Source: Lophium mytilinum
Lineage: Eukaryota; Ascomycota; Dothideomycetes; Mytilinidiales; Mytilinidiaceae
Assembly: GCA_010093605.1 (NCBI GenBank)
Contig: MU004196.1
Location: 522,255-586,254 of the forward strand
Length of the DNA: 64,000 nucleotides
Direction of reading: 5' to 3'
Below, piece by piece: positions 1-64,000 of the stretch (position 1 is its first letter; each line of letters opens with the position of its first letter). Made by a program: the position numbers and the translations under genes. Under the pieces are notes generated by a model, which was not told the origin of the DNA, did not search any database, and saw only the letters and a program-made list of their open reading frames with translations.

Positions 1-216
1 ACCCACAAAACAACAACAAAGCAGACATAAACACCAAACCGACCGATATGCCACTCTATTCCTGCCCAGATTCTATGAGCTGTCATGAAATTCCATCTAC
101 ACCGCTTTTCGGTCATACGATGTTGTTTGCGCTGTCGCGATGTTCGTCATCGTCGCGTTGGAAGCTGAGCTACGTCATCGAAGCAAATCAGGGTACGTCC
201 TAGGCCGTCCCCACGA

Positions 217-222
217 TATAAA
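217..222 (+). promoter_or_regulatory. TATA-like box upstream of the first gene
   Basis: The sequence TATAAA lies 111 bp before the ATG at 333, followed by a CT/CA-rich leader. The spacing suits a core promoter with a short 5' UTR. This is a position-and-motif call only; no start site can be seen from sequence. Confidence 0.45.
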
Positions 223-332
223 CGCGAGGCCCACCCGACCGAGTCTCTGGCTCTACTCCACCTCGAACCTCACAATCGACTCAATACTCAATCTCAAATT
301 CAACCCTTAGATATTCTAGACTTCTCATCATC

Positions 333-882
333 ATGCCTTTCTTCGGCCGCTCCAACGCCGAAACGGTGCCAGCAACCACGACCACCAATGACGTCCCCAA
401 CCGTCGCCGCAGCATGTTTGGCCGTAAGGACAACACTGCAGAGACTACAACGACACACCACGCCACCCACAAGACCAGCCCAACTCGCAGCACCGGTACC
501 GGCTTGCTCCACGGCCACCACCAAGACGCGTCGATCACGGACGCGATCGAGCACTTGAAACTCGCAGAGAAGGCCGAGCGTGATGCGGACGAGGCCCTAC
601 ACCGTGCGAAGGTTGCGGTAAGGAATGCTAGGGACCATGTCAAGAGGTTGGAGAAGGAGGCTGCTGAAGAGTGAGTATCCCAGTAATACCCTAACTCACG
701 TAGTGAATGTGACGTCGGACCGAGCTGACTATTTATGTAGGGCGCGACTTGCGAAGATCAAGCAGAAGCAGGCCCATGTTATCGGCAAGAGGGGCAAGGC
801 TCTTGGACGTGAGTACCGTTCCTCTGGTGTTCAGATGACCGCGTCGCTAACATTTGATGCAGGACACGAGCATGTTATCTAA
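333..882 (+). CDS. small conserved coiled-coil protein, three exons
   Basis: Exons 333..670, 741..808 and 863..882 join to a 141-residue protein. The donors are GTGAGT at 671 and 809; the second intron has a GCTAAC branch site just before its CAG acceptor. The first ~70 residues are Thr/Ser/Arg/His-rich and probably disordered. From about residue 75 the chain is an Ala/Glu/Lys/Arg heptad-like helix that runs into exon 2 (ARLAKIKQKQAHVIGKRGK), ending in GRHEHVI. I do not recognise a named family, though small proteins with this helix and a short GRH-type end occur in ascomycetes (recollection). There are no catalytic motifs, signal peptide or membrane segment. A TATA box sits 111 bp upstream. 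Function unknown; the gene model is well supported by the splice signals and the preserved frame. Confidence 0.8.
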
Positions 883-2242
883 GCGACTGCTGCTCCAGAG
901 CATCAAGCATGCTGCCATATCTCGGGCATCTCTACGCATGTGCGACTTCTACCTACCTCTCATGCATGAGGTCTATGCGTTTGCTTTTCCTGCAAGCGAC
1001 TGAGCGAATACCCATGATGTCCTTTTTTTCCTATCTGAGCGGCTTGATTCTTCCCCAATGTGCATTATGTTATGAGCGAGAGCGAGGTGGTCACATTGAT
1101 CCCGCAGACTGTATCATATTGGCGCCATTGGAATTGATGTTGGAATGAAAAGACCTTTGCAATTAATCCTATGCTTCCGCTTCACGTGATCAATGCCATT
1201 GACTTAAGATGTAGACTCGACACTCTTAAGGTCTTCAAGATCTATCCCTCGTACCTCGATAAGGCTGATTTCGGTGCTCTTCAAGACAGAGGAAGCAAAG
1301 CTGTGGACCTGAGCATATTTTAACTCCGTGATCTCGGCTGTTCTCATCCGGACTAGCTTCACCTTTAACCTTATCCCAACCTTTTACAACACCGCAACTC
1401 TTCTACGCCCATCACTTCTCCCGTCAAATCCCTATACTGTTATTACTTTCCATCAGTGGCACCAGAATCTGTTCGACTTGACAATGTGACCAGCGCATGG
1501 CAATATGAGTAGACCATTGCCTTCCAATGCTGAGAATGCCGAGTCGCGCGAGGACGTGGAGTCCATCATGGAAGAGAAGACTAGCGAAGCAAATTCCACT
1601 AGCGGGTACTTTAAAGTAAGCTTTGGAGAGGAGAACGAGTACACGCAAGAAGGCAGGAACTGGCAGCATATCGTAAGCTGAAAGCGTTAAGGCTGGGACT
1701 CAGGTATCAATCAATACGGTCACGACGATGCCAGCCGCGGGTCGAAATGGTAACTTAGATTCTCTTTCCAATGAACGTCGAAGTTGAGCGATGAGGCGGC
1801 TCTCGTTCTTGGCCTGTTGTCTGGTGAGCCACGCCAGCATTTGTATTTCTTTCTATCAGAGATCAGGCTGTAACAGTCCGGTGAGCTTTGGGGACAATTA
1901 AATGTATGCGCCCGTATTGCTTCTAACCTTCGAGGATACAGGGGAAACATCATTTAACGGCCACGTAGTGTTGGCATACAGTAGTTTTATCACGCTACTC
2001 ACTCGAAATTTCTACTATTTCACCTCCAACGTGGCTAGGCTCGGCACTAGATTTGTTCCGGTACGACCGCGCTCCACTCACTCGTTACTTGACAGCTCTG
2101 TTTTCTCGTGATTTTACATCCACCTACAGCGACAGCCCCTCACTTATTACCCCCTACCTCTGTCTCGTTGTCATTTCACACCCACCAACAACCACAAGAC
2201 CAGCATACACTCAACAGTTCGCACTGGAAAAAGGTTTCGGAC
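883..2242. other. intergenic stretch, 1.36 kb
   Basis: No recognisable gene of ordinary size. ORFs here are short and overlap on both strands without protein-like composition, apart from the small ORF at 1505-1681 listed separately. The last ~200 bp before the F-box gene are CA/CT-rich and probably hold its promoter and leader. Confidence 0.5.
1505..1681 (+). CDS. possible 58-residue small ORF or orphan first exon
   Basis: An ATG-started frame of 58 codons with natural-looking, acidic, Ser/Asn/Glu-rich composition (begins MSRPLPSNAENAESRED). Two GTAAGC donor-like sites lie inside it, at its end (after the codons for HI) and after the codons for YFK, so it may be the first exon of a gene whose other exons I cannot find downstream. 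No family is recognised. It stands alone between two genes on the same strand. It could equally be chance. Confidence 0.25.
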   Translation: MSRPLPSNAENAESREDVESIMEEKTSEANSTSGYFKVSFGEENEYTQEGRNWQHIVS

Positions 2243-4088
2243 ATGGACGACGACGCGGCCGTAAACGGTCGTTCCCACTTGCAACAGCGGCGAAGAATTG
2301 GAGATGGGCGTCGCTACTTGTTGCAACAGCTTTGGCAAATCCTCACGTGGAAGACTGCGGTTCCAGCAGGAGAGGACAGGATCTCCGCATTACCGGCGGA
2401 GCTAAGATTGGCCATCGTAAGCTTTGTAAGTTGGCAATCTCATGGGGTCAGGCGAAGTAGGTGCCTAGCTAACGGGTAGTCAGATTGAGAAGAAGAAGGA
2501 TCTTCGCAAGATATGCTTGTTGAGCAAGGCTTGGAACGACTGCGCAACGCCTGCGTTATGGGAAACCATGACCCTTCCCAATTCGCCAATCTTGGCACAG
2601 AAATTCTCCACACTACTCAGCCACGGATCGATGGAGGCAATCAAGCATGTCCGGTCTTTCGAGCTCCCTGAACATCATCGTCCCGAACAAATGCGCAAAT
2701 ACTACAAGTTTATCTTGCCGTACCTCCCCCAAGAGCGTATCGTGAAGGCCAGCTTCTACGAGTATCCCCTCACGGACATATTGGCTCTTGTTGAAACATA
2801 TAATCACCTCACCGATCTCGCAATGGAACTCCCACGCCCCGACCCATACAGCCTCGAACCCAGGCCGTACTCTGTGCAATCTCGTCAGTTTGCTCTGACA
2901 AAACTCGCCCTGGTCTTTTCAAAGTGGTGTAATTATACACATGAAGCACACCTACAGTTCTTCATGTGTTTACCACTCATGGTGGATTCGCCGGACCTCA
3001 AACACCTTTCGATCAGCTTCTTGGGGGTGGATAAGGAGTACCTCCCTGGAAAACCAGGTGGGGAACCATCTCCGCTCATAGACCCACTGCTCAGTAAGCT
3101 GTTCGCGGCAACGAGAAGCACGCCAATCGTTGAGCTAAAACTGAGAGGAGTCGATCTGGTTGCAATTGGCCGGCTTGATCTGTCGAGCATCTCGTTCAGA
3201 GCTCTGAAGCTTCTCCATCTTGAGCGATGCCACCAAATAGGGGCGCTATTGGACATTCTTTCCAACATGCACGAACAACTTCGCGATTCGGGGCACAAAG
3301 ATTTCAACTTGCGAACATTCTCTTATGTTCCGCTACAGTGTGCCTTCGCCCCCCCATACGACCGTGAAATGCGTCTCGTTCTCAAGAGGTTCCTAGCTTC
3401 TTTCTCGGGATTAGTCCAGTTGACGATCATGTCGTACGAAACGCTCAAGTATACCGACGGTGGGCCCGGGACATTCTCGATACTACCTACTTACGCCCTG
3501 TTCATGACGCATGCCTCCACGCTGAAGTATCTTCTGATTGGGCTAGAGAAAAGCTTAATAACGAATGAGGAGAGAACACCTTGGTACCCGCAAGAAGAGA
3601 TCGCATTGATTTGCGCCAACTGCCGGAACCTGGAGCAGCTTGGTCTTCCGCTTCTTGGACAGGACGGAGTTCCAGAGTACATCGTAAGTAATTACCGTTT
3701 CTATTGTAGCTCACCCCACTATACTAACTGAGTTCTTTCTCAGAGCGAGTTTGCCAACCTTCCGAAGTTGCATACCCTCCGCATCACTTCTGGCCACAAC
3801 AAGGAATGGAGACCGCGGAAGAAGAAGTTCGCACGATCTTGCCTCACTACATTGGTTAGGGAAGGGAGCCCCATTCAGATCTCGGCACTCCTGCCAATGG
3901 AAATCCGCAAATACTACAAAGAGGACTTCGCGGTGTGGCAGCTTCGACATAAAGAAGTCCTATCTGAGGGGCGCGTTGGGTGGATCGAAGTGGACAATGT
4001 CAAGCTTGAAGACTTGGACGAGCTCAAGGTCGATATCTTGGATGCAGGCGTTGTGAGCCGAGCCAAGTCTGGAGCGAGGTGGGACTAG
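2243..4088 (+). CDS. F-box protein with leucine-rich-like C-terminal region
   Basis: Three exons (2243..2425, 2484..3683, 3744..4088) give 575 residues. Introns begin GTAAGT and end CAG; the second has an ACTAAC branch site. The F-box is split by intron 1: SALPAELRLAIVSF from exon 1 continues as IEKKKDLRKICLLSKAWN in exon 2, the usual Leu-Pro start and hydrophobic core. The rest is leucine-rich with scattered repeat-like segments (LKLLHLERC, LEQLGLPLLG) like fungal F-box/LRR substrate receptors. By family knowledge the F-box would bind Skp1 in an SCF ubiquitin ligase and the C-terminal part would choose the substrate, which is unknown. An in-frame upstream ATG at 2108 exists, but the start at 2243 (MDDDAAVNG) gives the more natural N-terminus. 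It faces another F-box gene across a 0.9 kb gap. Confidence 0.85.
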
Positions 4089-5013
4089 GCGAAAGATGAT
4101 GATGGCGCTGGTCTGTATAGTGAGTAGGCGACTGGGCTTTGCTCTTGATCGATTGGATACATCCCTTTCGCAAGCAAACACTGCCATCGGGGGTAACTAA
4201 GTGAGGCAAATGGCTCTTGATCACGCTATCTCTTCGGAGACTCTCGAGCAGTTCAACACTCTCTGAGGTAGCCCGGAGAACTACTAGGCTTGTCAAAGCT
4301 GGTACTTTATAAGTAGCAATAACACACTAGAGGACTTCAAGCGGTGCTATGCAAGTGTGCACAAACAAAGAAATAAGGGGTATACCTCAAGTTGTGTAGA
4401 ACGCCTATTTCTATTGCCACTCCAACGCTGTCACATCGGGCATGAAAATGATGGCACACGTAGCAAGTATTCTGTCTCGTGCGGTAGTGTACACCCATGT
4501 CTGCCACTGTTTGAAGTCCTTCAATAAGGTTTTATATAGCCCAGAGCTAGGATTTATTATCCAATTTATATCTTTAAGAATACATTGAAGCACCACAAAC
4601 AGCGGCAGACAGGTGTATACGAAGAGTCGGAATGCTGGCTGATTGTGCCACATCTTTCATTCCTAGCGTGATAGGGTGGCGTAATATAGTAAAGGTGGGC
4701 TGCCAAGGTTTTGAGGCGACAATTTACGGAGTAAACAACCCAGAATGATCTCACGATGGTCTCTGATACAGCAATGATTATATGGGAAAGGTGCTCCCTA
4801 CTTTTTGCTACTATGTTAAATATGTGTTGACACTTGACCCATACCACTTATTTCCTGTGCAACGTTCCCAGCTAGCTGTATTTAGTCCGTCAAGAGGTCA
4901 CTCGATTTCTACTGCCCTGGCCTTTACATCGCTCTGTGAGCCTTTACATGGCGGCATATCAGCTCACGCGATTATATCATTCCCAATTGCTGTTATGTCT
5001 GGCGACTTTGATC
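4089..5013. other. AT-richer gap between two convergent F-box genes
   Basis: No gene is supported. The stretch carries one copy of a foldback MITE-like element (about 4414-4686) and otherwise short shadow ORFs. Terminator and poly(A) signals of both flanking genes should lie here but are not clear by eye. Confidence 0.5.
4414..4686. mobile_element. MITE-like foldback element, copy A
   Basis: Two arms of roughly 100-130 bp are imperfect reverse complements around a short AT-rich middle. The best inner part is TGTCTGCCACTGTTTGAAG (from 4498) against the complement of AACAGCGGCAGACA ending near 4612. Outward, the arms still align through GTGTACACC, TGGCACA and ATGAAA to a GCCAC end. The same family recurs at 50581-50823. 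There is no coding capacity, as expected of a non-autonomous DNA transposon. The target-site duplication is unclear; ends are uncertain by about 10 bp. Confidence 0.7.
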
Positions 5014-6426
5014 CTATATCTTGATTCGCTTCGTGTTCGAATCAACATCTTCGTCTCGCTTGCGTTTGCTAATGTGAATATTGTGCAGTTCGGAGACCTC
5101 GATTTCAATGCCGTCCTCTCCATCAGTCCTCATGCACTTCCGCTGTCTCTCTTCCGATAGAGAGAGGTAACTCGCCTCGAGGTGTTTCAGGATCTGGTGA
5201 ACGTCGTTGTGATAGTCTTTTTCATCGAGATGGTTGACCAAGAACCGCAAGAATTGGTCGTTCTTTTGAGACAGGCTTTGGGACTTGATGTCCATTGCCA
5301 TGGACCAGAGCAGTCGCCCCGCGGGACTGATAAACTTGTAGGGTCGGCGGCTCCGAAGAAGCTGCGGCATTTTCCAAAAGTCCACATTTGGCTTTTCGGT
5401 GCTCGTGATATCTAGTCCTTGTTGAATAGCCCACCACCAGAAGTCTCGACCCTCTGCGGTAAGGCAAGGGTGGAGAAGGTAGAGGTCGGCTAGAAATCCC
5501 TGTTTATTTACGCGGTATATGACGTTGGCACCGCATTCCGCGAAGAGTTTGGCAAGCTTGTAGTAGCGGCGTTCGACTGCGCTCCGGAAGGGAGTAGGGT
5601 AATAAGGATTGCGGGCGGGGTCCACTGGGACCCCGGCGTCGAGGAGACGACGAGCAACTTCCAGAGCTTGGTCCATGTTGCCTTCTGTAAGATCCGACAT
5701 TGCGAGGTCATGCAGCAAGGTCTTCGCGGGTTGGTTGAAACGTCTACTAGCGGGGTCGAGTCCATGATCGAGGCATAGCATGAGTATGGCGGGGTACAGG
5801 GTATTGACCTGACCGAAACGAGGTTGTTGAAATCGTTCCCACAAGGAGGGATTCCTCGAATCTCTATTCAGCTGCGCGCCGTTTTCCAGTAGCAGCCGAA
5901 GGCAAGCCATAATTTGGTCATTGGGAAGAGCTTTGTCGATAGGCCAAAGACGAGGGAGTGAAATATGCATGAAACCCTCCAGGATATCATTCATGTGACG
6001 TACATGACATTTGGCGTCCAGATTCTTCTTGCCTTCGAGCTTCTTCTCCATATGCTCAAGGCAGAGGATAACAGCTTGAGCTAATGTAAGGCTATTTAGC
6101 GTGGTATCCGCCCACTTCCCATGTAAAGAGTAGGACTGGTTCAAGGCCGCTAAGGCAGGCCATACCCTACCTTCCACCCAAAGATCGGCTCCGTGAGAGA
6201 GTAGATACTGGAGCTTTCGAATATCACCTACTAGGATAGCTGCTTCTAAGGCCGTCTGTCCATCGACGTCTGCAATAGCGACTTTGTGGAATTCTTCTTG
6301 CAATATCCTACGATGATTCCGGTTGGTTTGAATCAAGCAGGCGAGAGCCGATGGTGTCGATTTCAAGTATTCGCCGATCTCGAGTGTAAGCTCGTCAGGA
6401 AGAGCGTCGAGTTTTGCTCGCGACAT
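5014..6426 (-). CDS. F-box protein with ankyrin-type repeats
   Basis: Single exon, 470 residues. The N-terminus LDALPDELTLEIGEYL with following CLIQTNRNHRRILQ is an F-box-like helix set (residues ~6-45). It is followed at once by ankyrin-like units: DGQTALEAAILVGDIRKLQ then YLLSHGADLW (~55-85), a second near residues 170-195 (ACLRLLLENGAQLNRDS), and later ones including LARRLLDAGV-like and KLAKLFAECGANVIY segments. The C-terminus has a basic cluster (KRKRDEDVDSNTKRIKI) that resembles a bipartite nuclear signal. By family knowledge this would be a substrate receptor of a Skp1-cullin ligase, possibly nuclear; the target is unknown. It is convergent with the F-box/LRR gene upstream of it, with the MITE-like copy A between them. 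Confidence 0.85.
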   Translation of the reverse strand: MSRAKLDALPDELTLEIGEYLKSTPSALACLIQTNRNHRRILQEEFHKVAIADVDGQTALEAAILVGDIRKLQYLLSHGADLWVEGRVWPALAALNQSYSLHGKWADTTLNSLTLAQAVILCLEHMEKKLEGKKNLDAKCHVRHMNDILEGFMHISLPRLWPIDKALPNDQIMACLRLLLENGAQLNRDSRNPSLWERFQQPRFGQVNTLYPAILMLCLDHGLDPASRRFNQPAKTLLHDLAMSDLTEGNMDQALEVARRLLDAGVPVDPARNPYYPTPFRSAVERRYYKLAKLFAECGANVIYRVNKQGFLADLYLLHPCLTAEGRDFWWWAIQQGLDITSTEKPNVDFWKMPQLLRSRRPYKFISPAGRLLWSMAMDIKSQSLSQKNDQFLRFLVNHLDEKDYHNDVHQILKHLEASYLSLSEERQRKCMRTDGEDGIEIEVSELHNIHISKRKRDEDVDSNTKRIKI

Positions 6427-7691
6427 ACTGCTTAGCGATGCAGGATGACGCGCACAGCGGGCGGAGAGTATAGGGGATATGGCGTCGAAGGTATTGAAGG
6501 TGTGGTTGTTGAGGGTGAAGGGTTGGCGGTGATGTTGGCGGTGTTGTAAAGACGAGGGTGATTCTTCGTGGGAAGATTATATTTAGGTAAATGGAAATCG
6601 AAACCGACAGCGCAGAGGGTGATTGGCTAATCTTAAACTTCACCTTGGATAGTGGCATGAGTATAGGTACCGAAGGTATAAACTCGGCTGAACGATTCTC
6701 CGACCGCTACGAGTGGCTGGCTCAATTTCAACGACCACTCTTCTTTTGAACACCGTGTCCCTTCCGAAATGAACTCTTCAGATGCCGCCTCTTTCAACGC
6801 TTGCTCGCCTAAGTAGACTTGTTGATAGGCATGCAAGAGAACATCTAGGCTTCGACTTCCCGTTCACTCCGATGCCGCTCGCCTTAATTTTACTTGCTTG
6901 TTTACCTAATTTGAAGCGATGTACTTGAAATTAAAATATCAGAATCGTAAGCTGTACGAATTCTTAGCTATGGCTGGTCACCAGCTGTCCACTACCTTTA
7001 ATCAACTTAGCTATAAGACGCATAGCGCGTATCAAAGTCACGTTATGGACCGCGTTAGAAACCGCGTTAAAACCAGTAGTCGGAACTGCATTAAGGCCAA
7101 CGTCAGGGACCGCGGTAGGGACCGCGTTATGAACCCTTTCAGAAGCAGTCCAGGTCAGGCGCCTCAAGATTGAGTCGTAAGCGTAGTTCTAGACTACGCG
7201 GGAACACCTAGTAAATATTCGCATTAGTGTAGCACGGTGGGCTTATGAGTTAAGAGAGAACACGGAACTTAGTACGTTGCGAGATTGTCGGGGGTTATAA
7301 CCTAGGTTATGATTACTTATCGAAATCCAACGACAGGGGGGCCTGCGCAGGCAAGGATGCGAGTTGTTGGACAAACTTCTGATTCGATCCTTCGGATCGT
7401 TAGACACTACTATCCAATCGTTAAACCCGTTCGTAGTCGGTATGTCCGCGATTTGGGCCTCGTACGCGTTGACTCACCATCCTATAGGCGTCTCGGTGTG
7501 TCGGGTATCCGTGAGAATCTCCTAGAACGGGTTAGATCATTTGATGCCAGTAAATCCGAGTCACCGATTGGGTCGTCTTGAAGAGTAAATATAGGCAGGT
7601 CCGGGGGGTTAATCGCAATGAAGAGGTATAAGAAGCTGCTCGAAAGGACCGTTTTATTGATTCCGACCTCACCTCAGTGCAACCTTCCAAG
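6427..7691. other. 1.26 kb divergent intergenic region
   Basis: Lies between the starts of the F-box/ankyrin gene (minus) and the dehydrogenase gene (plus), so it should hold both promoters. No gene-like frame was recognised. A degenerate short tandem repeat is present near 7049-7135 (separate entry). Confidence 0.5.
7049..7135. repeat. degenerate ~12-bp tandem repeat
   Basis: Units of the type ACCGCGTTAGAA, ACCGCGTTAAAA, ACCGCGGTAGGG and ACCGCGTTATGA recur within about 90 bp, the middle units decayed. Only a decayed microsatellite-like tract is supported. Confidence 0.5.
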
Positions 7692-8654
7692 ATGGCCTTC
7701 CCCTTCCCAACCTTCACCACCCCCTTCCACTCCACCGTTTACCCCTCCATCTCCCCCACCAACCCCTCCCTATCTGCGGCCAAAAAGACCATCCTCATAA
7801 CTGGCGGCGGATCCGGCATTGGAAAAGCCATCGCCATCGCTTTCGCTACGGCAGGCGCTCGCGCTGTGATCATCCTCGGCCGAAGCTCGTCCACTCTCTC
7901 CGCCGCCTCGGGCGAGATCTCCGCGGCAGCGACAGCATCTGGACACGTGACGGCGGTCAAATCCTTCGTCGCTGACATTCGTGACGCGACCGCTGTGTCC
8001 AATGCTGTTAAGAGTGTGCGAGAGGAGTTCGGCGGGATAGACGTCTTCGTCGCCAACGCAGGAGATCTCTACATGAGCACCATCGAGAACGCCGTTGCGG
8101 AGGACTGGTGGCGCAGTTTCGAGACCAACGTGAAGGGAACGCTGAATTGCATGCAGTCCTTCGTCCACCATGGCCTCAAGCCAGCTGCCGAAGGAGCACT
8201 CCCACCAACTTTCATCAACGTCGCTACGATTGCGGCGCATATCCCCCCGGGATTCGGCATGTCCGCGTACTCTTCGTCGAAATTGGCGACTTGGAAGATG
8301 GCCGCGTATCTGGATGCTGAGATGGGTGACAGGCTGCGGGTGTTCACGATTCATCCGGGGAATGTGGCGACGGCGATGAGTGACAAGGCGGGGACGCCGC
8401 AGTTGGATGATGCTAGTATGTTTACCTTCTTCGTGTTCTCTTATCAATCAAGGCCAATTTCAGCCTATAGAAGCTAACGAGTTGAAGCATTACCCGGGGG
8501 CTTTTGTGCCTGGCTTGCTGCAACGCCTGAAGCGGATTTTCTACGTGGGAGGTTTATTTCCGTCAATTGGGATGTTGAGGAGTTGTTGAGGAGGAAAAGT
8601 GAAATCGTGGAAAAGAACATGCTCTCTATGGAGCTTTCTGGTTGGGGCGCTTGA
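7692..8654 (+). CDS. short-chain dehydrogenase/reductase (SDR)
   Basis: Exons 7692..8415 and 8488..8654 join to 296 residues. The 72-bp intron runs from GTATGT to a TTGAAG acceptor with a GCTAAC branch site; the joined C-terminus reads LPGGFCAWLAATPEADFLRG, the normal end of fungal SDRs. The Rossmann motif TGGGSGIG (~residues 37-44), the NAG motif after DVFVA, and the YSSSK active-site pair (Tyr and Lys four apart, with the upstream Ser in NVATIA context) are all visible. It would use NAD(P)H to reduce a carbonyl or oxidise an alcohol; the substrate cannot be told. Length matches the classical SDR class with a short N-terminal extension. It is followed by a 560-bp gap and an unrelated plus-strand gene. 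Confident as an SDR, not as a specific enzyme. Confidence 0.92.
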
Positions 8655-9218
8655 TTAGAAGTCCGGGTGGACGATGCATCAATTACTAGATAACTATCGG
8701 GAATGGAGCTACAATGAAAGCTGTTGCGCATCTGCATGATTTCCAGGAGGTGGCTGTGCACGTGTGGCTCAAATTCATGTACCACTTTCCGTTCAACGAA
8801 GCTTTCCAGGGATACCTAAGTAGCTGGTTGGAAATGCCCGGCCCATTTTCAAATCTCCGAACCTCTCCACCACATCAAGTCGTGTTCATCTCCCCCGGTC
8901 AATGGACTTTGTCCGCCAGGCCGCTGCTATGGCAGGAATCTTCGATGATTCACAGACCTTTGATGACTCACTTGGCCGGTACCAACGCCGATGCGATGAC
9001 TCTACTCAATCGCGTGCTCAGCCTCAATGGCTTCTTACTAGTTTACAGATTTTCAAATCTATTCTAAAGCTTCGTATACCTTGATACACGCTTACTTCAG
9101 GCTTCCGTGCACTCTTAGCAACGCTTGAGGTCCTCTGGCTCGCTATCAAACATCATAAAACGACGTTTTCGGCACGGTTGAAAGCTCTTCGAGCCATCTC
9201 AATCATTGTTGAACCGCT
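8655..9218. other. intergenic, 564 bp
   Basis: One 117-codon plus-strand frame (8714-9067) has no recognisable domain and unconvincing composition. I see nothing else here; the 3' end should hold the promoter of the next gene. Confidence 0.45.
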
Positions 9219-11213
9219 ATGGCCTTCCGCCTCGATTCTAGAGCAACAGCCGTTGCTATCATTCCACCGCCGCATCTCCACAGCTCCATCAACGACATTC
9301 GCAGCGTACACGATAAGAGCCACAACACTTGGCCACCCCATGTCAACATTCTGTACCCTTTCGTACACCCAGAGAAGCTCTCAGATGCTGTGCAGCTGCT
9401 TCGAAGTAGCCTAGAGATCAGCGATGTCTGCCTCAACATCGCAATCGCCGACGCTGGCTTGTTTCGACATCGCAAAAACGCCACTGTATGGCTGAAGCCT
9501 GCGCAGCATTCGGAAGATGCATTGAGACTACTTAGGAAAAAGCTCACCGGAGCTCTTGGGTGTGAAGAGCGCGAGGGAACGCATACCGGCGAATATACCC
9601 CTCATCTTTCTGTCGGGCAAAGTGCATTGAACGACGCCGTTATTGCGAAGCTTACCCAGAAGGCCGCAAAGCTCGCGGGCTTGGAGTGGCAGTGTCAGAG
9701 TCTGGTAGTTTTGAAGCGCGAACCGTCTGGGGAGATGAGCATTGTGGAGGAACTGCCCTTGGGACCTGAGTTCTCAGCTCTACCTCCAACGCCAGACCTC
9801 AAGACTCCGAGGCAAGATTCTGAATGGCGAACATGCCACTCTTTCACGCCCGAGTGCGGGTGGACGCGATCATTCTGGCATAAGAAGCCCGCAGCGTCAC
9901 CAGCTTCAGTGGAACCGAACGCCAAAGTTACCATTTCGTCTTACAATGTCATGACAGCACCATATGCCCCGTCGTTAGACCTTCGATTCCCACTCATTGT
10001 CGATGCAATCTCATCAATACCCTTCTCCTCGTCAGTCACGGTGCTTTGTCTACAAGAGGTGAGCGCAGACATATTACCGCTGCTACTCTCCGACCACTTC
10101 ATTCAAAAGTCGTACCCTTACTCAACGCACCACCCCTCGACACACCTCCCAAGTCAACGCAATCTGGTTATCTTAGCATCAGTACCGTTTACGCACCACA
10201 AGCTTGAATTTGCGGAACACCACAAGTCCGCCTTGATTGCCGACTTTGGCAATCTCGACTTCCAGGTAGCGAACGTACACCTGACAAGCGCGTTGACGGA
10301 CAAATCAGTCCTAGCGAAAACTAACCAAATGCATTTATTGACAAAATTCATCAAACGAGGCGCCAGCGGCAAGGAGGTCTTTGTGATTGGAGATTTCAAT
10401 CTTACGACATCAGTGAGAACAGTCAAGACGGCTCTCGAAGAACGGCTCATCACGAAGAAGACCGCACGACTGTTGCGAGGCGTTATCGACACGAGCCTCT
10501 GGGCCGACGTGTACGAGAGTGTCAATGCGCAGGCATTGAAAGATTCCTTTGACGCTGATACGGAAGGAGAAGAGGGCGCCACTTTCGACCGAATGACAAA
10601 CAAACTGGCCGCGATGTCCAAAGGGTTGATCGACAACCGACCACAGCGCTACGACAGACTGCTCCTCCGCAAAGGGGGACGGTCACAGGCGGAAAGTTTC
10701 CTAACGTTTGGACTACCAGCTAGTGACGGGACTTGTGCCAGTGATCATTACGGAATCACGGCAACGGTCAATATGCGGCCCACCGACGCTGAATCCGACC
10801 TCAAGGCGCCAGGTGTGGTTGCAACGAATAGAGACGGCACTATTCCACAAGACGTTCGTCTCAATGATCGGCAAGCCAGCGAGGACCCCTTCGCTGAACA
10901 TTCGATACCCCAACTGTCCGCGTCATCGTCAAGCTCCGAGAAACCTGTGATAAGGCTTCGAAAACTTCCTCCCGCACAAGACATCATCTCTCGCATCCGC
11001 TGGGACCCGTCTTTATCTGTCTCTGATTTTGTGGTAGGGTACTCCGACCGTTTCGTCGGCGTCAAGGAAATCGACCTGGTGAAGTGGAAACTGGAGACCA
11101 CGCATCTGGAGTTCATCCCCATGCACCGCGTGATGTGGATAAGACGGAAAGGAGATGGTGGAGAAAAGGTGTGGGATCGAGTTGAGAGGAGGATGACACT
11201 GGGCATGAATTGA
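9219..11213 (+). CDS. 2H phosphoesterase - EEP nuclease - MJ1316 fusion protein
   Basis: Single exon, 664 residues, three domains in order. Residues ~1-180 are a 2H (LigT/2'-5' RNA ligase-like) phosphoesterase with both motifs, H41-V-N43 in WPPHVNILYPF and H129-L-S131 in YTPHLSVGQ. Residues ~233-512 are an endonuclease/exonuclease/phosphatase (EEP) domain with SSYNV, the metal Glu in LCLQEV, VANVHLTS, VIGDFNL and SDHYGI. Residues ~576-660 are an MJ1316 (DUF504) domain (LPPAQDIISRIRWDP, then VGYSDRFVGVKEI and IPMHRVMWIRR), proposed in the literature to recognise RNA ends with cyclic phosphate. The set points to RNA-end processing or repair, probably 2',3'-cyclic phosphate. As I recall, related fungal proteins also carry a poly(A)-polymerase-like nucleotidyltransferase between EEP and MJ1316; here only ~64 low-complexity residues join them. 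Domain calls are strong; role is inference. Confidence 0.9.
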   Translation: MAFRLDSRATAVAIIPPPHLHSSINDIRSVHDKSHNTWPPHVNILYPFVHPEKLSDAVQLLRSSLEISDVCLNIAIADAGLFRHRKNATVWLKPAQHSEDALRLLRKKLTGALGCEEREGTHTGEYTPHLSVGQSALNDAVIAKLTQKAAKLAGLEWQCQSLVVLKREPSGEMSIVEELPLGPEFSALPPTPDLKTPRQDSEWRTCHSFTPECGWTRSFWHKKPAASPASVEPNAKVTISSYNVMTAPYAPSLDLRFPLIVDAISSIPFSSSVTVLCLQEVSADILPLLLSDHFIQKSYPYSTHHPSTHLPSQRNLVILASVPFTHHKLEFAEHHKSALIADFGNLDFQVANVHLTSALTDKSVLAKTNQMHLLTKFIKRGASGKEVFVIGDFNLTTSVRTVKTALEERLITKKTARLLRGVIDTSLWADVYESVNAQALKDSFDADTEGEEGATFDRMTNKLAAMSKGLIDNRPQRYDRLLLRKGGRSQAESFLTFGLPASDGTCASDHYGITATVNMRPTDAESDLKAPGVVATNRDGTIPQDVRLNDRQASEDPFAEHSIPQLSASSSSSEKPVIRLRKLPPAQDIISRIRWDPSLSVSDFVVGYSDRFVGVKEIDLVKWKLETTHLEFIPMHRVMWIRRKGDGGEKVWDRVERRMTLGMN

Positions 11214-11819
11214 GAGCCCTCAAACCGGAATCTAAGTACGATCGCCTCCGGAAAGCATACTATTTGTGAGTCGTGAACTGGATAGCTTCCAAAAATTTGC
11301 TGAGTAAATGATTTAGGTACGAGTCATTAGCTTTACCGGGGGTATATGTGCAGTATTGATCATGAGTTTACGCATATGGGTATACTATTGCTCGAGCGCC
11401 GCCGAGGAAAGGTGCCCGACCCTCACGTCAGTGGCATGTCTCACCCGTTGTACATATGCTCATTCATGTCCAAAGCGTAGCTCCGTTATTTGGCTCTTTA
11501 TGCCAAGCTTCACAATGTCAACCATGGATCATTTGAACCACTGCGACTTGGAACAAGCAGTGAGGCTAACCTCCTGTAATATAATCTAGCTTGATTCGCT
11601 TACGCCATCCCATGGGAAGAAGTAGAGCTTTCCAAAGCTCGTGGTAATCTAGACTAAAAAAATGCCACGAAGCCTGAATAGTCTGCACATCTCAAATTTC
11701 ACCAGTTGCCAACGCCTTCGAGTTTAAAGTGATTGGCTTCTATTTCTTCGGGCTATGATCCTACGCAAGTCGGATTTTCAGCATATATTTCTCTTCACGA
11801 AACCCAACGAGCGCTCGAC
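11214..11819. other. intergenic, 606 bp
   Basis: No gene recognised. It follows the stop of the 2H-EEP-MJ1316 gene and precedes a same-strand small gene; it should contain the terminator of the first and promoter of the second. Confidence 0.4.
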
Positions 11820-12408
11820 ATGTGAGTTTCGTACATGCCCACAAGCATTTGAACAATCAAACTCATAAAGAACGTTCCCTAGGACCGAACCTCGCTTCAT
11901 CCCCTCACGACTCCCACGGCTCCCAGTCGAGATATTTACCGACTACTGCAAAAGATACCCAGCCCTCTCCACCTCCACACTTGAGAACTTCGCATTCGCG
12001 CTTCTCAACGCGCACGAGACGCGCAGAGCGCACGGTTCTCTGGATGTTCCCGAAAGCGGGCTGGACGAATGGGTCATGACCTGGCTGCAGCACTGGGACC
12101 CTTGGCAGGGGGAAAAACCCGCTGGCGAACGAACCGCCTACCTAGCGTGGCGGCGAACGCCCGAGGGCGTTGAAGCCATCGCGAAGCGACCGCAGGCGTT
12201 TTACTATCCCCCGGTTTTGCGCTTCGCGGATCTGGAGGATGCTAGGGAGACTTGTTCACGGTCTCATAAGACTATTATGGAGTTTGTGGATAGGATGGTG
12301 GATGATAGGGCGAATATGGATGCGTGGCCAGTGAAGTTGAGAGAGAGGTTGAAGCTTGAGAGGGTCTTTGAGAGGGATCCTGGGTTTTTGGGGTGGGCTT
12401 TTAGATGA
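11820..12408 (+). CDS. hypothetical protein with an intron-split start codon
   Basis: The open frame 11883..12408 begins with G-ACC-GAA; an intron GTGAGT(11822)...CCCTAG(11882) joins it to AT at 11820-11821, so the ATG itself would be assembled by splicing (2 + 526 nt, 175 residues, starting MTEPRFIPSRLPRLPVEIF). Composition is natural across the whole frame: a Pro/Arg start, then DYCKRYPALSTSTLENFAFA, then WQGEKPAGERTAYLAWRR, and a charged helical C-terminus ending in PGFLGWAFR. No family is recognised, and no signal or membrane segment is visible. If the split start is wrong, the next in-frame ATG is at 12076 (110 residues), which would discard ~64 protein-like residues. The branch site is weak. 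Real gene likely; start uncertain. Confidence 0.6.
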
Positions 12409-13072
12409 GTTTGAGGGGGGGAAGTCGGCGATTCATTGGTTGGTTCGAGTGCTTCTAGGACACGGCAACGAACTATCGGAATGGTAAAAGGAGGTTCACG
12501 GGATGGTGGTGGGAGGATGTAGGGCTTGTTTTGATTCTTACTGTACTAAGCTTCGAGTTTAGGCGCACGGGTATATAACTGTTCTAGCTTCACTCTTGTT
12601 CTCTCGACATCACTGTGAGGAGTATTTAGGCACCGTGTTAGATACTAGTCGAGAGGTAGTCTAATCTGCGCTGCGTTGATATTCACATTGTATTTGGAGT
12701 GTTCGAAGCTTGTCGGGGTGCCTCAGATAGTTGCAAAGAGTACCCAAGCTTATGCCTTAGACTTTAGTACAGTAGCAATACTAGAGAATTGAGACTTAAC
12801 ACTAGAAACTTATTTCATAATCATATATGTGCAGTAGAAGATTGCACTCTATGCAATACATTGATTCGAGTATTGAGGGCATCGGTCAAGTGATTGATGT
12901 GGGAGGTGACGTGTGGGAAGTTTTAGGTCGCATATTAGACACTTGCTCACCGCCGTGAAGACTGTACAGGCGGAACTGGGCATTCATCATATGATAACGC
13001 ACCTCGAGCAGGTTGTAGCCGCATAGTGGTGTCAAATGCCGTCGTGTTAGTCCGTCAAGACCACCATGTGCA
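12409..13072. other. intergenic, 664 bp
   Basis: AT-richer tract between two convergent genes. No gene, repeat or RNA structure was recognised. Confidence 0.45.
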
Positions 13073-14458
13073 CTACAACTCCCTCCTTCCAGTGCCCTCT
13101 TCCAGCCGTGCACATCTGCTTTTCCGCCGCCTATGGTGTTCCAACACCATCTGATAGGTGACGCCATCCGCCAACTTCTTGTGGTACCACTCCGCATCTA
13201 CTGTGGCTTCTGGGAGGTTGTTAGGCAGCGGAAGGCTCTGTGCAGTGCCAACCTCGTAAGAAATTCCATTCTTTTCGCAGGACTCTTTAACCATCTCCAC
13301 CAGGGCCCGCACCTCGACCGTGTGATTCAGACACCATGTGCTATTCAACAGAGCGCGGCTTGGCTTCCGGAACTGTCGAAAGCTTTGCACAGTCCATGCC
13401 GGTCCTGAACGATGTCTGTAATTGAAATATTCGTCTCCGAAACTTTCGCACTCGCACAGCTCGCTCTGCAGTCTTATGCATTCCATTAAAATATCCAGGG
13501 CTTCTTCGGGACCTACTTCAAGTTGAGGCTGCCTGAATTCAGGCTCCGCCAGCCATGGAAGCAGCGCCGTTTTAATGGTCCAGACGAAATCGTAATCCGG
13601 GTTTCCGCGCTCCATCAGTTGCATGCAACGCTCCCAGCTCTCCATGTCTGCAGCTACTTCCGCACGCCACATCTTCGAGGCTAGAAGCCACCAAAACGCC
13701 TCGTCGATTTCGATCGTAATCCAGCGCTTCCCACGGTGGGTCTCTGGACGTGGAATTGATGTAGGCAAAATGGCGTGCTTCAGCTTTCTCTCGAGGGCAT
13801 CGAAAGTGTCCCTGTACCTCAGGCTGTTCATACTTAGCTGTAATGTGATGTGCCGGCATGATAGCTCGATGGCTCTGAGCTGAGGGTATGTCCAATATTC
13901 GCGAAAATTCTCTGCACGGGCTACAACAATCGGCATGCGGATGTGGGCGTGGTCTTTGAATACCGCTGTCACCTCTTGATTAAGCTGCCGGTCTACGCGG
14001 AAGATGGCCCATCGATTGGGGTCTTTGTTGCGACGTGTCGTCGTGAAGGGGGTGTCGATGCCGATGACGAGCTTGTAGACTTCGTCACGAGTCTCTCGGG
14101 GAAGATCTTTGAATCGGAAGTGGCCATCATCGTAGATGGGAGTGTCTAATTTCAGTTGCGGATGGAGGTGTTCAGTCGACGATGCTGGTGAGCCTTGGGG
14201 AGACGCCATCTGTACGTCGGGTGGAGTATCTCCAACGGCGTTGGATGCTGCCGGGCATGAAGACATTGAGGCAGTGAGAGATGTAGTGTTGAGGAATGTG
14301 CGTTCGCTTTGATGAAGTTTTATCGCGTGTGCGTCGTGTTCTATCTGAACCATGGTACAGCCTTGACAGTTAAATCCATCGAACCTTGGGATGAATGAAG
14401 AAGAAACCCCCAAGAAATGGGGCGAGTCCATGACAGACAGCCTCCCGCGTACGTTCAT
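13073..14458 (-). CDS. F-box-like fungal protein
   Basis: Single exon, 461 residues from the furthest ATG. Residues ~115-135 (FRFKDLPRETRDEVYKLVIG) match the F-box-like start common in large lineage-specific families of ascomycetes, followed by INRQLNQE-type context (RVDRQLNQEVTAVF) where those proteins typically check for 'former residents' of the fold. The rest is helical with many Trp/Arg/Glu and no second domain I can name. The N-terminal ~100 residues are Ser/Thr/Pro-rich; later in-frame ATGs (for example the one starting MVQIEHDAHA, or MSSCPAASN) may be the true start. It diverges from SWC4 across 389 bp. Function beyond an F-box-like guess is unknown. Confidence 0.7.
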   Translation of the reverse strand: MNVRGRLSVMDSPHFLGVSSSFIPRFDGFNCQGCTMVQIEHDAHAIKLHQSERTFLNTTSLTASMSSCPAASNAVGDTPPDVQMASPQGSPASSTEHLHPQLKLDTPIYDDGHFRFKDLPRETRDEVYKLVIGIDTPFTTTRRNKDPNRWAIFRVDRQLNQEVTAVFKDHAHIRMPIVVARAENFREYWTYPQLRAIELSCRHITLQLSMNSLRYRDTFDALERKLKHAILPTSIPRPETHRGKRWITIEIDEAFWWLLASKMWRAEVAADMESWERCMQLMERGNPDYDFVWTIKTALLPWLAEPEFRQPQLEVGPEEALDILMECIRLQSELCECESFGDEYFNYRHRSGPAWTVQSFRQFRKPSRALLNSTWCLNHTVEVRALVEMVKESCEKNGISYEVGTAQSLPLPNNLPEATVDAEWYHKKLADGVTYQMVLEHHRRRKSRCARLEEGTGRREL

Positions 14459-14847
14459 GAGATCGCTGACAAGATACTAGTTCTGGGCAAATTGGCAAAG
14501 GCCTGGGACTCTTGAGGGAGTTCCATCTGATATTTTGTGAAAGCGTTTCACCTATCAAAAGTCTCCGAAGGATATGCGTTCAATGTGCTGTGATCTATTA
14601 GTATCGACGCACGAATGCAGTTTACTGGTTTCTGAAGTATTTATGAGCGGCGCGAGGTGACGAAGAATTTGGAATGTGAGCTGCGAGACACGTGACGCGG
14701 AGGACCGCCGCCGCAATCTATCAACTTCACCACCACAGATCCATCGCGAAACAGCGACCTCACCCAAGTTCCATCACACACGCAACACGCCATCCTCCTC
14801 CTGGACCCCGCCCACCGTCCAGGAGCCCTCTACATCCCCGAATCATA
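14459..14847. promoter_or_regulatory. divergent promoter region, 389 bp
   Basis: Shared upstream region of the minus-strand F-box-like gene and plus-strand SWC4. It is CA/CT-rich near the SWC4 start (14750-14845), typical of fungal leaders. No specific binding site is claimed beyond a GACACGTGACG block at 14686-14696 containing a CACGTG E-box-like core. Confidence 0.4.
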
Positions 14848-16878
14848 ATGGCGACGCGAAGGGACATCCAGGACATTATAGGCCTACCTGGCGGCGGAGA
14901 CACGCCCGCACCCAAGAAGCGCGCGAAGACTGCTGGACCACAGAAGAAGCTGCGTATGTTCAATACCACGCCTAACTGCGGAGAACGACATACTAATCCG
15001 AATGAATATCTATAGATGGCGTAAATCGCGAAGTCGCAGCGCTCTACGGCGAACGCCCTCCTCCGGTAGCTGTCTATGAGGAGAAAAAGACATACAGGGC
15101 CAAGCGGGCGAATTTGGGGCCAGTGAGGCCATGGTAAGAAATACACAATATGTATGCGCTTCCAGCTAGGTGCTAATTGGGTCCAATGTAGGATACAACA
15201 ACCTTTCACGAATCCAGCCCGCACCGATGGCCTCGTACTCAAGCATTGGAGGCGCAAACCCACGGCACGCCCAAATATCGAAAATGGCGGGGACACTGCA
15301 ATGGAGGATGCGGACAACCAGTCGCCACAACTTGAGACGGACTACGAGTACGCGCGATTCAATGTCGATGTGTCAGTTCCCTCCTACACCGACGAAGAGT
15401 ACGAGGCACACCTCCGTAGCAATGAGTGGAGTCGAGAGGAAACGGATTACCTCCTGGAACTGGCCAAGGACTTCTATCTGCGATGGCCGGTCATCCATGA
15501 CCGCTACGAATTCCAATCCGCAAAGGCTGAGCCCGCCGATGATGCCGCGTCTGCAGGAGATAGCATACTCGAGAATCCCACCGATGCCCTCTCTACCCTT
15601 CCGTACAACTCCAGCTTGCCCCGCGATCCTCGCTCCATCGAAGACCTCAAAGCGCGGTACTACTTTGTGTGGGAAACGACGCTGAAACTCCACCGACCGC
15701 CCGAGGCCATGGAATCCAGCGAATTCGAACTCCTCGAAGTGCTGCACAGCTACAACCCCGACTCCGAACACGTGCGCAAGCGGATCGCGCTCGCCCTCAT
15801 GAGCCGTCCGCTCGACGAAGTCAAAGAAGAAGAGTTCCTCCTCGCCGAACTGCAGCGCATCAACATCGCCGCCAACCGCCTCGACGCCGAGCGCGCCGAA
15901 CTCCGCGAACGCCTGGAAGCTCCCACCCCCCAGCGCGATCTTGGCCCAGCAGGGCCCTTGGGAAACTTCCAGTCCTCGCAAGCCCTGACCGCCCTCTTCC
16001 AGCAGCTCTTCCAGCAAGACCGCTCCAAGAAGCGCGCCTCGGGCAGCGGCCGCCTCAGCCTCTCCGCCGGCGACATCATCGGCACCCCCACCGCCGCCCA
16101 GCAAGCCGCCTACAATGCCGCCGCCGGCAGCCGCAAGGCCAGCATGGCGCACCCACCGCCCCCGCAGCCGCAGCTGCGCGCCCTCTCCGCGGCCGAGGAG
16201 CGCCGCTACGGCGTCAGCAACCACGACCGCCTCACGTCTGGCGTCTCCTTCGGCTCTGACAAGCTCGTCAAGATGCGCCAGGCTAAGAGCGGCGTGCAGA
16301 CGCAGAAAATCGCTGCCGTGCTCGCCCAGCTTGGCTTTGGCGATATCATCACGATCCCTACGGCGCGGGTGGGCGCTGCGTTTGAGGGGCTGGTTGCGAA
16401 GGTCGGGAAGCTGCTCGATCTGCGGAAGGTGCGCGAGAAGGAGGAGAATGAGGTCAAGGTGCTGGATGGCATGCGGGCGAAGCGAGCGGGCGAGGATCCT
16501 GCGGCTACCGGTTCTGCGCCGCCGCAGCATGGCCGCGATAGCACGGAGACGCAGGAGCGCGATATGAAACAGGAGGAGCGCGATGAGAGCTTGATGGAGC
16601 AGTCTATAGCGGACTCGACTGTAGGGGCCGAGACAACCTATGCGGAGGATGGAGAAGGGGGGGATGATGCCGAGGGAGAGGAGGACGATGCGGAGGGCGA
16701 GGAGGACGCGGATGGCGAGACGAATGCGACAAGTACGAGGCAGGTTTCTGAGGCAGTTAGTACGAGAGCTGCGACGACTCCAGCAGCGTCTGTGAAGGCG
16801 GGGCATAAGAGGAGTGCGAGTGTGCTTAGTGCGGGTAGTACTAGGAGTAGGGCGAGTACGAAGAGGGCGAGGAAGTGA
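14848..16878 (+). CDS. SWC4: SWR1/NuA4 complex subunit Swc4 (DMAP1 homologue)
   Basis: Exons 14848..14953, 15016..15133 and 15192..16878 give 636 residues. Donors are GTATGT and GTAAGA, acceptors TATAG and TGTAG. The order of parts matches Swc4/DMAP1: an N-terminal segment (RRDIQDIIGLPGG, then GVNREVAALYGERPPPV), the linker KANLGPVRPW-type motif split by intron 2, then a SANT/Myb-like domain around residues 125-170 (SNEWSREETDYLLELAKDF then RWPVIHDRYEF). The middle has a helical DMAP1 region (RLDAERAELRERL) and the C-terminus is acidic and Ser/Arg-rich. By family knowledge it is shared by the SWR1 remodeller (H2A.Z deposition) and the NuA4 acetyltransferase, and acts in the nucleus. Codon use becomes very GC-rich between 15.7 and 16.4 kb, which creates a 514-codon shadow frame on the other strand. 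Confidence 0.93.
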
Positions 16879-17288
16879 GGGAATGGGTAGGGGTATTGCG
16901 CTTTTGGGATGGCGCATGGGGTCTGGTTTGGGGTTAAGGTGGTGTATCGGGCTTGACTACTGCATAGCGATGGCGTTCTGTGCTTTGAAAAGGTAGGTAG
17001 CTAGCTAGGCATCGTAAAACAACTAAAGGACTGTTGTAGGTTCTTTCTTATTTTTATCAAGAGATTGGATAGTCATACTCTTGCACTATTCCTAGGATGT
17101 CGTAAACTGCATTGGTCAATCAGCCCCATTTCATTCTGCCATCACGCATCACATCAAAAAGAGAGAAAGAGATATAGGTTCAGAAGAGGTTTTTGTCTAT
17201 AGGCCACACGGACGAGCCCCTCTCTTCCACCTGGAGTATTTATACATAGAGCCTTCGGCCATTTCACTCTCCTTCCTCCTTAGGAGAA
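16879..17288. other. intergenic, 410 bp, between convergent genes
   Basis: Between the ends of SWC4 and the low-complexity coiled-coil gene. T-rich runs near 17040-17060 would suit a 3' end region. No gene is seen. Confidence 0.4.
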
Positions 17289-18881
17289 CTACCACCCCTT
17301 ACGCTTCTTGGCGCCATTCTTGTCGTCTTCGGTATCCTCGATCTTGATCCTGGGGTCCCTGCTATTCGCCTCGAGCTTGACTTCGACTTCGTCAGATAGG
17401 GAGGAAGAGGGTTCGGAGGAGCTGGTGGAACGGGATGCAGAGGCATTGACGGGAGACGGATGCCACCGAAGGTCCATCTCTGTATTCGCGAGGGTAGGGT
17501 GCTCTTCAACCCAGCGCCTCCGACGCTTGGCGGCATTCAGTTTCTTACGCTGATTCTTACTCATGGGCTCTGGGCTCTCCGGAGGGGCAATGTTCGAATT
17601 GATAGCTCCGCTACCGCGAGGCTGTCCACTCAGAGTTCCAGCAGGCCGACCACTCAAGGTTCCAGTAGGCTGACGCCTCAAGTTTCCAAAAGGCTGGCGG
17701 CCGCGAGCCTTGTCTTTCGCCTTGGAGACGCCCGCTTGCGTCCCACGATAGTGGTTCGCTTGGCGGTCACCATTCGGCTTGCTCCGCGGCTTTGGTTGTC
17801 TGCGTCCTCTGGCTGCCGTACCGCCTGGGACAGCTTGGCTGTGAAACTGTGCCCACTCAGCCTCCATGCGGGCCACAAGACGACGCTGTTCCTCCAGCTG
17901 ATGGCGCAGACCATCTTCGACGAGCGTGCGTTCGAATCTAGACTGCTCCACTTCCATCCGCGCTACAAGTGAACGATGTTCTTCCACTTGTCGGCGCAAA
18001 CCAGCTTCGACAGACTCCCATTCGTACCTAGGTCTTCCGCTCGGTGGATCAAAGCGAACACGATACCACTGGCCTATATCGCTATCCCACAGCCATGTAG
18101 GACCGCCATCTGACACTGGGCCGAAGTCGTTCCGCGCTGGTTGATTCTCTGCCTGCCGGTGGACCGCCTGGGAAGGCTTACCAGGGGCTCGACCCGTTGG
18201 TAAAGGCTGATCGGGAGCGGGATCTTCCACTGCCAAGGGGTGCCTTCCATAGCTGTCTACACCGCCGAAACGCACGCTGGCATGCTCCGGTCCTCGTTGA
18301 GTCGGGACCGGCGCGTGCAGTGATCGACCGGGTTGGAGGCGCGCAGGAATAAAATCCTCGAAATTGCGGTAAATCTGCGAGTCCTGCGTCGGTAGATCTA
18401 AAGTGGGCGCACCCGTTAGCTTAGCTCTACGCGAGATGCGAGTATTGGAGTCTCCCATCAGACGAGCAAAGCTCAAGTCCGCGTGGGGTGGAAGTTGCTG
18501 GAGTGCAGGGTGACTCACAGCAAAGCCATCGGCGGCTCGGTATAAAGAGTGCTCAGGCACTACTTCAACACCGTCTCTCATCGCAGGGCGAAGAAGAGAT
18601 GAGCGGCCAGGGTCTGGCGAGGCTTGGTGGCGCTCTCTATTCGGGAGCCCACGGGTGTGGAAAGATGCGGTATCATCCAGTGGTGGCGGAAAGGCGGCTT
18701 GGGGTACCGCACTTGTCCGTTCATCTCGTTGTCGCGGAAAGGCGCTTCGAGGAGCTGCACTTGTCCGCTGATAGGAGAAGATACCAGACACATCGTCTAG
18801 TTGCGTTGGTAGAGGCGGATGAAGCCGGCCTTGGGGGCGGCGACGCCGCGATGAATCACCGAGATCTGTGTCATCATCCAT
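17289..18881 (-). CDS. low-complexity, coiled-coil hypothetical protein
   Basis: Single exon. I chose the ATG at 18881 (MDDDTDLGDSSRRRR), 530 residues; an in-frame ATG at 18956 would add a hydrophobic 25-residue stretch that could mimic a signal peptide. The chain is Arg/Pro/Ser/Gln-rich. Residues ~310-370 hold two copies of one helical unit (EAGLRRQVEEHRSLVARME and EDGLRHQLEEQRRLVARME), a clear internal duplication with heptad spacing. A later segment repeats RQPTGTLSGRPAGTLSG-type blocks, and near the end NQRKKLNAAKRRRRW is strongly basic and may bind nucleic acid or drive nuclear entry. Domain family not recognised. Likely a disordered or scaffold protein, role unknown. Confidence 0.7.
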   Translation of the reverse strand: MDDDTDLGDSSRRRRPQGRLHPPLPTQLDDVSGIFSYQRTSAAPRSAFPRQRDERTSAVPQAAFPPPLDDTASFHTRGLPNRERHQASPDPGRSSLLRPAMRDGVEVVPEHSLYRAADGFAVSHPALQQLPPHADLSFARLMGDSNTRISRRAKLTGAPTLDLPTQDSQIYRNFEDFIPARLQPGRSLHAPVPTQRGPEHASVRFGGVDSYGRHPLAVEDPAPDQPLPTGRAPGKPSQAVHRQAENQPARNDFGPVSDGGPTWLWDSDIGQWYRVRFDPPSGRPRYEWESVEAGLRRQVEEHRSLVARMEVEQSRFERTLVEDGLRHQLEEQRRLVARMEAEWAQFHSQAVPGGTAARGRRQPKPRSKPNGDRQANHYRGTQAGVSKAKDKARGRQPFGNLRRQPTGTLSGRPAGTLSGQPRGSGAINSNIAPPESPEPMSKNQRKKLNAAKRRRRWVEEHPTLANTEMDLRWHPSPVNASASRSTSSSEPSSSLSDEVEVKLEANSRDPRIKIEDTEDDKNGAKKRKGW

Positions 18882-18956
18882 GGTGGCAATGATGAAGGTG
18901 TGGAGGAGAGAAAAGAAGGTGAGGTGCAAAGATATAAACCAAACGAGTTGACGCAC

Positions 18957-19753
18957 GGTCCCTACGCTAGTCTCTTTTCAGTCGCAAAGTCTACTTTCCC
19001 CGGGCACCTTGGCAGCGTCTTGCCATTGTTTGGGGCACCTCTATGGACTTTTACTTCTTGCGGGTCGATTTCAAAGTCCTGTGAAATAGTTGAGCGTTGA
19101 GCCTAGTAGGAAAGACCGAAAATTATACAACTCGAATGGTTTCTTTGCGACCTTGAAATGCCCTAGGTACTTTCGAATTCAAATACCAGATTAGCAACTT
19201 TAGCACCTGACACCGTGATCAGGCAGCTAGGATGAGGTGAAGAGGTGTGCTTCCGATCGTTAATTAGGGCTGATTTCGGCCCAGTTCTATAGCACTATCG
19301 GTCAGGACCTTACGTTAAATCCTCCCTGAGTGTGCCTAAGAAATAGCAAGAAATTGTACAACTGCATCAGATCCCCGCAAGGCAATTACCCTACTACGCC
19401 TTTAAATCCGGCACAGCGGTACTATAGAGGTGGAGAAAATGGAATCCTGATATCCCACCCAGCGACGTCAGACCCAAGACGTTCGCGTGCCCCGCCCCCG
19501 CGTTTCTGTACTCCAACCACAACCAAACATTGGCCTCCAGCCCGTCGGCATCTCTGATATATCCATGGTTCGCGTGGCCGCGGAATTGGGTCTGAAAACA
19601 AAGTTGTGAGATCAACTTGGCTGCTTCCTGATCTGCACTGCATCCCGTGTGAGCAATTCGTGGGTTGGTGCATATAAAGTCGACCAGCCCGGGTACTCGG
19701 TTCTGAAAGAAGTAGACAAACAACGAGCCTCAGCAGTAAAAGACCGAGCAACC
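18957..19753. other. divergent intergenic region, ~0.8 kb
   Basis: Between the start of the coiled-coil gene (minus) and the kinase gene (plus). Two overlapping ~109-codon minus-strand frames near 19.4-19.75 kb look like chance. Nothing else is recognised. Confidence 0.4.
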
Positions 19754-20653
19754 ATGGAAGAACAAGTAGATCGGTTAGTCAAACAGACTTGGGGTAAGTT
19801 CTCACATTTTTTATATAAGCTTTATATATCAACCATGGACTCCTAGAGCGCGATCCCTCCCCCGTCCGCACATCAACCCTCACCCAACCATCCTTATCCC
19901 AACCCACCTCGTTGACCTTACCCCCTCTAACCTCCCCCAGAAAAATTCCAAACAACCCCCAAATCCGCACGCCACCTCATCGCCATCTCGGGCATCCCAG
20001 GCTCCGGCAAAACCACCCTCGCCGCAACCTGCGCCTCCGCCCTAAACGCTCTCCACCACCGCGCCTCCCCCGGCGCCTCGGCCGGCGGCGACGACATCGC
20101 CGCCTTCATCCCCATGGACGGCTACCACCTCTCGCGCGCCCAGCTCTCGGCGATGCCAGACCCTGCCACCGCGCACGCACGCCGCGGGGCCGCCTTCACG
20201 TTCGACGGGGACTCGTTCCTCGCGCTGGTCAAGAAGCTGCGGGAGCCGCTGTGCCCGGAGTCGGTCACCTTATACGCGCCGAGTTTCGACCATGCGGTCA
20301 AGGATCCGGTGGAGGATGATATCCCGATCGGGCCGCATGTGCGGCTGGTGCTTTTCGAGGGGAATTATCTGAGTCTGGGGAAGGGGCCGTGGAAGGAGGC
20401 GGCGGAGCTGATGGATGAGTTGTGGTTTGTGGAGGTGGAGGAGGAGGTGGCGCGGCGGAGGTTGGTGGCGCGGCATGTGAAGGCCGGGATTGCGAGGGAT
20501 GAGGAGGAGGCGCGGCGGAGGGTGGATGAGAATGATCTGGTGAATGGGCGGGAGATTGTGGAGGGGCGGGTGGAGGTTAGTGAGGTGGTGGTTAGTCGGG
20601 AGGATGAGGGGTGGAAGCCGGAAGCGCAGGGGGTGGGAGAGGGGGAGAGGTAG
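19754..20653 (+). CDS. P-loop kinase of the phosphoribulokinase/uridine kinase class, YFH7-like
   Basis: Exons 19754..19793 and 19941..20653 give 250 residues. The 147-bp intron starts GTAAGT and ends CCCCCAG with a CTCTAAC branch site. Walker A is GIPGSGKTTLA (~residues 29-39); MDGYHLSR is the substrate-site motif of the uridine-kinase/phosphoribulokinase fold, and LVLFEGNYLSLG with the later WFVEVEEEVARRRLVARH is the lid and Arg-rich part. The length and motif order match the fungal ATP-dependent kinases named after yeast Yfh7, whose substrate is not firmly known. It would phosphorylate a small molecule, and the cell site is not visible. The gene is GC-rich, especially 20.0-20.6 kb. Confident as a kinase, moderate for the YFH7 label. 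Confidence 0.88.
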
Positions 20654-21349
20654 GTGTTAGTTCAACTATTGGAAAACAATGCTGTCCTAAGTTAAGTATG
20701 GACATTGAGGTTGTTGGAATTGGCCTCGGAGCTTGTAAATATGCCATACTGTTTGGTCGTGGCGAAATAGCTCACAGAGGCTCATTCGATGTATGTTGTA
20801 GAGCTGAGAAATTCGGATGCTGGGGCGATTGAGGCGATTTCCATTTTCCTACCCGAACTATACATATCTAGTATGGTCTAAGCTAGCTGGATTCGAAAGA
20901 AGGAGTAGTAAAAGGCACGATAGCGAGTGTGGTGTTGTTCGTGGTGTTCGTGGGGGACGGTTGAAGCCGGGATGAACGGGAGCTTGGGCCGGGCTTGGCA
21001 GGAGAAAAGCGCGGGCGCAGATGACGTGCCCCCGGATCTGCGATCATGGATATCGGGAAAAGTGAGCCAATTCCTGCCGGCCATGATGGCATTCTGGCGT
21101 TTGGAGTCTGGCCCAAGCCGCTTCCTAGCTAGCCCGCAACCTGCCTTGGTGATGGTGCACCGCTCTCATGGCGAAAACGCCTCCTCCATCGCAGTGAACT
21201 TGGCAGCATAGCGGTTACGTCACTGCGGTCAGGTGCGATGCGAGGTACAAAAGCTTTCCTCCACCACGCATTCCTTTCTCCTACCCACACACATCAAACC
21301 TCCATACCATCACCAAGAACCTCAAATCCATCACATCCAATTCCTCGCA
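20654..21349. other. intergenic, 696 bp
   Basis: No gene recognised. The final 100 bp before 21350 are CA/CT-rich and look like a leader for the DUF1761 gene. Confidence 0.4.
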
Positions 21350-22115
21350 ATGGCCACTCTTCACTGTAAGCGCACCTCTCTTCAATACCACCACTATGTC
21401 CATGACGGCATGGCTGGAGTTTGGCGGGGAGATGAAGCAATTGCACATTGAACTTCAACTCTTCATGTGTGCAGCTTCATCGCTTTCAAGGCATTCGATC
21501 ACGGCCTTCATCTCCCTCCAAGCACCGGGCGTCGTCGGAATGCAGCATCACGCCTTTTACCAAGCTTCCCGAAACAGCCGCTAACCAACCCCTCACAGAC
21601 CTCCCCCCGGTTAAGCCCTCGGCCATCGCCCTCGGCACCGTCTTCAACCACGTCGCCTCCCTCGCCGTGCTCGGCCCCGTCTTCGGCGACGCCTACCGCA
21701 AGTCACAGCAAGCCAACAGCTCGGAAGAGTTCTTCAAGTCGAAGGAGACCGCCACCGCCGCTGCCACGTGGGGTAGCTCGCTCGCCGGCTCCGCCATCCA
21801 GGCCTATGGCGTCGGTGCTTTGATCAACGCTACCGGCACTCTCTCCTACAAGGGCGCTGCGTACTTGGGCAGCTTGATCTTCATGGCCAGTGCGGCCCCT
21901 GCGGTATGTGACCAACAAACTCTCATCACCAACTTCGATGATACACGCTGTGAATGTGAACAGTACTGACACGACTACAGCTCGTCTCCCAAGTCATCAC
22001 CGAGAAGCGTCCCCTCGACACCATCGCCGTCGGCGCCCTCGCCCGTGTCTTCGAGACCGTCGGCCTCAGCTTGTTCCTCACTTACTGGGGCACTCGCACC
22101 AACCCTTTCGAGTAG
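21350..22115 (+). CDS. DUF1761-family membrane protein
   Basis: Exons 21350..21365, 21599..21903 and 21981..22115 give 151 residues. The first exon is only 16 nt (MATLH plus one base). Intron 1 (233 bp) ends CCTCACAG with a GCTAAC branch site 16-20 nt before it, and joining gives MATLHYLPPVKPSAIALG. Four hydrophobic segments follow: AIALGTVFNHVASLAVLG, SLAGSAIQAYGVGALINATG, AYLGSLIFMASAAP and TIAVGALARVFETVGLSLFL, the layout of the small four-helix DUF1761 family of unknown function. A long frame across intron 1 is not used in the model because its composition is poor. Confident as a membrane protein, good for the family. Confidence 0.82.
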
Positions 22116-23025
22116 ATTCCCCACCTTTTAGTCACGAATGGAACGGAAGTGGATGGGAATGAATGCATGCGTTGGCTTTCAAACTGAACCACGAATGGCG
22201 AACTCAGGCAGGCGGGTTTGCTTTGAAAATCTTGTACCAGTAGACAACAGCCCTTGAATGAAATTAAACAAAATTTCAAAATAACAATGAAGTTTGGTGC
22301 TTCTGTGAAGTGATTGAGCTATTGATGTAGACTTACTAACGCTCTAATATGGTACGTGCTGAAATTTCGGGAGCTTCTTGTCTCGTTAGGCTTTGCTCAT
22401 CTGATTCCGTCTCAGACATTGCCTCAGCGGAGTGTATAGCTGCTTGCGTGTACGTAGCTCGATCCTCTTCCTATGCAGTCAACCTTTTGTACACTCGTCT
22501 CTCCTAACTCGCCTCCATTAGCTGTGGTGTTCTCCTGTGGTTCTCTGCTCTTCACATCATTCACACACATCATCATGACACGGCAAGGTGAGATAGTAAT
22601 TCTCGACATGAATTTCAAGCTATCGAATCCAGTCCCCTTTCCTGTCTTTCTTTCCTTCCGTTCCTCAAAAAATCACCAGAACTCCGCCCCGCCGACCTTT
22701 TGATCGCTGTGCAAGTCACAAGAAAAAAGAAAACAAAAGACCTAGTAGAACCGAACCGGGAATCCTCCCGAGCCCAGCCTCCACGACGCCGGCATCTTCA
22801 ACTATGGGCCGAATGCCGCCCTCCCACTGGGACCGACCGCACCTTCCGACAACGAGAGTAAATGTTGAACCGCCTGTTGAGCCGCCAGATCAGTCGACTC
22901 CTGCTCCGATTGCTGGTACGCCGCATGCAACCGATCTCTGCCCGACCGGCTTCGGCCTATACTCATCACGTCCCCTAGAAGCGCAACACGACGTCAACAG
23001 CGCATCCCAACGCACACGAGCCGGT
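22116..23025. other. intergenic, 0.9 kb, between convergent genes
   Basis: Short frames on both strands only. Several CACA/CATCA simple stretches near 22,550-22,575. Nothing else is recognised. Confidence 0.4.
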
Positions 23026-24244
23026 CTACCTCTTCTTACTGCCCGGCCGCGGCTTGCACTCATCCCCCACAATCGGGTGCAGCATGATCTTGTTCGCCAG
23101 ATTCGGCGTGTTGAAGCCGTACCCCTTGCTCCAGTCGTAGCTGACGGCGTAGGCGAAGATGGAGCCGGTGCTGTTGAAGGCGGTTGACGAGATGGAGCCG
23201 CCGACCTCCGGGTAGCCCTTGAGGCGGTGCTTGGCGTCCTTGTCCCAGAAATGGAAGGTGCCGTCGCTGCCGGCCGTGCTGAAGGTGCCGTGGACCGGGT
23301 GGAAGGAGATGGCGTTGACCGAGTAGACTTTGGCGACGTCGCGCTGGGTCGTGTCTTGTTGGCGGTGGCATTTGAAGGAGAAGTTGAGGCTGTGGGGAGG
23401 AATGTTAGATGATATCGCGGAGGAAATGGTGATGCTACGGATGGGGAATTACTTACCCTGAATCTTTGTCGTCCGCGTATTGAATAGCGCAACGTCCCTC
23501 AATACTACCCACTGCGAACCCCGTCGCGTCAGTGAAGCAGCTCACAACCCGCGTCTGCCACTTGAGCGGACTCGTGATGGTCTTGTGAAACGAGGGGGTG
23601 TTCCTTAGCGAGTACATATTGATAGCGCGGTCCTCGGTGCCCACGACGAGCAGCTCGTTTTTGATGTCCATGGTGTAGCACTTCTTGCCGCCGAGGTCGA
23701 ACTCCAAAATCGAGTTCCCCTGCGTCCGCAGGTCCCAGATCTTGATCTTCGCGTCCCACCCGCCCGTCACCAGGTAGTCCTGCCCGCCGCTGTTGAACAT
23801 CTTGGCCGACTTGATCGCGTCGTCGTGCTTAGCGCATTGCGTCGCCGTGATCTGTCCACCGCTGCCTAGATCGGATATCTGAGCCCAGCCGTCGGCGCCC
23901 GCGGCGACTACTTGTTGGCCATTCTATATTGTTGTTGCGTTAGCTCGAGTCTCCTCGGATTTTGCGAGAGCGCGCAGGGGACTTACCGTTGACCAGCAGA
24001 CGCCCAGTACTGGCTTCTCTGCTTTTATTATGTGCTTTCCTTCGGTCGTCCCGTCGGGCTTGACTTGGTAGACCCGACACTGGTTATCCCACGACCCGAC
24101 TGCTAGCAAATCGGCGGCTGATGAGAAGGCGAGCTCGGAGACGCTGTCGCTTGGTGGGTCGGTGACGGCGCGGTCGCCCTTGGTGTCGCCTTGCGTATTT
24201 GTGGTCGAGGTGCCCGCCGTGTTGGACTGGCCGAAGAGAGACAT
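23026..24244 (-). CDS. RAE1: mRNA export factor Rae1/Gle2 (WD40 propeller)
   Basis: Three exons on the minus strand, 24244..23987, 23923..23457 and 23389..23026, give 362 residues. Both introns have GTAAGT donors. The N-terminus MSLFGQSNTAG with an FG motif, followed by DSVSELAFSSAADLLAVGSW, is typical of Rae1/Gle2. WD-type blades continue as GGWDAKIKIWDLRT, VVGTEDRAINMYSLR, SIEGRCAIQY and TAGSDGTFHFWDKD, and the end SYDWSKGYGFNTPNLANKI is the conserved Rae1 signature close to the C-terminus. Known role: nuclear pore-associated mRNA export, binding Nup98-type GLEBS motifs. Length (362 residues) fits the family. It lies tail-to-tail with the DUF1761 gene. The call is secure. Confidence 0.95.
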
Positions 24245-25498
24245 GGCGTCAGACTTTGAATTGGTTTATGAGTTGTGTGAAGAGGTGGGCGCGCGCTGGA
24301 TGGTATAGAGCGGACGTCGAAGGTCTCTTGAGAACAGAGAGTCGCAGCGAGGTGATTGCCGCTGAATAGTAGAAAGAATGCTGTAGGAAGAAGCGATCCT
24401 TGGGGCGCAGACACAAAGGGATCAAAGGGCCAACTCGGGGCTTTATGCACAGCTTTGCTAAACGGTGGCTTCTTCACGCGCAGAACAAAGACGAGAAGCT
24501 TCGCGAGGCAACGGCCAGGCAGCTCCCCAGCGCCTGCCTATTTTCTGCCTAGCCCGCCTCGGCGCCGGAACAACCCTTCTTGCGGCGAACCTCACAAAAC
24601 TCTGCCGACTCTGCTCCCGCTTTCCCTTCCTCCAGCTCCTCGCTCGAAGAATCGCATTCAAAGCTTACACACAGAGACGCGTCTCCGGACGCGCTTCTCA
24701 TCTCGCACATTGCTTTGGGAGAAAGTCCCCGGACACCCTGCCTCGCAGGCACCCGTGCCAACACGCCGCCACAGAAGCACCGCGGCCTCGCCCACCAACC
24801 CCACCGGACATCGCCCTCAGCATCGTCTGCACTCCCGCTGCCACCGACTCTGCTCCGCCCGCAAAGGTTCTGGCACCACGGACGAAGATACGAGTCCGCC
24901 AGTCCCAGAGCAGGCGTGTCGCAGTGCTGTGTGTTTGCCGTGTTGGAGGAGAAGCTTTGGGCCGAAGCCAGTGGCGGGCGAGGGTTTTTTCGTCAAGATG
25001 GATAGTTATGCGATTGCTTTTCCTCACACTGCGTTCTGCGGGGTGTGAAGGGAGGTAACTCGATGGGGCTTATTCTCGATGCGAGGGGCTCAATTCTTTT
25101 TTTCAAAGGGTTTGCAAGGATGCTCTCTCGGCATGCCTATGCTTGGTCGAACAAGCCAAACTCAATCAACTCTCTTCTCGTTCAGGTGATGAAATAACAA
25201 ATAGAGTCAAGCACTGAGGCCGCCCGCAGACCCTACGTGGTGTCGGGTAGCCATGATGCGAAACATTTAAACAACCTCTGATGAACGAAAGAGAACTCTA
25301 CATAGTTAGATATAGGTCACGGCGGAGACTTGAGAATGAATCGAATGCCACTGTTTGGCTGCTTGTTGGTATCGCTTGTGATAGGGATGCAAAATATCAG
25401 ATGCCATGTCCAGAACTCCACGCAGCCCGACTCTAACACCAGCGCTCCAGACGAACCCGCTAATCGAGGCACAAATAATGGTTCTGCAACTTCTCTCG
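24245..25498. other. 1.25 kb gap with GC-rich frames but no supported gene
   Basis: Plus-strand frames of up to 230 codons (24356-25048) overlap in three frames across 24.4-25.05 kb. They are Pro/Arg/Ser-rich and lack any domain or conserved-looking motif, so they are most simply a by-product of the stop-poor GC-rich sequence. The left end holds the RAE1 promoter. Confidence 0.4.
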
Positions 25499-27388
25499 TC
25501 AGTTTCTGACCGCTTGATTCTCCGTGCCTTCGACTCTCGGCCTCTTCACGTCTCCCCCGTCCCCTAATCCGCTTTCTGCCTGCTTGTTGCTCACATCCGA
25601 CAATGGTGGTCTTCCAATAGGCTCCGCACTCCTCTTCGCGCCGACTGCTGGTCCTGGAGGCTTGTATGCCCCTCGGTTAGCTAGCGGGCTCTGTGCTGCA
25701 CCGGGCATTCCGATCCGCCTGTTCGTGTCTGCCTGTGGGTTGACGAAGTTCGGCCTGGGGAGAGGACCGCTATTGGCAGCATTGCCGGGAGCCTGGCCTC
25801 CTCCAACAATAGCTTGCCGGCTTATAGGCGCCGACTTCATGTGGTCGAAGCCACTTGTCCTACGGAGAGACGGGCTTTCCGCGTGCGGGTTAAAAGCAGG
25901 CAGATTTTTGGGAAGAGTGCCATTGCCGGTTTCCGGTTTGTTGATGTGCTCAGCTGCGCGTGCTGTGATGAAGCCAACTGGAGGCTCGTGGTTGACAGGT
26001 GGACCAGTAGGACCATTCCGCGAAGGCTCTGTCCGAGGTTGTTGCTGCATGTGGTTGGGAATTGACTCAGACGCCGAAGACGGGTTTGACCGTGGCCCCT
26101 GATTTAGTTGTTGTTGATTCTGCGGAAGAGCCGGGACTTGCTGTTGGGTCTGGGGTCTTGAAAACTGGTGATTGTTCCGCTGTGGAGGCTGCATGTTCGC
26201 ACGAGCTACTTCAGCTGGAGCTTGCTGGACTCCGTTTGGTGTTTGAGGGCCTCTGGCTTGCATGACAGGTCTGGGCTGTGGGACTTGATTGTTTTGCAGC
26301 GGCTGCTGGACACCGGTTTGCGGCCTCATCGCTGGCATTGAGTTCGGACGGTTCATGCTTTGGCGAGTGAGATTTTGAGCAGCTTGATTGTGCGGTGGTG
26401 GGCCGCTGTTGTGTTGCGGTGGTCGTTGCTGTGGCTCTCTGGGATCTGCTTTCGGCGTCTCGAACATGGAATCAGACACGGCGTCAAGACCGAACTCGTC
26501 TCCACCACCCTCAGAGATATCCACACCATCGAACAAATTACCACCGAATTCATCTTCAAAGTCGACGCTCGAAAGGTTAGACTGCAAGCTTGGCGGACGA
26601 GCGGTAGTGCTGGCTTTCTCTGGTGATGGCGGCGGCGGTGGCTCTCTCTTGATCGGAACAAAATCCGGATGTCTGTGAAGGTTGTCCGGATCCCACTTTG
26701 ACGGCATAGCTTTTACGCCCTTCACCTTAACCAGATACTCCTTGTCGTATAGACAATTGCCCAGAACATTGCCAAATGTTCGTAGGGCACGCTTTAAGCC
26801 ATCCGTGGCAGCCTCCTTCTTTGCTTTTTCGAATGCGGGTGCTTTGCCTTTGCAATTCTCGATATGACCGTAGCCAATATCCTTCATCTACGTGAGCGCA
26901 TATAGTCAGGATATAGAGAGAACGCGAACCTCGTGGAATGTGCCATCCTTCAACGTAACGCGCACTATGATCGAAAGCCCTATATTCACCCTGCCCGACG
27001 ATTGGATTTCGTCGACCTATTGTCCGTATCAGCGTCCTTGCCCTCGAACAAACTCGAATTGGGGAAACTCACAAAGTCTATCGTCACTTCTCGTACGGAG
27101 CTAGACCATCCATTGAAGCCAAACACGTCATTCGCCAAGTTTATCGCCTTTTGAGCCTCCAGATATGCCACCCGTCCTCCACCTGCGCCAGGTCGCGTTG
27201 ACACATATTCCGGTCCAAGCTGCTTGCTCAATCGGCTTTGGAGGGTCGCGATCTCTTGGGCCGTGAAGTTGCTGACGCGCGGGTCTTCGAACGGGTTCGC
27301 GATGGATTTGTACTGATCGCCTGGTCTGATTGTTGTTAGTATTGCCGTCGTTAACTTGAAATTGAGGGCATTGAGCATACGATGGCAT
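25499..27388 (-). CDS. RAD52: homologous recombination mediator Rad52
   Basis: Four exons, 27388..27381 (8 nt), 27325..27073, 27016..26930 and 26881..25499, give 576 residues beginning [19 protein letters not shown]. The Rad52/22 domain spans residues ~15-180: [57 protein letters not shown], then [20 protein letters not shown] and [19 protein letters not shown]. The C-terminal two-thirds is Gln/Pro/Asn-rich and disordered, as in fungal homologues, and would carry Rad51 and RPA binding. Intron 1 has a TACTAAC branch site. Intron 3 has an unusual donor (GTTCGC); its acceptor could be GTAG or six bases further (ATGAAG), the latter giving the expected HE-DIGYGH. Role: nuclear, loads Rad51 on RPA-coated ssDNA and anneals strands. 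Confidence 0.94.
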
Positions 27389-29890
27389 TTTGAACAGGTC
27401 GTTATGTGGTTGTGGACATCGGGGTGGGCACCCGCGGGCGTGTTGGTGACGCGATGAGGTTCGTGGTTCAAGATCGGGGAACAAGGCAGACGCCACAACG
27501 CGAACTTCGCCGGGCAGCACGTGATCGAAACACTAAACCTTAGAACTCAGCCTGCGCCTTTCACTGCCTAACATCGACACTGCAAACCGGGAACGCAGAC
27601 ATTTCACAACGGATGGAACTCATATTTGTGGCTCATTGATTCACGGAGGAAGTCATGAGTGTTGCATCTTCTCGGCTTCTCTGACATCTCTAAAAGACAA
27701 CTCTGTAGAGGTTGAAGTCGTTCCTTTAGCACAGGGTTTCCAAAGCTTAGTTTCACGTAACGAGCAATCTCAAGCCCATTAAAGATATTGTTCCTAGCAA
27801 GCTGCTCCAACAGTCATCAAGTACTCTCCCTTCCAATCGAAGACCCTGAACTACAGCTTGCGCCCAAACAATGGCGCTGATGCTTTCCAGGCTCCTCTCC
27901 TCGCCCACCAAAGCATTCAAGACGTGCTTGAAAATAGAACAAAGCTTAGAAAAGCGAGTTCGATGTGGCATCCCTTCCAAAAGTAATTGATAAAAATGCA
28001 TCCCCCTCTCGTAAATCCAAATTATATGTCGTCTTTCTTCTTCTTCTTACTCAACTTGTCTTGAGTTTCTCCGTTCTTCGCTAGTACCTAAAAACTACAA
28101 CATCTTCTTGGTATTTTTTTATTCCACGTCTCCAATACTGCTAAGGCTATTCTAAGTCCTCTCCTAGTCCAACTCAGCCCTTTTATCACGTGTGAGTGCT
28201 CGACGAGGCTGCCTTCAGATAAAATGGGTTTAAAGTAATAAACTGACACAACATGTTCAAGTCAAGTGTTCAGACTGCCATTGAAAAGTAAAGGGAAAGT
28301 AAAGGAAATAGGTAATGCCTCATCTAAACGATGACTGACGCTCACGACCGACCCCCCCGAAAGGCTGATCAATTTTTCCCTGGGCCCCACAAAGAGTATT
28401 CGAAAACGTAGAGATCCTTGATCTTTCCCATCGCCCTCTTCCTCCGCCAGTCGAATCGGATCGTTGCTACGTATTGACAGCACGGACAGTGTTTGGAGTC
28501 GCCTGTGTGTTTTGCCTTGTCACTGGGCAGGTATATGTCCTTTTTCGTGCGTAAAGGATTTCGAGGAAGTTCTAGCCTGGTTACGGAGTCTGATGCCTGC
28601 GCTAATATGAACTGGTTAGCGGATACATGAGAAAAGTAGACGATGAAAGGTCTTACCAGCTACATCGCCTGTTTGCTCGAGGGTGAGGGCTTGATCGGAT
28701 ATTACGAAGACGGCCGCTTGAGTTTGGCGGAAAGAGTCCCTTCTCGATGGAGCTTGGGCATACCTTTCCACCGATGGAGAAGTTGTATGCACTACTAGGG
28801 CCATGAATACAGGTCTACTTGTAGTCTTGCTTTTGATTGGGGCTTCCAGGGCGTTGAGCGGCGTAGAATACCTAAAGAGCAATGCGAGGATGACTAGAAT
28901 GAAAGGAGAACAATGAAAACGATGAAAACGATGAAAGCGTCTCAAAAGAGAATCAGGCTTTGATATAGTCTTACAGATACGCAGCCCTCTTAGTAGGGTG
29001 CAATCACGCGGCTGTCGTCAGAGGGCAAATAAGTGGCGGAGGCAGTGCTTGTTGGCACATCACCCCCCCAAACAGCCCAAATTCCAAGAACTGGAGACCC
29101 GGGCTGTAAGGGCTGCAAAGGGTTCACCGGTTTTCCGGCTGCATGCTCAGCCGCACTTAACTCCCTACAAAGGTATCTTATTGGCCACTTCGCGAAGTTG
29201 GCTTTCGATCCTCGTGCTGCCGCTGTCTGGTCACTGGGCGCATATGCAGTCATGTCCGCACTGATTGGAAAGAAATTCCTTCTGCCTCGCGGCCTCAGGC
29301 AAGCAAGTCGCCTTTTGGAACATCCATAGGAATAGAATCCGCCGCCCCGCCACCTCTTTCTTCAAACCACCACTTGAACATGGACTACAGATAGTGTGAG
29401 TGTCCACCGCCAAAGAGACCTGCTGGCGCAAGTCTCAAACGAGACTTATCGTGCGCTATACGAGATGATGAACATGTGTGTCTTTTTCTTCAATAACACA
29501 GTATTTCGAAAGTGATGCTTCCGCAGGCGACTGCATTCTAGCCGCCGGGCATTCCCGCCTTCTATTGATGGCTTCTGTGGCGGCCTACCTGTTCTTCAGC
29601 CTTCCCCGTCCCGCTAATGACGAGCCGCTCCCGGCGCTCCACAGCCCGAATCCTTGAACCGTGAGCCTGTGATGTGCATGTCGGCGCATCTGTTCACAGG
29701 AGGCACTGCCTTCTAGACGTTCAGCCTTGCGGCTCTCTTGGCCCGGGGAAAGAATCGCTGTTGCGTTTGTCGCAAGCTCAAATAGAATACAAAAGGTCGT
29801 AAGCAACGTCCGAAGACTGCGACGAGTGATCCGATGCCATGTCACATTTTGCACAAGTGGACCGCCTAAGCACCATATCCTGCGCTGGCA
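27389..29890. other. 2.5 kb without a recognisable gene
   Basis: Only short frames with no domain. Near 28028-28085 (minus) a frame ends in a Lys-rich tail (KLSKKKKKDD then stop) that could be the last exon of a lost or unseen gene, but nothing protein-like joins it upstream. Short GATGAAAAC repeats occur at 28910-28940. The right end holds the promoter of the phospholipase gene. Confidence 0.45.
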
Positions 29891-32167
29891 ATGGACCCTA
29901 CATCGCCATCGAAACCTTTGCTCGAGCCCCTCTCGCCAGACGGCCTTGGTTTGCAACACAGCTCAGGCGCCCGAGGTGACGATGGCGCTGTTACACCGAT
30001 TTCGAGAGCCACTCTCAGTGATCAGGGTCAGCATGACGCATATATGAATCCCGTCGAATGACTGCTAAGAATGCTCTAGATATCGCAGACGACTTGTGCT
30101 TTCCGCCGTTGCCGCTTTGCACTAAGACCGCCTGCTCGGATTCTGATCTGAAAAGCCCCTGGTCGCGGAAAATAATCCTATCGCTAGGTAGGTAGAAGGG
30201 TCGCTTCTATACACTACGCTCTTCAAGCTGACGGAAACAGATGGCGGCGGAGTCCGAGGATATTCTTCTTTGCTGGTTTTAAAGCGGATTATGTTCCTAG
30301 TCGAGGAGATTGAACTCGGGGCTAGACGTAGATGCAAGAAGGTACAGCCCGGTTCCGAATATACCTTCGTGCTCCGAACTAACCTGTTGGCATCAGGCCT
30401 CTGGCGAAGCAGACAACGACCCGAGTTCTTTGTATTATGCACCGAATGAAAGTAGCGCGGCCTATCCTTGGTCTGATTCCAGCGTACCGTCGGCTGATAC
30501 GTCATTGTGTCTGAGCAACGGGAACGTCACCCATATCGAGGATGAATACTCTGATGATGATATTTCAGCGAGTGTCGAGAAGACGTTCGCGTCAGATAAG
30601 TTGGTGAGCGCCTTCAAACCTCATCATTACGTGGACTATATCGCCGGAACTAGTACGGGAGGGTATGTTGTATGATTCTAGAGTCTCCAGTAGATATACT
30701 GATTCCGTCTTTGTAGATTGAGTGCGATCATGCTGGGGCGGATGGAAATGTCCATAGATGAAGCGCTTACACAGTACGATTTGGTTGGCAACCAAGTCTT
30801 CGGAAAACCGAGATTTCTCCACTCGCATTTTGCGCTGACGAACTACATCAAACCTAAGTATCACTCTCGTCACATGGAAAAGGCCATGAAGGCAGTGACC
30901 AAGTTTGGCTTAGCCAAGGAGTTGAGCCTGTCGAAAATCACAGAAGATACGGTTTCGTTCGAGAGTAATGAGCGGCGGTGTAGAACGTAAGTCCTTTGAC
31001 AGCGCGGTCGAACGTGTTATCACTGACCTTTACTGCTGCAGCATTGCTGTAGCTCACCCGTCAACCAACCGTGCCGTCACTCAGACCGCATACCTTTTCC
31101 GCAGCTACGACCACCTCCATCCGTCTCCTTTCTCGTCGCAAAAGAGGGCGCCAAACCATCTCAATCCCGGGAAAGCTAACCGACAACCTATCTGGCAAGT
31201 TGGTCGCGCTACATCCGCCGCTCCCAAATACTTCTCCTCGATATCCTTTGACAAAACGACCTTTCGGGATGGTGGTATGGTGGCAAACAATCCGTCGAAG
31301 GTAGCGCTGGATGAAATCGATCAACTGCACGAACAGAAACCCCGAGTCCTTCTCTCGATCGGGACCGGCGCAGTCGAAGACGATGACAGTGAGCGCCAAC
31401 TTACTCAAGTAAGCTACATTAAAGACTGGTCTCACATAATCGGGCTAGTGAGCGCATTGGCTACGCAATCAGAGAATACCCACGGACAGATGTTACAAGA
31501 GGTTGGAAGGATAAACAGGATCGACCCAAACGCCGCGGGCAGCAAGGGGGATCAATATTCCAAGCTGAAATATTTCCGTTTCAACGTAGATGGAGGCATG
31601 AAAAAGATTGAGCTTGATGAATGGGACCCTAGGAAAGATGGAGTTGCAACAAAAGCGACCATGCTCAAGCTCACAAAGCAGTATCTCAAACGGCCAGGTA
31701 CCCACAAGACCCTTCTCAAATGCGCCAGGGAGTTGGTCAGAGTGCGTAGACTACGGGCGAAGACAGATAGATGGGAGCAATTCGCCTGCGAGTTTGTGTA
31801 CTACTGCCCCGAAAAGATTTGCAGGAACGTCACGCGCACTTTCGTCACTCGTGAGGACCTACGCCGGCACGCCTACGATGCGCACTCTTTCGTTTGGGAT
31901 GTCGGTGTCCAGAATCATTCGAAGTTGAACTACGCGTGTTGCTGGGACGACTGCGAGTACTCGGGTGTGTACGTATTTTTGGACCGTAAGGAGTACCTGG
32001 AGCATCTGAAGGGCCATCACATACCAGAGCCGCCCTTTGCTACAAGACGCCAGCTTGAGGAATGGTTGAATAAGGGACGTAGGGATCAGACTGAAGCGCT
32101 TGAAATAATCGAGGCATCGAGGAGGACTCGCACCGGAATGGCAAGCCTGGGAGGAGAGGCTAGGTAG
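29891..32167 (+). CDS. patatin-like phospholipase with C-terminal zinc-finger-like pairs
   Basis: Six exons (29891..30026, 30080..30187, 30241..30341, 30397..30662, 30717..30986, 31042..32167) give 668 residues. Introns are 53-55 bp with GT..AG ends. All catalytic parts of the patatin fold appear: the oxyanion loop DGGGVRGYSS (made by the exon 2/3 splice), the nucleophile elbow GTSTGG (exon 4/5 splice), and the catalytic Asp in FRDGGMVANNPS. It would hydrolyse acyl esters of phospholipids or neutral lipids. An acidic Ser-rich insert (~residues 115-180) separates the first two motifs. After the fold, two Cys/His sets follow, C-x4-C-x15-H-x4-H (ICRNVTRTFVTREDLRRH) and C-x4-C-x16-H-x3-H, suggesting zinc binding. 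The start codon is the first in a clean frame; N-terminus is Ser/Pro-rich. Confidence 0.88.
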
Positions 32168-33301
32168 TCTTACGTCGTTTATCAAGTAGCGCCTCGAGCG
32201 GCTCGTGCCATTTCTAAGGGTATAGGCTAGGGATATTAGCCGTGGGCTATACTCTTTGCATCCGGTATAGTGAGTTAAGTCTTACCTGCTTATGGACCTT
32301 CTCAACCCTACACCGAGCATAGAAACGAGCAATGCAAGTCAAATAGCCAGGATACACAAACTACTCCAGTAAATAAGCTTAGACGTGATCACCATATGGC
32401 CGAACCTGGAGAAAATGGTGTTTCTTGGCGTTTTGTTGATACTGCCGAAATACACTGCGAAGAGACAATGGCTTTCTACTTATACTCAACAATTTGATTC
32501 AACACTTTGATTTCGGTGGTTATGCGAAACCCTTGCCTACCCAGACAAACTTTGTATTTTGGCAGTGAGATAGGCTGCGACAGTGGGAAGAATTGTGATT
32601 GAAACTGTGATGAGGCAGCGTACGACATGGAATCACTCACGGATAGCATTTTGAAGTGAAAGTTTTGAGGAGGATTTCGAGCGCGCGATGCGTAGAGCTC
32701 GAGAATGACTTTTTGCATTCCATTCGTTCCGTACCGTATACCAGCCTAACCGTCCAAATACGATGGATATCTTCCAGTACTGTAAAGAAGCCACGACGAG
32801 CATCTAAAATACACTCGAGAAACGCAGGGAAACGAGACCTATATATCAGAACCTGAAGCTTCAAAACAGAGCCCGAACCTCCAAGACAGTGCCTGAGCTT
32901 CAAACTAGAGAAATCCTCCCGAACTTTTCATGTTTTTGATCGACCGATAGTAGGTCTAAAGTACGCAAAGAGTCACGGATGCTGTGACATGAGGCTGCGA
33001 CGCCTGCAAGACCTCACCAAAACAGACCCAAGTTAAGACTAGACCGGAAAGGACCAGGCCCAAAAAGAAGCCCCTAGGAGAACAAGAAGTACTTGGAACC
33101 AGAAAGATGGAAGACTGCAAGAGGATCTCTAACCAGAGAATCAGAGTTCGGGAAGCACAACGCCATCGTACACAGCATCCCAAGTCGAGCAAACGTCAGT
33201 CTCAGGGGCTCAGCCAGCCGAGCCCATAGACACATTACGCACCCAGTGCAACACAAACATTAAAAAGTAGCAAGTAATAGTGTATTAAACCGGACACACC
33301 A
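32168..33301. other. 1.1 kb intergenic, convergent genes
   Basis: AT-richer with short frames on both strands. No gene or repeat family recognised. Confidence 0.45.
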
Positions 33302-34897
33302 TCACAACCGCTCACGCTCCCTTTGCGACATCTCTCGAATTAGTCTCTCGTCTCTAACGAGCCTTTCGCGCTCGCGTTCCAATCGCTCCAGACGCAGACC
33401 TGCGGAGATCCAGAACTCCTCAGGCACGTCGGGGCGGTCGGTAAGCTCGCGGAGAATGGCGCGCAGATGGTCTAGAGTAGGTTCCCCATCAAGAACAGAC
33501 CCACGAAGAGTGGAGTCGGTGTCGTCAAGAATGGGGCCGTCAACTACAAGAGGTAACCGAGGAGGTGGGGAGAGAGAAGATGAGCCGCGGGAAGCGCGAG
33601 ATTCATGATGGCGATAGGTGTGGTAAGGATTACGAGAATGCGAGCCAGCGCGGGAAGTGAAGGAATAGAAGTTGCGCACAAAGTGTACAGCATCGTCGGA
33701 GCGGTCCCGGACATGGCGCGAGTAGCGAGAAGGATTTCGGGCAGGAGCAGCAGACGAAATGTGCGCGGGTGCCACGGAAGATTCGGAGGCCTCGGTGTCT
33801 GAAGCGCCAGAATCTTCGTCGGAGCTCTCGCAGACGCCAGCAAGAACCAGTTCGGGAGAATGGACTGAAGGGATGGTCAGGTGGGTCCGCGACGAGGAGG
33901 CGGAATTGGAATTGGAATTGGAACTGGCAGAGCGAGAACTTGGGTGGGAGAAAGAGGCGGATGCTGCGGCGGAAGTGAAGGACGAGTCGGCGCTTGGGAG
34001 ATGGGGATCCGGGGCGACGGTAGTGAGCGTGGTGTTCCAGTAGTCGTCGACAGGGCTAAAGCTCCGCTCGCGGTCGCCCAGACCGTCGACAGTGCTTGCA
34101 GGGCTCCAAGATTCTCGAAGAGAGCTGGAGGGGAGCGGGCCATCGGCAATGGTACGGCGGCCCATCCGTCGGAGTGGTGGGAACCCAACAGGGCTGGCAT
34201 CACTTTCCTCACCGTCAGAGTCGACGACAATGAGCTCAGGGCGACTGCGAGACTCGACTCGAGTAGGCGGAGTCCGCGATCGACGCAGAGGAGGAAGCGC
34301 AGTGAAGCTGTGAGATGGGTTGTAGGCAGCTGGTGCGAAGTTGGGCGTGTACGCTGGCAGGCCGTCACGCTGCCTATGCAGGGAGCGCAGAGAGTCACGT
34401 TCCTCACTCAGACCGAAGTAGTGGTTGGCGTGGTCGTGGTAACCATGGTAGTCCCGCGCATGTCTGGCAATGGTGTTCCGGGCACGCTCGTGTGCATAGG
34501 GGGTATAGTTCCTCGACTCAGGCACAGGAGGCAGCGCGGCCAAATCGACGTCGCGGATCGAGTTCAAGTCAAAGTCGGAGGCGATGCGGAAGCCAGACTC
34601 GCCACGGCGCGGTGATCGCGTGTAGGGAGCGGTGGCTGGTGCGCCGTGGGGATTCGCAGATCTGCGGGCGCGACGAGGCACGACGGGCGAGCGCTGACCA
34701 CGACGGCGGATGGTGGAGCGCGACGATGCGGTGAGATCGACCTTGATCGCATCCTTGGACTCTTCTGGAGAGGGAGCGCGCCAGAGTCTGCGCAGGCTTG
34801 GGTCAGTTTGTTGTGGTTGGAAATCCGGGGGAGGCTGAAGCGCGAAGCCTAGCAGCGCAAACCACGGTTCGAGGCGGTAGACTTACGGGAGACCCAT
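33302..34897 (-). CDS. disordered Ser/Arg-rich hypothetical protein
   Basis: Two exons, 34897..34887 (11 nt, ATG-GGT-CTC-CC) and 34796..33302, give 501 residues starting MGLPLRRLWRAPSPEESKDA. The 90-bp intron has a GTAAGT donor and AAG acceptor. The protein is mostly disordered: an Arg/Pro N-terminus, an acidic patch (VVDSDGEESDASP), a Ser/Asn run (SSNSNSNSASSS), and a helical, charged C-terminus from about residue 440 (LDHLRAILRELTDRPDVPEEFW then RLERLERERERLVRDE). That end is the only part that looks folded, probably a coiled coil. No family recognised. It diverges from the folate-ligase gene with ~640 bp between starts. Confidence 0.7.
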
Positions 34898-35537
34898 TTT
34901 CGTGTCGCGGGGGGTTCAAATAAAGACGGAGGGGAGATGTGCAGCACGGGCGACAAGAGAGGGGAGATGCGGGATGGGAGAGTTGGTGGGGGAGAGTGTT
35001 TGTGATGGCGGCGTTGGCGATGGAGCTGTGAGGCCTGAGGTTGGAAGAGTTTGGGGGGCGAACCGAGAGATCCCCAGGCGTCAGCGAGGCGGAGCGCTAG
35101 CGGCCGCAGAGTAGGCGGGAGTCGGCCTCACTGCTGAAGCATGCTGGACTGCTCGGATGTTGGGACGAGTGTAAGCTAGTAAAGGGCAGAACTGAGGAAG
35201 ACAAGAAAAGGCAACTGGAACCAAGGTGTCGAGAAGAGTGCGCAAGGCTCTTTTGATGCTCAAACTCGTTGAGATGGGTCGGGACAGCGAGCACATGTTT
35301 CGAGATGGGAGCGCCGATCCTGGTGCGCCTTCACGCTTTCGGCATGCCGCTTTACCGGTTCGGCTCCGCCGCTGCACGACACGCGCCAAGCACGGCTTCT
35401 CAGCCACTCCCCGGTCTGACTCACCGCCCGTTGCGACTTGTGCAGGTACCGATCATGACTCTCCGTTTCGAAACACCCACCAAAGTTCTGCCAGGCAACA
35501 CCACGGCCAATGCTGCCGCGAGCATCGCCAGGCCAAC
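34898..35537. promoter_or_regulatory. divergent region between hypothetical gene and folate ligase gene
   Basis: Shared upstream region of 640 bp. A frame in phase with the folate ligase runs back to 35226 without a stop, so a longer N-terminal form (about 104 extra residues, Arg/Ser/His-rich) is possible; its composition is poor and the shorter start is preferred. Confidence 0.4.
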
Positions 35538-37144
35538 ATGATCCAGCCGGGCCTTGAGCGCATCTCCCTGCTGCTGAAACATACTCAGGCCCGAACTCTG
35601 CATCCCTGGAAGGCCATCCACGTTGCCGGCACTAACGGAAAGGGCTCCATATGCGCCAATGCGTCTGCACTACTACGACGCGCAGATGTGCGGTGTGGCC
35701 GATTCACCTCTCCGCATCTCATAGACCGGTATGTCACGTGCTGCCTCTGCTTTCGTTCTAGCTGCTAACGCCGGCTTGAAGATGGGACTGCATCACCATC
35801 GACGACGTGCCCGTCAAGCATAAGCTCTTCCGCGAGGTCGAGGACAGCTATCTCCAGTACAATGCGAGTGAGAATATCAAGGCCTCTGAGTTTGAGATTC
35901 TGACCGCCACGGCTTTCGACATCTTCGGCCGTGAGAACATTCAAGTCGGAGTTGTCGAAGTGGGCATGGGTGGCCGTCAGGACGCTACCAACGTCCTACA
36001 GGCGCCCCTTGTCACCGTTATTTCCAAAATCAGCCTCGACCATCAGTCGTGGCTGGGGAACACCATTGAAGAAATCGCCAGAGAGAAGGCTGGCATTCTA
36101 AAACCGGGCGTGCCCTGTATCGTCGACCACACAAACGACGAAGCGGTCAAAAACGTGATTAAAACTGTTGCCGAAGAAGTTGGCGCCGGTCCTATCCTGT
36201 ACACGGACTCGATAGAGGATGAAATGAAGACTTTCCCTGGCTGGGGGGAAATATTTGATTCGATACTCCCCCATCAACGAGTCAACACCATCTCTGCCTA
36301 TCTCGCTGTCCGCCAGACCCTGCAGTCTCTTGGGCTGCCCAAATTAGAGGCAACAGAAGTTGCGCCTGGCCTCAAGAACGTCGTTTGGCCCGGACGTTTG
36401 CAGAAGCTACAGCTGGAGCCCGTCATCAAGACAGAAACACCGATTCTTCTGGATGGCGCGCACAATGCAGATTCCGCCCGAGTTCTTGGCACCTATGTCG
36501 ACGAGTTACTCCGAAAGGACAACGGAAGCCTAGAAGACTGGGCGAGAAACAGATATGTGCATGACCACAGTAAAGGCGCTAGATCCTACCCAGATGCCAG
36601 CTTCGTGACCTGGATTCTCGCCATCACCGAAGGCAAAGATGCCGACGAGATCCTTCGGCCTTTGATCAAGCCTGGTGATGCCGTCGTAACCGTCGAATTT
36701 GGCCCTATCGATGGGATGCCCTGGGTGCGGCCGACGAACAGCTTCAAGCTGCTTCAGACTGTCCGCACCATCTGCGATGGACTGTCCTCTGAAAGATCCT
36801 GTGGGAAAGAGCTCGTCACAGCCCTACTCCACGCCAATTACACCGCGAGCCACGTTGGGTCTCGTAAAGCTATGCCTAGCCCCAATCGCCCTATCGTGAT
36901 TGCTGGGAGTTTGTATTTGGCGTCCGACATTCTGCGCCTACAACGAGATTATGATCCGACTGACGAGCACATCATGAAGCAAAGAAATGCTTTCACAAGG
37001 TTCTTGTCATTCAAGGAGCCATATGAGTCAGATGAGGAAGATTCTGGCCCCGAGAGCGACTACGACCCCGAGCGGGGACCATCAATTAGAGGAGCATCGA
37101 CGAGAGGTAGAGGTAGAGGTAGAGGGCGAGGACGAGGGGGATGA
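35538..37144 (+). CDS. FOL3: dihydrofolate synthase / folylpolyglutamate synthase family (FOL3-like), with RGG tail
   Basis: Exons 35538..35728 and 35782..37144 give 517 residues. The first exon carries the Mur-ligase P-loop [13 protein letters not shown] (~residues 31-43) and FTSPHL; the intron starts GTATGT and ends TTGAAG with a GCTAAC branch. Exon 2 continues [11 protein letters not shown], the family motifs [13 protein letters not shown] and [12 protein letters not shown], and [12 protein letters not shown]. The C-terminal domain motif is [11 protein letters not shown]. By similarity to fungal Fol3 it adds glutamate to dihydropteroate; polyglutamation cannot be excluded from sequence alone. 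After the catalytic domain there is an extra tail, acidic ([16 protein letters not shown]) then Arg/Gly ([12 protein letters not shown]). Most Fol3 proteins end near 430 residues, so this ~80-residue tail is unusual. Confidence 0.9.
37100..37140 (+). repeat. AGGTAG/GGACGA-type microsatellite in the 3' end of the folate ligase gene
   Basis: Short purine-rich units (AGGTAG repeated, then AGGGCG and GGACGA) encode the Arg-Gly tail. The repeat is in frame and ends three bases before the stop at 37142-37144. Repeat-unit slippage would change tail length between strains. Confidence 0.6.
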
Positions 37145-37998
37145 ACCAGAGGAATATGGCGGGTGAGGAACGCCCTTCTTTTCTGTGTTGGATTTTTCAC
37201 TGGATGATTGGCTGTTTACTTTCGTTAGCCAAGAGGCTCCGGGACATTGGAATTCGAGTAGAGCCGTCCAAGAATAGGATAACCTCACTCTACAAGCGGC
37301 GGCACATTCTTTGAACCGTATCGCTGCCGCACTATTTCGCGGATTCGCTATCGCATCAACCTCACCTCTCATGTAAGCAGCCAGTCCTCATCCTCGTGGA
37401 ATGAACACTCATAGCGCTCAGAGCAGACTGATTGTCAGTACATTGGCTACTCACAAGGAAATGTGCTTGTGGTTTCATAAAGTTGCTATCAATATGCTGA
37501 ATTTAATGACCAAGCATATTCGTTTACACTTCTATTGCACACGCTCAACGTGATGGTGGTAGTCTGTATGCGATGACTCTTGTGGCAAAAAGTATCTCAC
37601 TAAAGTCCATGCCCGCTTCTGAAACTGAGCATAATGGTGGTAACACGCTGGCCACGTCTGACAGCCGGTAGGACATATAGTCATGGCTAGGTGGCTTGTG
37701 TATAGGTAGAGAAGACGCTCATATGCAAGACGCGTCAAGTTCTACATGGGTCTAATGGGTCTAAAGCCCTCCGAAACTCGTGCAGGGCAAAGTGATCCTT
37801 GTTTAACTCCTCAAGACACTAGATATAAAACCTCGGAATTCTAAAGTGCTTGATGCTGGATCGGTCAATTTATGTGGATTATCAACCAAAATCAAAAAAC
37901 AATCTTAGCAGATTGCAATCTGGACTAGCGATGGATATTCAAATACAATGTTGCAATTGTTTTCACGAACTTTGAACCAGCCTGCGAACTTTGAAGGT

Positions 37999-38276
37999 CA
38001 CGTGTACGTTCGAAATAGGAAGGTTTCCGGATACCGTGGAGCACCGAGTCAAACTACAAACGTCAGCACTCTCAAAACGTCTAAGTTCGGCATGCCGAGC
38101 TTTGACAAAGCTCACGTGCGGGTCCGAAAAAGGAAGGTTTTAGGAAATCGTGGAGCACAGGGGCAAACTACAAAGTTCGACATGCTGAACTTTGACGTTT
38201 TGAGAGTGCTGAAGTTTGTAGTTTGACTCGGTGCTCCACGGTTTCCTGGATCCTACCTATTTCGGACGTGCACGTG
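37999..38276. repeat. foldback repeat: two direct units plus one inverted unit
   Basis: Each unit begins with CACGTG. Unit 1 (37999-38081 core) and unit 3 (38194-38276) are reverse complements over ~83 bp with about eight mismatches by eye. Unit 2 (38113-38196) is a shortened direct copy of unit 1 lying in the loop. Flanks carry repeated GAACTTTGAA (37968 on the left; near 38310-38320 on the right). No coding capacity. It resembles a MITE or a rearranged foldback element; no second copy of this unit was seen elsewhere in the window. Confidence 0.7.
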
Positions 38277-38463
38277 ATCCGGTCAACTCAACACTGGTTC
38301 GAACTTTGAACTTTGAACCGGCTTTCAAACTTTGGACGACGCATCACATGACCAGGTTTCTCGAACCAAGACCTCGTGGAAGTTAGTCGCGGAAACATCT
38401 TTAAGCTTGCGGCCTGCCTCGAGCTTATTGCGTCAGCGGCGTTCGGTACCATGCATCTTCCGC

Positions 38464-38491
38464 CATCGACATCGCCATCGACATCGCCATC
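38464..38491. repeat. CATCGACATCGC simple repeat
   Basis: Two to three copies of a CATCGACATCGC-type unit lie about 100 bp before the start of the Zn2Cys6 gene. Short and imperfect. Confidence 0.4.
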
Positions 38492-38586
38492 TTGCATGTC
38501 ACTCCCCCCACATCTGTTAAACTTACTTGGCATCTACTTGGCAGGGGATCTGATAGTTTACCGGGATGCGATGACCATGCTGCAAA

Positions 38587-40146
38587 ATGGTCGGGGTAGC
38601 AGGGAGATCAAAAGCGTGCAAGAATTGCACCAAGCGTCGCGTCAAATGCGGTATGGACCTTCACATTATTCATCTCCCAATATACTAACAAAGCGATAGA
38701 TGAAACTCGGCCAATTTGCAAAAGATGCCTAAAAGCGAAACTCACATGCGGCGACTGGCCGCCCTCCTTGACGGTGATCCAATTTGAAGGACACACTAAA
38801 CGGCAGCAGCAAACCCCAGAATTGAAGCAAAAATCTCCAATGGTAGAAGAGAGCGCCCTCGAAGTGACGCGCTTCTCAGATCCGTTGTCACCATGGTCGA
38901 GAATCATGATTCCGTCGGATGACATTTTCGTGAATTACACATGGGCCCACCTTTTGAGGAGTAGTGATCAGATGGACCAAACCGTCGTACCAGGAGTTGA
39001 CAGGACCCTTTCTGATCAATGTTTCCTTGCACTTGCAACTTCGTATTTTGGGAATGAACATTGTGAACAAGGGCTTGTGCAGCGGGGATTCCGACGTTAC
39101 AGTTCCGCGTTGAAAGGGCTCCACGAAGCGCTGTGTGATGTCTCCAAGTCTAAGACATACGATGTGCTAGAGTCTGTCATTGTGATGGCTTTGTTTGAAG
39201 TAATTCCGTTTCTCGCTTTGCAAACCTTCAATACTGATGTATACAGATGCTCATGTCAGATAGTTCCGATGGATGGATCGCCCATTCCCTCGGTCTGGAA
39301 AGACTGATGGAACTTCGTGGCCCAGAGTCTTTCCGAAAGCTGCCTGACCGAGCTATACTCCAGACATCGAGACCGACCGTGATATTTGCAGCAATTGTGC
39401 TACACAAGAGTACCATCCTATCCAACACGCGTTGGAAAACGATACCATGGGACGAGAACCCAAGTCAAAAGGATCCGTTTCAGTACCTCGTTGACATTCT
39501 TGCTGATTGTCCTCAATTGCTCGTTTTGAAAGATCACATGTATGCCTCGAAGGCGACAGAAGAAGCACAAACCCTCGCCAGCGAATTGGAAGAGCACACC
39601 CAAACGCTGCTGGCACAGCTCGAGATCTGGAAAGCATCTTGGGATGCCTCACAAGGCGATTACTACTCTGAAACCCCGGTCACAAGTAGCGCTCCCTCTC
39701 TGCTCTCGCCCAATGGTCCCCCAATCCCCTTCTGGACAACGAACTATCAGTACAACACACTTCGCCAGGCAAACGCCATGGCGATGTACAACGCAGCCAT
39801 CATATTGCTCCTGAAAATCCTCCAGGAACTCACGTACTCCTGCACTCTTCCATCTACCGCGCAATTGCTAGACAGAATGTATACTGCCGGCATCGAGATA
39901 TGCCGCAGCGCCGAATATCACCTCCAAGTCATGCGCGAGGGCGCGGGCAGCTTCTACATTCTTTTCCCGCTGCGAATGGCGTGGGATGCTGTCGGAAAGG
40001 TCGAACCTGCGATTGGAGTCTGGCTCACAGATGTATTGCAACAGGTTCAGTCTGGTGCTGTGGGAAGGTGGGCAATTGCTGGGTATTTGCTAAACATCAA
40101 TGCTCCTGCACCTGAGCCAGAGCAAGAACGAATCACAGAAAGTTGA
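38587..40146 (+). CDS. Zn(II)2Cys6 fungal transcription factor
   Basis: Exons 38587..38650, 38700..39199 and 39247..40146 give 487 residues. The zinc cluster is split by intron 1: KACKNCTKRRVKC in exon 1, then DETRPICKRCLKAKLTC in exon 2, giving C-x2-C-x6-C-x6-C-x2-C-x6-C. The rest is the helical middle-homology-like region of fungal regulators (TWAHLLRSSDQMDQTVVPG, LATSYFGNEHCEQG, HSLGLERLMELRGPESF, RQANAMAMYNAAIILLLKI). The first intron has a TACTAAC branch site and a TAG acceptor. By family knowledge it is a nuclear DNA-binding regulator; targets are unknown, and no metabolic cluster is adjacent. The foldback repeat lies 310-590 bp upstream. It runs tail-to-tail with the next gene, stop codons only 31 bp apart. 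Confidence 0.92.
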
Positions 40147-40177
40147 ACTTCTTATAATACAATATATACACTCTTAA

Positions 40178-41532
40178 TCAAGAAGAAGGATCGCTTCCCT
40201 CGGCTTCCCAATCCCAGTTGCGAATGATAATCCATCTCAAGGACCCCACCTTCTTCCTCTCCTTGTCCTCCCGCTTGTCTTGCTTCCGCTCCCTCTTATT
40301 CCCCTTCTTCGTCCGCCTCTCCAACTTTCGTTCCAGCTTGCCCCTTTCCTTTTCATATTCTTTCCTTCTCTCTCCTGATTTCTTCTCGTACTCCTTGTGT
40401 TTCTTCTCACTACTAGCACCACTCAACTTCCCCTCCGCCTTCTTCTCCTTCTTCGCGTTCTTCACATCCAACTTCCTCATCTCATCTTCCAAGCTTAGGA
40501 TACTCTCAACATCGGAGTCGATGCTCGAATTGTTCGAGTCCCAGGTAGCATCTAGCCCTTCAAGCTCTTCGGACGTACGATTGTACTTTCTCGCAGTTTT
40601 ATGCAGTGTCTTTTCGCGTTTAACCGCTTTCTTCTCGTTCTCCCGCTCTTTCTTCGACACCTTCCGCGCCTGCTGCTTCGCACCCAACTTATCAAGAACA
40701 TTCCTCCGCTCCGCCGGCGCCGGGACATCGAAGTCCAACGGCGCAACAAACGGCCTCAACGCTTCCAATCTCCGTCTCGCGAGCTCAACGTGCTCGCCTC
40801 TCCGACGTGCAGGCCTGTAACATATCAGTCAACACCACGAAACCATGTACACGCAAATACAACTGATCCAACTCACATCAACCTCCAAGCCTCCTCCTCA
40901 CTAATCCCCAACGCCTCAAGCACCTCCCCATCCTTCACCATCATACACCTCAACCCCCTCGGCTTCCAAACCTCCTCCCGCATCTTCTCCAAACACTGCT
41001 TCGTGCGGAAATAGCACGTCGCCGCCGTCCCCGCGCCCGCCAGCACCCCCAGCCCCGCGCTCACGCCCATCGCCCACTCGTGCGGCACGAAGCCAATTCC
41101 CATGCTCGCGACTTGCAGCACCTGGAACGGCGGCGACGGGCCCAGGCAGACGTTGATCGTGTCGAGCATCTGCAGGAAGGCGGACGGGGGGATGTCGTAG
41201 GCGGAGAGGAGGGGGGCGTAGGCGCGGGTTAGGGGGTTTGGTGGGCGGGCGCTGGAGCCGATGGCGATTTGCGGGATGGCGATGATGCGGGGGAGACGAG
41301 GGTAGGGGGAGGGGCGGTGGAGGGGCTTAGGGATTGAGGCTAGGGACGCCTCGAGGAAGGCGGCCTGGGCGGCTGCTTCTTCGTCGGCTTGTTGGGCTGG
41401 GGTCATGGGCTGGTGGCGCTCGTGGTGGGGGTTGTAGTCGAATGAGTCGTGGCGGGGTTCGGGGTGCTTGGGGGGTGTTGAGATGGCGGTGGAGTAGGTT
41501 GGGGGGGGATGGGAGGGAGGTAGGTATGACAT
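40178..41532 (-). CDS. conserved hypothetical protein with Lys/Glu-rich C-terminus
   Basis: Exons 41532..40877 and 40814..40178 give 430 residues; the 62-bp intron starts GTGAGT and ends TTACAG. The first ~110 residues are Pro/His-rich and low in order. The centre is compact, with a conserved-looking block NVCLGPSPPFQVLQVASMG and a Gly/Ala segment (VSAGLGVLAGAGTAATCYF) that could be a membrane helix, followed by KMREEVWKPRGL. The last ~200 residues are Lys/Glu/Arg-rich helix (KKERENEKKAVKREK and onward). Not recognised. The start codon is the first in the frame. Role unknown. Confidence 0.75.
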
Positions 41533-42522
41533 GTTGATAGATTCGGAATGATGTTGGTTATGGAATGATTATGGGGACGAAGACAGTTGGTGGGGGTTCG
41601 AGTATAGTGATGAATTCTACGGAATTGAGGCGGGATTTGACGTAGCTTTTATACACTGGCTTTGAGGCATTGCTCGATCTGGCTGTGCATCTCCCCACGA
41701 TTCTCGGCGATCTATTATCCCCGATTTGGCGCATTCTTCGAGGTGATGGCCCATGCAAAGGCTGGGGTGGGAAATCCGAACTCAGCGATGATGAGGGATC
41801 TTCGATCGTATCTTGCCGATCATCTATTCCCAATTAGGTCCATTTCTCGAGGAGAGATGAAAGTGAGGTATGATGCGGTATCTCGTTGGATAAGACGGAA
41901 CTTGCGGTCTCATCTCGATGGAGACCTGACTGGTACAATATCTAGATCAAGTCGAGTTGGAGTTGTTGGCTGAAGTTGGTGATGGAGATATCTAATCCTG
42001 TAACCATGAGAGACTGAGGCCTCAAAAATAGCGCCAATCGTGTCGACCAATCAGAGATAAGCTTTGGTGTGAACATTCTCTCAAGTCCTCTCATCTTAAG
42101 TTTATGGAAAAGCAGCCTTACCTACGATCTATTCTGGCATGGAATTGACTTTCAGGAACGTAGTCGTGTTAAGAGCTTCTCTATCCCTTTATGATCTTGT
42201 ATGTTTATTGCAGGAAGAGTATGAGGAGGAGTACACTACGGTCTCTCCGAGAAAATAGATGACGAATGCCCAGTTCTCGAGACTGTTAAGATTTGATGCG
42301 GGTGGGATGGGCCTGTATTGTCAGGACGTCTGATCTCTGCCGAACAATCCACTATCAGTCTTCCAGCACGAGCCAGGTAAGCCATGCTAAGTATTGATTC
42401 TAATCATTCCCATTCAACATGCTCATCTAAATGCCCCGGAAATGCCCAACCCAAATGCATGCCATCTCACCTACCCTCACGTCAACCACCCATCCTCATC
42501 CCCATCCCAAAAGAAACCCCCC
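41533..42522. other. 1 kb intergenic, no gene seen
   Basis: Frames are short. A 103-codon plus-strand frame at 41662-41973 lacks protein-like features. It lies between the start of the Lys-rich hypothetical gene and the 3' end of the transporter gene. Confidence 0.4.
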
Positions 42523-44269
42523 TCATATCCTCAAAGGTCGTAATTGCATGTCCCCCTCCCCAATCACCTCTCCCGCAATCATAGGGCTCATAAGCCCAAC
42601 TTCTTCATCCCCACCGCTGCCCCTCTCCCTAACCATCCCCCTCCCCGTACCGTCACTCTTCACAGTCCCGTCTTTCATCATAGCAACGTATATCGCTGAC
42701 CCCAAGATCAGCGAAGATCCAGCGAGAGAAACCGGGCTCGGCGTCGTGCCCCAAATCAGCTTATCAAAGCCCAGCGCGAAAAGCATCTGTGTATAAACCA
42801 TATTCGTCGCACGCGACGACTTCTCGTACTGGAGGCCCGCAGCAAGCATGAATTGCTAGTGATCATCATCAGCATCCGCAATATCGCCGCTGTACAAGGG
42901 GGTTTTTCAGGGGCACGCTTACCATAACAAACCCGCAGATCCCTAGGAAGATGAGGTAGCACCACTCTTTCAAATCGGCGGGGAGTAGGAACCCGACGTT
43001 GGGCAGCGCGAACATCATCACGGTGCTGACGAGCGTCGTCCACGCGGCGAAGTAGTTGACGCTTAGCAAAGGATGCGCGCGTCGGCCAATCCAGCGCAGA
43101 GAGGTGAAGGCGCATACGGCGCCCATGACGCCGAGCATGGCGATGCCGACGGCGCCGGCGCGCTGGCCGGGGGTTACGGAGTCGTAGTTGCTGGCGAAGT
43201 GGTCGCGGTTAGGGTCGACGGTGGAGTTTAGGTTGGCGATCGGGGCAATGTCTCCGTCGCCGCTGGCGGGTGGGGTCGGAGAGGAGGAGGCGAAGAGGGA
43301 CGTTGGGCGTGCGATGAGGACGACACCAAGAAGAGAAATATAGGCGGCTATTTGCTCCATGCGGGTGAAGGGTTCGTTTATGAAGTATGAGCAAGCCCAG
43401 CAGGCGAGTGAGGGGGCGAGGAAGGTAATGACGGTTGCATCGGCGAGGGGGAGGTATAGGAGAGAGTCTGTTGTGGAATCATGAGCACAGTTGGATACTG
43501 ATACGGGGCTAATGCTTGGGTAGGCTTGAGAACGTACAATACATGCCAAAGACCCCAAAGAATCCTCCGAGACCTCGAGCGACTAGTAGAGGCCGGACTT
43601 CTTTCATCCCAAGCGGGAAATGCTCAGCTTTTGTATACCACATGTAAGATGATGCAAGAAGTACTGTAATGCTCATGCGCGCGAATAGAATCTGTTCTTC
43701 ATGTTAGATCAATGGAAAGGTATGAAAGTCCTACTGGTACCTGAACGTACCTGAAAAGGATGCATTCCCTTGCCTATATGGTTTATAAATTAGCACACCC
43801 TGGTCATGCAGCGTGCAGCAGCTAGCACAGAAGCTTGTCAGAACGTACCATGGTTCCCTTCTATCTCTAATAACCTAGTCGTAACATTCATCAGCGTGCC
43901 GAAGACCTGGGATATCATGACCAGTGCCATGCCCTTATTTCTCGTCCAGAAAAGCGCAGCCTTCTCCTTCAAAGTGCGGGGTGGAGGGGCAGGCGAACGC
44001 GATGCATGGCGCCGCTGGCCAGGCACGGGTAGATAATCAGGGTTCCGGCCAATGCGGATGTTGTTGAGGTCGTCAATGGAGATGTTCGACAGCGTGTCCG
44101 GCGACGAGGCTCGAATACCGCCGGTGAAGGGAACATGCAACTGGCCCTGCTCCGACTTCGCCGCAGACTTCGCGGGATTAAAAGCCGAGTCCAGCTCTAC
44201 ATCGTCGATGTCGCTAAGCAGACTTTTGTCGTCGTCGACGGGGGCCCTAGGCGGAGGTGGCAGACTCAT
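42523..44269 (-). CDS. EamA/DMT-family membrane transporter (SLC35-like), five exons
   Basis: Exons 44269..43849, 43773..43751 (23 nt), 43691..43538, 43467..42923 and 42855..42523 give 491 residues. The 23-nt microexon encodes KGMHPFQ and keeps the frame. The N-terminal ~105 residues are Ser/Pro/Asp-rich and cytosolic-looking. Then come about ten hydrophobic segments in two halves, including LVMISQVFGTLMNV, ILFARMSITVLLAS, VTFLAPSLACWACSY-type (DATVITFLAPSLACWACSYF), ISLLGVVLIARP and the second half (GIAMLGVMGAVCAF, TTLVSTVMMFALPNVG, LIFLGICGFVM, LAGSSLILGSAIYVAM). This is the two-fold EamA layout of drug/metabolite or nucleotide-sugar exporters. Substrate and compartment cannot be told. Confidence 0.88.
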
Positions 44270-44779
44270 GGCAGGTCATTCGAAAGGCACTCTCAGAGAC
44301 GTCTACGAGAGAGTGTGGTTCGCCATTGCGGAGGCGGGAAGGTTGGGTGTGGAGAAGCGCCTGTTGAGTCAGCGCGACTGCAAAAAACGTGATAGCTCGT
44401 CATTAGCGGCCTTGTGCAATACCATGTTCGCCTTTCGTTTTCCCGACGGCGGTTTGGAGATGCGCGAATCAGAGGAGGCGCAGCACTTCTTATTCCCGAG
44501 TCATGAGTGGGTTTACTGAGAATGGCCATGGTCTGCCTGAATTGCAGCAATAATATCACCCAAAGATTCAGAGTAGTCAACCTCACGATGTTTGAAGTCG
44601 TTGAAGAGAGATGACGTCTGGTGGTTGGTAGAGTTTCAAGATGAAGCATGATGAGGTAGACATCACGTGAGTGGCCCGTGCCTTAAGATACCCTTTCCCA
44701 GGATTAATTTCAACCTCCATTCATCATCAACACACAAATACATGCCGCTAATCTATCCCATACTTTCAATCGAGACAGC

Positions 44780-44943
44780 ATGGACCCGAATCAGACCCGT
44801 CCTACCGTCAACTCCCAGGAGTAAATTGCAAAGATTCGACAGCTAATATATGAATACCTTTTCGATGAGCTTCCCGACCTGATCGAGATGTCTTATGATC
44901 TTGAATCACTGCGCAGTAGCGTTGAGGCCGCCAAATGGTTACT
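44780..44943 (+). pseudogene. possible broken coding segment
   Basis: An ATG-started frame (MDPNQTRPTVNSQE) reaches a stop at 44822-44824 and then continues as natural-looking protein (IAKIRQLIYEYLFDELPDL, then LESLRSSVEAAKWLL) to a second stop with an embedded GTAAGC. The composition after the first stop suggests decay of a real gene or an internal start; no family is recognised, and it may be coincidence. Confidence 0.25.
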
Positions 44944-45202
44944 GTAAGCAGGCTTAGCTGTGTCGGTGCCCTGACGCCAATAACTCTGGAGTCTCCATTG
45001 ACTCACCGATCTGGACGTATTACTCCGCATGTCTCCTGTTGTCCTATCCAGAAATTCAAGTCGAAACGAGGTCGTGAATCTTCTTCAACCAATAGATCAA
45101 GTCTGCAACGAGGCTTTTTCAACGCCTCTCTAGAATCTCAAGGTCCGAAAGTAGTCCCAGCGTTGACCGCAGGTCCTTTGGGGGTGGTCCCTGCTCAATT
45201 CC

Positions 45203-45559
45203 ATGTGCTCACTATCATTAGCGTACTTCTCCACGGAAATGGCTCAACCGCCTTTGGAACTCAAGCGTAAGGAAATGGAAAAAAGTACCCCAGAGCTGGA
45301 GTTGAAAGAAGCCCCCCTAACGGTTTACAGAAGTGTCCGTGGGAAAGCAAGTCACCGCGGCGGAGCTGGAAGCCTTGTCCTGTTGACGGATCCGACGTAC
45401 TTTTTTCATGATACTGTATTAGCATATAAGTCCCAGAATCGAGGCCGCCAGCTGTTTTTCAGCAACCCCTCAACTTCTGCACCCAGGTCTGTATCCGTCG
45501 ATACAAGGATGGTTACAAAGGTACGCCTACGGCCCACATTCGGGGCAGCAACCTCCTGA
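45203..45559 (+). CDS. weak hypothetical ORF, 118 codons
   Basis: A frame of 118 codons with a possible internal ATG at 45239 (MAQPPLELKRKEMEKSTPEL). Acidic/basic start, then mixed composition ending in RPTFGAATS. No domain, no splice partners. It is the best-looking frame in the gene-poor stretch but is not well supported. Confidence 0.2.
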   Translation: MCSLSLAYFSTEMAQPPLELKRKEMEKSTPELELKEAPLTVYRSVRGKASHRGGAGSLVLLTDPTYFFHDTVLAYKSQNRGRQLFFSNPSTSAPRSVSVDTRMVTKVRLRPTFGAATS

Positions 45560-48500
45560 GGATCATTTCCTTGGATATTTTGTGCAAAAATCTACGAAAA
45601 GTACTTGGGAGGTAACTATAAGATAGACAGAAGTGCATCCTTACTTCTCGAGATGCCACGAGACCGCTTGAACTTTGCCTCTTCAGCTACGCCAGGACCA
45701 CATCTGCCTCCCCTCAATCGCTTCTCAGATTTTACTGAGACGCTGACCTTCATGCAGCCTAGGCCAGGCTGAGAGCCCCACGCGCCAAAATCTCACAGCA
45801 TTCTCTCATCACAAACAATTCCATATCAGGTGCAGCAAGCCTCTTCCTTGTCTTTCTGACTGGCCCACTCACTCCCACCAGCAACCCATGCTCAGGCCGT
45901 TACGGCCAACATTTCCACCCATGTCCCTGTTCGCTTGGATTCTCGCCGCAAGGAAGAACCCTACCTCACAGAAAGCCGAAGCGAGCCGCCTGTCTCACCC
46001 TGCTCAGAATCATCGGATTGCTGAACCTAGACTGGCAGCACGGTGTGATGAGCTTCGAAGCACAGCAGGATGGGTCACGTCACTCGACGTCCTCGATACT
46101 CTCAACGTGGAGCTCGCCTGCATGAGCGTATAATATTGCCGGCTTGGCAGAGAATATGGACCTGAGTTGGCACATACTGTAAGAAATGGAACTGCTCGTT
46201 TCGACCGGAAAGATTACCAGCAAGGCCATCCTAGATTTCACTTTCCAGCGGCACGGTACCGACTAGATTCTGGGTTTCAGATTCAGCTCAAAGTCGAAAA
46301 CATATGCATAAGCCCAACCGTCCAGCCACGCGTCCAGTCTAAAAACTAACTCTCTCACTCTGAGAAACCCATCAGCATGCACGCCCGGGCGCACGCCAAA
46401 GCCAATTTGCCACCGTCGCCTGGATCTAGTGCGTGACCTCAAAAGAAACAGCAGAGCGGTGCATCGGATCACATTAACATCTCCCCACGTCCAACTCGAT
46501 CCCTACCTCCACGCCCCCTCTGCAGGGCATTCCCGCTCCGGCCCGCCACCCCTCGTTCCCCGCACCCGGGCCATTCACAAGCCAACCCGCTCTGCATTGT
46601 TAATCGCGGATCTCGCCAATAAGAGACCGCATGCATCATGTATTTTGGCGATTCGGACAGCGAATTTCCTGACGCTCTTGCTCCTGATTCATGGCCCCAT
46701 GCTTCTCTCCCCGGGCTCACGTAAACCCCGGCAAGGCGCCAGCATCTCCCCATGGCGTACATACCGCATCTGTCATTACGTGCATTCGGTTCAAACTCAA
46801 AATACGAGGGCCCCGGCGTGATCAGCGCGGGAGTCTGGGAAGTGGGACGTAGGTGTGATGGGCCGGGGATAGGTGCTGGGCGGACTGGGATATAATATTC
46901 TTTATTTTACGTGGGTGTGATAGGAATTATTTGTGTCATTCCTTGACTCGACGAGCATATCACTTACGAAATAGATGAGCAGTCTAGCCACACCGGCTCT
47001 ATCTCTGAAACGAAGCTGTTTGAAAGAGGGGTTCCGTATGCAGTGCCTTCCTCTGGATATCCGTACACCCACTCACCATTGTTTGAGGGACCCCAATGTA
47101 CTATCAAAGACCTGGGACAGCGGGTGTACTTTCGATCTGTGTGTACCACGTTGACACTGTCTGGAGGACCCTCGCAAGTTTACTGGTAGTCCAAATGCCG
47201 CGCTTTTCTCCTTTTCGGAACGCTGAAGATACTCTGAGGGTGGTAAACGAGTGAACGGATTTCTATGACGACTTATTGTACCGGGGCTGTTATATTCTAC
47301 CATACCGCTTCTGTTCCTGGCTGTGAAGCAGCTAAGAGGTTCATCACCAAAACCAAAATACTTCTCCCTCTCCACTCCACGAAAACTAGATGCCGTTTCG
47401 AGATATGATTGTCAGTCGGGGCATCATTGCAGAACAAGTGCAGTCTCCCTGATGGACCGGCCCTCGCGGAAGAAGCTAGGACGTGGGATAAATAAAACAA
47501 AACACCAACGTGCTTTCCTCCGTACATCGGACCAACAAGGCCACGGAGCAAAAGTCGCCACCCATCGGGCCGTCACGCAGCTTCATTCCACGCCAGCTAC
47601 GTTCTAGAAGCTCTACAACCAGCTACGTGCTCAAAGCCCTATAAAGCTCAGCACGCTTGCTGCCCAACCGAGTCGACTCCAGGGCCCAACCCCCGTGGAC
47701 GGGTGGAGATGATCGCGCGCTCCGAGAACTCTCGGACTAACACCACAGCTCTTCATCTACGAAGTCAACGAAGTCGGCGGTTCCCTTCCCCTAAGGCCGC
47801 AACGGAATGAGGAGCATAACCATCGGGGTTTCTCCGGCCAGCATCTAAGACAGCCCGTACCGTACCGCGCCTACTAATCCACCGAGCCACAAGCACCACC
47901 GCTGCTCAACCACCTCATTTATTGCACCCGCTCAGCCAAACAACAGCTATAAGCATCGGTCCCTCTCGGGCAATCGCGCAGCTGAGATGGTCCGAAGCTC
48001 CCCCCACCACTCACACTTCCCAAACCCCACCACCACGCCCCGATCCGAAACATGCGATACCACCGGACCTACTCAAAAAGGCAAGAAACAATACCGTACC
48101 TGACTCGCGCCCGCCCACGCCCCCGCCGCCCCCCCCCCCCGACTCAGTCTCGCACGGCTAGGGCTGACAATACGCGGGGGATGTGAGACATGGACACGCG
48201 CACAGGCATGGCTATCCCGAGCAGCGGGACTGGGGTGTGTTCTGAGGCGTGCTGAAGGAATGGGACTGCGCACGGGTTGTTCCGTGGGAGCGTATCGTAT
48301 CGGCCGACGGGTTGCGTACACGTATGCGGCGGACCGCAGCTTTACGCGCACGACGGCTGGTGGGCTGAGGGGGGGAGGGATTGGGATGCCGGATGTGAGC
48401 GGTGCGTCGAGGGGGACATGAGTCGGGGGTTGAATGCTGCGGAAGAGGCGGGGAGGGCGGGAAGGGAGGGAGGTGGCGTGGTGGTGTCGCTTACGGCTGG

Positions 48501-48855
48501 AGGTGGAATGATTTTTCAGAAGTTTGAATGTTGAGAGGATGGACGTCGTAGGTAGTTGGTCTGTCACGTGAGAGAAGGAGTCAAAACGTCTCTGGTTAGC
48601 TTGAAGCGATGCTCATAACTTTCATAGATGAGGGTAATAGGATTGAAATCAACAGATTGAGCACATGAGAAAAAGAGTCGAGGCAGCTATCAATCGATTT
48701 TAGGTCACTTTCGGAATGAAAGTCTGGGCGGCAAGAATAGTATAAGGGAGAAGAGAATATAGATAAGGACAGGAGTGCGAAAACTCTTGAGAGTCTTCTT
48801 AAAGGCGTGTGCTAATGGGTATGAAAGACTAAGAGGAGGGCCCTTTCTTAGCCTC

Positions 48856-51249
48856 TCAGGTGCCGTACGGACCTCTGCCAAGCATGTACTTTAGACTAAG
48901 GGGAGCGAAGTCCTGGTTCCCTGTAGACGAGGAATGGTAGATTGGGAATGTTTGCCCAGAGAAAGATTCCTCATCCTCCACGACGGAGCTATTGACTGCG
49001 AGTACGTGTCGATGATACAACTCAGTGCTCCCCTTAACATCCGGTAAGCCACGCTGAAGATCCGACAGCGACGCCTCAACTCCAGCAAATTTAAGGTCTT
49101 GTTCTGTGCTTCCCGAACTGTACGACCTGGACTGTGAGGGTATGCTGGTGTATGTCGCCGTGCCGTTCTGGCGATTTACGGTCGTCGTGCCCGAAAAGGG
49201 GGACAGGTTCGGATGGATCGTTTCTTCGAAACCAAAAGTCTGTAGACCGGATGGGAAAGCTAGCTGGCCTAGCGTCTGCACATTCTTGCTACGATCAATT
49301 GAGGCGCCGATGGTGAAAGCGTCATCCGGATAGAAGGCGTAAGCTGTGGTTGCCCATAGAGGATAGTCATACGCTCTGGAGTAACCCAAGGACGACAAAT
49401 CTACGCCCTTTGTACTTTGGGTGTTGATTTGTAAGTTTCCGCCATCGCTGTAATTTCCTTGGTTCGAGAATGTCAAAGTCTGTTGCCACGAAGCAACACG
49501 ACTGCCTTCAGACGTCTTGATCGTTGAGCTAAGAGAGAGGTGTCGTTGGACCTGGACGGAATATTCCAGGGTGACGTTGGTACCGTTGGGGAGGGACGAC
49601 ACCGATGATGATATGTGCAGGGCAGGGTGCGGGTCGATCCGGACAAGATTAGAGCCTGTGGTAATCCAATCGCTTGCATCAAGCCACAAGAAAATCTTGC
49701 CAGTCACGACCCAAGATGCCCCGACCGTGTTTGTCAGACTTCCATGACCGTACCCGTCGTCGCTGATCCCTGCAACTCTTATCTCAAAAGTATGCTCATC
49801 TCCGTCGCAGAGCACAGGTAGGAACGCCGAAACATCAATCTCGTCCTCCCGGAGATCAAACGCGTCGATGCCCACGACCGGGCGCCAGAATCCAGGATCC
49901 ACGCCTCCTGTAAAGATGACTGGGAATGGCCAGGCCACCCCCGCTAGCATGCCGTCGATATAGAGCTGAGTTTCGCGGAATGGCGAGTACCCCGAGAGCT
50001 CCATTGCAGGGAACGTCAAAAGATTGGAAGAAGGGACGTTGCCCCACCAGAACTCTTCTGCTGCTTGTCCGCAAGCTGAAATGGAGAAGACCGCCTTCTT
50101 GACATTTCGGGGAAGTGTGAGGGCATTTGTGGCATTTTGACCGGGTAGACTGAAGGCGCTCGGGGCATTGTTGGCTGACTGCCTTGCAGAAATCGGTATG
50201 ATCACGTCCGCAGGTGCGCTAGCGACATTATCGGTGAAGAACGTGGCCGTCAAAGTCGCGTTGAAGGAAGCGGTGTATATTTCATTGACGAGATTTCCGA
50301 GGTCAAAAATGATCTTCTGTGGCTCTTTGAACAACACGAGAAAGTTCGTCATGTCTTTAATGTAAGTCCACTCAATTCCGGTCGCCGTAGGCTCCGCTGT
50401 CGAAGTACGAAATACTTCGGTGTCGTTGAAGTACATCAGTCCAAGACGATCGAATTGCCGTCCCGCAGAGACAACCGTAAAATTGAACGTGACACGATTG
50501 AAGTCGCATGAAGGAGGAGAGTACTCGCCTAATACATTTAGGTTAGCAATGACCGCCGTACTCGCACTCAACGAAGGCATGCGTCCACGCTGGGCATGAA
50601 AAAGTGGCACACTCATCAAGATCTATCTTTTGCGGTCGTGTGTAAACCTGTCTGCCACTGCTTGGGGTGCTTCAATAGGTTTCTAGATAGCCTAAAGCTA
50701 AAAAAAAATCTACCTCTCTTACATTTCCAAAGGTGTATTAAAGCACCCCAAACAGCGGCAGACAAGTGTATAAGAGGCAGATGCGGGTTGAGTGTGCCCC
50801 CTTTTTCATGTCCCGCGTGGCGTGTCTGCCCAATGGTCTTACAGCACACGGGCTAAAGCGAGGCACGAAAACATGGGATGCTTTCGAGAACAAAAGGAAT
50901 GCAAGATAATCGAGAAGATGTGGCGAGAGTTGTTCTTCCACTCACCAACGAAAGGCTTTCCATAGCTGAACGCGAACGAGTGCACCATAAGCGTTTTCTC
51001 ACAGGGCGCGTCTTCAGGGCTCAGTACCGGAGGCGAAACTTGGAAAACATCCAGAAATGATGAAGATTGGTTGCTTGCGCGGCCAGCAAGCATCCTATGT
51101 GGCAGGAGACCACGGTATTCGGATGCCGATGACGGTGATGCGAGGACGTGAAATGAAAGAGTCATTAGCATTATGATAGTGCAAACCAGCGGTCGAAATA
51201 CGTTGGCCGCGCGTAGCTGCTGGTGCTTTGCTGCTCTGATATGCCCCAT
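48856..51249 (-). CDS. peptide N-glycosidase A family (PNGase A)
   Basis: Exons 51249..50946 and 50528..48856 give 658 residues. The start MGHIRAAKHQQLRAANVFRP precedes a hydrophobic segment (LVCTIIMLMTLSFHVLA), probably a signal or anchor. The joined junction reads KPFVGEYSPPSCDFNRVTFNF, the conserved start of the PNGase A fold; continuing motifs include GRQFDRLGLMYFNDTEVFR, TATGIEWTYIKDM and PQKIIFDLGNLVN. Known function: releases N-linked glycans from glycopeptides by cleaving the Asn amide; likely secretory or vacuolar. The 417-bp intron (GTGAGT..TTAG, GCTAAC branch) contains a MITE-like element. Exon 2 frame stays open back to an ATG at 50619 inside that element, a false start. Confidence 0.9.
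50529..50945 (-). other. 417-bp intron of the PNGase A gene
   Basis: Donor GTGAGTGG (at 50945 going down), acceptor GTATTAG before 50528, with GCTAAC ~15 nt earlier. Joining restores VGEYSPPSCDF. Most introns in this window are below 150 bp; the excess is explained by the MITE-like copy B inside it. Confidence 0.85.
50581..50823. mobile_element. MITE-like foldback element, copy B, within the PNGase A intron
   Basis: Arms of ~95 bp are near-perfect inverted repeats. Inner ends: TGTCTGCCACTGCTTGGGGT (from 50650) against the complement of ACCCCAAACAGCGGCAGACA (ending 50764). Outer ends pair CACGCTGGGCATGAAAAAG with the complement near 50800-50820. The middle is AT-rich. Same family as the copy at 4414-4686 (shared TGTCTGCC arms and AATAGG/ATAGCC middle). 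No coding capacity. Confidence 0.8.
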
Positions 51250-51578
51250 GCTCGTAGCTTTGTTGCTAGACTCTAAACATAGTGAAAATACACGACTACC
51301 CGCCTGCTGTTGCGGCTCCAAGATACTCCAGCTTTTGCGGATTTCCACCTGAGCCATTCCGGCTATTCCCAATGCACCCCGACTAACGCCATTGCTGGAA
51401 TGGGACTGTGGTCCTAAAATCATTTCGACAGATCAAATGTCAAACAGACGAGGTATCACGATAATAAGAAAACGCTTCCGACTCCTGCAGCAGTGTGAGC
51501 GCCAAAAAGGGCAGAATGTGGCCTAATGCAAACCTTGCAATGCTTCAAATGATCTACGGTGCACCGCAGGACGAAGGA
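51250..51578. promoter_or_regulatory. upstream of PNGase A, 3' of the small conserved gene
   Basis: A frame continuous with PNGase A exon 1 runs up to an ATG at 51423, so a start 58 codons earlier is possible but less natural before the hydrophobic segment. The rest of the 329 bp shows no other feature. Confidence 0.4.
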
Positions 51579-51884
51579 TTAATCGCTCAGGTCTACGGAG
51601 TTTGGGTCGCCTTCGTAATGGTCCCAGAAGCGTTTCACAGCACGCTGGGCGATGTCGGAGGACTGGAAGCGGGCGCGGAAGTAATTGAAGAGGGCGAACT
51701 CGTCTTTCGACAGAATGTAGGTGTTGGGTTGGGCGTGTAAACGTGCCCAAAGGTCGAGAATCGCCTTTTCGAGGAAGCTCGAGATGACGGGGTCGACGCC
51801 GCCTTCGCTATTGCGGGCGATGTCAAGAGCGCGCTGGACGGTTAAGTAGCCGTAGCCGTCGACTATTTCTGCGTTACCACCCAT
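51579..51884 (-). CDS. small conserved fungal protein (~101 residues)
   Basis: Single exon, 101 residues from the ATG at 51884 (MGGNAEIVDGYGYLTVQRAL). Continuing EGGVDPVISSFLEKAILDLW, then NTYILSKDEFALFNYFRARF and IAQRAVKRFWDHYEG. This reads as one compact helical domain. I recall very similar short uncharacterised proteins across ascomycetes, but no function. The frame stays open upstream to 52019, but the region above 51884 looks like leader sequence. Same strand as PNGase A, 329 bp upstream of it. Confidence 0.78.
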   Translation of the reverse strand: MGGNAEIVDGYGYLTVQRALDIARNSEGGVDPVISSFLEKAILDLWARLHAQPNTYILSKDEFALFNYFRARFQSSDIAQRAVKRFWDHYEGDPNSVDLSD

Positions 51885-54600
51885 GCTGGCAGGAGGGGTG
51901 AAGGTATTTAATGAAGTCGCTAATAAACAAGGTGTGGGGAGCGCTAAGGCGATGCGGGAAGGAGGTCCTGGGGGAAACAGGCAGGTGAAGGCAGCTGGGC
52001 ATGGCAGGGAGGAGAGCAACCGGAGATATATATAATAAGAGAGAATCGATCAACCCACGTGGAAAGACAGGCAGATCCCCAGCCAAAAGTCATGCAAAGG
52101 GCCGGGGCGGAAGGCCTTTGCTGGAATGCCCACAAATAAGCTCACAACGGCCTCAGCCAGCCTGGGGCAGGGAACCACTGCGGGCTCTTGACGGCAGGCC
52201 GTTGGCGCCGGCCTGGACGACCGTTTGAGGGGCGAAAGGGAAGCGAAGGGCTGAGAGAAGGTGATACTGGGGCCCGTGAGCGCAAGGAGGCGACTCCACA
52301 GCCTGATGATATTGCGAACCTTGCACGCCCTCTTGCAACACAGCCAACGACGACGCTCGACCCGCCGACGACGACACAGGACGTCAGCCGCCCAGAGAAG
52401 AAGACAGGCCTGCGCGACCAGGGAGCCTGCACGCTGCTGGCCGGCTTGTCGAAAACGCCCCGTCCGAACTGCTGGAACGCTGAGACGATCGAATTGCTCG
52501 GGCGAGGGTCCAATCAAAGCCCTGGACACTGCTGATGCTCGAGGGCCGGAGCGGCAGCCGTCTGGCGCAAGACGATGTCGACTTGCGGCGGGAGCAGACG
52601 CGCTTGACTGCACTCGAAGACAGCGGCAGGCCCCGTTTGATAGAGGAAAGCGGCCCAAGAGACGAGGGCAAACGGCACTGTTTGCTGTGGCAGCGGCAGT
52701 TGATCGGGCAGGAATGGGCACTGGAGGAGTCGACAGCCTGGAGGCCCTGGAGAGCGCCAGAGGTTCCCAAGGTTAGCTTGAAGGAAGTAGGGCTAGCTTG
52801 GAGGAGGTGAGGTTGAGCGACGAGCAACGCCGGCTCGTTTGCATCGTGGCGTCCGGGATCTCTGGTCTGCCGCCAGCCATGCGCTGCGGGAGTCCGTTGC
52901 GTCTGCTTGGCCCTGCCACGATACACCTGGGTACGATGCTAAAAAGCACCGCTGGATGCCGCGCTGCAAGCATCCCACGCTGTCAGCCATGCCGTGAACC
53001 CGCCCTCCGTCGCTGCATCTCTCAAGGGTCTCTCCAGCTCCCGTGGCCCTCCTCCTGCAGGCCCCTCCACGCCCCTCGGACGGTCGCGCACACAGCCGGC
53101 GCAGAGGCGCCAACCGAGTCGCATCGCGGCGAATCAGGATAGGGGTGCTCCAAGCAGCAGCACAGCCGGCAGCGTCCGCAGAAAGTCAAACCACCAGTCT
53201 GCCGGCCCCCTTGGGCGACTCAGTATCGCCGGCAGCATTACTCGCGCCAGTGCTCCCAAGAACCCGGCCAGCTCACCTGACTATTCTGACGGCGCCCCGT
53301 TTGCTGAGCAGCCCGCGAACTTTGGCATGCAGCGTTTCGCCTGTCCGCCCTGGCTGGGTTCCGCGGGTCATTTCTCAGCATGCATCGCTCCGGGAGGCGG
53401 CCCAGATACGTGGGGTCCTCGCGCGAGGGCCGCTCATGTCACGCAAACGTCTTGGCGGCAATCGCCCATGTGTATGGGTGGCTTCAGTCCTGCTGCCATG
53501 TTCGGACGACCGCCCAAGTCTGTCCGTCCTCCGTCGTCAGTCTGATAGGGAATTGTGCGAGGCCAGCAGTTCGGTGATCGCCGTACCCAAGTCGCGCTGT
53601 GAGATCGCCAACGCCTGGAGGTTTCGCGCGCTAGGGAGACCTGGCTCCGGCGCAACAGGATGCTCCAGTGCTGACGAACTGGGAGCCTCATGATTGCGAT
53701 TCTCCACTGGAATTGGTCCGCGCCCTCATGCCTAAGGTACACATTCCCCTCGTGAAGGAGCTCGAGATCATCCCATGCTTCCCCACCAGCCGAAGTGCTC
53801 CCACTGTACGATTGGACTCGGCTGGCGCTTGCGGCTTGAACTTGCATGATTCTCCACGCGGCGAAGACGCGGCGAACAACCTTATATTGAGGGCCTGCCA
53901 GCATCGCGTCCGTGTGTCTTTGGGCTGATACTCGCAGAGGCGTCTCAGGGCGACGCTGTTTGGCCAGCCTTTGGTTTCACCGCTAGGACTCTGTCTCCAA
54001 CAGGGTCTACCACGACTGCGGAGACTTGGTCTTCGAGAACACGGCCAGCATGACTCCTGGCGCCGGCAACCACGGAGATCATGATGAGACGTCTTCACGA
54101 CTAATTGATATAGCCGCCGCAGCCGGCGGCGGTCAGAGAGAACGCATCAGAAAAACTGGACATCGAACTGCGTGTCGAGTCCAAACGGTCAATGGTTTGC
54201 CCAATCGAGCATGGAAGCCGTCCAGACAATGGGTACGATGCGGGCCCAATATGCGGCCCGAGTCAGCGACGAGCAGCGGCAAAATGCTCCGCTTTGCAGT
54301 CTCTTGCAGCGCAAACAAGAGCGGGCGATTCAGCGGCATTCCGAGTTGGTGTTTTCTTGCAGATGAGGTTGGGGTGATCCATGATGGAGGTCCCTGCGGT
54401 CATGTGGCCTGGCCTGGCGGACGGATACGGGTCCACAATGTTCCGGGAAAGCTTGGCTGTAGAACGTAAGACGATGAAACACCGCGGCGGATGACGCTGC
54501 CCACTTCACACCGCGATTATACCCGCCGCGCCTTCGCCCACGTCTAAACGGTGCCCGCCCACCTATCTAATTGGTTTCCTGTCGCAAGGAGTGCTCCAGA
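51885..54600. other. 2.7 kb GC-rich tract with coding-like fragments in changing frames
   Basis: No single gene model joins the fragments. The candidate locus at 52994-54377 is listed separately. The part 52.14-52.9 kb has Arg/Pro-rich frames on both strands (for example 52188-52535, plus) that I regard as chance in GC-rich DNA. Confidence 0.4.
52994..54377 (+). pseudogene. possible decayed or unresolved multi-exon coiled-coil gene
   Basis: An ATG at 52994 opens a Ser/Pro/Arg-rich frame (MNPPSVAASLKGLSSSRGPP) of 183 codons. Further downstream, protein-like stretches appear in other plus-strand frames: LRRQSDRELCEASSSVIA (53.5 kb), an alternative helix DRQRLEVSRARETWLRRN (53.6 kb), RENASEKLDIELRVESKRSM (54.14-54.19 kb) and, one base shifted, MEAVQTMGTMRAQYAARVSD (54.2 kb). 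These read like a coiled-coil protein, but I could not join them through normal introns without stops or frame changes, so either the gene is broken or my splice choices are incomplete. No family identified. Helical, charged fragments are the main support; GC-rich chance frames are the alternative. Confidence 0.3.
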
Positions 54601-55389
54601 ATGAGTGCCGCCCGCACCTTGGGCCCTGCAGTCCGAGTCAGGAGCTTCCTTTGCACACCCATCACGCCAGCTCCCTCAGCATCCGCATCAAGATATTTCG
54701 CTATTGCTAGGCCTGCTATCTCGAATCCCGGTACTTTCCAGAGGCTCTCAGGTCAGGCAGCTCGCCGGTCATGGAAACATGACAGGTCTCTCCCGTCCCG
54801 CAGCTTCCGCTTCGTGCGCTTCAAGAGCTCCAAGCCATCAACCCCCAGTCCCAATCCAACACCACAGCTCGGGAGCCCAGAACCCTCGCTTTCTCTATCA
54901 CAGCGCATGCGCAAGCTCTCCCGCGAGTATGGCTGGACAGTCGTGGGCGTCTATGGTCTCCTCACTGTGCTTGACTTTCCATTCTGCTATATGGCGGTCA
55001 AGCTGCTCGGGACCGAACGGATAGGACGTTATGAGCACGCTGCAATAGAGGCTTTCTGGAGTCTAGTACACATACCATTTCCAGACGTGCACAAGAAGCA
55101 GGCTATAAGCGAGGAAGGCTCATTAGAGGCCACAGCACGGGAGGGCGAAGAAGTTGCAGAGGCTGCTGTATCCAAAACCGAAGCAAGTATGTGACTTGCG
55201 TGAGCTCGAACACCTTTTCCCCTGTACTGACCTTCCTCAGCGATCTGGACCACGCTCGCCCTCGCATACGCTGTGCACAAATCTTTGATCTTCATTCGAG
55301 TTCCCTTGACTGCTGCAGTAACTCCGAAGGTTGTCAAGACACTAAGGGGCTGGGGATGGAATATTGGCAAGAGGAAGCCGAAGCCTTGA
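54601..55389 (+). CDS. DUF1279 / FAM210-type mitochondrial membrane protein
   Basis: Exons 54601..55186 and 55241..55389 give 244 residues; the 54-bp intron has GTATGT and CTCAG ends with a CTGAC branch. The N-terminus (MSAARTLGPAVRVRSFLCTP, then many Arg/Ser) looks like a mitochondrial targeting sequence. The DUF1279 core is SREYGWTVVGVYGLLTVLDF followed by PFCYMAVKLLG (a membrane helix), continuing in exon 2 as LALAYAVHKSLIFIRVPLTA and ending KTLRGWGWNIGKRKPKP, as in the FAM210 family. In animals related proteins sit in mitochondria; the fungal role is unclear. A Glu/Ala-rich linker separates the two halves. Good confidence for the family. Confidence 0.88.
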
Positions 55390-58300
55390 ATACAGACATT
55401 GGAGCTTGTGCTAGTGAAACCTCACTACTTCAATCTCGAATTTCCACTCTGGCCCTTTGTATATTTGAATCGTCTAGATTTCGCATCAGGTCATCGACAT
55501 TGGCGGGCGTCTAGAAAAAAAACTGTTTAAACAACCTGTAGTAATAAGCACAAATGGAGCGCTGGTAGCGGAGCGGTAGCAGAATTATGTAAGATACAAA
55601 TGGTGGCCAAGGATGAATATCCTGGCATCTGGCTACATCCAGACCTCGTCCCAGGCTCATGGCACATTGCGTCAGCTGCTTTGTGCATTAGTCCTCTACG
55701 GTTCCCCATAATCTAGGTCATGGCTTGCGTCGATGAGTCGCAGGGATGCAGACCCAAACTGGACTTGACAGACCCGATGGAAAGGTTCAACGGCTTTCAG
55801 TCACCCTTTTGAGATCTTCATATTTCCCCGCAGACAGACCTAGCGTCTGGTCCGACCCAGACATTCGCGGATAGCGCGATCTACTGTCATAATCGCCCCT
55901 AAGCGATTCCGGTTACAGTCTCTATAGCGGCGCGGCTGAGTTACGCATGACGTGGCTAAGCTTCTCCTTCAACTCTGGTTCAGCTCGAAGCTTCAAAGTA
56001 CCTCCGACAGACTTCGTTTCGCCGTTTCATTGGTATTGCGGGCCCTTCTCGGCACGTTGTTGCGGGAATATTTTCGCTCGCCGAAGAAACACCTTATATG
56101 TGAACCCCAGACAATCACTTCAAATCTGTCCCCGCGCTTGCGATCTGGAGGCGTTATTGCGATTGCGATTCGAGTGGAGCCGCGTCGGCGTAGTTCTAGA
56201 TTCGCGGCAAACAGCGAGCTTCAGAATTCCCATTGGCAAAGCACAAATCGAATTCAAGGCGGACACAATCAGACTACGGCGATATCGCCGGCTCTAATCT
56301 CCTTCATAGAGCAGAATATACTTTCAGCTAGCTATCAGAATGGGTTCTCATGCTCCGCGGGCTCCGAAGACCCTCCTAACCCTACCAACCACGATATCGT
56401 GATGTCTAGCCGCGTCACGCTACCCACAGTTCAAACTTCCAACACTACTCTAACTGACACTTTTTGCGCCTATTCTTTCTCGGTGGTCTTGTCACTTCCC
56501 ATAAGCTTTCCCGCTAGCACGCCTGAGGCTCTTACAGTTTCCGATCAGGCTTTCCTTACTATTTCAGGCCTACGAAGGTACAAACGGTCCGACTCAACGT
56601 CAAGGGGTCGGTGGATTTAAGGTTTGCCCCTTGCAAGACCGCAAACTCAAATTGTAATGTACAGCCCTACCGCCGACCACGGACCATGCGCTCATGCCAC
56701 ATTATCACCTCGGAACACGGCGAACCCCCAGTCTCAACCTAGAAAGAGCCCAAATATGTCCCTCGGCTCGTTTCGCATAGATCTAACGTATTGAAGACAC
56801 GTCAACCTCCGGATCGTCGGGTCTGATGCCTACCAAGCCGAGCTGGTAAGGCGCTGCCGGGTTCATGGCACGACGTTTGTTACAGGAAGCAAATGACATC
56901 TAATCAAAACACCCGAGGTTGAACAAGAATATCGTCGCTTCATGCCAGATACAAGAACGAGGTTTCAAACACAACTGCCGAACGGGGTCTCCCAGAGGCG
57001 CAAATGCCATAGTCCTTAAAGTTACCCTTCCGCTACTACTAGCTTTCGGCAACTCCGATGTCAAAGCTACAACCAGATGAAAAAGAATGTGTGAAAAGCA
57101 TGACTGCACTCCGGGCGGGTGCGGCTATCTACTGTAGACCGATTAACGTGGCGCTTTTAATCGCGCATGGCTTGCGGCTACGACAGATTTAGATACGAAG
57201 TCAGGATGAGCACATCCGCAGATCAGATCTGAGTAGTGACTAGCTGGGATATGGAGCCTCTAGGTTCGAATTTCTGTCACCTAAAAGCTAAGCGTAGAGC
57301 CTAAGCAGATGCGCTTTGAGATGTCGGTGTGTCGAGGTCTGTCTTTGGTTGCATCAAAACCTACTTGAGCGTCAGAGGCGTCTTGATGTTCCGAAGTCAG
57401 AAGCTTGAGGATAACGTGGTAGTCATTACGTTTTCGCGCTACGAAGGATATTCTTTCACGAGTGCTATACTCAAGCTGCGACTACCATCGCGGTATGTCT
57501 CTCTCTTGGTAGTTACGTCACGTGCAGCTATCACATGACCTCGCTTAGAAGCAGCTGTCCGGCTAACTCACTTCCACAAACTCATAGCTACTTCGCATTT
57601 ACAGGCCCATTTTGGCCTTCCAATGCTAATCTGACGCGCACCTACCAAGATGATTTCTTTTGATATCTTTGTCTCTATTCTGCTTTCCTAACACTCAACC
57701 CTTCTTTTGCTAAACTCTATGGACACACTCAAAATGATTCTAGCGCCGGGAAAAACCTGAAGTGAATACTTCTCCGAGGACTCCATTCTTAATTTCCCAT
57801 TCGTTCAATTTCGCTTTCAGTCAAATGATCTTTATGTGTTCCATTGCTACGATGTGAGCATAAAGTAACAGTCTCGTAAAGCACATAGGCATAATCCCAT
57901 TTTTCATATCGTCATCGCGAATAATCCGAGATCTGGCCTCACAAGTTCAACCACTACTGCATCACCATGACCTCCTGTTATACCTCTCAAATTTGCACAC
58001 TGCCAAGCCCCAATTAGGAAATACCAGTGGTAGACCTACCCCTAGAACATATCCTTTCATCCTAGCCTTTGATCCTGCTAGAATGACGCAAATGGGACCG
58101 AATGCCAAAGTGCCAGAAGCCTAAGTATCGGTAAGAACACGAACGGAAGGCAGCTCGGCCGGCGTAGAACACGTTTAGAGCCACGACACCGCAGTTATCG
58201 CAAAACGAAATACCATCGAGAGCGCTCGGATCGACCTCGAAACGACATTGCCCCAAGAGCCAAAATGCCAGACCTGAAGAAACGGTCAGCTCCCTCCGAA

Positions 58301-58483
58301 AGACTGCTTGACGCCCTCTCGGTACCATATGAAAGGGACGGCGAAGATGGCAATTCCGAAACATATGTTCCCTTCGAAATAGCGACGGTATCCTCTCTTC
58401 CACGGAACAATAAGCCAAGGCCATCGACCATGAGGAGAGCACTCGTCAAGGCACCCCAGTACGGTGGATGCGTGAGCGATATC
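55390..58483. other. 3.1 kb with no clear gene
   Basis: The longest frame (55952-56620, plus, 222 codons) has no recognisable domain and ordinary composition; it may be chance. The rest is AT-richer, with short frames only. No repeat family or tRNA is convincing; a GGTTCGAATTT at 57,263 is not part of a foldable cloverleaf by eye. Confidence 0.45.
55952..56620 (+). CDS. weak hypothetical ORF, 222 codons
   Basis: Unbroken plus-strand frame starting MAKLLLQLWFSSKLQSTSD. Ser/Thr/Arg-rich with a few hydrophobic stretches, no motif known to me and no neighbours that give context. Length is slightly above what chance would commonly give; listed for completeness. Confidence 0.2.
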   Translation: MAKLLLQLWFSSKLQSTSDRLRFAVSLVLRALLGTLLREYFRSPKKHLICEPQTITSNLSPRLRSGGVIAIAIRVEPRRRSSRFAANSELQNSHWQSTNRIQGGHNQTTAISPALISFIEQNILSASYQNGFSCSAGSEDPPNPTNHDIVMSSRVTLPTVQTSNTTLTDTFCAYSFSVVLSLPISFPASTPEALTVSDQAFLTISGLRRYKRSDSTSRGRWI

Positions 58484-61400
58484 TCAAAGATCGACCTTGA
58501 TTATAAGAACGTATCCCGAGTAACATCCAACAGCAATATTGTTGTTGCAGACAGCCACTACATCGTCCCCAGCGAAGGATATGTACTCGTGTGGAAGGCG
58601 AAGGACAGGCTTCCCCTTGAAGACAAGCCATTCATTTTCTACTGATAAATCAGATCGAAGGTATTGTTCGTCAAGAGGTTCATTCGGGAACGCAACTGCG
58701 CTGACTTGTGAAGGATTGCATGCTACAGTGTCGATGAGCGCGTCGAGTGTGTGTAGCAGCGTGCCCTTGGTCGCGTCCAAAACCCGTACTGTGGAGTCCC
58801 ACGAGCCCGACGCCAGCTTCGGGCCGTCCCCGACCCGCGAGAACGCAACCGCCAAAACTCCTTCAGAATGGCCCTCAAGCGTGTGCTTCAGCGTGCCCTT
58901 TGCCGCGTCCCAGACCCGCACTGTGTTATCTCTTGAGCCCGACGCCAGCATTGAGCCGTCCCTATCCTGCGAGAATGCAACTGCCAAGACTGATGAAGAA
59001 TGGCCGCAAAGCGTGAACAGCAGCTCGCCTGTGGCCACGTCCCAAACCCGTATTGTAGTGTCCTGCGAGCCCGATGCCAGCTTCAAGCCATCCTGTGAGA
59101 ACGCAATATCGTTTACTCTATAAGAATGGCGGTCAGGCGTCTGCTGCACCGTGCCTATTGGTGCGGTCATGTCCCAGACCCGCACCGTTTTGTCTTGTGA
59201 ACCCGATGCCAATTTCAAGCCGTCTCGTGAGAACGCAACTGCGAGGATGAATGAAGAATGGCCGTAGAGCGTGTACTGTAGCGTGCCCGTGGCTACGTCC
59301 CAGACCCGTACTTCCTCTTCACTCGACGCCAGCTTCGAGCCGTCCCACGAGAACGCAACTGCGGTTAATCGCACCGAATGGCACTTAAGCGTGTGTTGTA
59401 GCGCGCCCGTGGTCGCATCCCAGACCGTTATTGTCCCGTCAATTGAATTTGACGCCAGCTTCGAGCCGTCTCGCGACAATGCAACCCTGTTACCCAGTAC
59501 AAAATCGCCCTTGAGTGTGTGCTGAAGCGTGCCCTTGGCCACATCCCAGACCCGCAGTATCTTGTCTGATGAAATGGATGTCAGCGTTAAGCCGTTCTGT
59601 GAGAACGCAACCGCTTGAAGTCTCTTGGAGTTGTCGGTAGCTCTAAGTGTGTGCTGTAGCGTGCCATTAGCTGCGTCACAAATCCCTACCTCCCCAAGAG
59701 ACAAACCCCACGCTAGAATCGAACCATCCGGTGAAAACGCGAATACATTAGCTGTAGCGATATCGCTGTCATGTGTGTACTGCAGCGTGCCCGCGGCCAC
59801 GTCCCAAACCCGCACCGTCTTGTCGCTTGAACCTGATACAAGCTTCGAGCTATCAGATGAAAATGCGACAGCCCCAACATATTGTCCATGGCCATGAAGC
59901 GTCTGCTGTAGCGCGCCTGTAGCTGCGTCCCAGATCCGCACTGTCCTGTCGAGCGAACCCGATGCCAACAATGAGCCGTCCTGCGAAAAAGCAACCGCGC
60001 TCACGGATGAACCATGGCCCTCGAGCGTCTGTAAGCACGCGCTCCATTCATCTGATAAAGAGGAGTGAACTGTAATCCCCTTTGGTGTTTCCTGCTTGAA
60101 GTAACTTCTTATCAGGCTGCGAACCGGACTAAATACGAGCGCAGACGCGTATGCCTGGAGAGGACTGGTCTCTATTGCCACCTTGTGGTACATGATAAAT
60201 CGGTATGCATCGTGAACCAATTCGAGTAATCTGGATGCGTCTGTTCTTGTCTATATAATCTTAGTATACGTTACGCTTGAAGGCTAGAAGAAGCATACTT
60301 TGAGGAGAGATTCGAGTTTCGCTACTGATGCCGCCCCTTCTGACATGCTCCTGCAAAGGCTTAAAGCCTCGAGCCAGTAAAGATACTGCTCTTGGAGGAA
60401 AACATGCACGGCGCCACCGTCTTGCAGATATCTGTCCTCTTTGATACTCTTGTCGGAAAGAGAATTACAGAGGTGGTCAATCCAGTAGACGCATGAGTAC
60501 CGCGACGTCTCTAACGGGTCATTGGTTGGCACTTGGACTTTGTCGATCGGGAAGCCTGGTTCGTTTAAGGAGTACATGTCACGTTTCAGTGTATCAGACA
60601 TGAGCTCCAGAGATCGAATATAGATATCTTGGTGGGTCTTCTCCTGAGATGAAAAGAATGTAGCTCGCGCCTCATCGCTTAGGTAGTCCTTAGCCGATTG
60701 ATGGATTAGGTAGACTTGATCCTCTTGCACAGTAAGAAATGAGCCGCACATGTCTACGGTCTCTTTTACAATATCTTTCGATACTCCACACAAGCTACCT
60801 ATCTCAGATAGGTGAAGTGGACGATAGGCGACGGTGGCAATGGAAAGCATGAGCTTGCAAACCTCCGAGATACTCGCCTTACGCTGTTGGATCTGATCCA
60901 CCATGCGATCGTACAGATGGACTAAGCCTTCTGGCACATCTGACACCACTTGTAACGGTTTCAAGCTCTCAGGACTCTCGAGCTCCTGGATTACGAAGGC
61001 GGCCCAGAGGAATGTGCCATTCGCCTTCTGGCGTAGGATGTCTCGTACTTCATCTCTTAAGCTGTTGTCTTGGAGTGCCCTTGTACGGGGCAGCTTATCG
61101 TCGATATAGTCGTCGACGGCTTGAGACACCAGTTTCGCGTTTTCCTGCAGCTCGAGATTCAGCCTTATCAGCTTCTTAGCAGATCCTAGTTCCTGCTTTA
61201 TTAGGACCTCGTTCCGACTTGTTAAGAGCCATTTTATGCGGGAGGGTGGCGACGAGGTGTCGATAATGAGTTTTAGCAGCTTCCGCAGGTCGATAATACA
61301 TTCATCCAGGGCGTCGACGACGAGGCAGGTCATCTCCAGGCTCGGGTCCCGTAGTATATTCCCAAAGATCTCTGATAGAGCGACCCAAGAATTTGCGTCT

Positions 61401-62954
61401 TCGAAGAGTGCTTTGCCTGCGCTGTCGTACTGCTTCCGGAGGTGTGAGGCTAGCGATGGATGTTGATCAGCGAGTAGGTAAATCAGACCGCGCAGAACAG
61501 CTGTGGCACTATTGATACGCGAGTCGGTGGCTTGACAGAAGAAGAAGGACACAAAGCCACAGCCGGTTGACTTCTTTAGTTCGTCGAGAATCCCACAGAG
61601 CAGCATGGTCTTGCCCTTGCCCGGATCGGCGCTAATCCAGAGCAGTGTCCCTTCTGGGCCATCTTGCCATTGCTTGAGCTGAGGACTGTCGAGGATCCAG
61701 CGACAAGATTCACGCAAAATACCGCCTTTGGCCTGCTCAATACGTGTCTTGTCGTGGCGGGAATCGGTGGCCCGGAGGTCTCTCAAGCACTGTTCATCTT
61801 TCTTTTTCTCCTCATCTTCCTTTGATTGTTCATCTCGCTTTGATTGTCCATCATTCTGTGATCTTAGGTTTGCGACAATCCGCTCGCCGGTATAGGCCTT
61901 GCGATGCAGTTCAAAGCGTTTCTCAGCATCCCGGATAGCTTTCAGATTGCCGTCCCAGTCATCAAGCTTGACAATGTCCCGTAAGAATTCGAGACCACGA
62001 TGACGATAGTATGAGTAGACGCTCTTAATTTGGTATGTGAGAAGTACTTTATAAAGATCTACAATCTGATTTTCCAGCTGGTATCTCACTTCAGAAAGTT
62101 CCCTGGCATCATCTGTAGATTCCTGGAGAAGGCTACTGAACAGGCTGCAGTACCAATTCATGTTTTTGATAACGTATTCAACGCCTTGGCGGTTGGTTTC
62201 GGTTGCCTTGATGGGATTGGCAAGCATCTCCGGCAGTCAGCATGCGAAAATATCATTATGTAGACAAACTTACCTCCAAGGCAATGCAAACGCCGGTCCA
62301 GGGTAGGGCAGCTTGGGGCGCGACCCCAATAGCGGAACTGATTATATCCCTGGCTATTAGGACCGGGCCCATAGTGCGGCTCATGCCTTCTTTCATTTTA
62401 GCCTCCGGTGCGGTCTTGTCGAGACCGGTATAGACAAGCTGCTCCATTTGATGTCGCCTTTCGTCTGGGTCACTCTGGCAGATGTTATTTGCCTGGTGCT
62501 CCGGTTCAGTAGAGGCACCCCTGTCCTTCTGCAAATTGTGAGACAAAATCCTTTCGTATTCGTCCAGGAGGGCCGGCTCCTTTTCTTTGAGGTCGTCGTA
62601 GGCTCGATCCCAGAGTCGCTCGGACGGGCTTGCAGTACGAGTGACATTCGCGTGTGTCGACCCATCGCCAGAGGTAGCCGCTCGAGCATTTGGGAGCGGC
62701 GAAGCGGACGTAGAGGTGGCAGTGGGTCCTTGTAGGAGGGGCGATATAGACTCGAGTAGAGTAGCAGGTAGAGGAACGCCTATGGTGGTTGTAGAGTTTT
62801 GCATAGCATCTTCGGAGGTCGTCAGCACGACAGAGGTGCCAGTCGTACTTGCTTGTACAGCGAGCTGGGTTCGTTCTTTGTGTTTTTCCCGACCTGTCAT
62901 GCCGCGACCTATTCGCGGAAGCCACTTCCGCCAGCATGATGATCGTTCCGGCAT
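58484..62954 (-). CDS. NACHT-WD40 NLR receptor (HET-E/NWD-type)
   Basis: Exons 62954..62274, 62227..60299 and 60250..58484 give 1458 residues; introns are 46 and 48 bp. The start MPERSSCWRKWLPRIGRG is the usual form; an earlier ATG at 63125 exists. The N-terminal region has the NACHT-associated helix block (SPSERLWDRAYDDLKEKEPA). The NACHT domain carries P-loop ADPGKGKTMLL (~residue 423) and Walker B-like CLVVDALDEC (~526), then winged-helix-like SDVPEGLVHLYDRMVDQI. From ~940 come ten WD40-type repeats (unit HSSxxLAVAFSxDGxxLASGSxDxTVRVWD), several almost identical, and a degenerate C-terminal blade. By family knowledge this is a STAND receptor in heterokaryon incompatibility or defence; its WD repeats often vary by recombination. 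No paired effector gene is adjacent. Confidence 0.93.
58700..60040 (-). repeat. tandem WD40-coding repeats within the NLR gene
   Basis: Ten ~126-bp units (about 42 codons each) encode the propeller. By eye units 7-10 are the most alike, sharing GHSxSVLAVAFS and LASGSxDxTVRVWD. Units 3-6 are more worn, and the last blade is degenerate. The repeats lie at 59.98-58.70 kb going down the minus strand. Confidence 0.7.
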
Positions 62955-63690
62955 GGCAGCTAGGTAAAGGATGGGGGTGATTGAGACAGCGCGAGTGAAG
63001 CAGTGTTGGTGGTAAAAAGTTGGACTTGAGTTGAAAAAGTGTGTTACATCTGATTTACTGAAGTTGAGCGGAGGAACTGATGTAGAATATACTAACGGAC
63101 TGGGGACGACCCCCTGCACGGCCATCCATACAGTCCTAATAGTCGTACACGTACAAAGGTAACGCAGTTTTGAGGAAAGAGGTCTGTCAGAAGCCGCCTA
63201 GTCAATTATTTTTGAGAGAGGTTGCCTCTAATGGATGCGACCACAGCACCAGACCTTGAGCAACCTGATGATTGGCCTTACTGATTCTAAGCTGCAGTGT
63301 CGGGACTGCGGTATAACTAAAGATGCTGGCAACGGTTGCAGCTGTGCTCCTCCCATTAGTCAATCAAGCCGGATCGATTATATTGCCGGATTATCGGTGA
63401 TTAGAAGCCAAGTTTTATCAACGTCCTTTAGAACCATTGCTAACAATACTTTCTGGAAGGTGAGACTTCTAGCCCTATTATTATTCTATCAAGAGGCAGC
63501 GTAAGCCCTATTCGAGCCCCAGAAGTTGTCAATGTTAGGTTGTATTGCTGAACGTCTAAAGTAATTAAGATATAGGGGTTACCTACGGCGTTCTGTCTAA
63601 CTCCACTATCCCCGCCAATTTTCCCTTGCCAATTTTCCCTGCCAATTTTCCCTGCCAATTTTCCCTGCCAATTTTCCCTGCCAATTTCCC
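62955..63690. other. intergenic stretch between NLR and edge gene
   Basis: Upstream region of the NLR gene and 3' end of the edge gene. It includes the CCAATTTTCCCTG minisatellite at 63613-63690. A 89-codon plus-strand frame (63235-63504) is not convincing. Confidence 0.45.
63613..63690. repeat. 13-bp minisatellite CCAATTTTCCCTG
   Basis: About six tandem copies of CCAATTTTCCCTG with small variations (first copy CCAATTTTCCCTTG, last CCAATTTCCCC). It lies immediately after the stop codon (minus strand) of the edge gene, so in its 3' untranslated region. Confidence 0.8.
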
Positions 63691-64000
63691 CTACGAATAT
63701 CGCTCCGGAAAGTAACATCCCGGAGTGACGAGCCACAGCCCCCCTTGAACCACAGCGAATGCTGCGGCATCTACAACCGTCCAACCACTCTCCACAAACC
63801 ACCGCCACACGCTCTCCGTCTTAGACCCCGAGGCCCGCCACACCCAACTCACCGCCAGCACCGCAAACACGATACTCTGCGATACCAGCGTCGCCGAACA
63901 GAGCGTACTCACCTCGCCCTCTCCATCCTGGACCTTCTTGATCACCCGCCACTGCGGAAAAAAGGAGTAGAGGAGGAGAAGAGTAGTGAGCGGATTCAGA
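63691..64000 (-). CDS. partial membrane protein, N-terminus cut by the window edge
   Basis: The frame is open from the right edge down to a stop at 63691-63693; only the C-terminal ~102 residues are visible. Three hydrophobic segments are present: NPLTTLLLLYSFFPQW (at the edge), SATLVSQSIVFAVLAVSWVW and VVDAAAFAVVQGGLWLV, with polar loops between (IKKVQDGEGEVST and SKTESVWRWFVESG), so it is a multi-pass membrane protein. The ATG at 63945 is probably internal. Family not recognised. Its 3' region begins with the 13-bp minisatellite. Confidence 0.7.
   Translation of the reverse strand, partial: LNPLTTLLLLYSFFPQWRVIKKVQDGEGEVSTLCSATLVSQSIVFAVLAVSWVWRASGSKTESVWRWFVESGWTVVDAAAFAVVQGGLWLVTPGCYFPERYS

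What the first reader, a model, noticed from the sequence alone, without database searches (positions are those of the whole stretch)
9219..11213. Single-gene 2H phosphoesterase, EEP nuclease and MJ1316 fusion without a nucleotidyltransferase
Both HxS/N motifs of the 2H fold, all main EEP motifs and a full MJ1316 domain sit in one 664-residue chain. The set suggests handling of RNA 2',3'-cyclic phosphate or 2'-5' linked ends. As I recall, related fungal proteins also carry a poly(A)-polymerase-like domain between EEP and MJ1316; here only ~64 low-complexity residues join them, so this may be a streamlined RNA-repair protein.
Basis: partly seen in the sequence, partly recalled or inferred. Interest (0 to 1): 0.72.

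Follow-up and report, generated by a model that had tools for sequence, protein, structure and literature searches.

The report
Shortened copy of RNA-end repair enzyme
This gene encodes a three-part protein that probably cleans up damaged RNA ends; the same genome also holds a longer four-part relative that carries, in addition, an enzyme domain for adding nucleotides.

Summary
Window 9219-11213 (+) is one open frame of 664 codons. Pfam finds 2H phosphoesterase (3.9e-27), MJ1316 (1.8e-17) and a sub-threshold EEP match (0.0047). Both 2H His motifs and the EEP catalytic residues are in place. No nucleotidyltransferase (NTase) is matched in the protein, and no remnant was found in window 8001-13000. 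New here: the genome has one other MJ1316 match at E up to 0.001. That gene encodes the full 2H-EEP-PAP nucleotidyltransferase-MJ1316 protein (1211 aa model). The copies share 32% identity over 2H-EEP and 57% over MJ1316, so the duplication looks old. The EEP resembles TDP2 most: 11 of 14 rows in a PDB profile search, weak E-values, and 44 of the 50 fold rows shown. ANGEL2, an RNA 2',3'-cyclic phosphatase, scores nearly as well by Z. Best reading: an RNA end-healing protein without its own tailing activity. Function is inferred. No other fungal genome could be compared, so the spread of the short form is open. A variant of a known kind, of moderate interest.

The parts
9219..11213 (+). Whole gene, single exon, 664 aa: 2H - EEP - MJ1316 protein
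9264..9722 (+). 2H phosphoesterase domain (residues 16-168)
   Evidence: Pfam PF13563 3.9e-27; weak match to solved 2d4g with both His motifs aligned (E 0.0014)
9339..9347 (+). First 2H motif H41-V-N43
   Evidence: paralogue has H-I-N
9603..9611 (+). Second 2H motif H129-L-S131
   Evidence: paralogue has H-L-T
9918..10781 (+). EEP domain (residues 234-521), nearest to TDP2 among solved structures
10392..10400 (+). EEP catalytic D392-F-N394
10743..10748 (+). EEP catalytic D509-H510
10782..10970 (+). Linker (residues 522-584) where the paralogue has about 530 residues with the nucleotidyltransferase; Ser-rich, low model confidence, no NTase remnant found
10971..11180 (+). MJ1316 (formerly DUF504, recalled) RNA cyclic-end recognition domain, residues 585-654
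   Evidence: Pfam PF04457 1.8e-17; 57% identical to the paralogue's

Best explanation
The gene makes an intracellular RNA end-healing enzyme. MJ1316 holds an RNA end that carries a 2',3'-cyclic phosphate. The 2H domain opens the cyclic phosphate (or a 2'-5' bond). The metal-dependent EEP domain then removes the remaining phosphate or another blocking group, leaving a plain end for ligation or degradation. It is an old paralogue of a four-domain enzyme in the same genome that can, in addition, probably tail the healed end with its poly(A)-polymerase-like nucleotidyltransferase; this copy heals without tailing. Shown: the domains, the motif residues, no detectable NTase, the paralogue. Inferred: substrates, order of steps, division of labour, cellular location.
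For: Domains and curated cut-offs. Catalytic motifs kept in both copies despite only 32% identity. Differences between the copies are fewest at codon position 2 and most at position 3 (207 against 359 in 515 codon pairs), as expected of genes kept for their protein. MJ1316 described as recognising RNA 2'-3' cyclic ends, with diverse eukaryotic fusions to RNA-repair domains (PMC6514570, passages). An EEP enzyme, ANGEL2, hydrolyses 2',3'-cyclic phosphate to OH ends (PMC13247085, passages), and its structures are among the closest by Z (19.1 and 19.0 against 20.2 for the best TDP2). The paralogue's NTase motifs G-S-Y-G, S-D-I-D and R-M-D are present, with PAP_central at 5.1e-17.
Against: No activity, expression or localisation data. 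The EEP domain resembles TDP2, an enzyme of 5'-tyrosyl ends, more than ANGEL2 by sequence. The first 2H motif has Asn for Ser/Thr. The models behind the fold searches have low confidence (mean pLDDT 46 and 52). The NTP_transf_2 match of the paralogue is below its cut-off (17.4 against 21 bits), so the tailing activity of that copy rests on PAP_central and motifs. The genome already holds Trl1-type and Tpt1-type genes, so the need for this protein is not obvious.
Confidence: 0.55

Rival explanations
1. The EEP domain works like TDP2: it strips covalent adducts (for example tyrosyl-linked proteins) from 5' ends of RNA or DNA, while 2H and MJ1316 deal with the 3' end, so the protein decontaminates both ends of a nucleic acid.
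For: All 11 rows with E up to 1 in phmmer of the paralogue's EEP are TDP2 (best 0.14); 11 of 14 rows with E up to 10 for the two-sequence profile, best E 0.0034; Foldseek rows 1-36, and 44 of the 50 rows shown, are TDP2 chains, many from the same few entries. TDP2 is also known as VPg unlinkase, acting on RNA (PMC7077319, start of abstract in the search listing).
Against: E-values are weak and the window's own EEP found no TDP2 row at E up to 10. By Z a bacterial EEP (19.5) ties with the best TDP2 (20.2) and ANGEL2 is 1.1 below. The genome has two separate TDP2-like genes, L018 and L020; the profile of this EEP scores L020 weakly (8.9 bits) and L018, the one tested against TDP2 structures, no better than unrelated EEP genes (0.5 bits).
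Confidence: 0.2
2. It degrades rather than repairs: the 2H domain and EEP act as 2'-5' phosphodiesterase and 3' nuclease to clear oligonucleotides with unusual ends.
Against: MJ1316 fusions are discussed in an RNA-repair context; the EEP profile lists no CCR4-type chain at E up to 10.
Confidence: 0.15
3. A decaying duplicate that lost the NTase and is on the way to becoming a pseudogene.
For: Lacks a domain that its paralogue keeps; EEP scores below the Pfam cut-off.
Against: Open frame over 664 codons, the catalytic motifs kept after divergence to 32% identity, coding-like codon usage over four of five segments, linker included.
Confidence: 0.08

Closest known systems
Fungal 2H-EEP-poly(A)-polymerase-MJ1316 protein (here G000:C15, L003:2018-5767)
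   Same: Same order of 2H, EEP and MJ1316; 32% identity over 2H-EEP, 57% over MJ1316; same catalytic motifs, including Asn in the first 2H motif
   Different: The window protein lacks the roughly 530-residue region with the nucleotidyltransferase
TDP2 (tyrosyl-DNA phosphodiesterase 2)
   Same: Nearest EEP in PDB by profile and by Foldseek; N, E, D and H of the metal site (human N120, E152, D262, H351 in PMC11369425, passages) have counterparts N243, E280, D392, H510 by motif order (inferred)
   Different: First motif SYN; fused to 2H and MJ1316; weak E-values; separate TDP2-like genes exist in the genome
ANGEL2 (EEP-fold RNA 2',3'-cyclic phosphatase)
   Different: Not listed in the sequence search at E up to 10; ANGEL2's own domain make-up was not examined here
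Trl1-type fungal tRNA ligase
   Same: Contains a 2H-type cyclic phosphodiesterase for healing (established knowledge)
   Different: No ligase or kinase domain found here; a Trl1 CPD domain is encoded elsewhere, on contig C8

Membership tests
2H phosphoesterase superfamily | Two H-x-(S/T) motifs in the bilobal fold | tested here: met
   PF13563 3.9e-27; H41-V-N and H129-L-S; Asn in the first motif is a departure, shared with the paralogue; the fold of this domain was not tested
EEP superfamily | Four-layer fold with N, E, D-x-N, S-D-H metal site | tested here: met
   Motifs; fold matches over residues 231-521 of a low-confidence model; Pfam below cut-off for this copy but above for the paralogue
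MJ1316 domain (PF04457) | Score above the curated cut-off | tested here: met
   64.2 bits against 26.3
Four-domain 2H-EEP-NTase-MJ1316 enzyme | Poly(A)-polymerase-like nucleotidyltransferase between EEP and MJ1316 | tested here: not met
   No NTase family in 664 aa at E up to 1; no remnant by tblastn in window 8001-13000. Met by the C15 paralogue through PAP_central
TDP2 | Closer to TDP2 than to other EEP families | tested here: inconclusive
   Sequence and Foldseek ranks favour TDP2, but the next EEPs lie only 0.7-1.1 below in Z, the window EEP alone gave no TDP2 row, and the genome's TDP2-like L018 is no closer than other EEP genes
ANGEL2 / CCR4-type EEP | Sequence kinship and active-site loop of ANGEL2 | tested here: inconclusive
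   Among top folds, not listed in the sequence search; the active-site loop was not examined
RNA repair enzyme (function) | Activity on RNA 2',3'-cyclic phosphate or other damaged ends | not testable with these tools
   needs biochemistry

The most novel reading that the evidence does not exclude
The family is a two-ended RNA decontamination machine: 2H and MJ1316 heal the 3' end while a TDP2-type EEP domain removes protein or other adducts from the 5' end. The three-domain form is a stably kept, tail-free version that works beside the four-domain tailing enzyme, so that healed RNAs are sent to different fates.
Probability: 0.12. Interest if true: 0.68.

Novelty: new variant of a known kind. 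Interest (0 to 1): 0.36.

Why it matters
RNA repair of damaged 3' ends in fungi is usually discussed around Trl1 and Tpt1 (recalled). A pair of paralogues that differ cleanly by one catalytic module, one probably able to tail and one not, would be a natural experiment on why healing and nucleotide addition are coupled. The TDP2-like EEP suggests a substrate range that I have not seen considered for MJ1316 proteins (only the papers named here were seen).

Tried and rejected
Hidden NTase in the linker: rejected. A first tblastn with the paralogue's second exon used the wrong reading frame; it was redone with the spliced frame.

Relatives elsewhere: viral contigs with P0001 matched no pattern. 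Genome contigs (bacteria and archaea) with the EEP profile and with the MJ1316 profile gave 35 and 66 pattern matches, none confirmed; since MJ1316 domains are known in archaea (control genomes), that scan was not sensitive enough to count relatives. No fungal genome collection is held, the window's genome has no relatives in the genome search (text) and no metagenome scan was allowed, so orthologues could not be counted and no tree or selection test was made. I did not name the organism.

Solved structures: the full protein gave 2d4g for the 2H domain (E 0.0014) and seven GABA-B receptor rows over part of the EEP (E 0.068 or weaker); the window EEP alone gave only seven GABA-B receptor rows (E 0.026 or weaker). 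I regard these receptor rows as chance.

Fold search: 2H and MJ1316 were not tested by fold, since the EEP filled the list. NCBIfam gave three rows, all below their cut-offs.

Papers: Burroughs and Aravind 2016 (recalled as describing MJ1316 fusions) and Mazumder 2002 are not held. 'MJ1316' occurs in 2 held papers; DUF504 in none of the 25 papers listed of the 41 that hold DUF504 or LENG9; a six-term search asking for at least five terms found none. I found no paper on an NTase-less form in the listings, but this library cannot show that none exists.

Full report
Observation. Window 9219-11213 (+) is a single open frame of 664 codons, with an in-frame stop at 9210 just before the ATG. In 200 mononucleotide shuffles of 9001-11400 the longest open stretch in any of six frames was 211 codons against 666 here. 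Pfam reports three families at E up to 1: 2_5_RNA_ligase2 (residues 16-168, 3.9e-27), MJ1316 (585-654, 1.8e-17) and Exo_endo_phos (273-424, 0.0047, below its cut-off). No nucleotidyltransferase, kinase or ligase-catalytic family is among them.

Motifs. Both 2H motifs are present, H41-V-N and H129-L-S, and align with the His motifs of the Bacillus protein 2d4g in a weak match (E 0.0014). The EEP residues N243, E280, H354, D392, N394, D479, D509 and H510 are in place and are shared with the paralogue. Asn in place of Ser/Thr in the first 2H motif is common to both copies, so it is a feature of this pair and not damage to one gene.

The paralogue. The genome (43.2 Mb in 24 contigs) holds two MJ1316 matches at E up to 0.001, and only two loci resemble the window protein at E up to 1: itself and the C15 gene, which is matched in two parts. 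The C15 gene has 2H (1.6e-22), EEP (3.9e-9), PAP_central (5.1e-17) and MJ1316 (9.2e-21) in its exons. Its NTP_transf_2 match is below cut-off (17.4 against 21 bits). With two short introns it gives a 1211-residue model with 530 residues between EEP and MJ1316, carrying G-S-Y-G, S-D-I-D and R-M-D motifs. The intron model rests on splice consensus and frame only. Identity to the window protein is 32% over 595 columns of 2H-EEP and 57% over 76 columns of MJ1316. So the duplication looks old. Whether the window copy lost the NTase or the other gained it cannot be told here.

Is it a working gene? Between the copies 515 codon pairs of 2H-EEP differ at 274, 207 and 359 sites in codon positions 1, 2 and 3, and 81 MJ1316 pairs at 28, 27 and 53. 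A codon-usage score trained on six open frames of the genome, the paralogue among them, favours the reading frame over the whole gene (0.097 against -0.10 or lower in the five other frames) and over four of five segments; residues 191-233 are uninformative. This favours a kept gene but is no test of selection on this copy alone.

Within the genome, I compared the EEP profile with six of the seven other EEP places (L021 there is the paralogue itself; L022 was left out as a fragment, and L017 entered as part of its gene). Scores were L020 8.9 bits, L017 3.8, L023 0.7, L019 0.5, L018 0.5 and L016 -0.8. L020 and L018 are 38% identical to each other, and L018's best PDB match is a 5'-tyrosyl-DNA phosphodiesterase at 0.00017. 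So one TDP2-like gene comes first, weakly, and the other does not stand out: this result is mixed for the TDP2 reading. The labels CCR4-like, APE-like and nSMase-like in the script are mine, from appearance and recall.

Mechanism. MJ1316 is described as recognising RNA 2'-3' cyclic ends, with eukaryotic fusions to RNA-repair domains (PMC6514570, passages). 2H enzymes open such ends (established knowledge). ANGEL2 shows that an EEP enzyme can remove 2',3'-cyclic phosphate down to OH (PMC13247085, passages). TDP2 is reported in fungi but not in yeasts and in repair of DNA-protein crosslinks (PMC11369425, passages). I therefore think the window protein binds and heals RNA ends, with the C15 enzyme probably able to add nucleotides as well. 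The order of steps and the substrates are inference.

Context. The genome also encodes Trl1-type and Tpt1-type domains, a third 2H gene on C12 over the cut-off and a sub-cut-off match on C8, and a poly(A) polymerase candidate on C14 (PAP_central 3.7e-58). Ten of the long frames of the window were scanned with Pfam: an SDR lies upstream (7632-8474), and the two frames scanned next downstream gave no match at E up to 0.001. This gives no functional hint.

Verdict. The gene is an NTase-less paralogue of a fungal RNA-end enzyme of recalled, known kind whose full form sits in the same genome. It is a variant of a known kind; interest would rise if the short form proves to be conserved and to act on 5' ends.

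Noticed in passing
window 60287-62236 (-): NACHT NTPase with NPHP3_N and NACHT_N domains (Pfam 2.5e-35, 3.8e-34), a fungal NLR-like protein (label recalled); a further long frame 58487-60250 (-), not scanned, lies next to it.
   Followed up: no
window 48859-50622 (-): Peptide N-glycanase A-like protein (PNGaseA 1.8e-130).
   Followed up: no
window 15127-16875 (+): SANT/Myb-like domain of Pfam's DAMP1 type (PF16282, 8.3e-27).
   Followed up: no
L018 and L020 (G000:C1:3805405-3806181, C5:2155257-2155985): Two standalone TDP2-like EEP genes, 38% identical to each other, in the same genome (PDB match tested for L018 only).
   Followed up: partly
L003:2018-5767 (G000:C15): Full 2H-EEP-PAP-MJ1316 gene, 1211 aa model with two introns.
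   Followed up: yes
L005 (G000:C12:784186-784623): Standalone 2H protein in a 267-residue open frame, with H-L-T and H-W-T motifs.
   Followed up: partly
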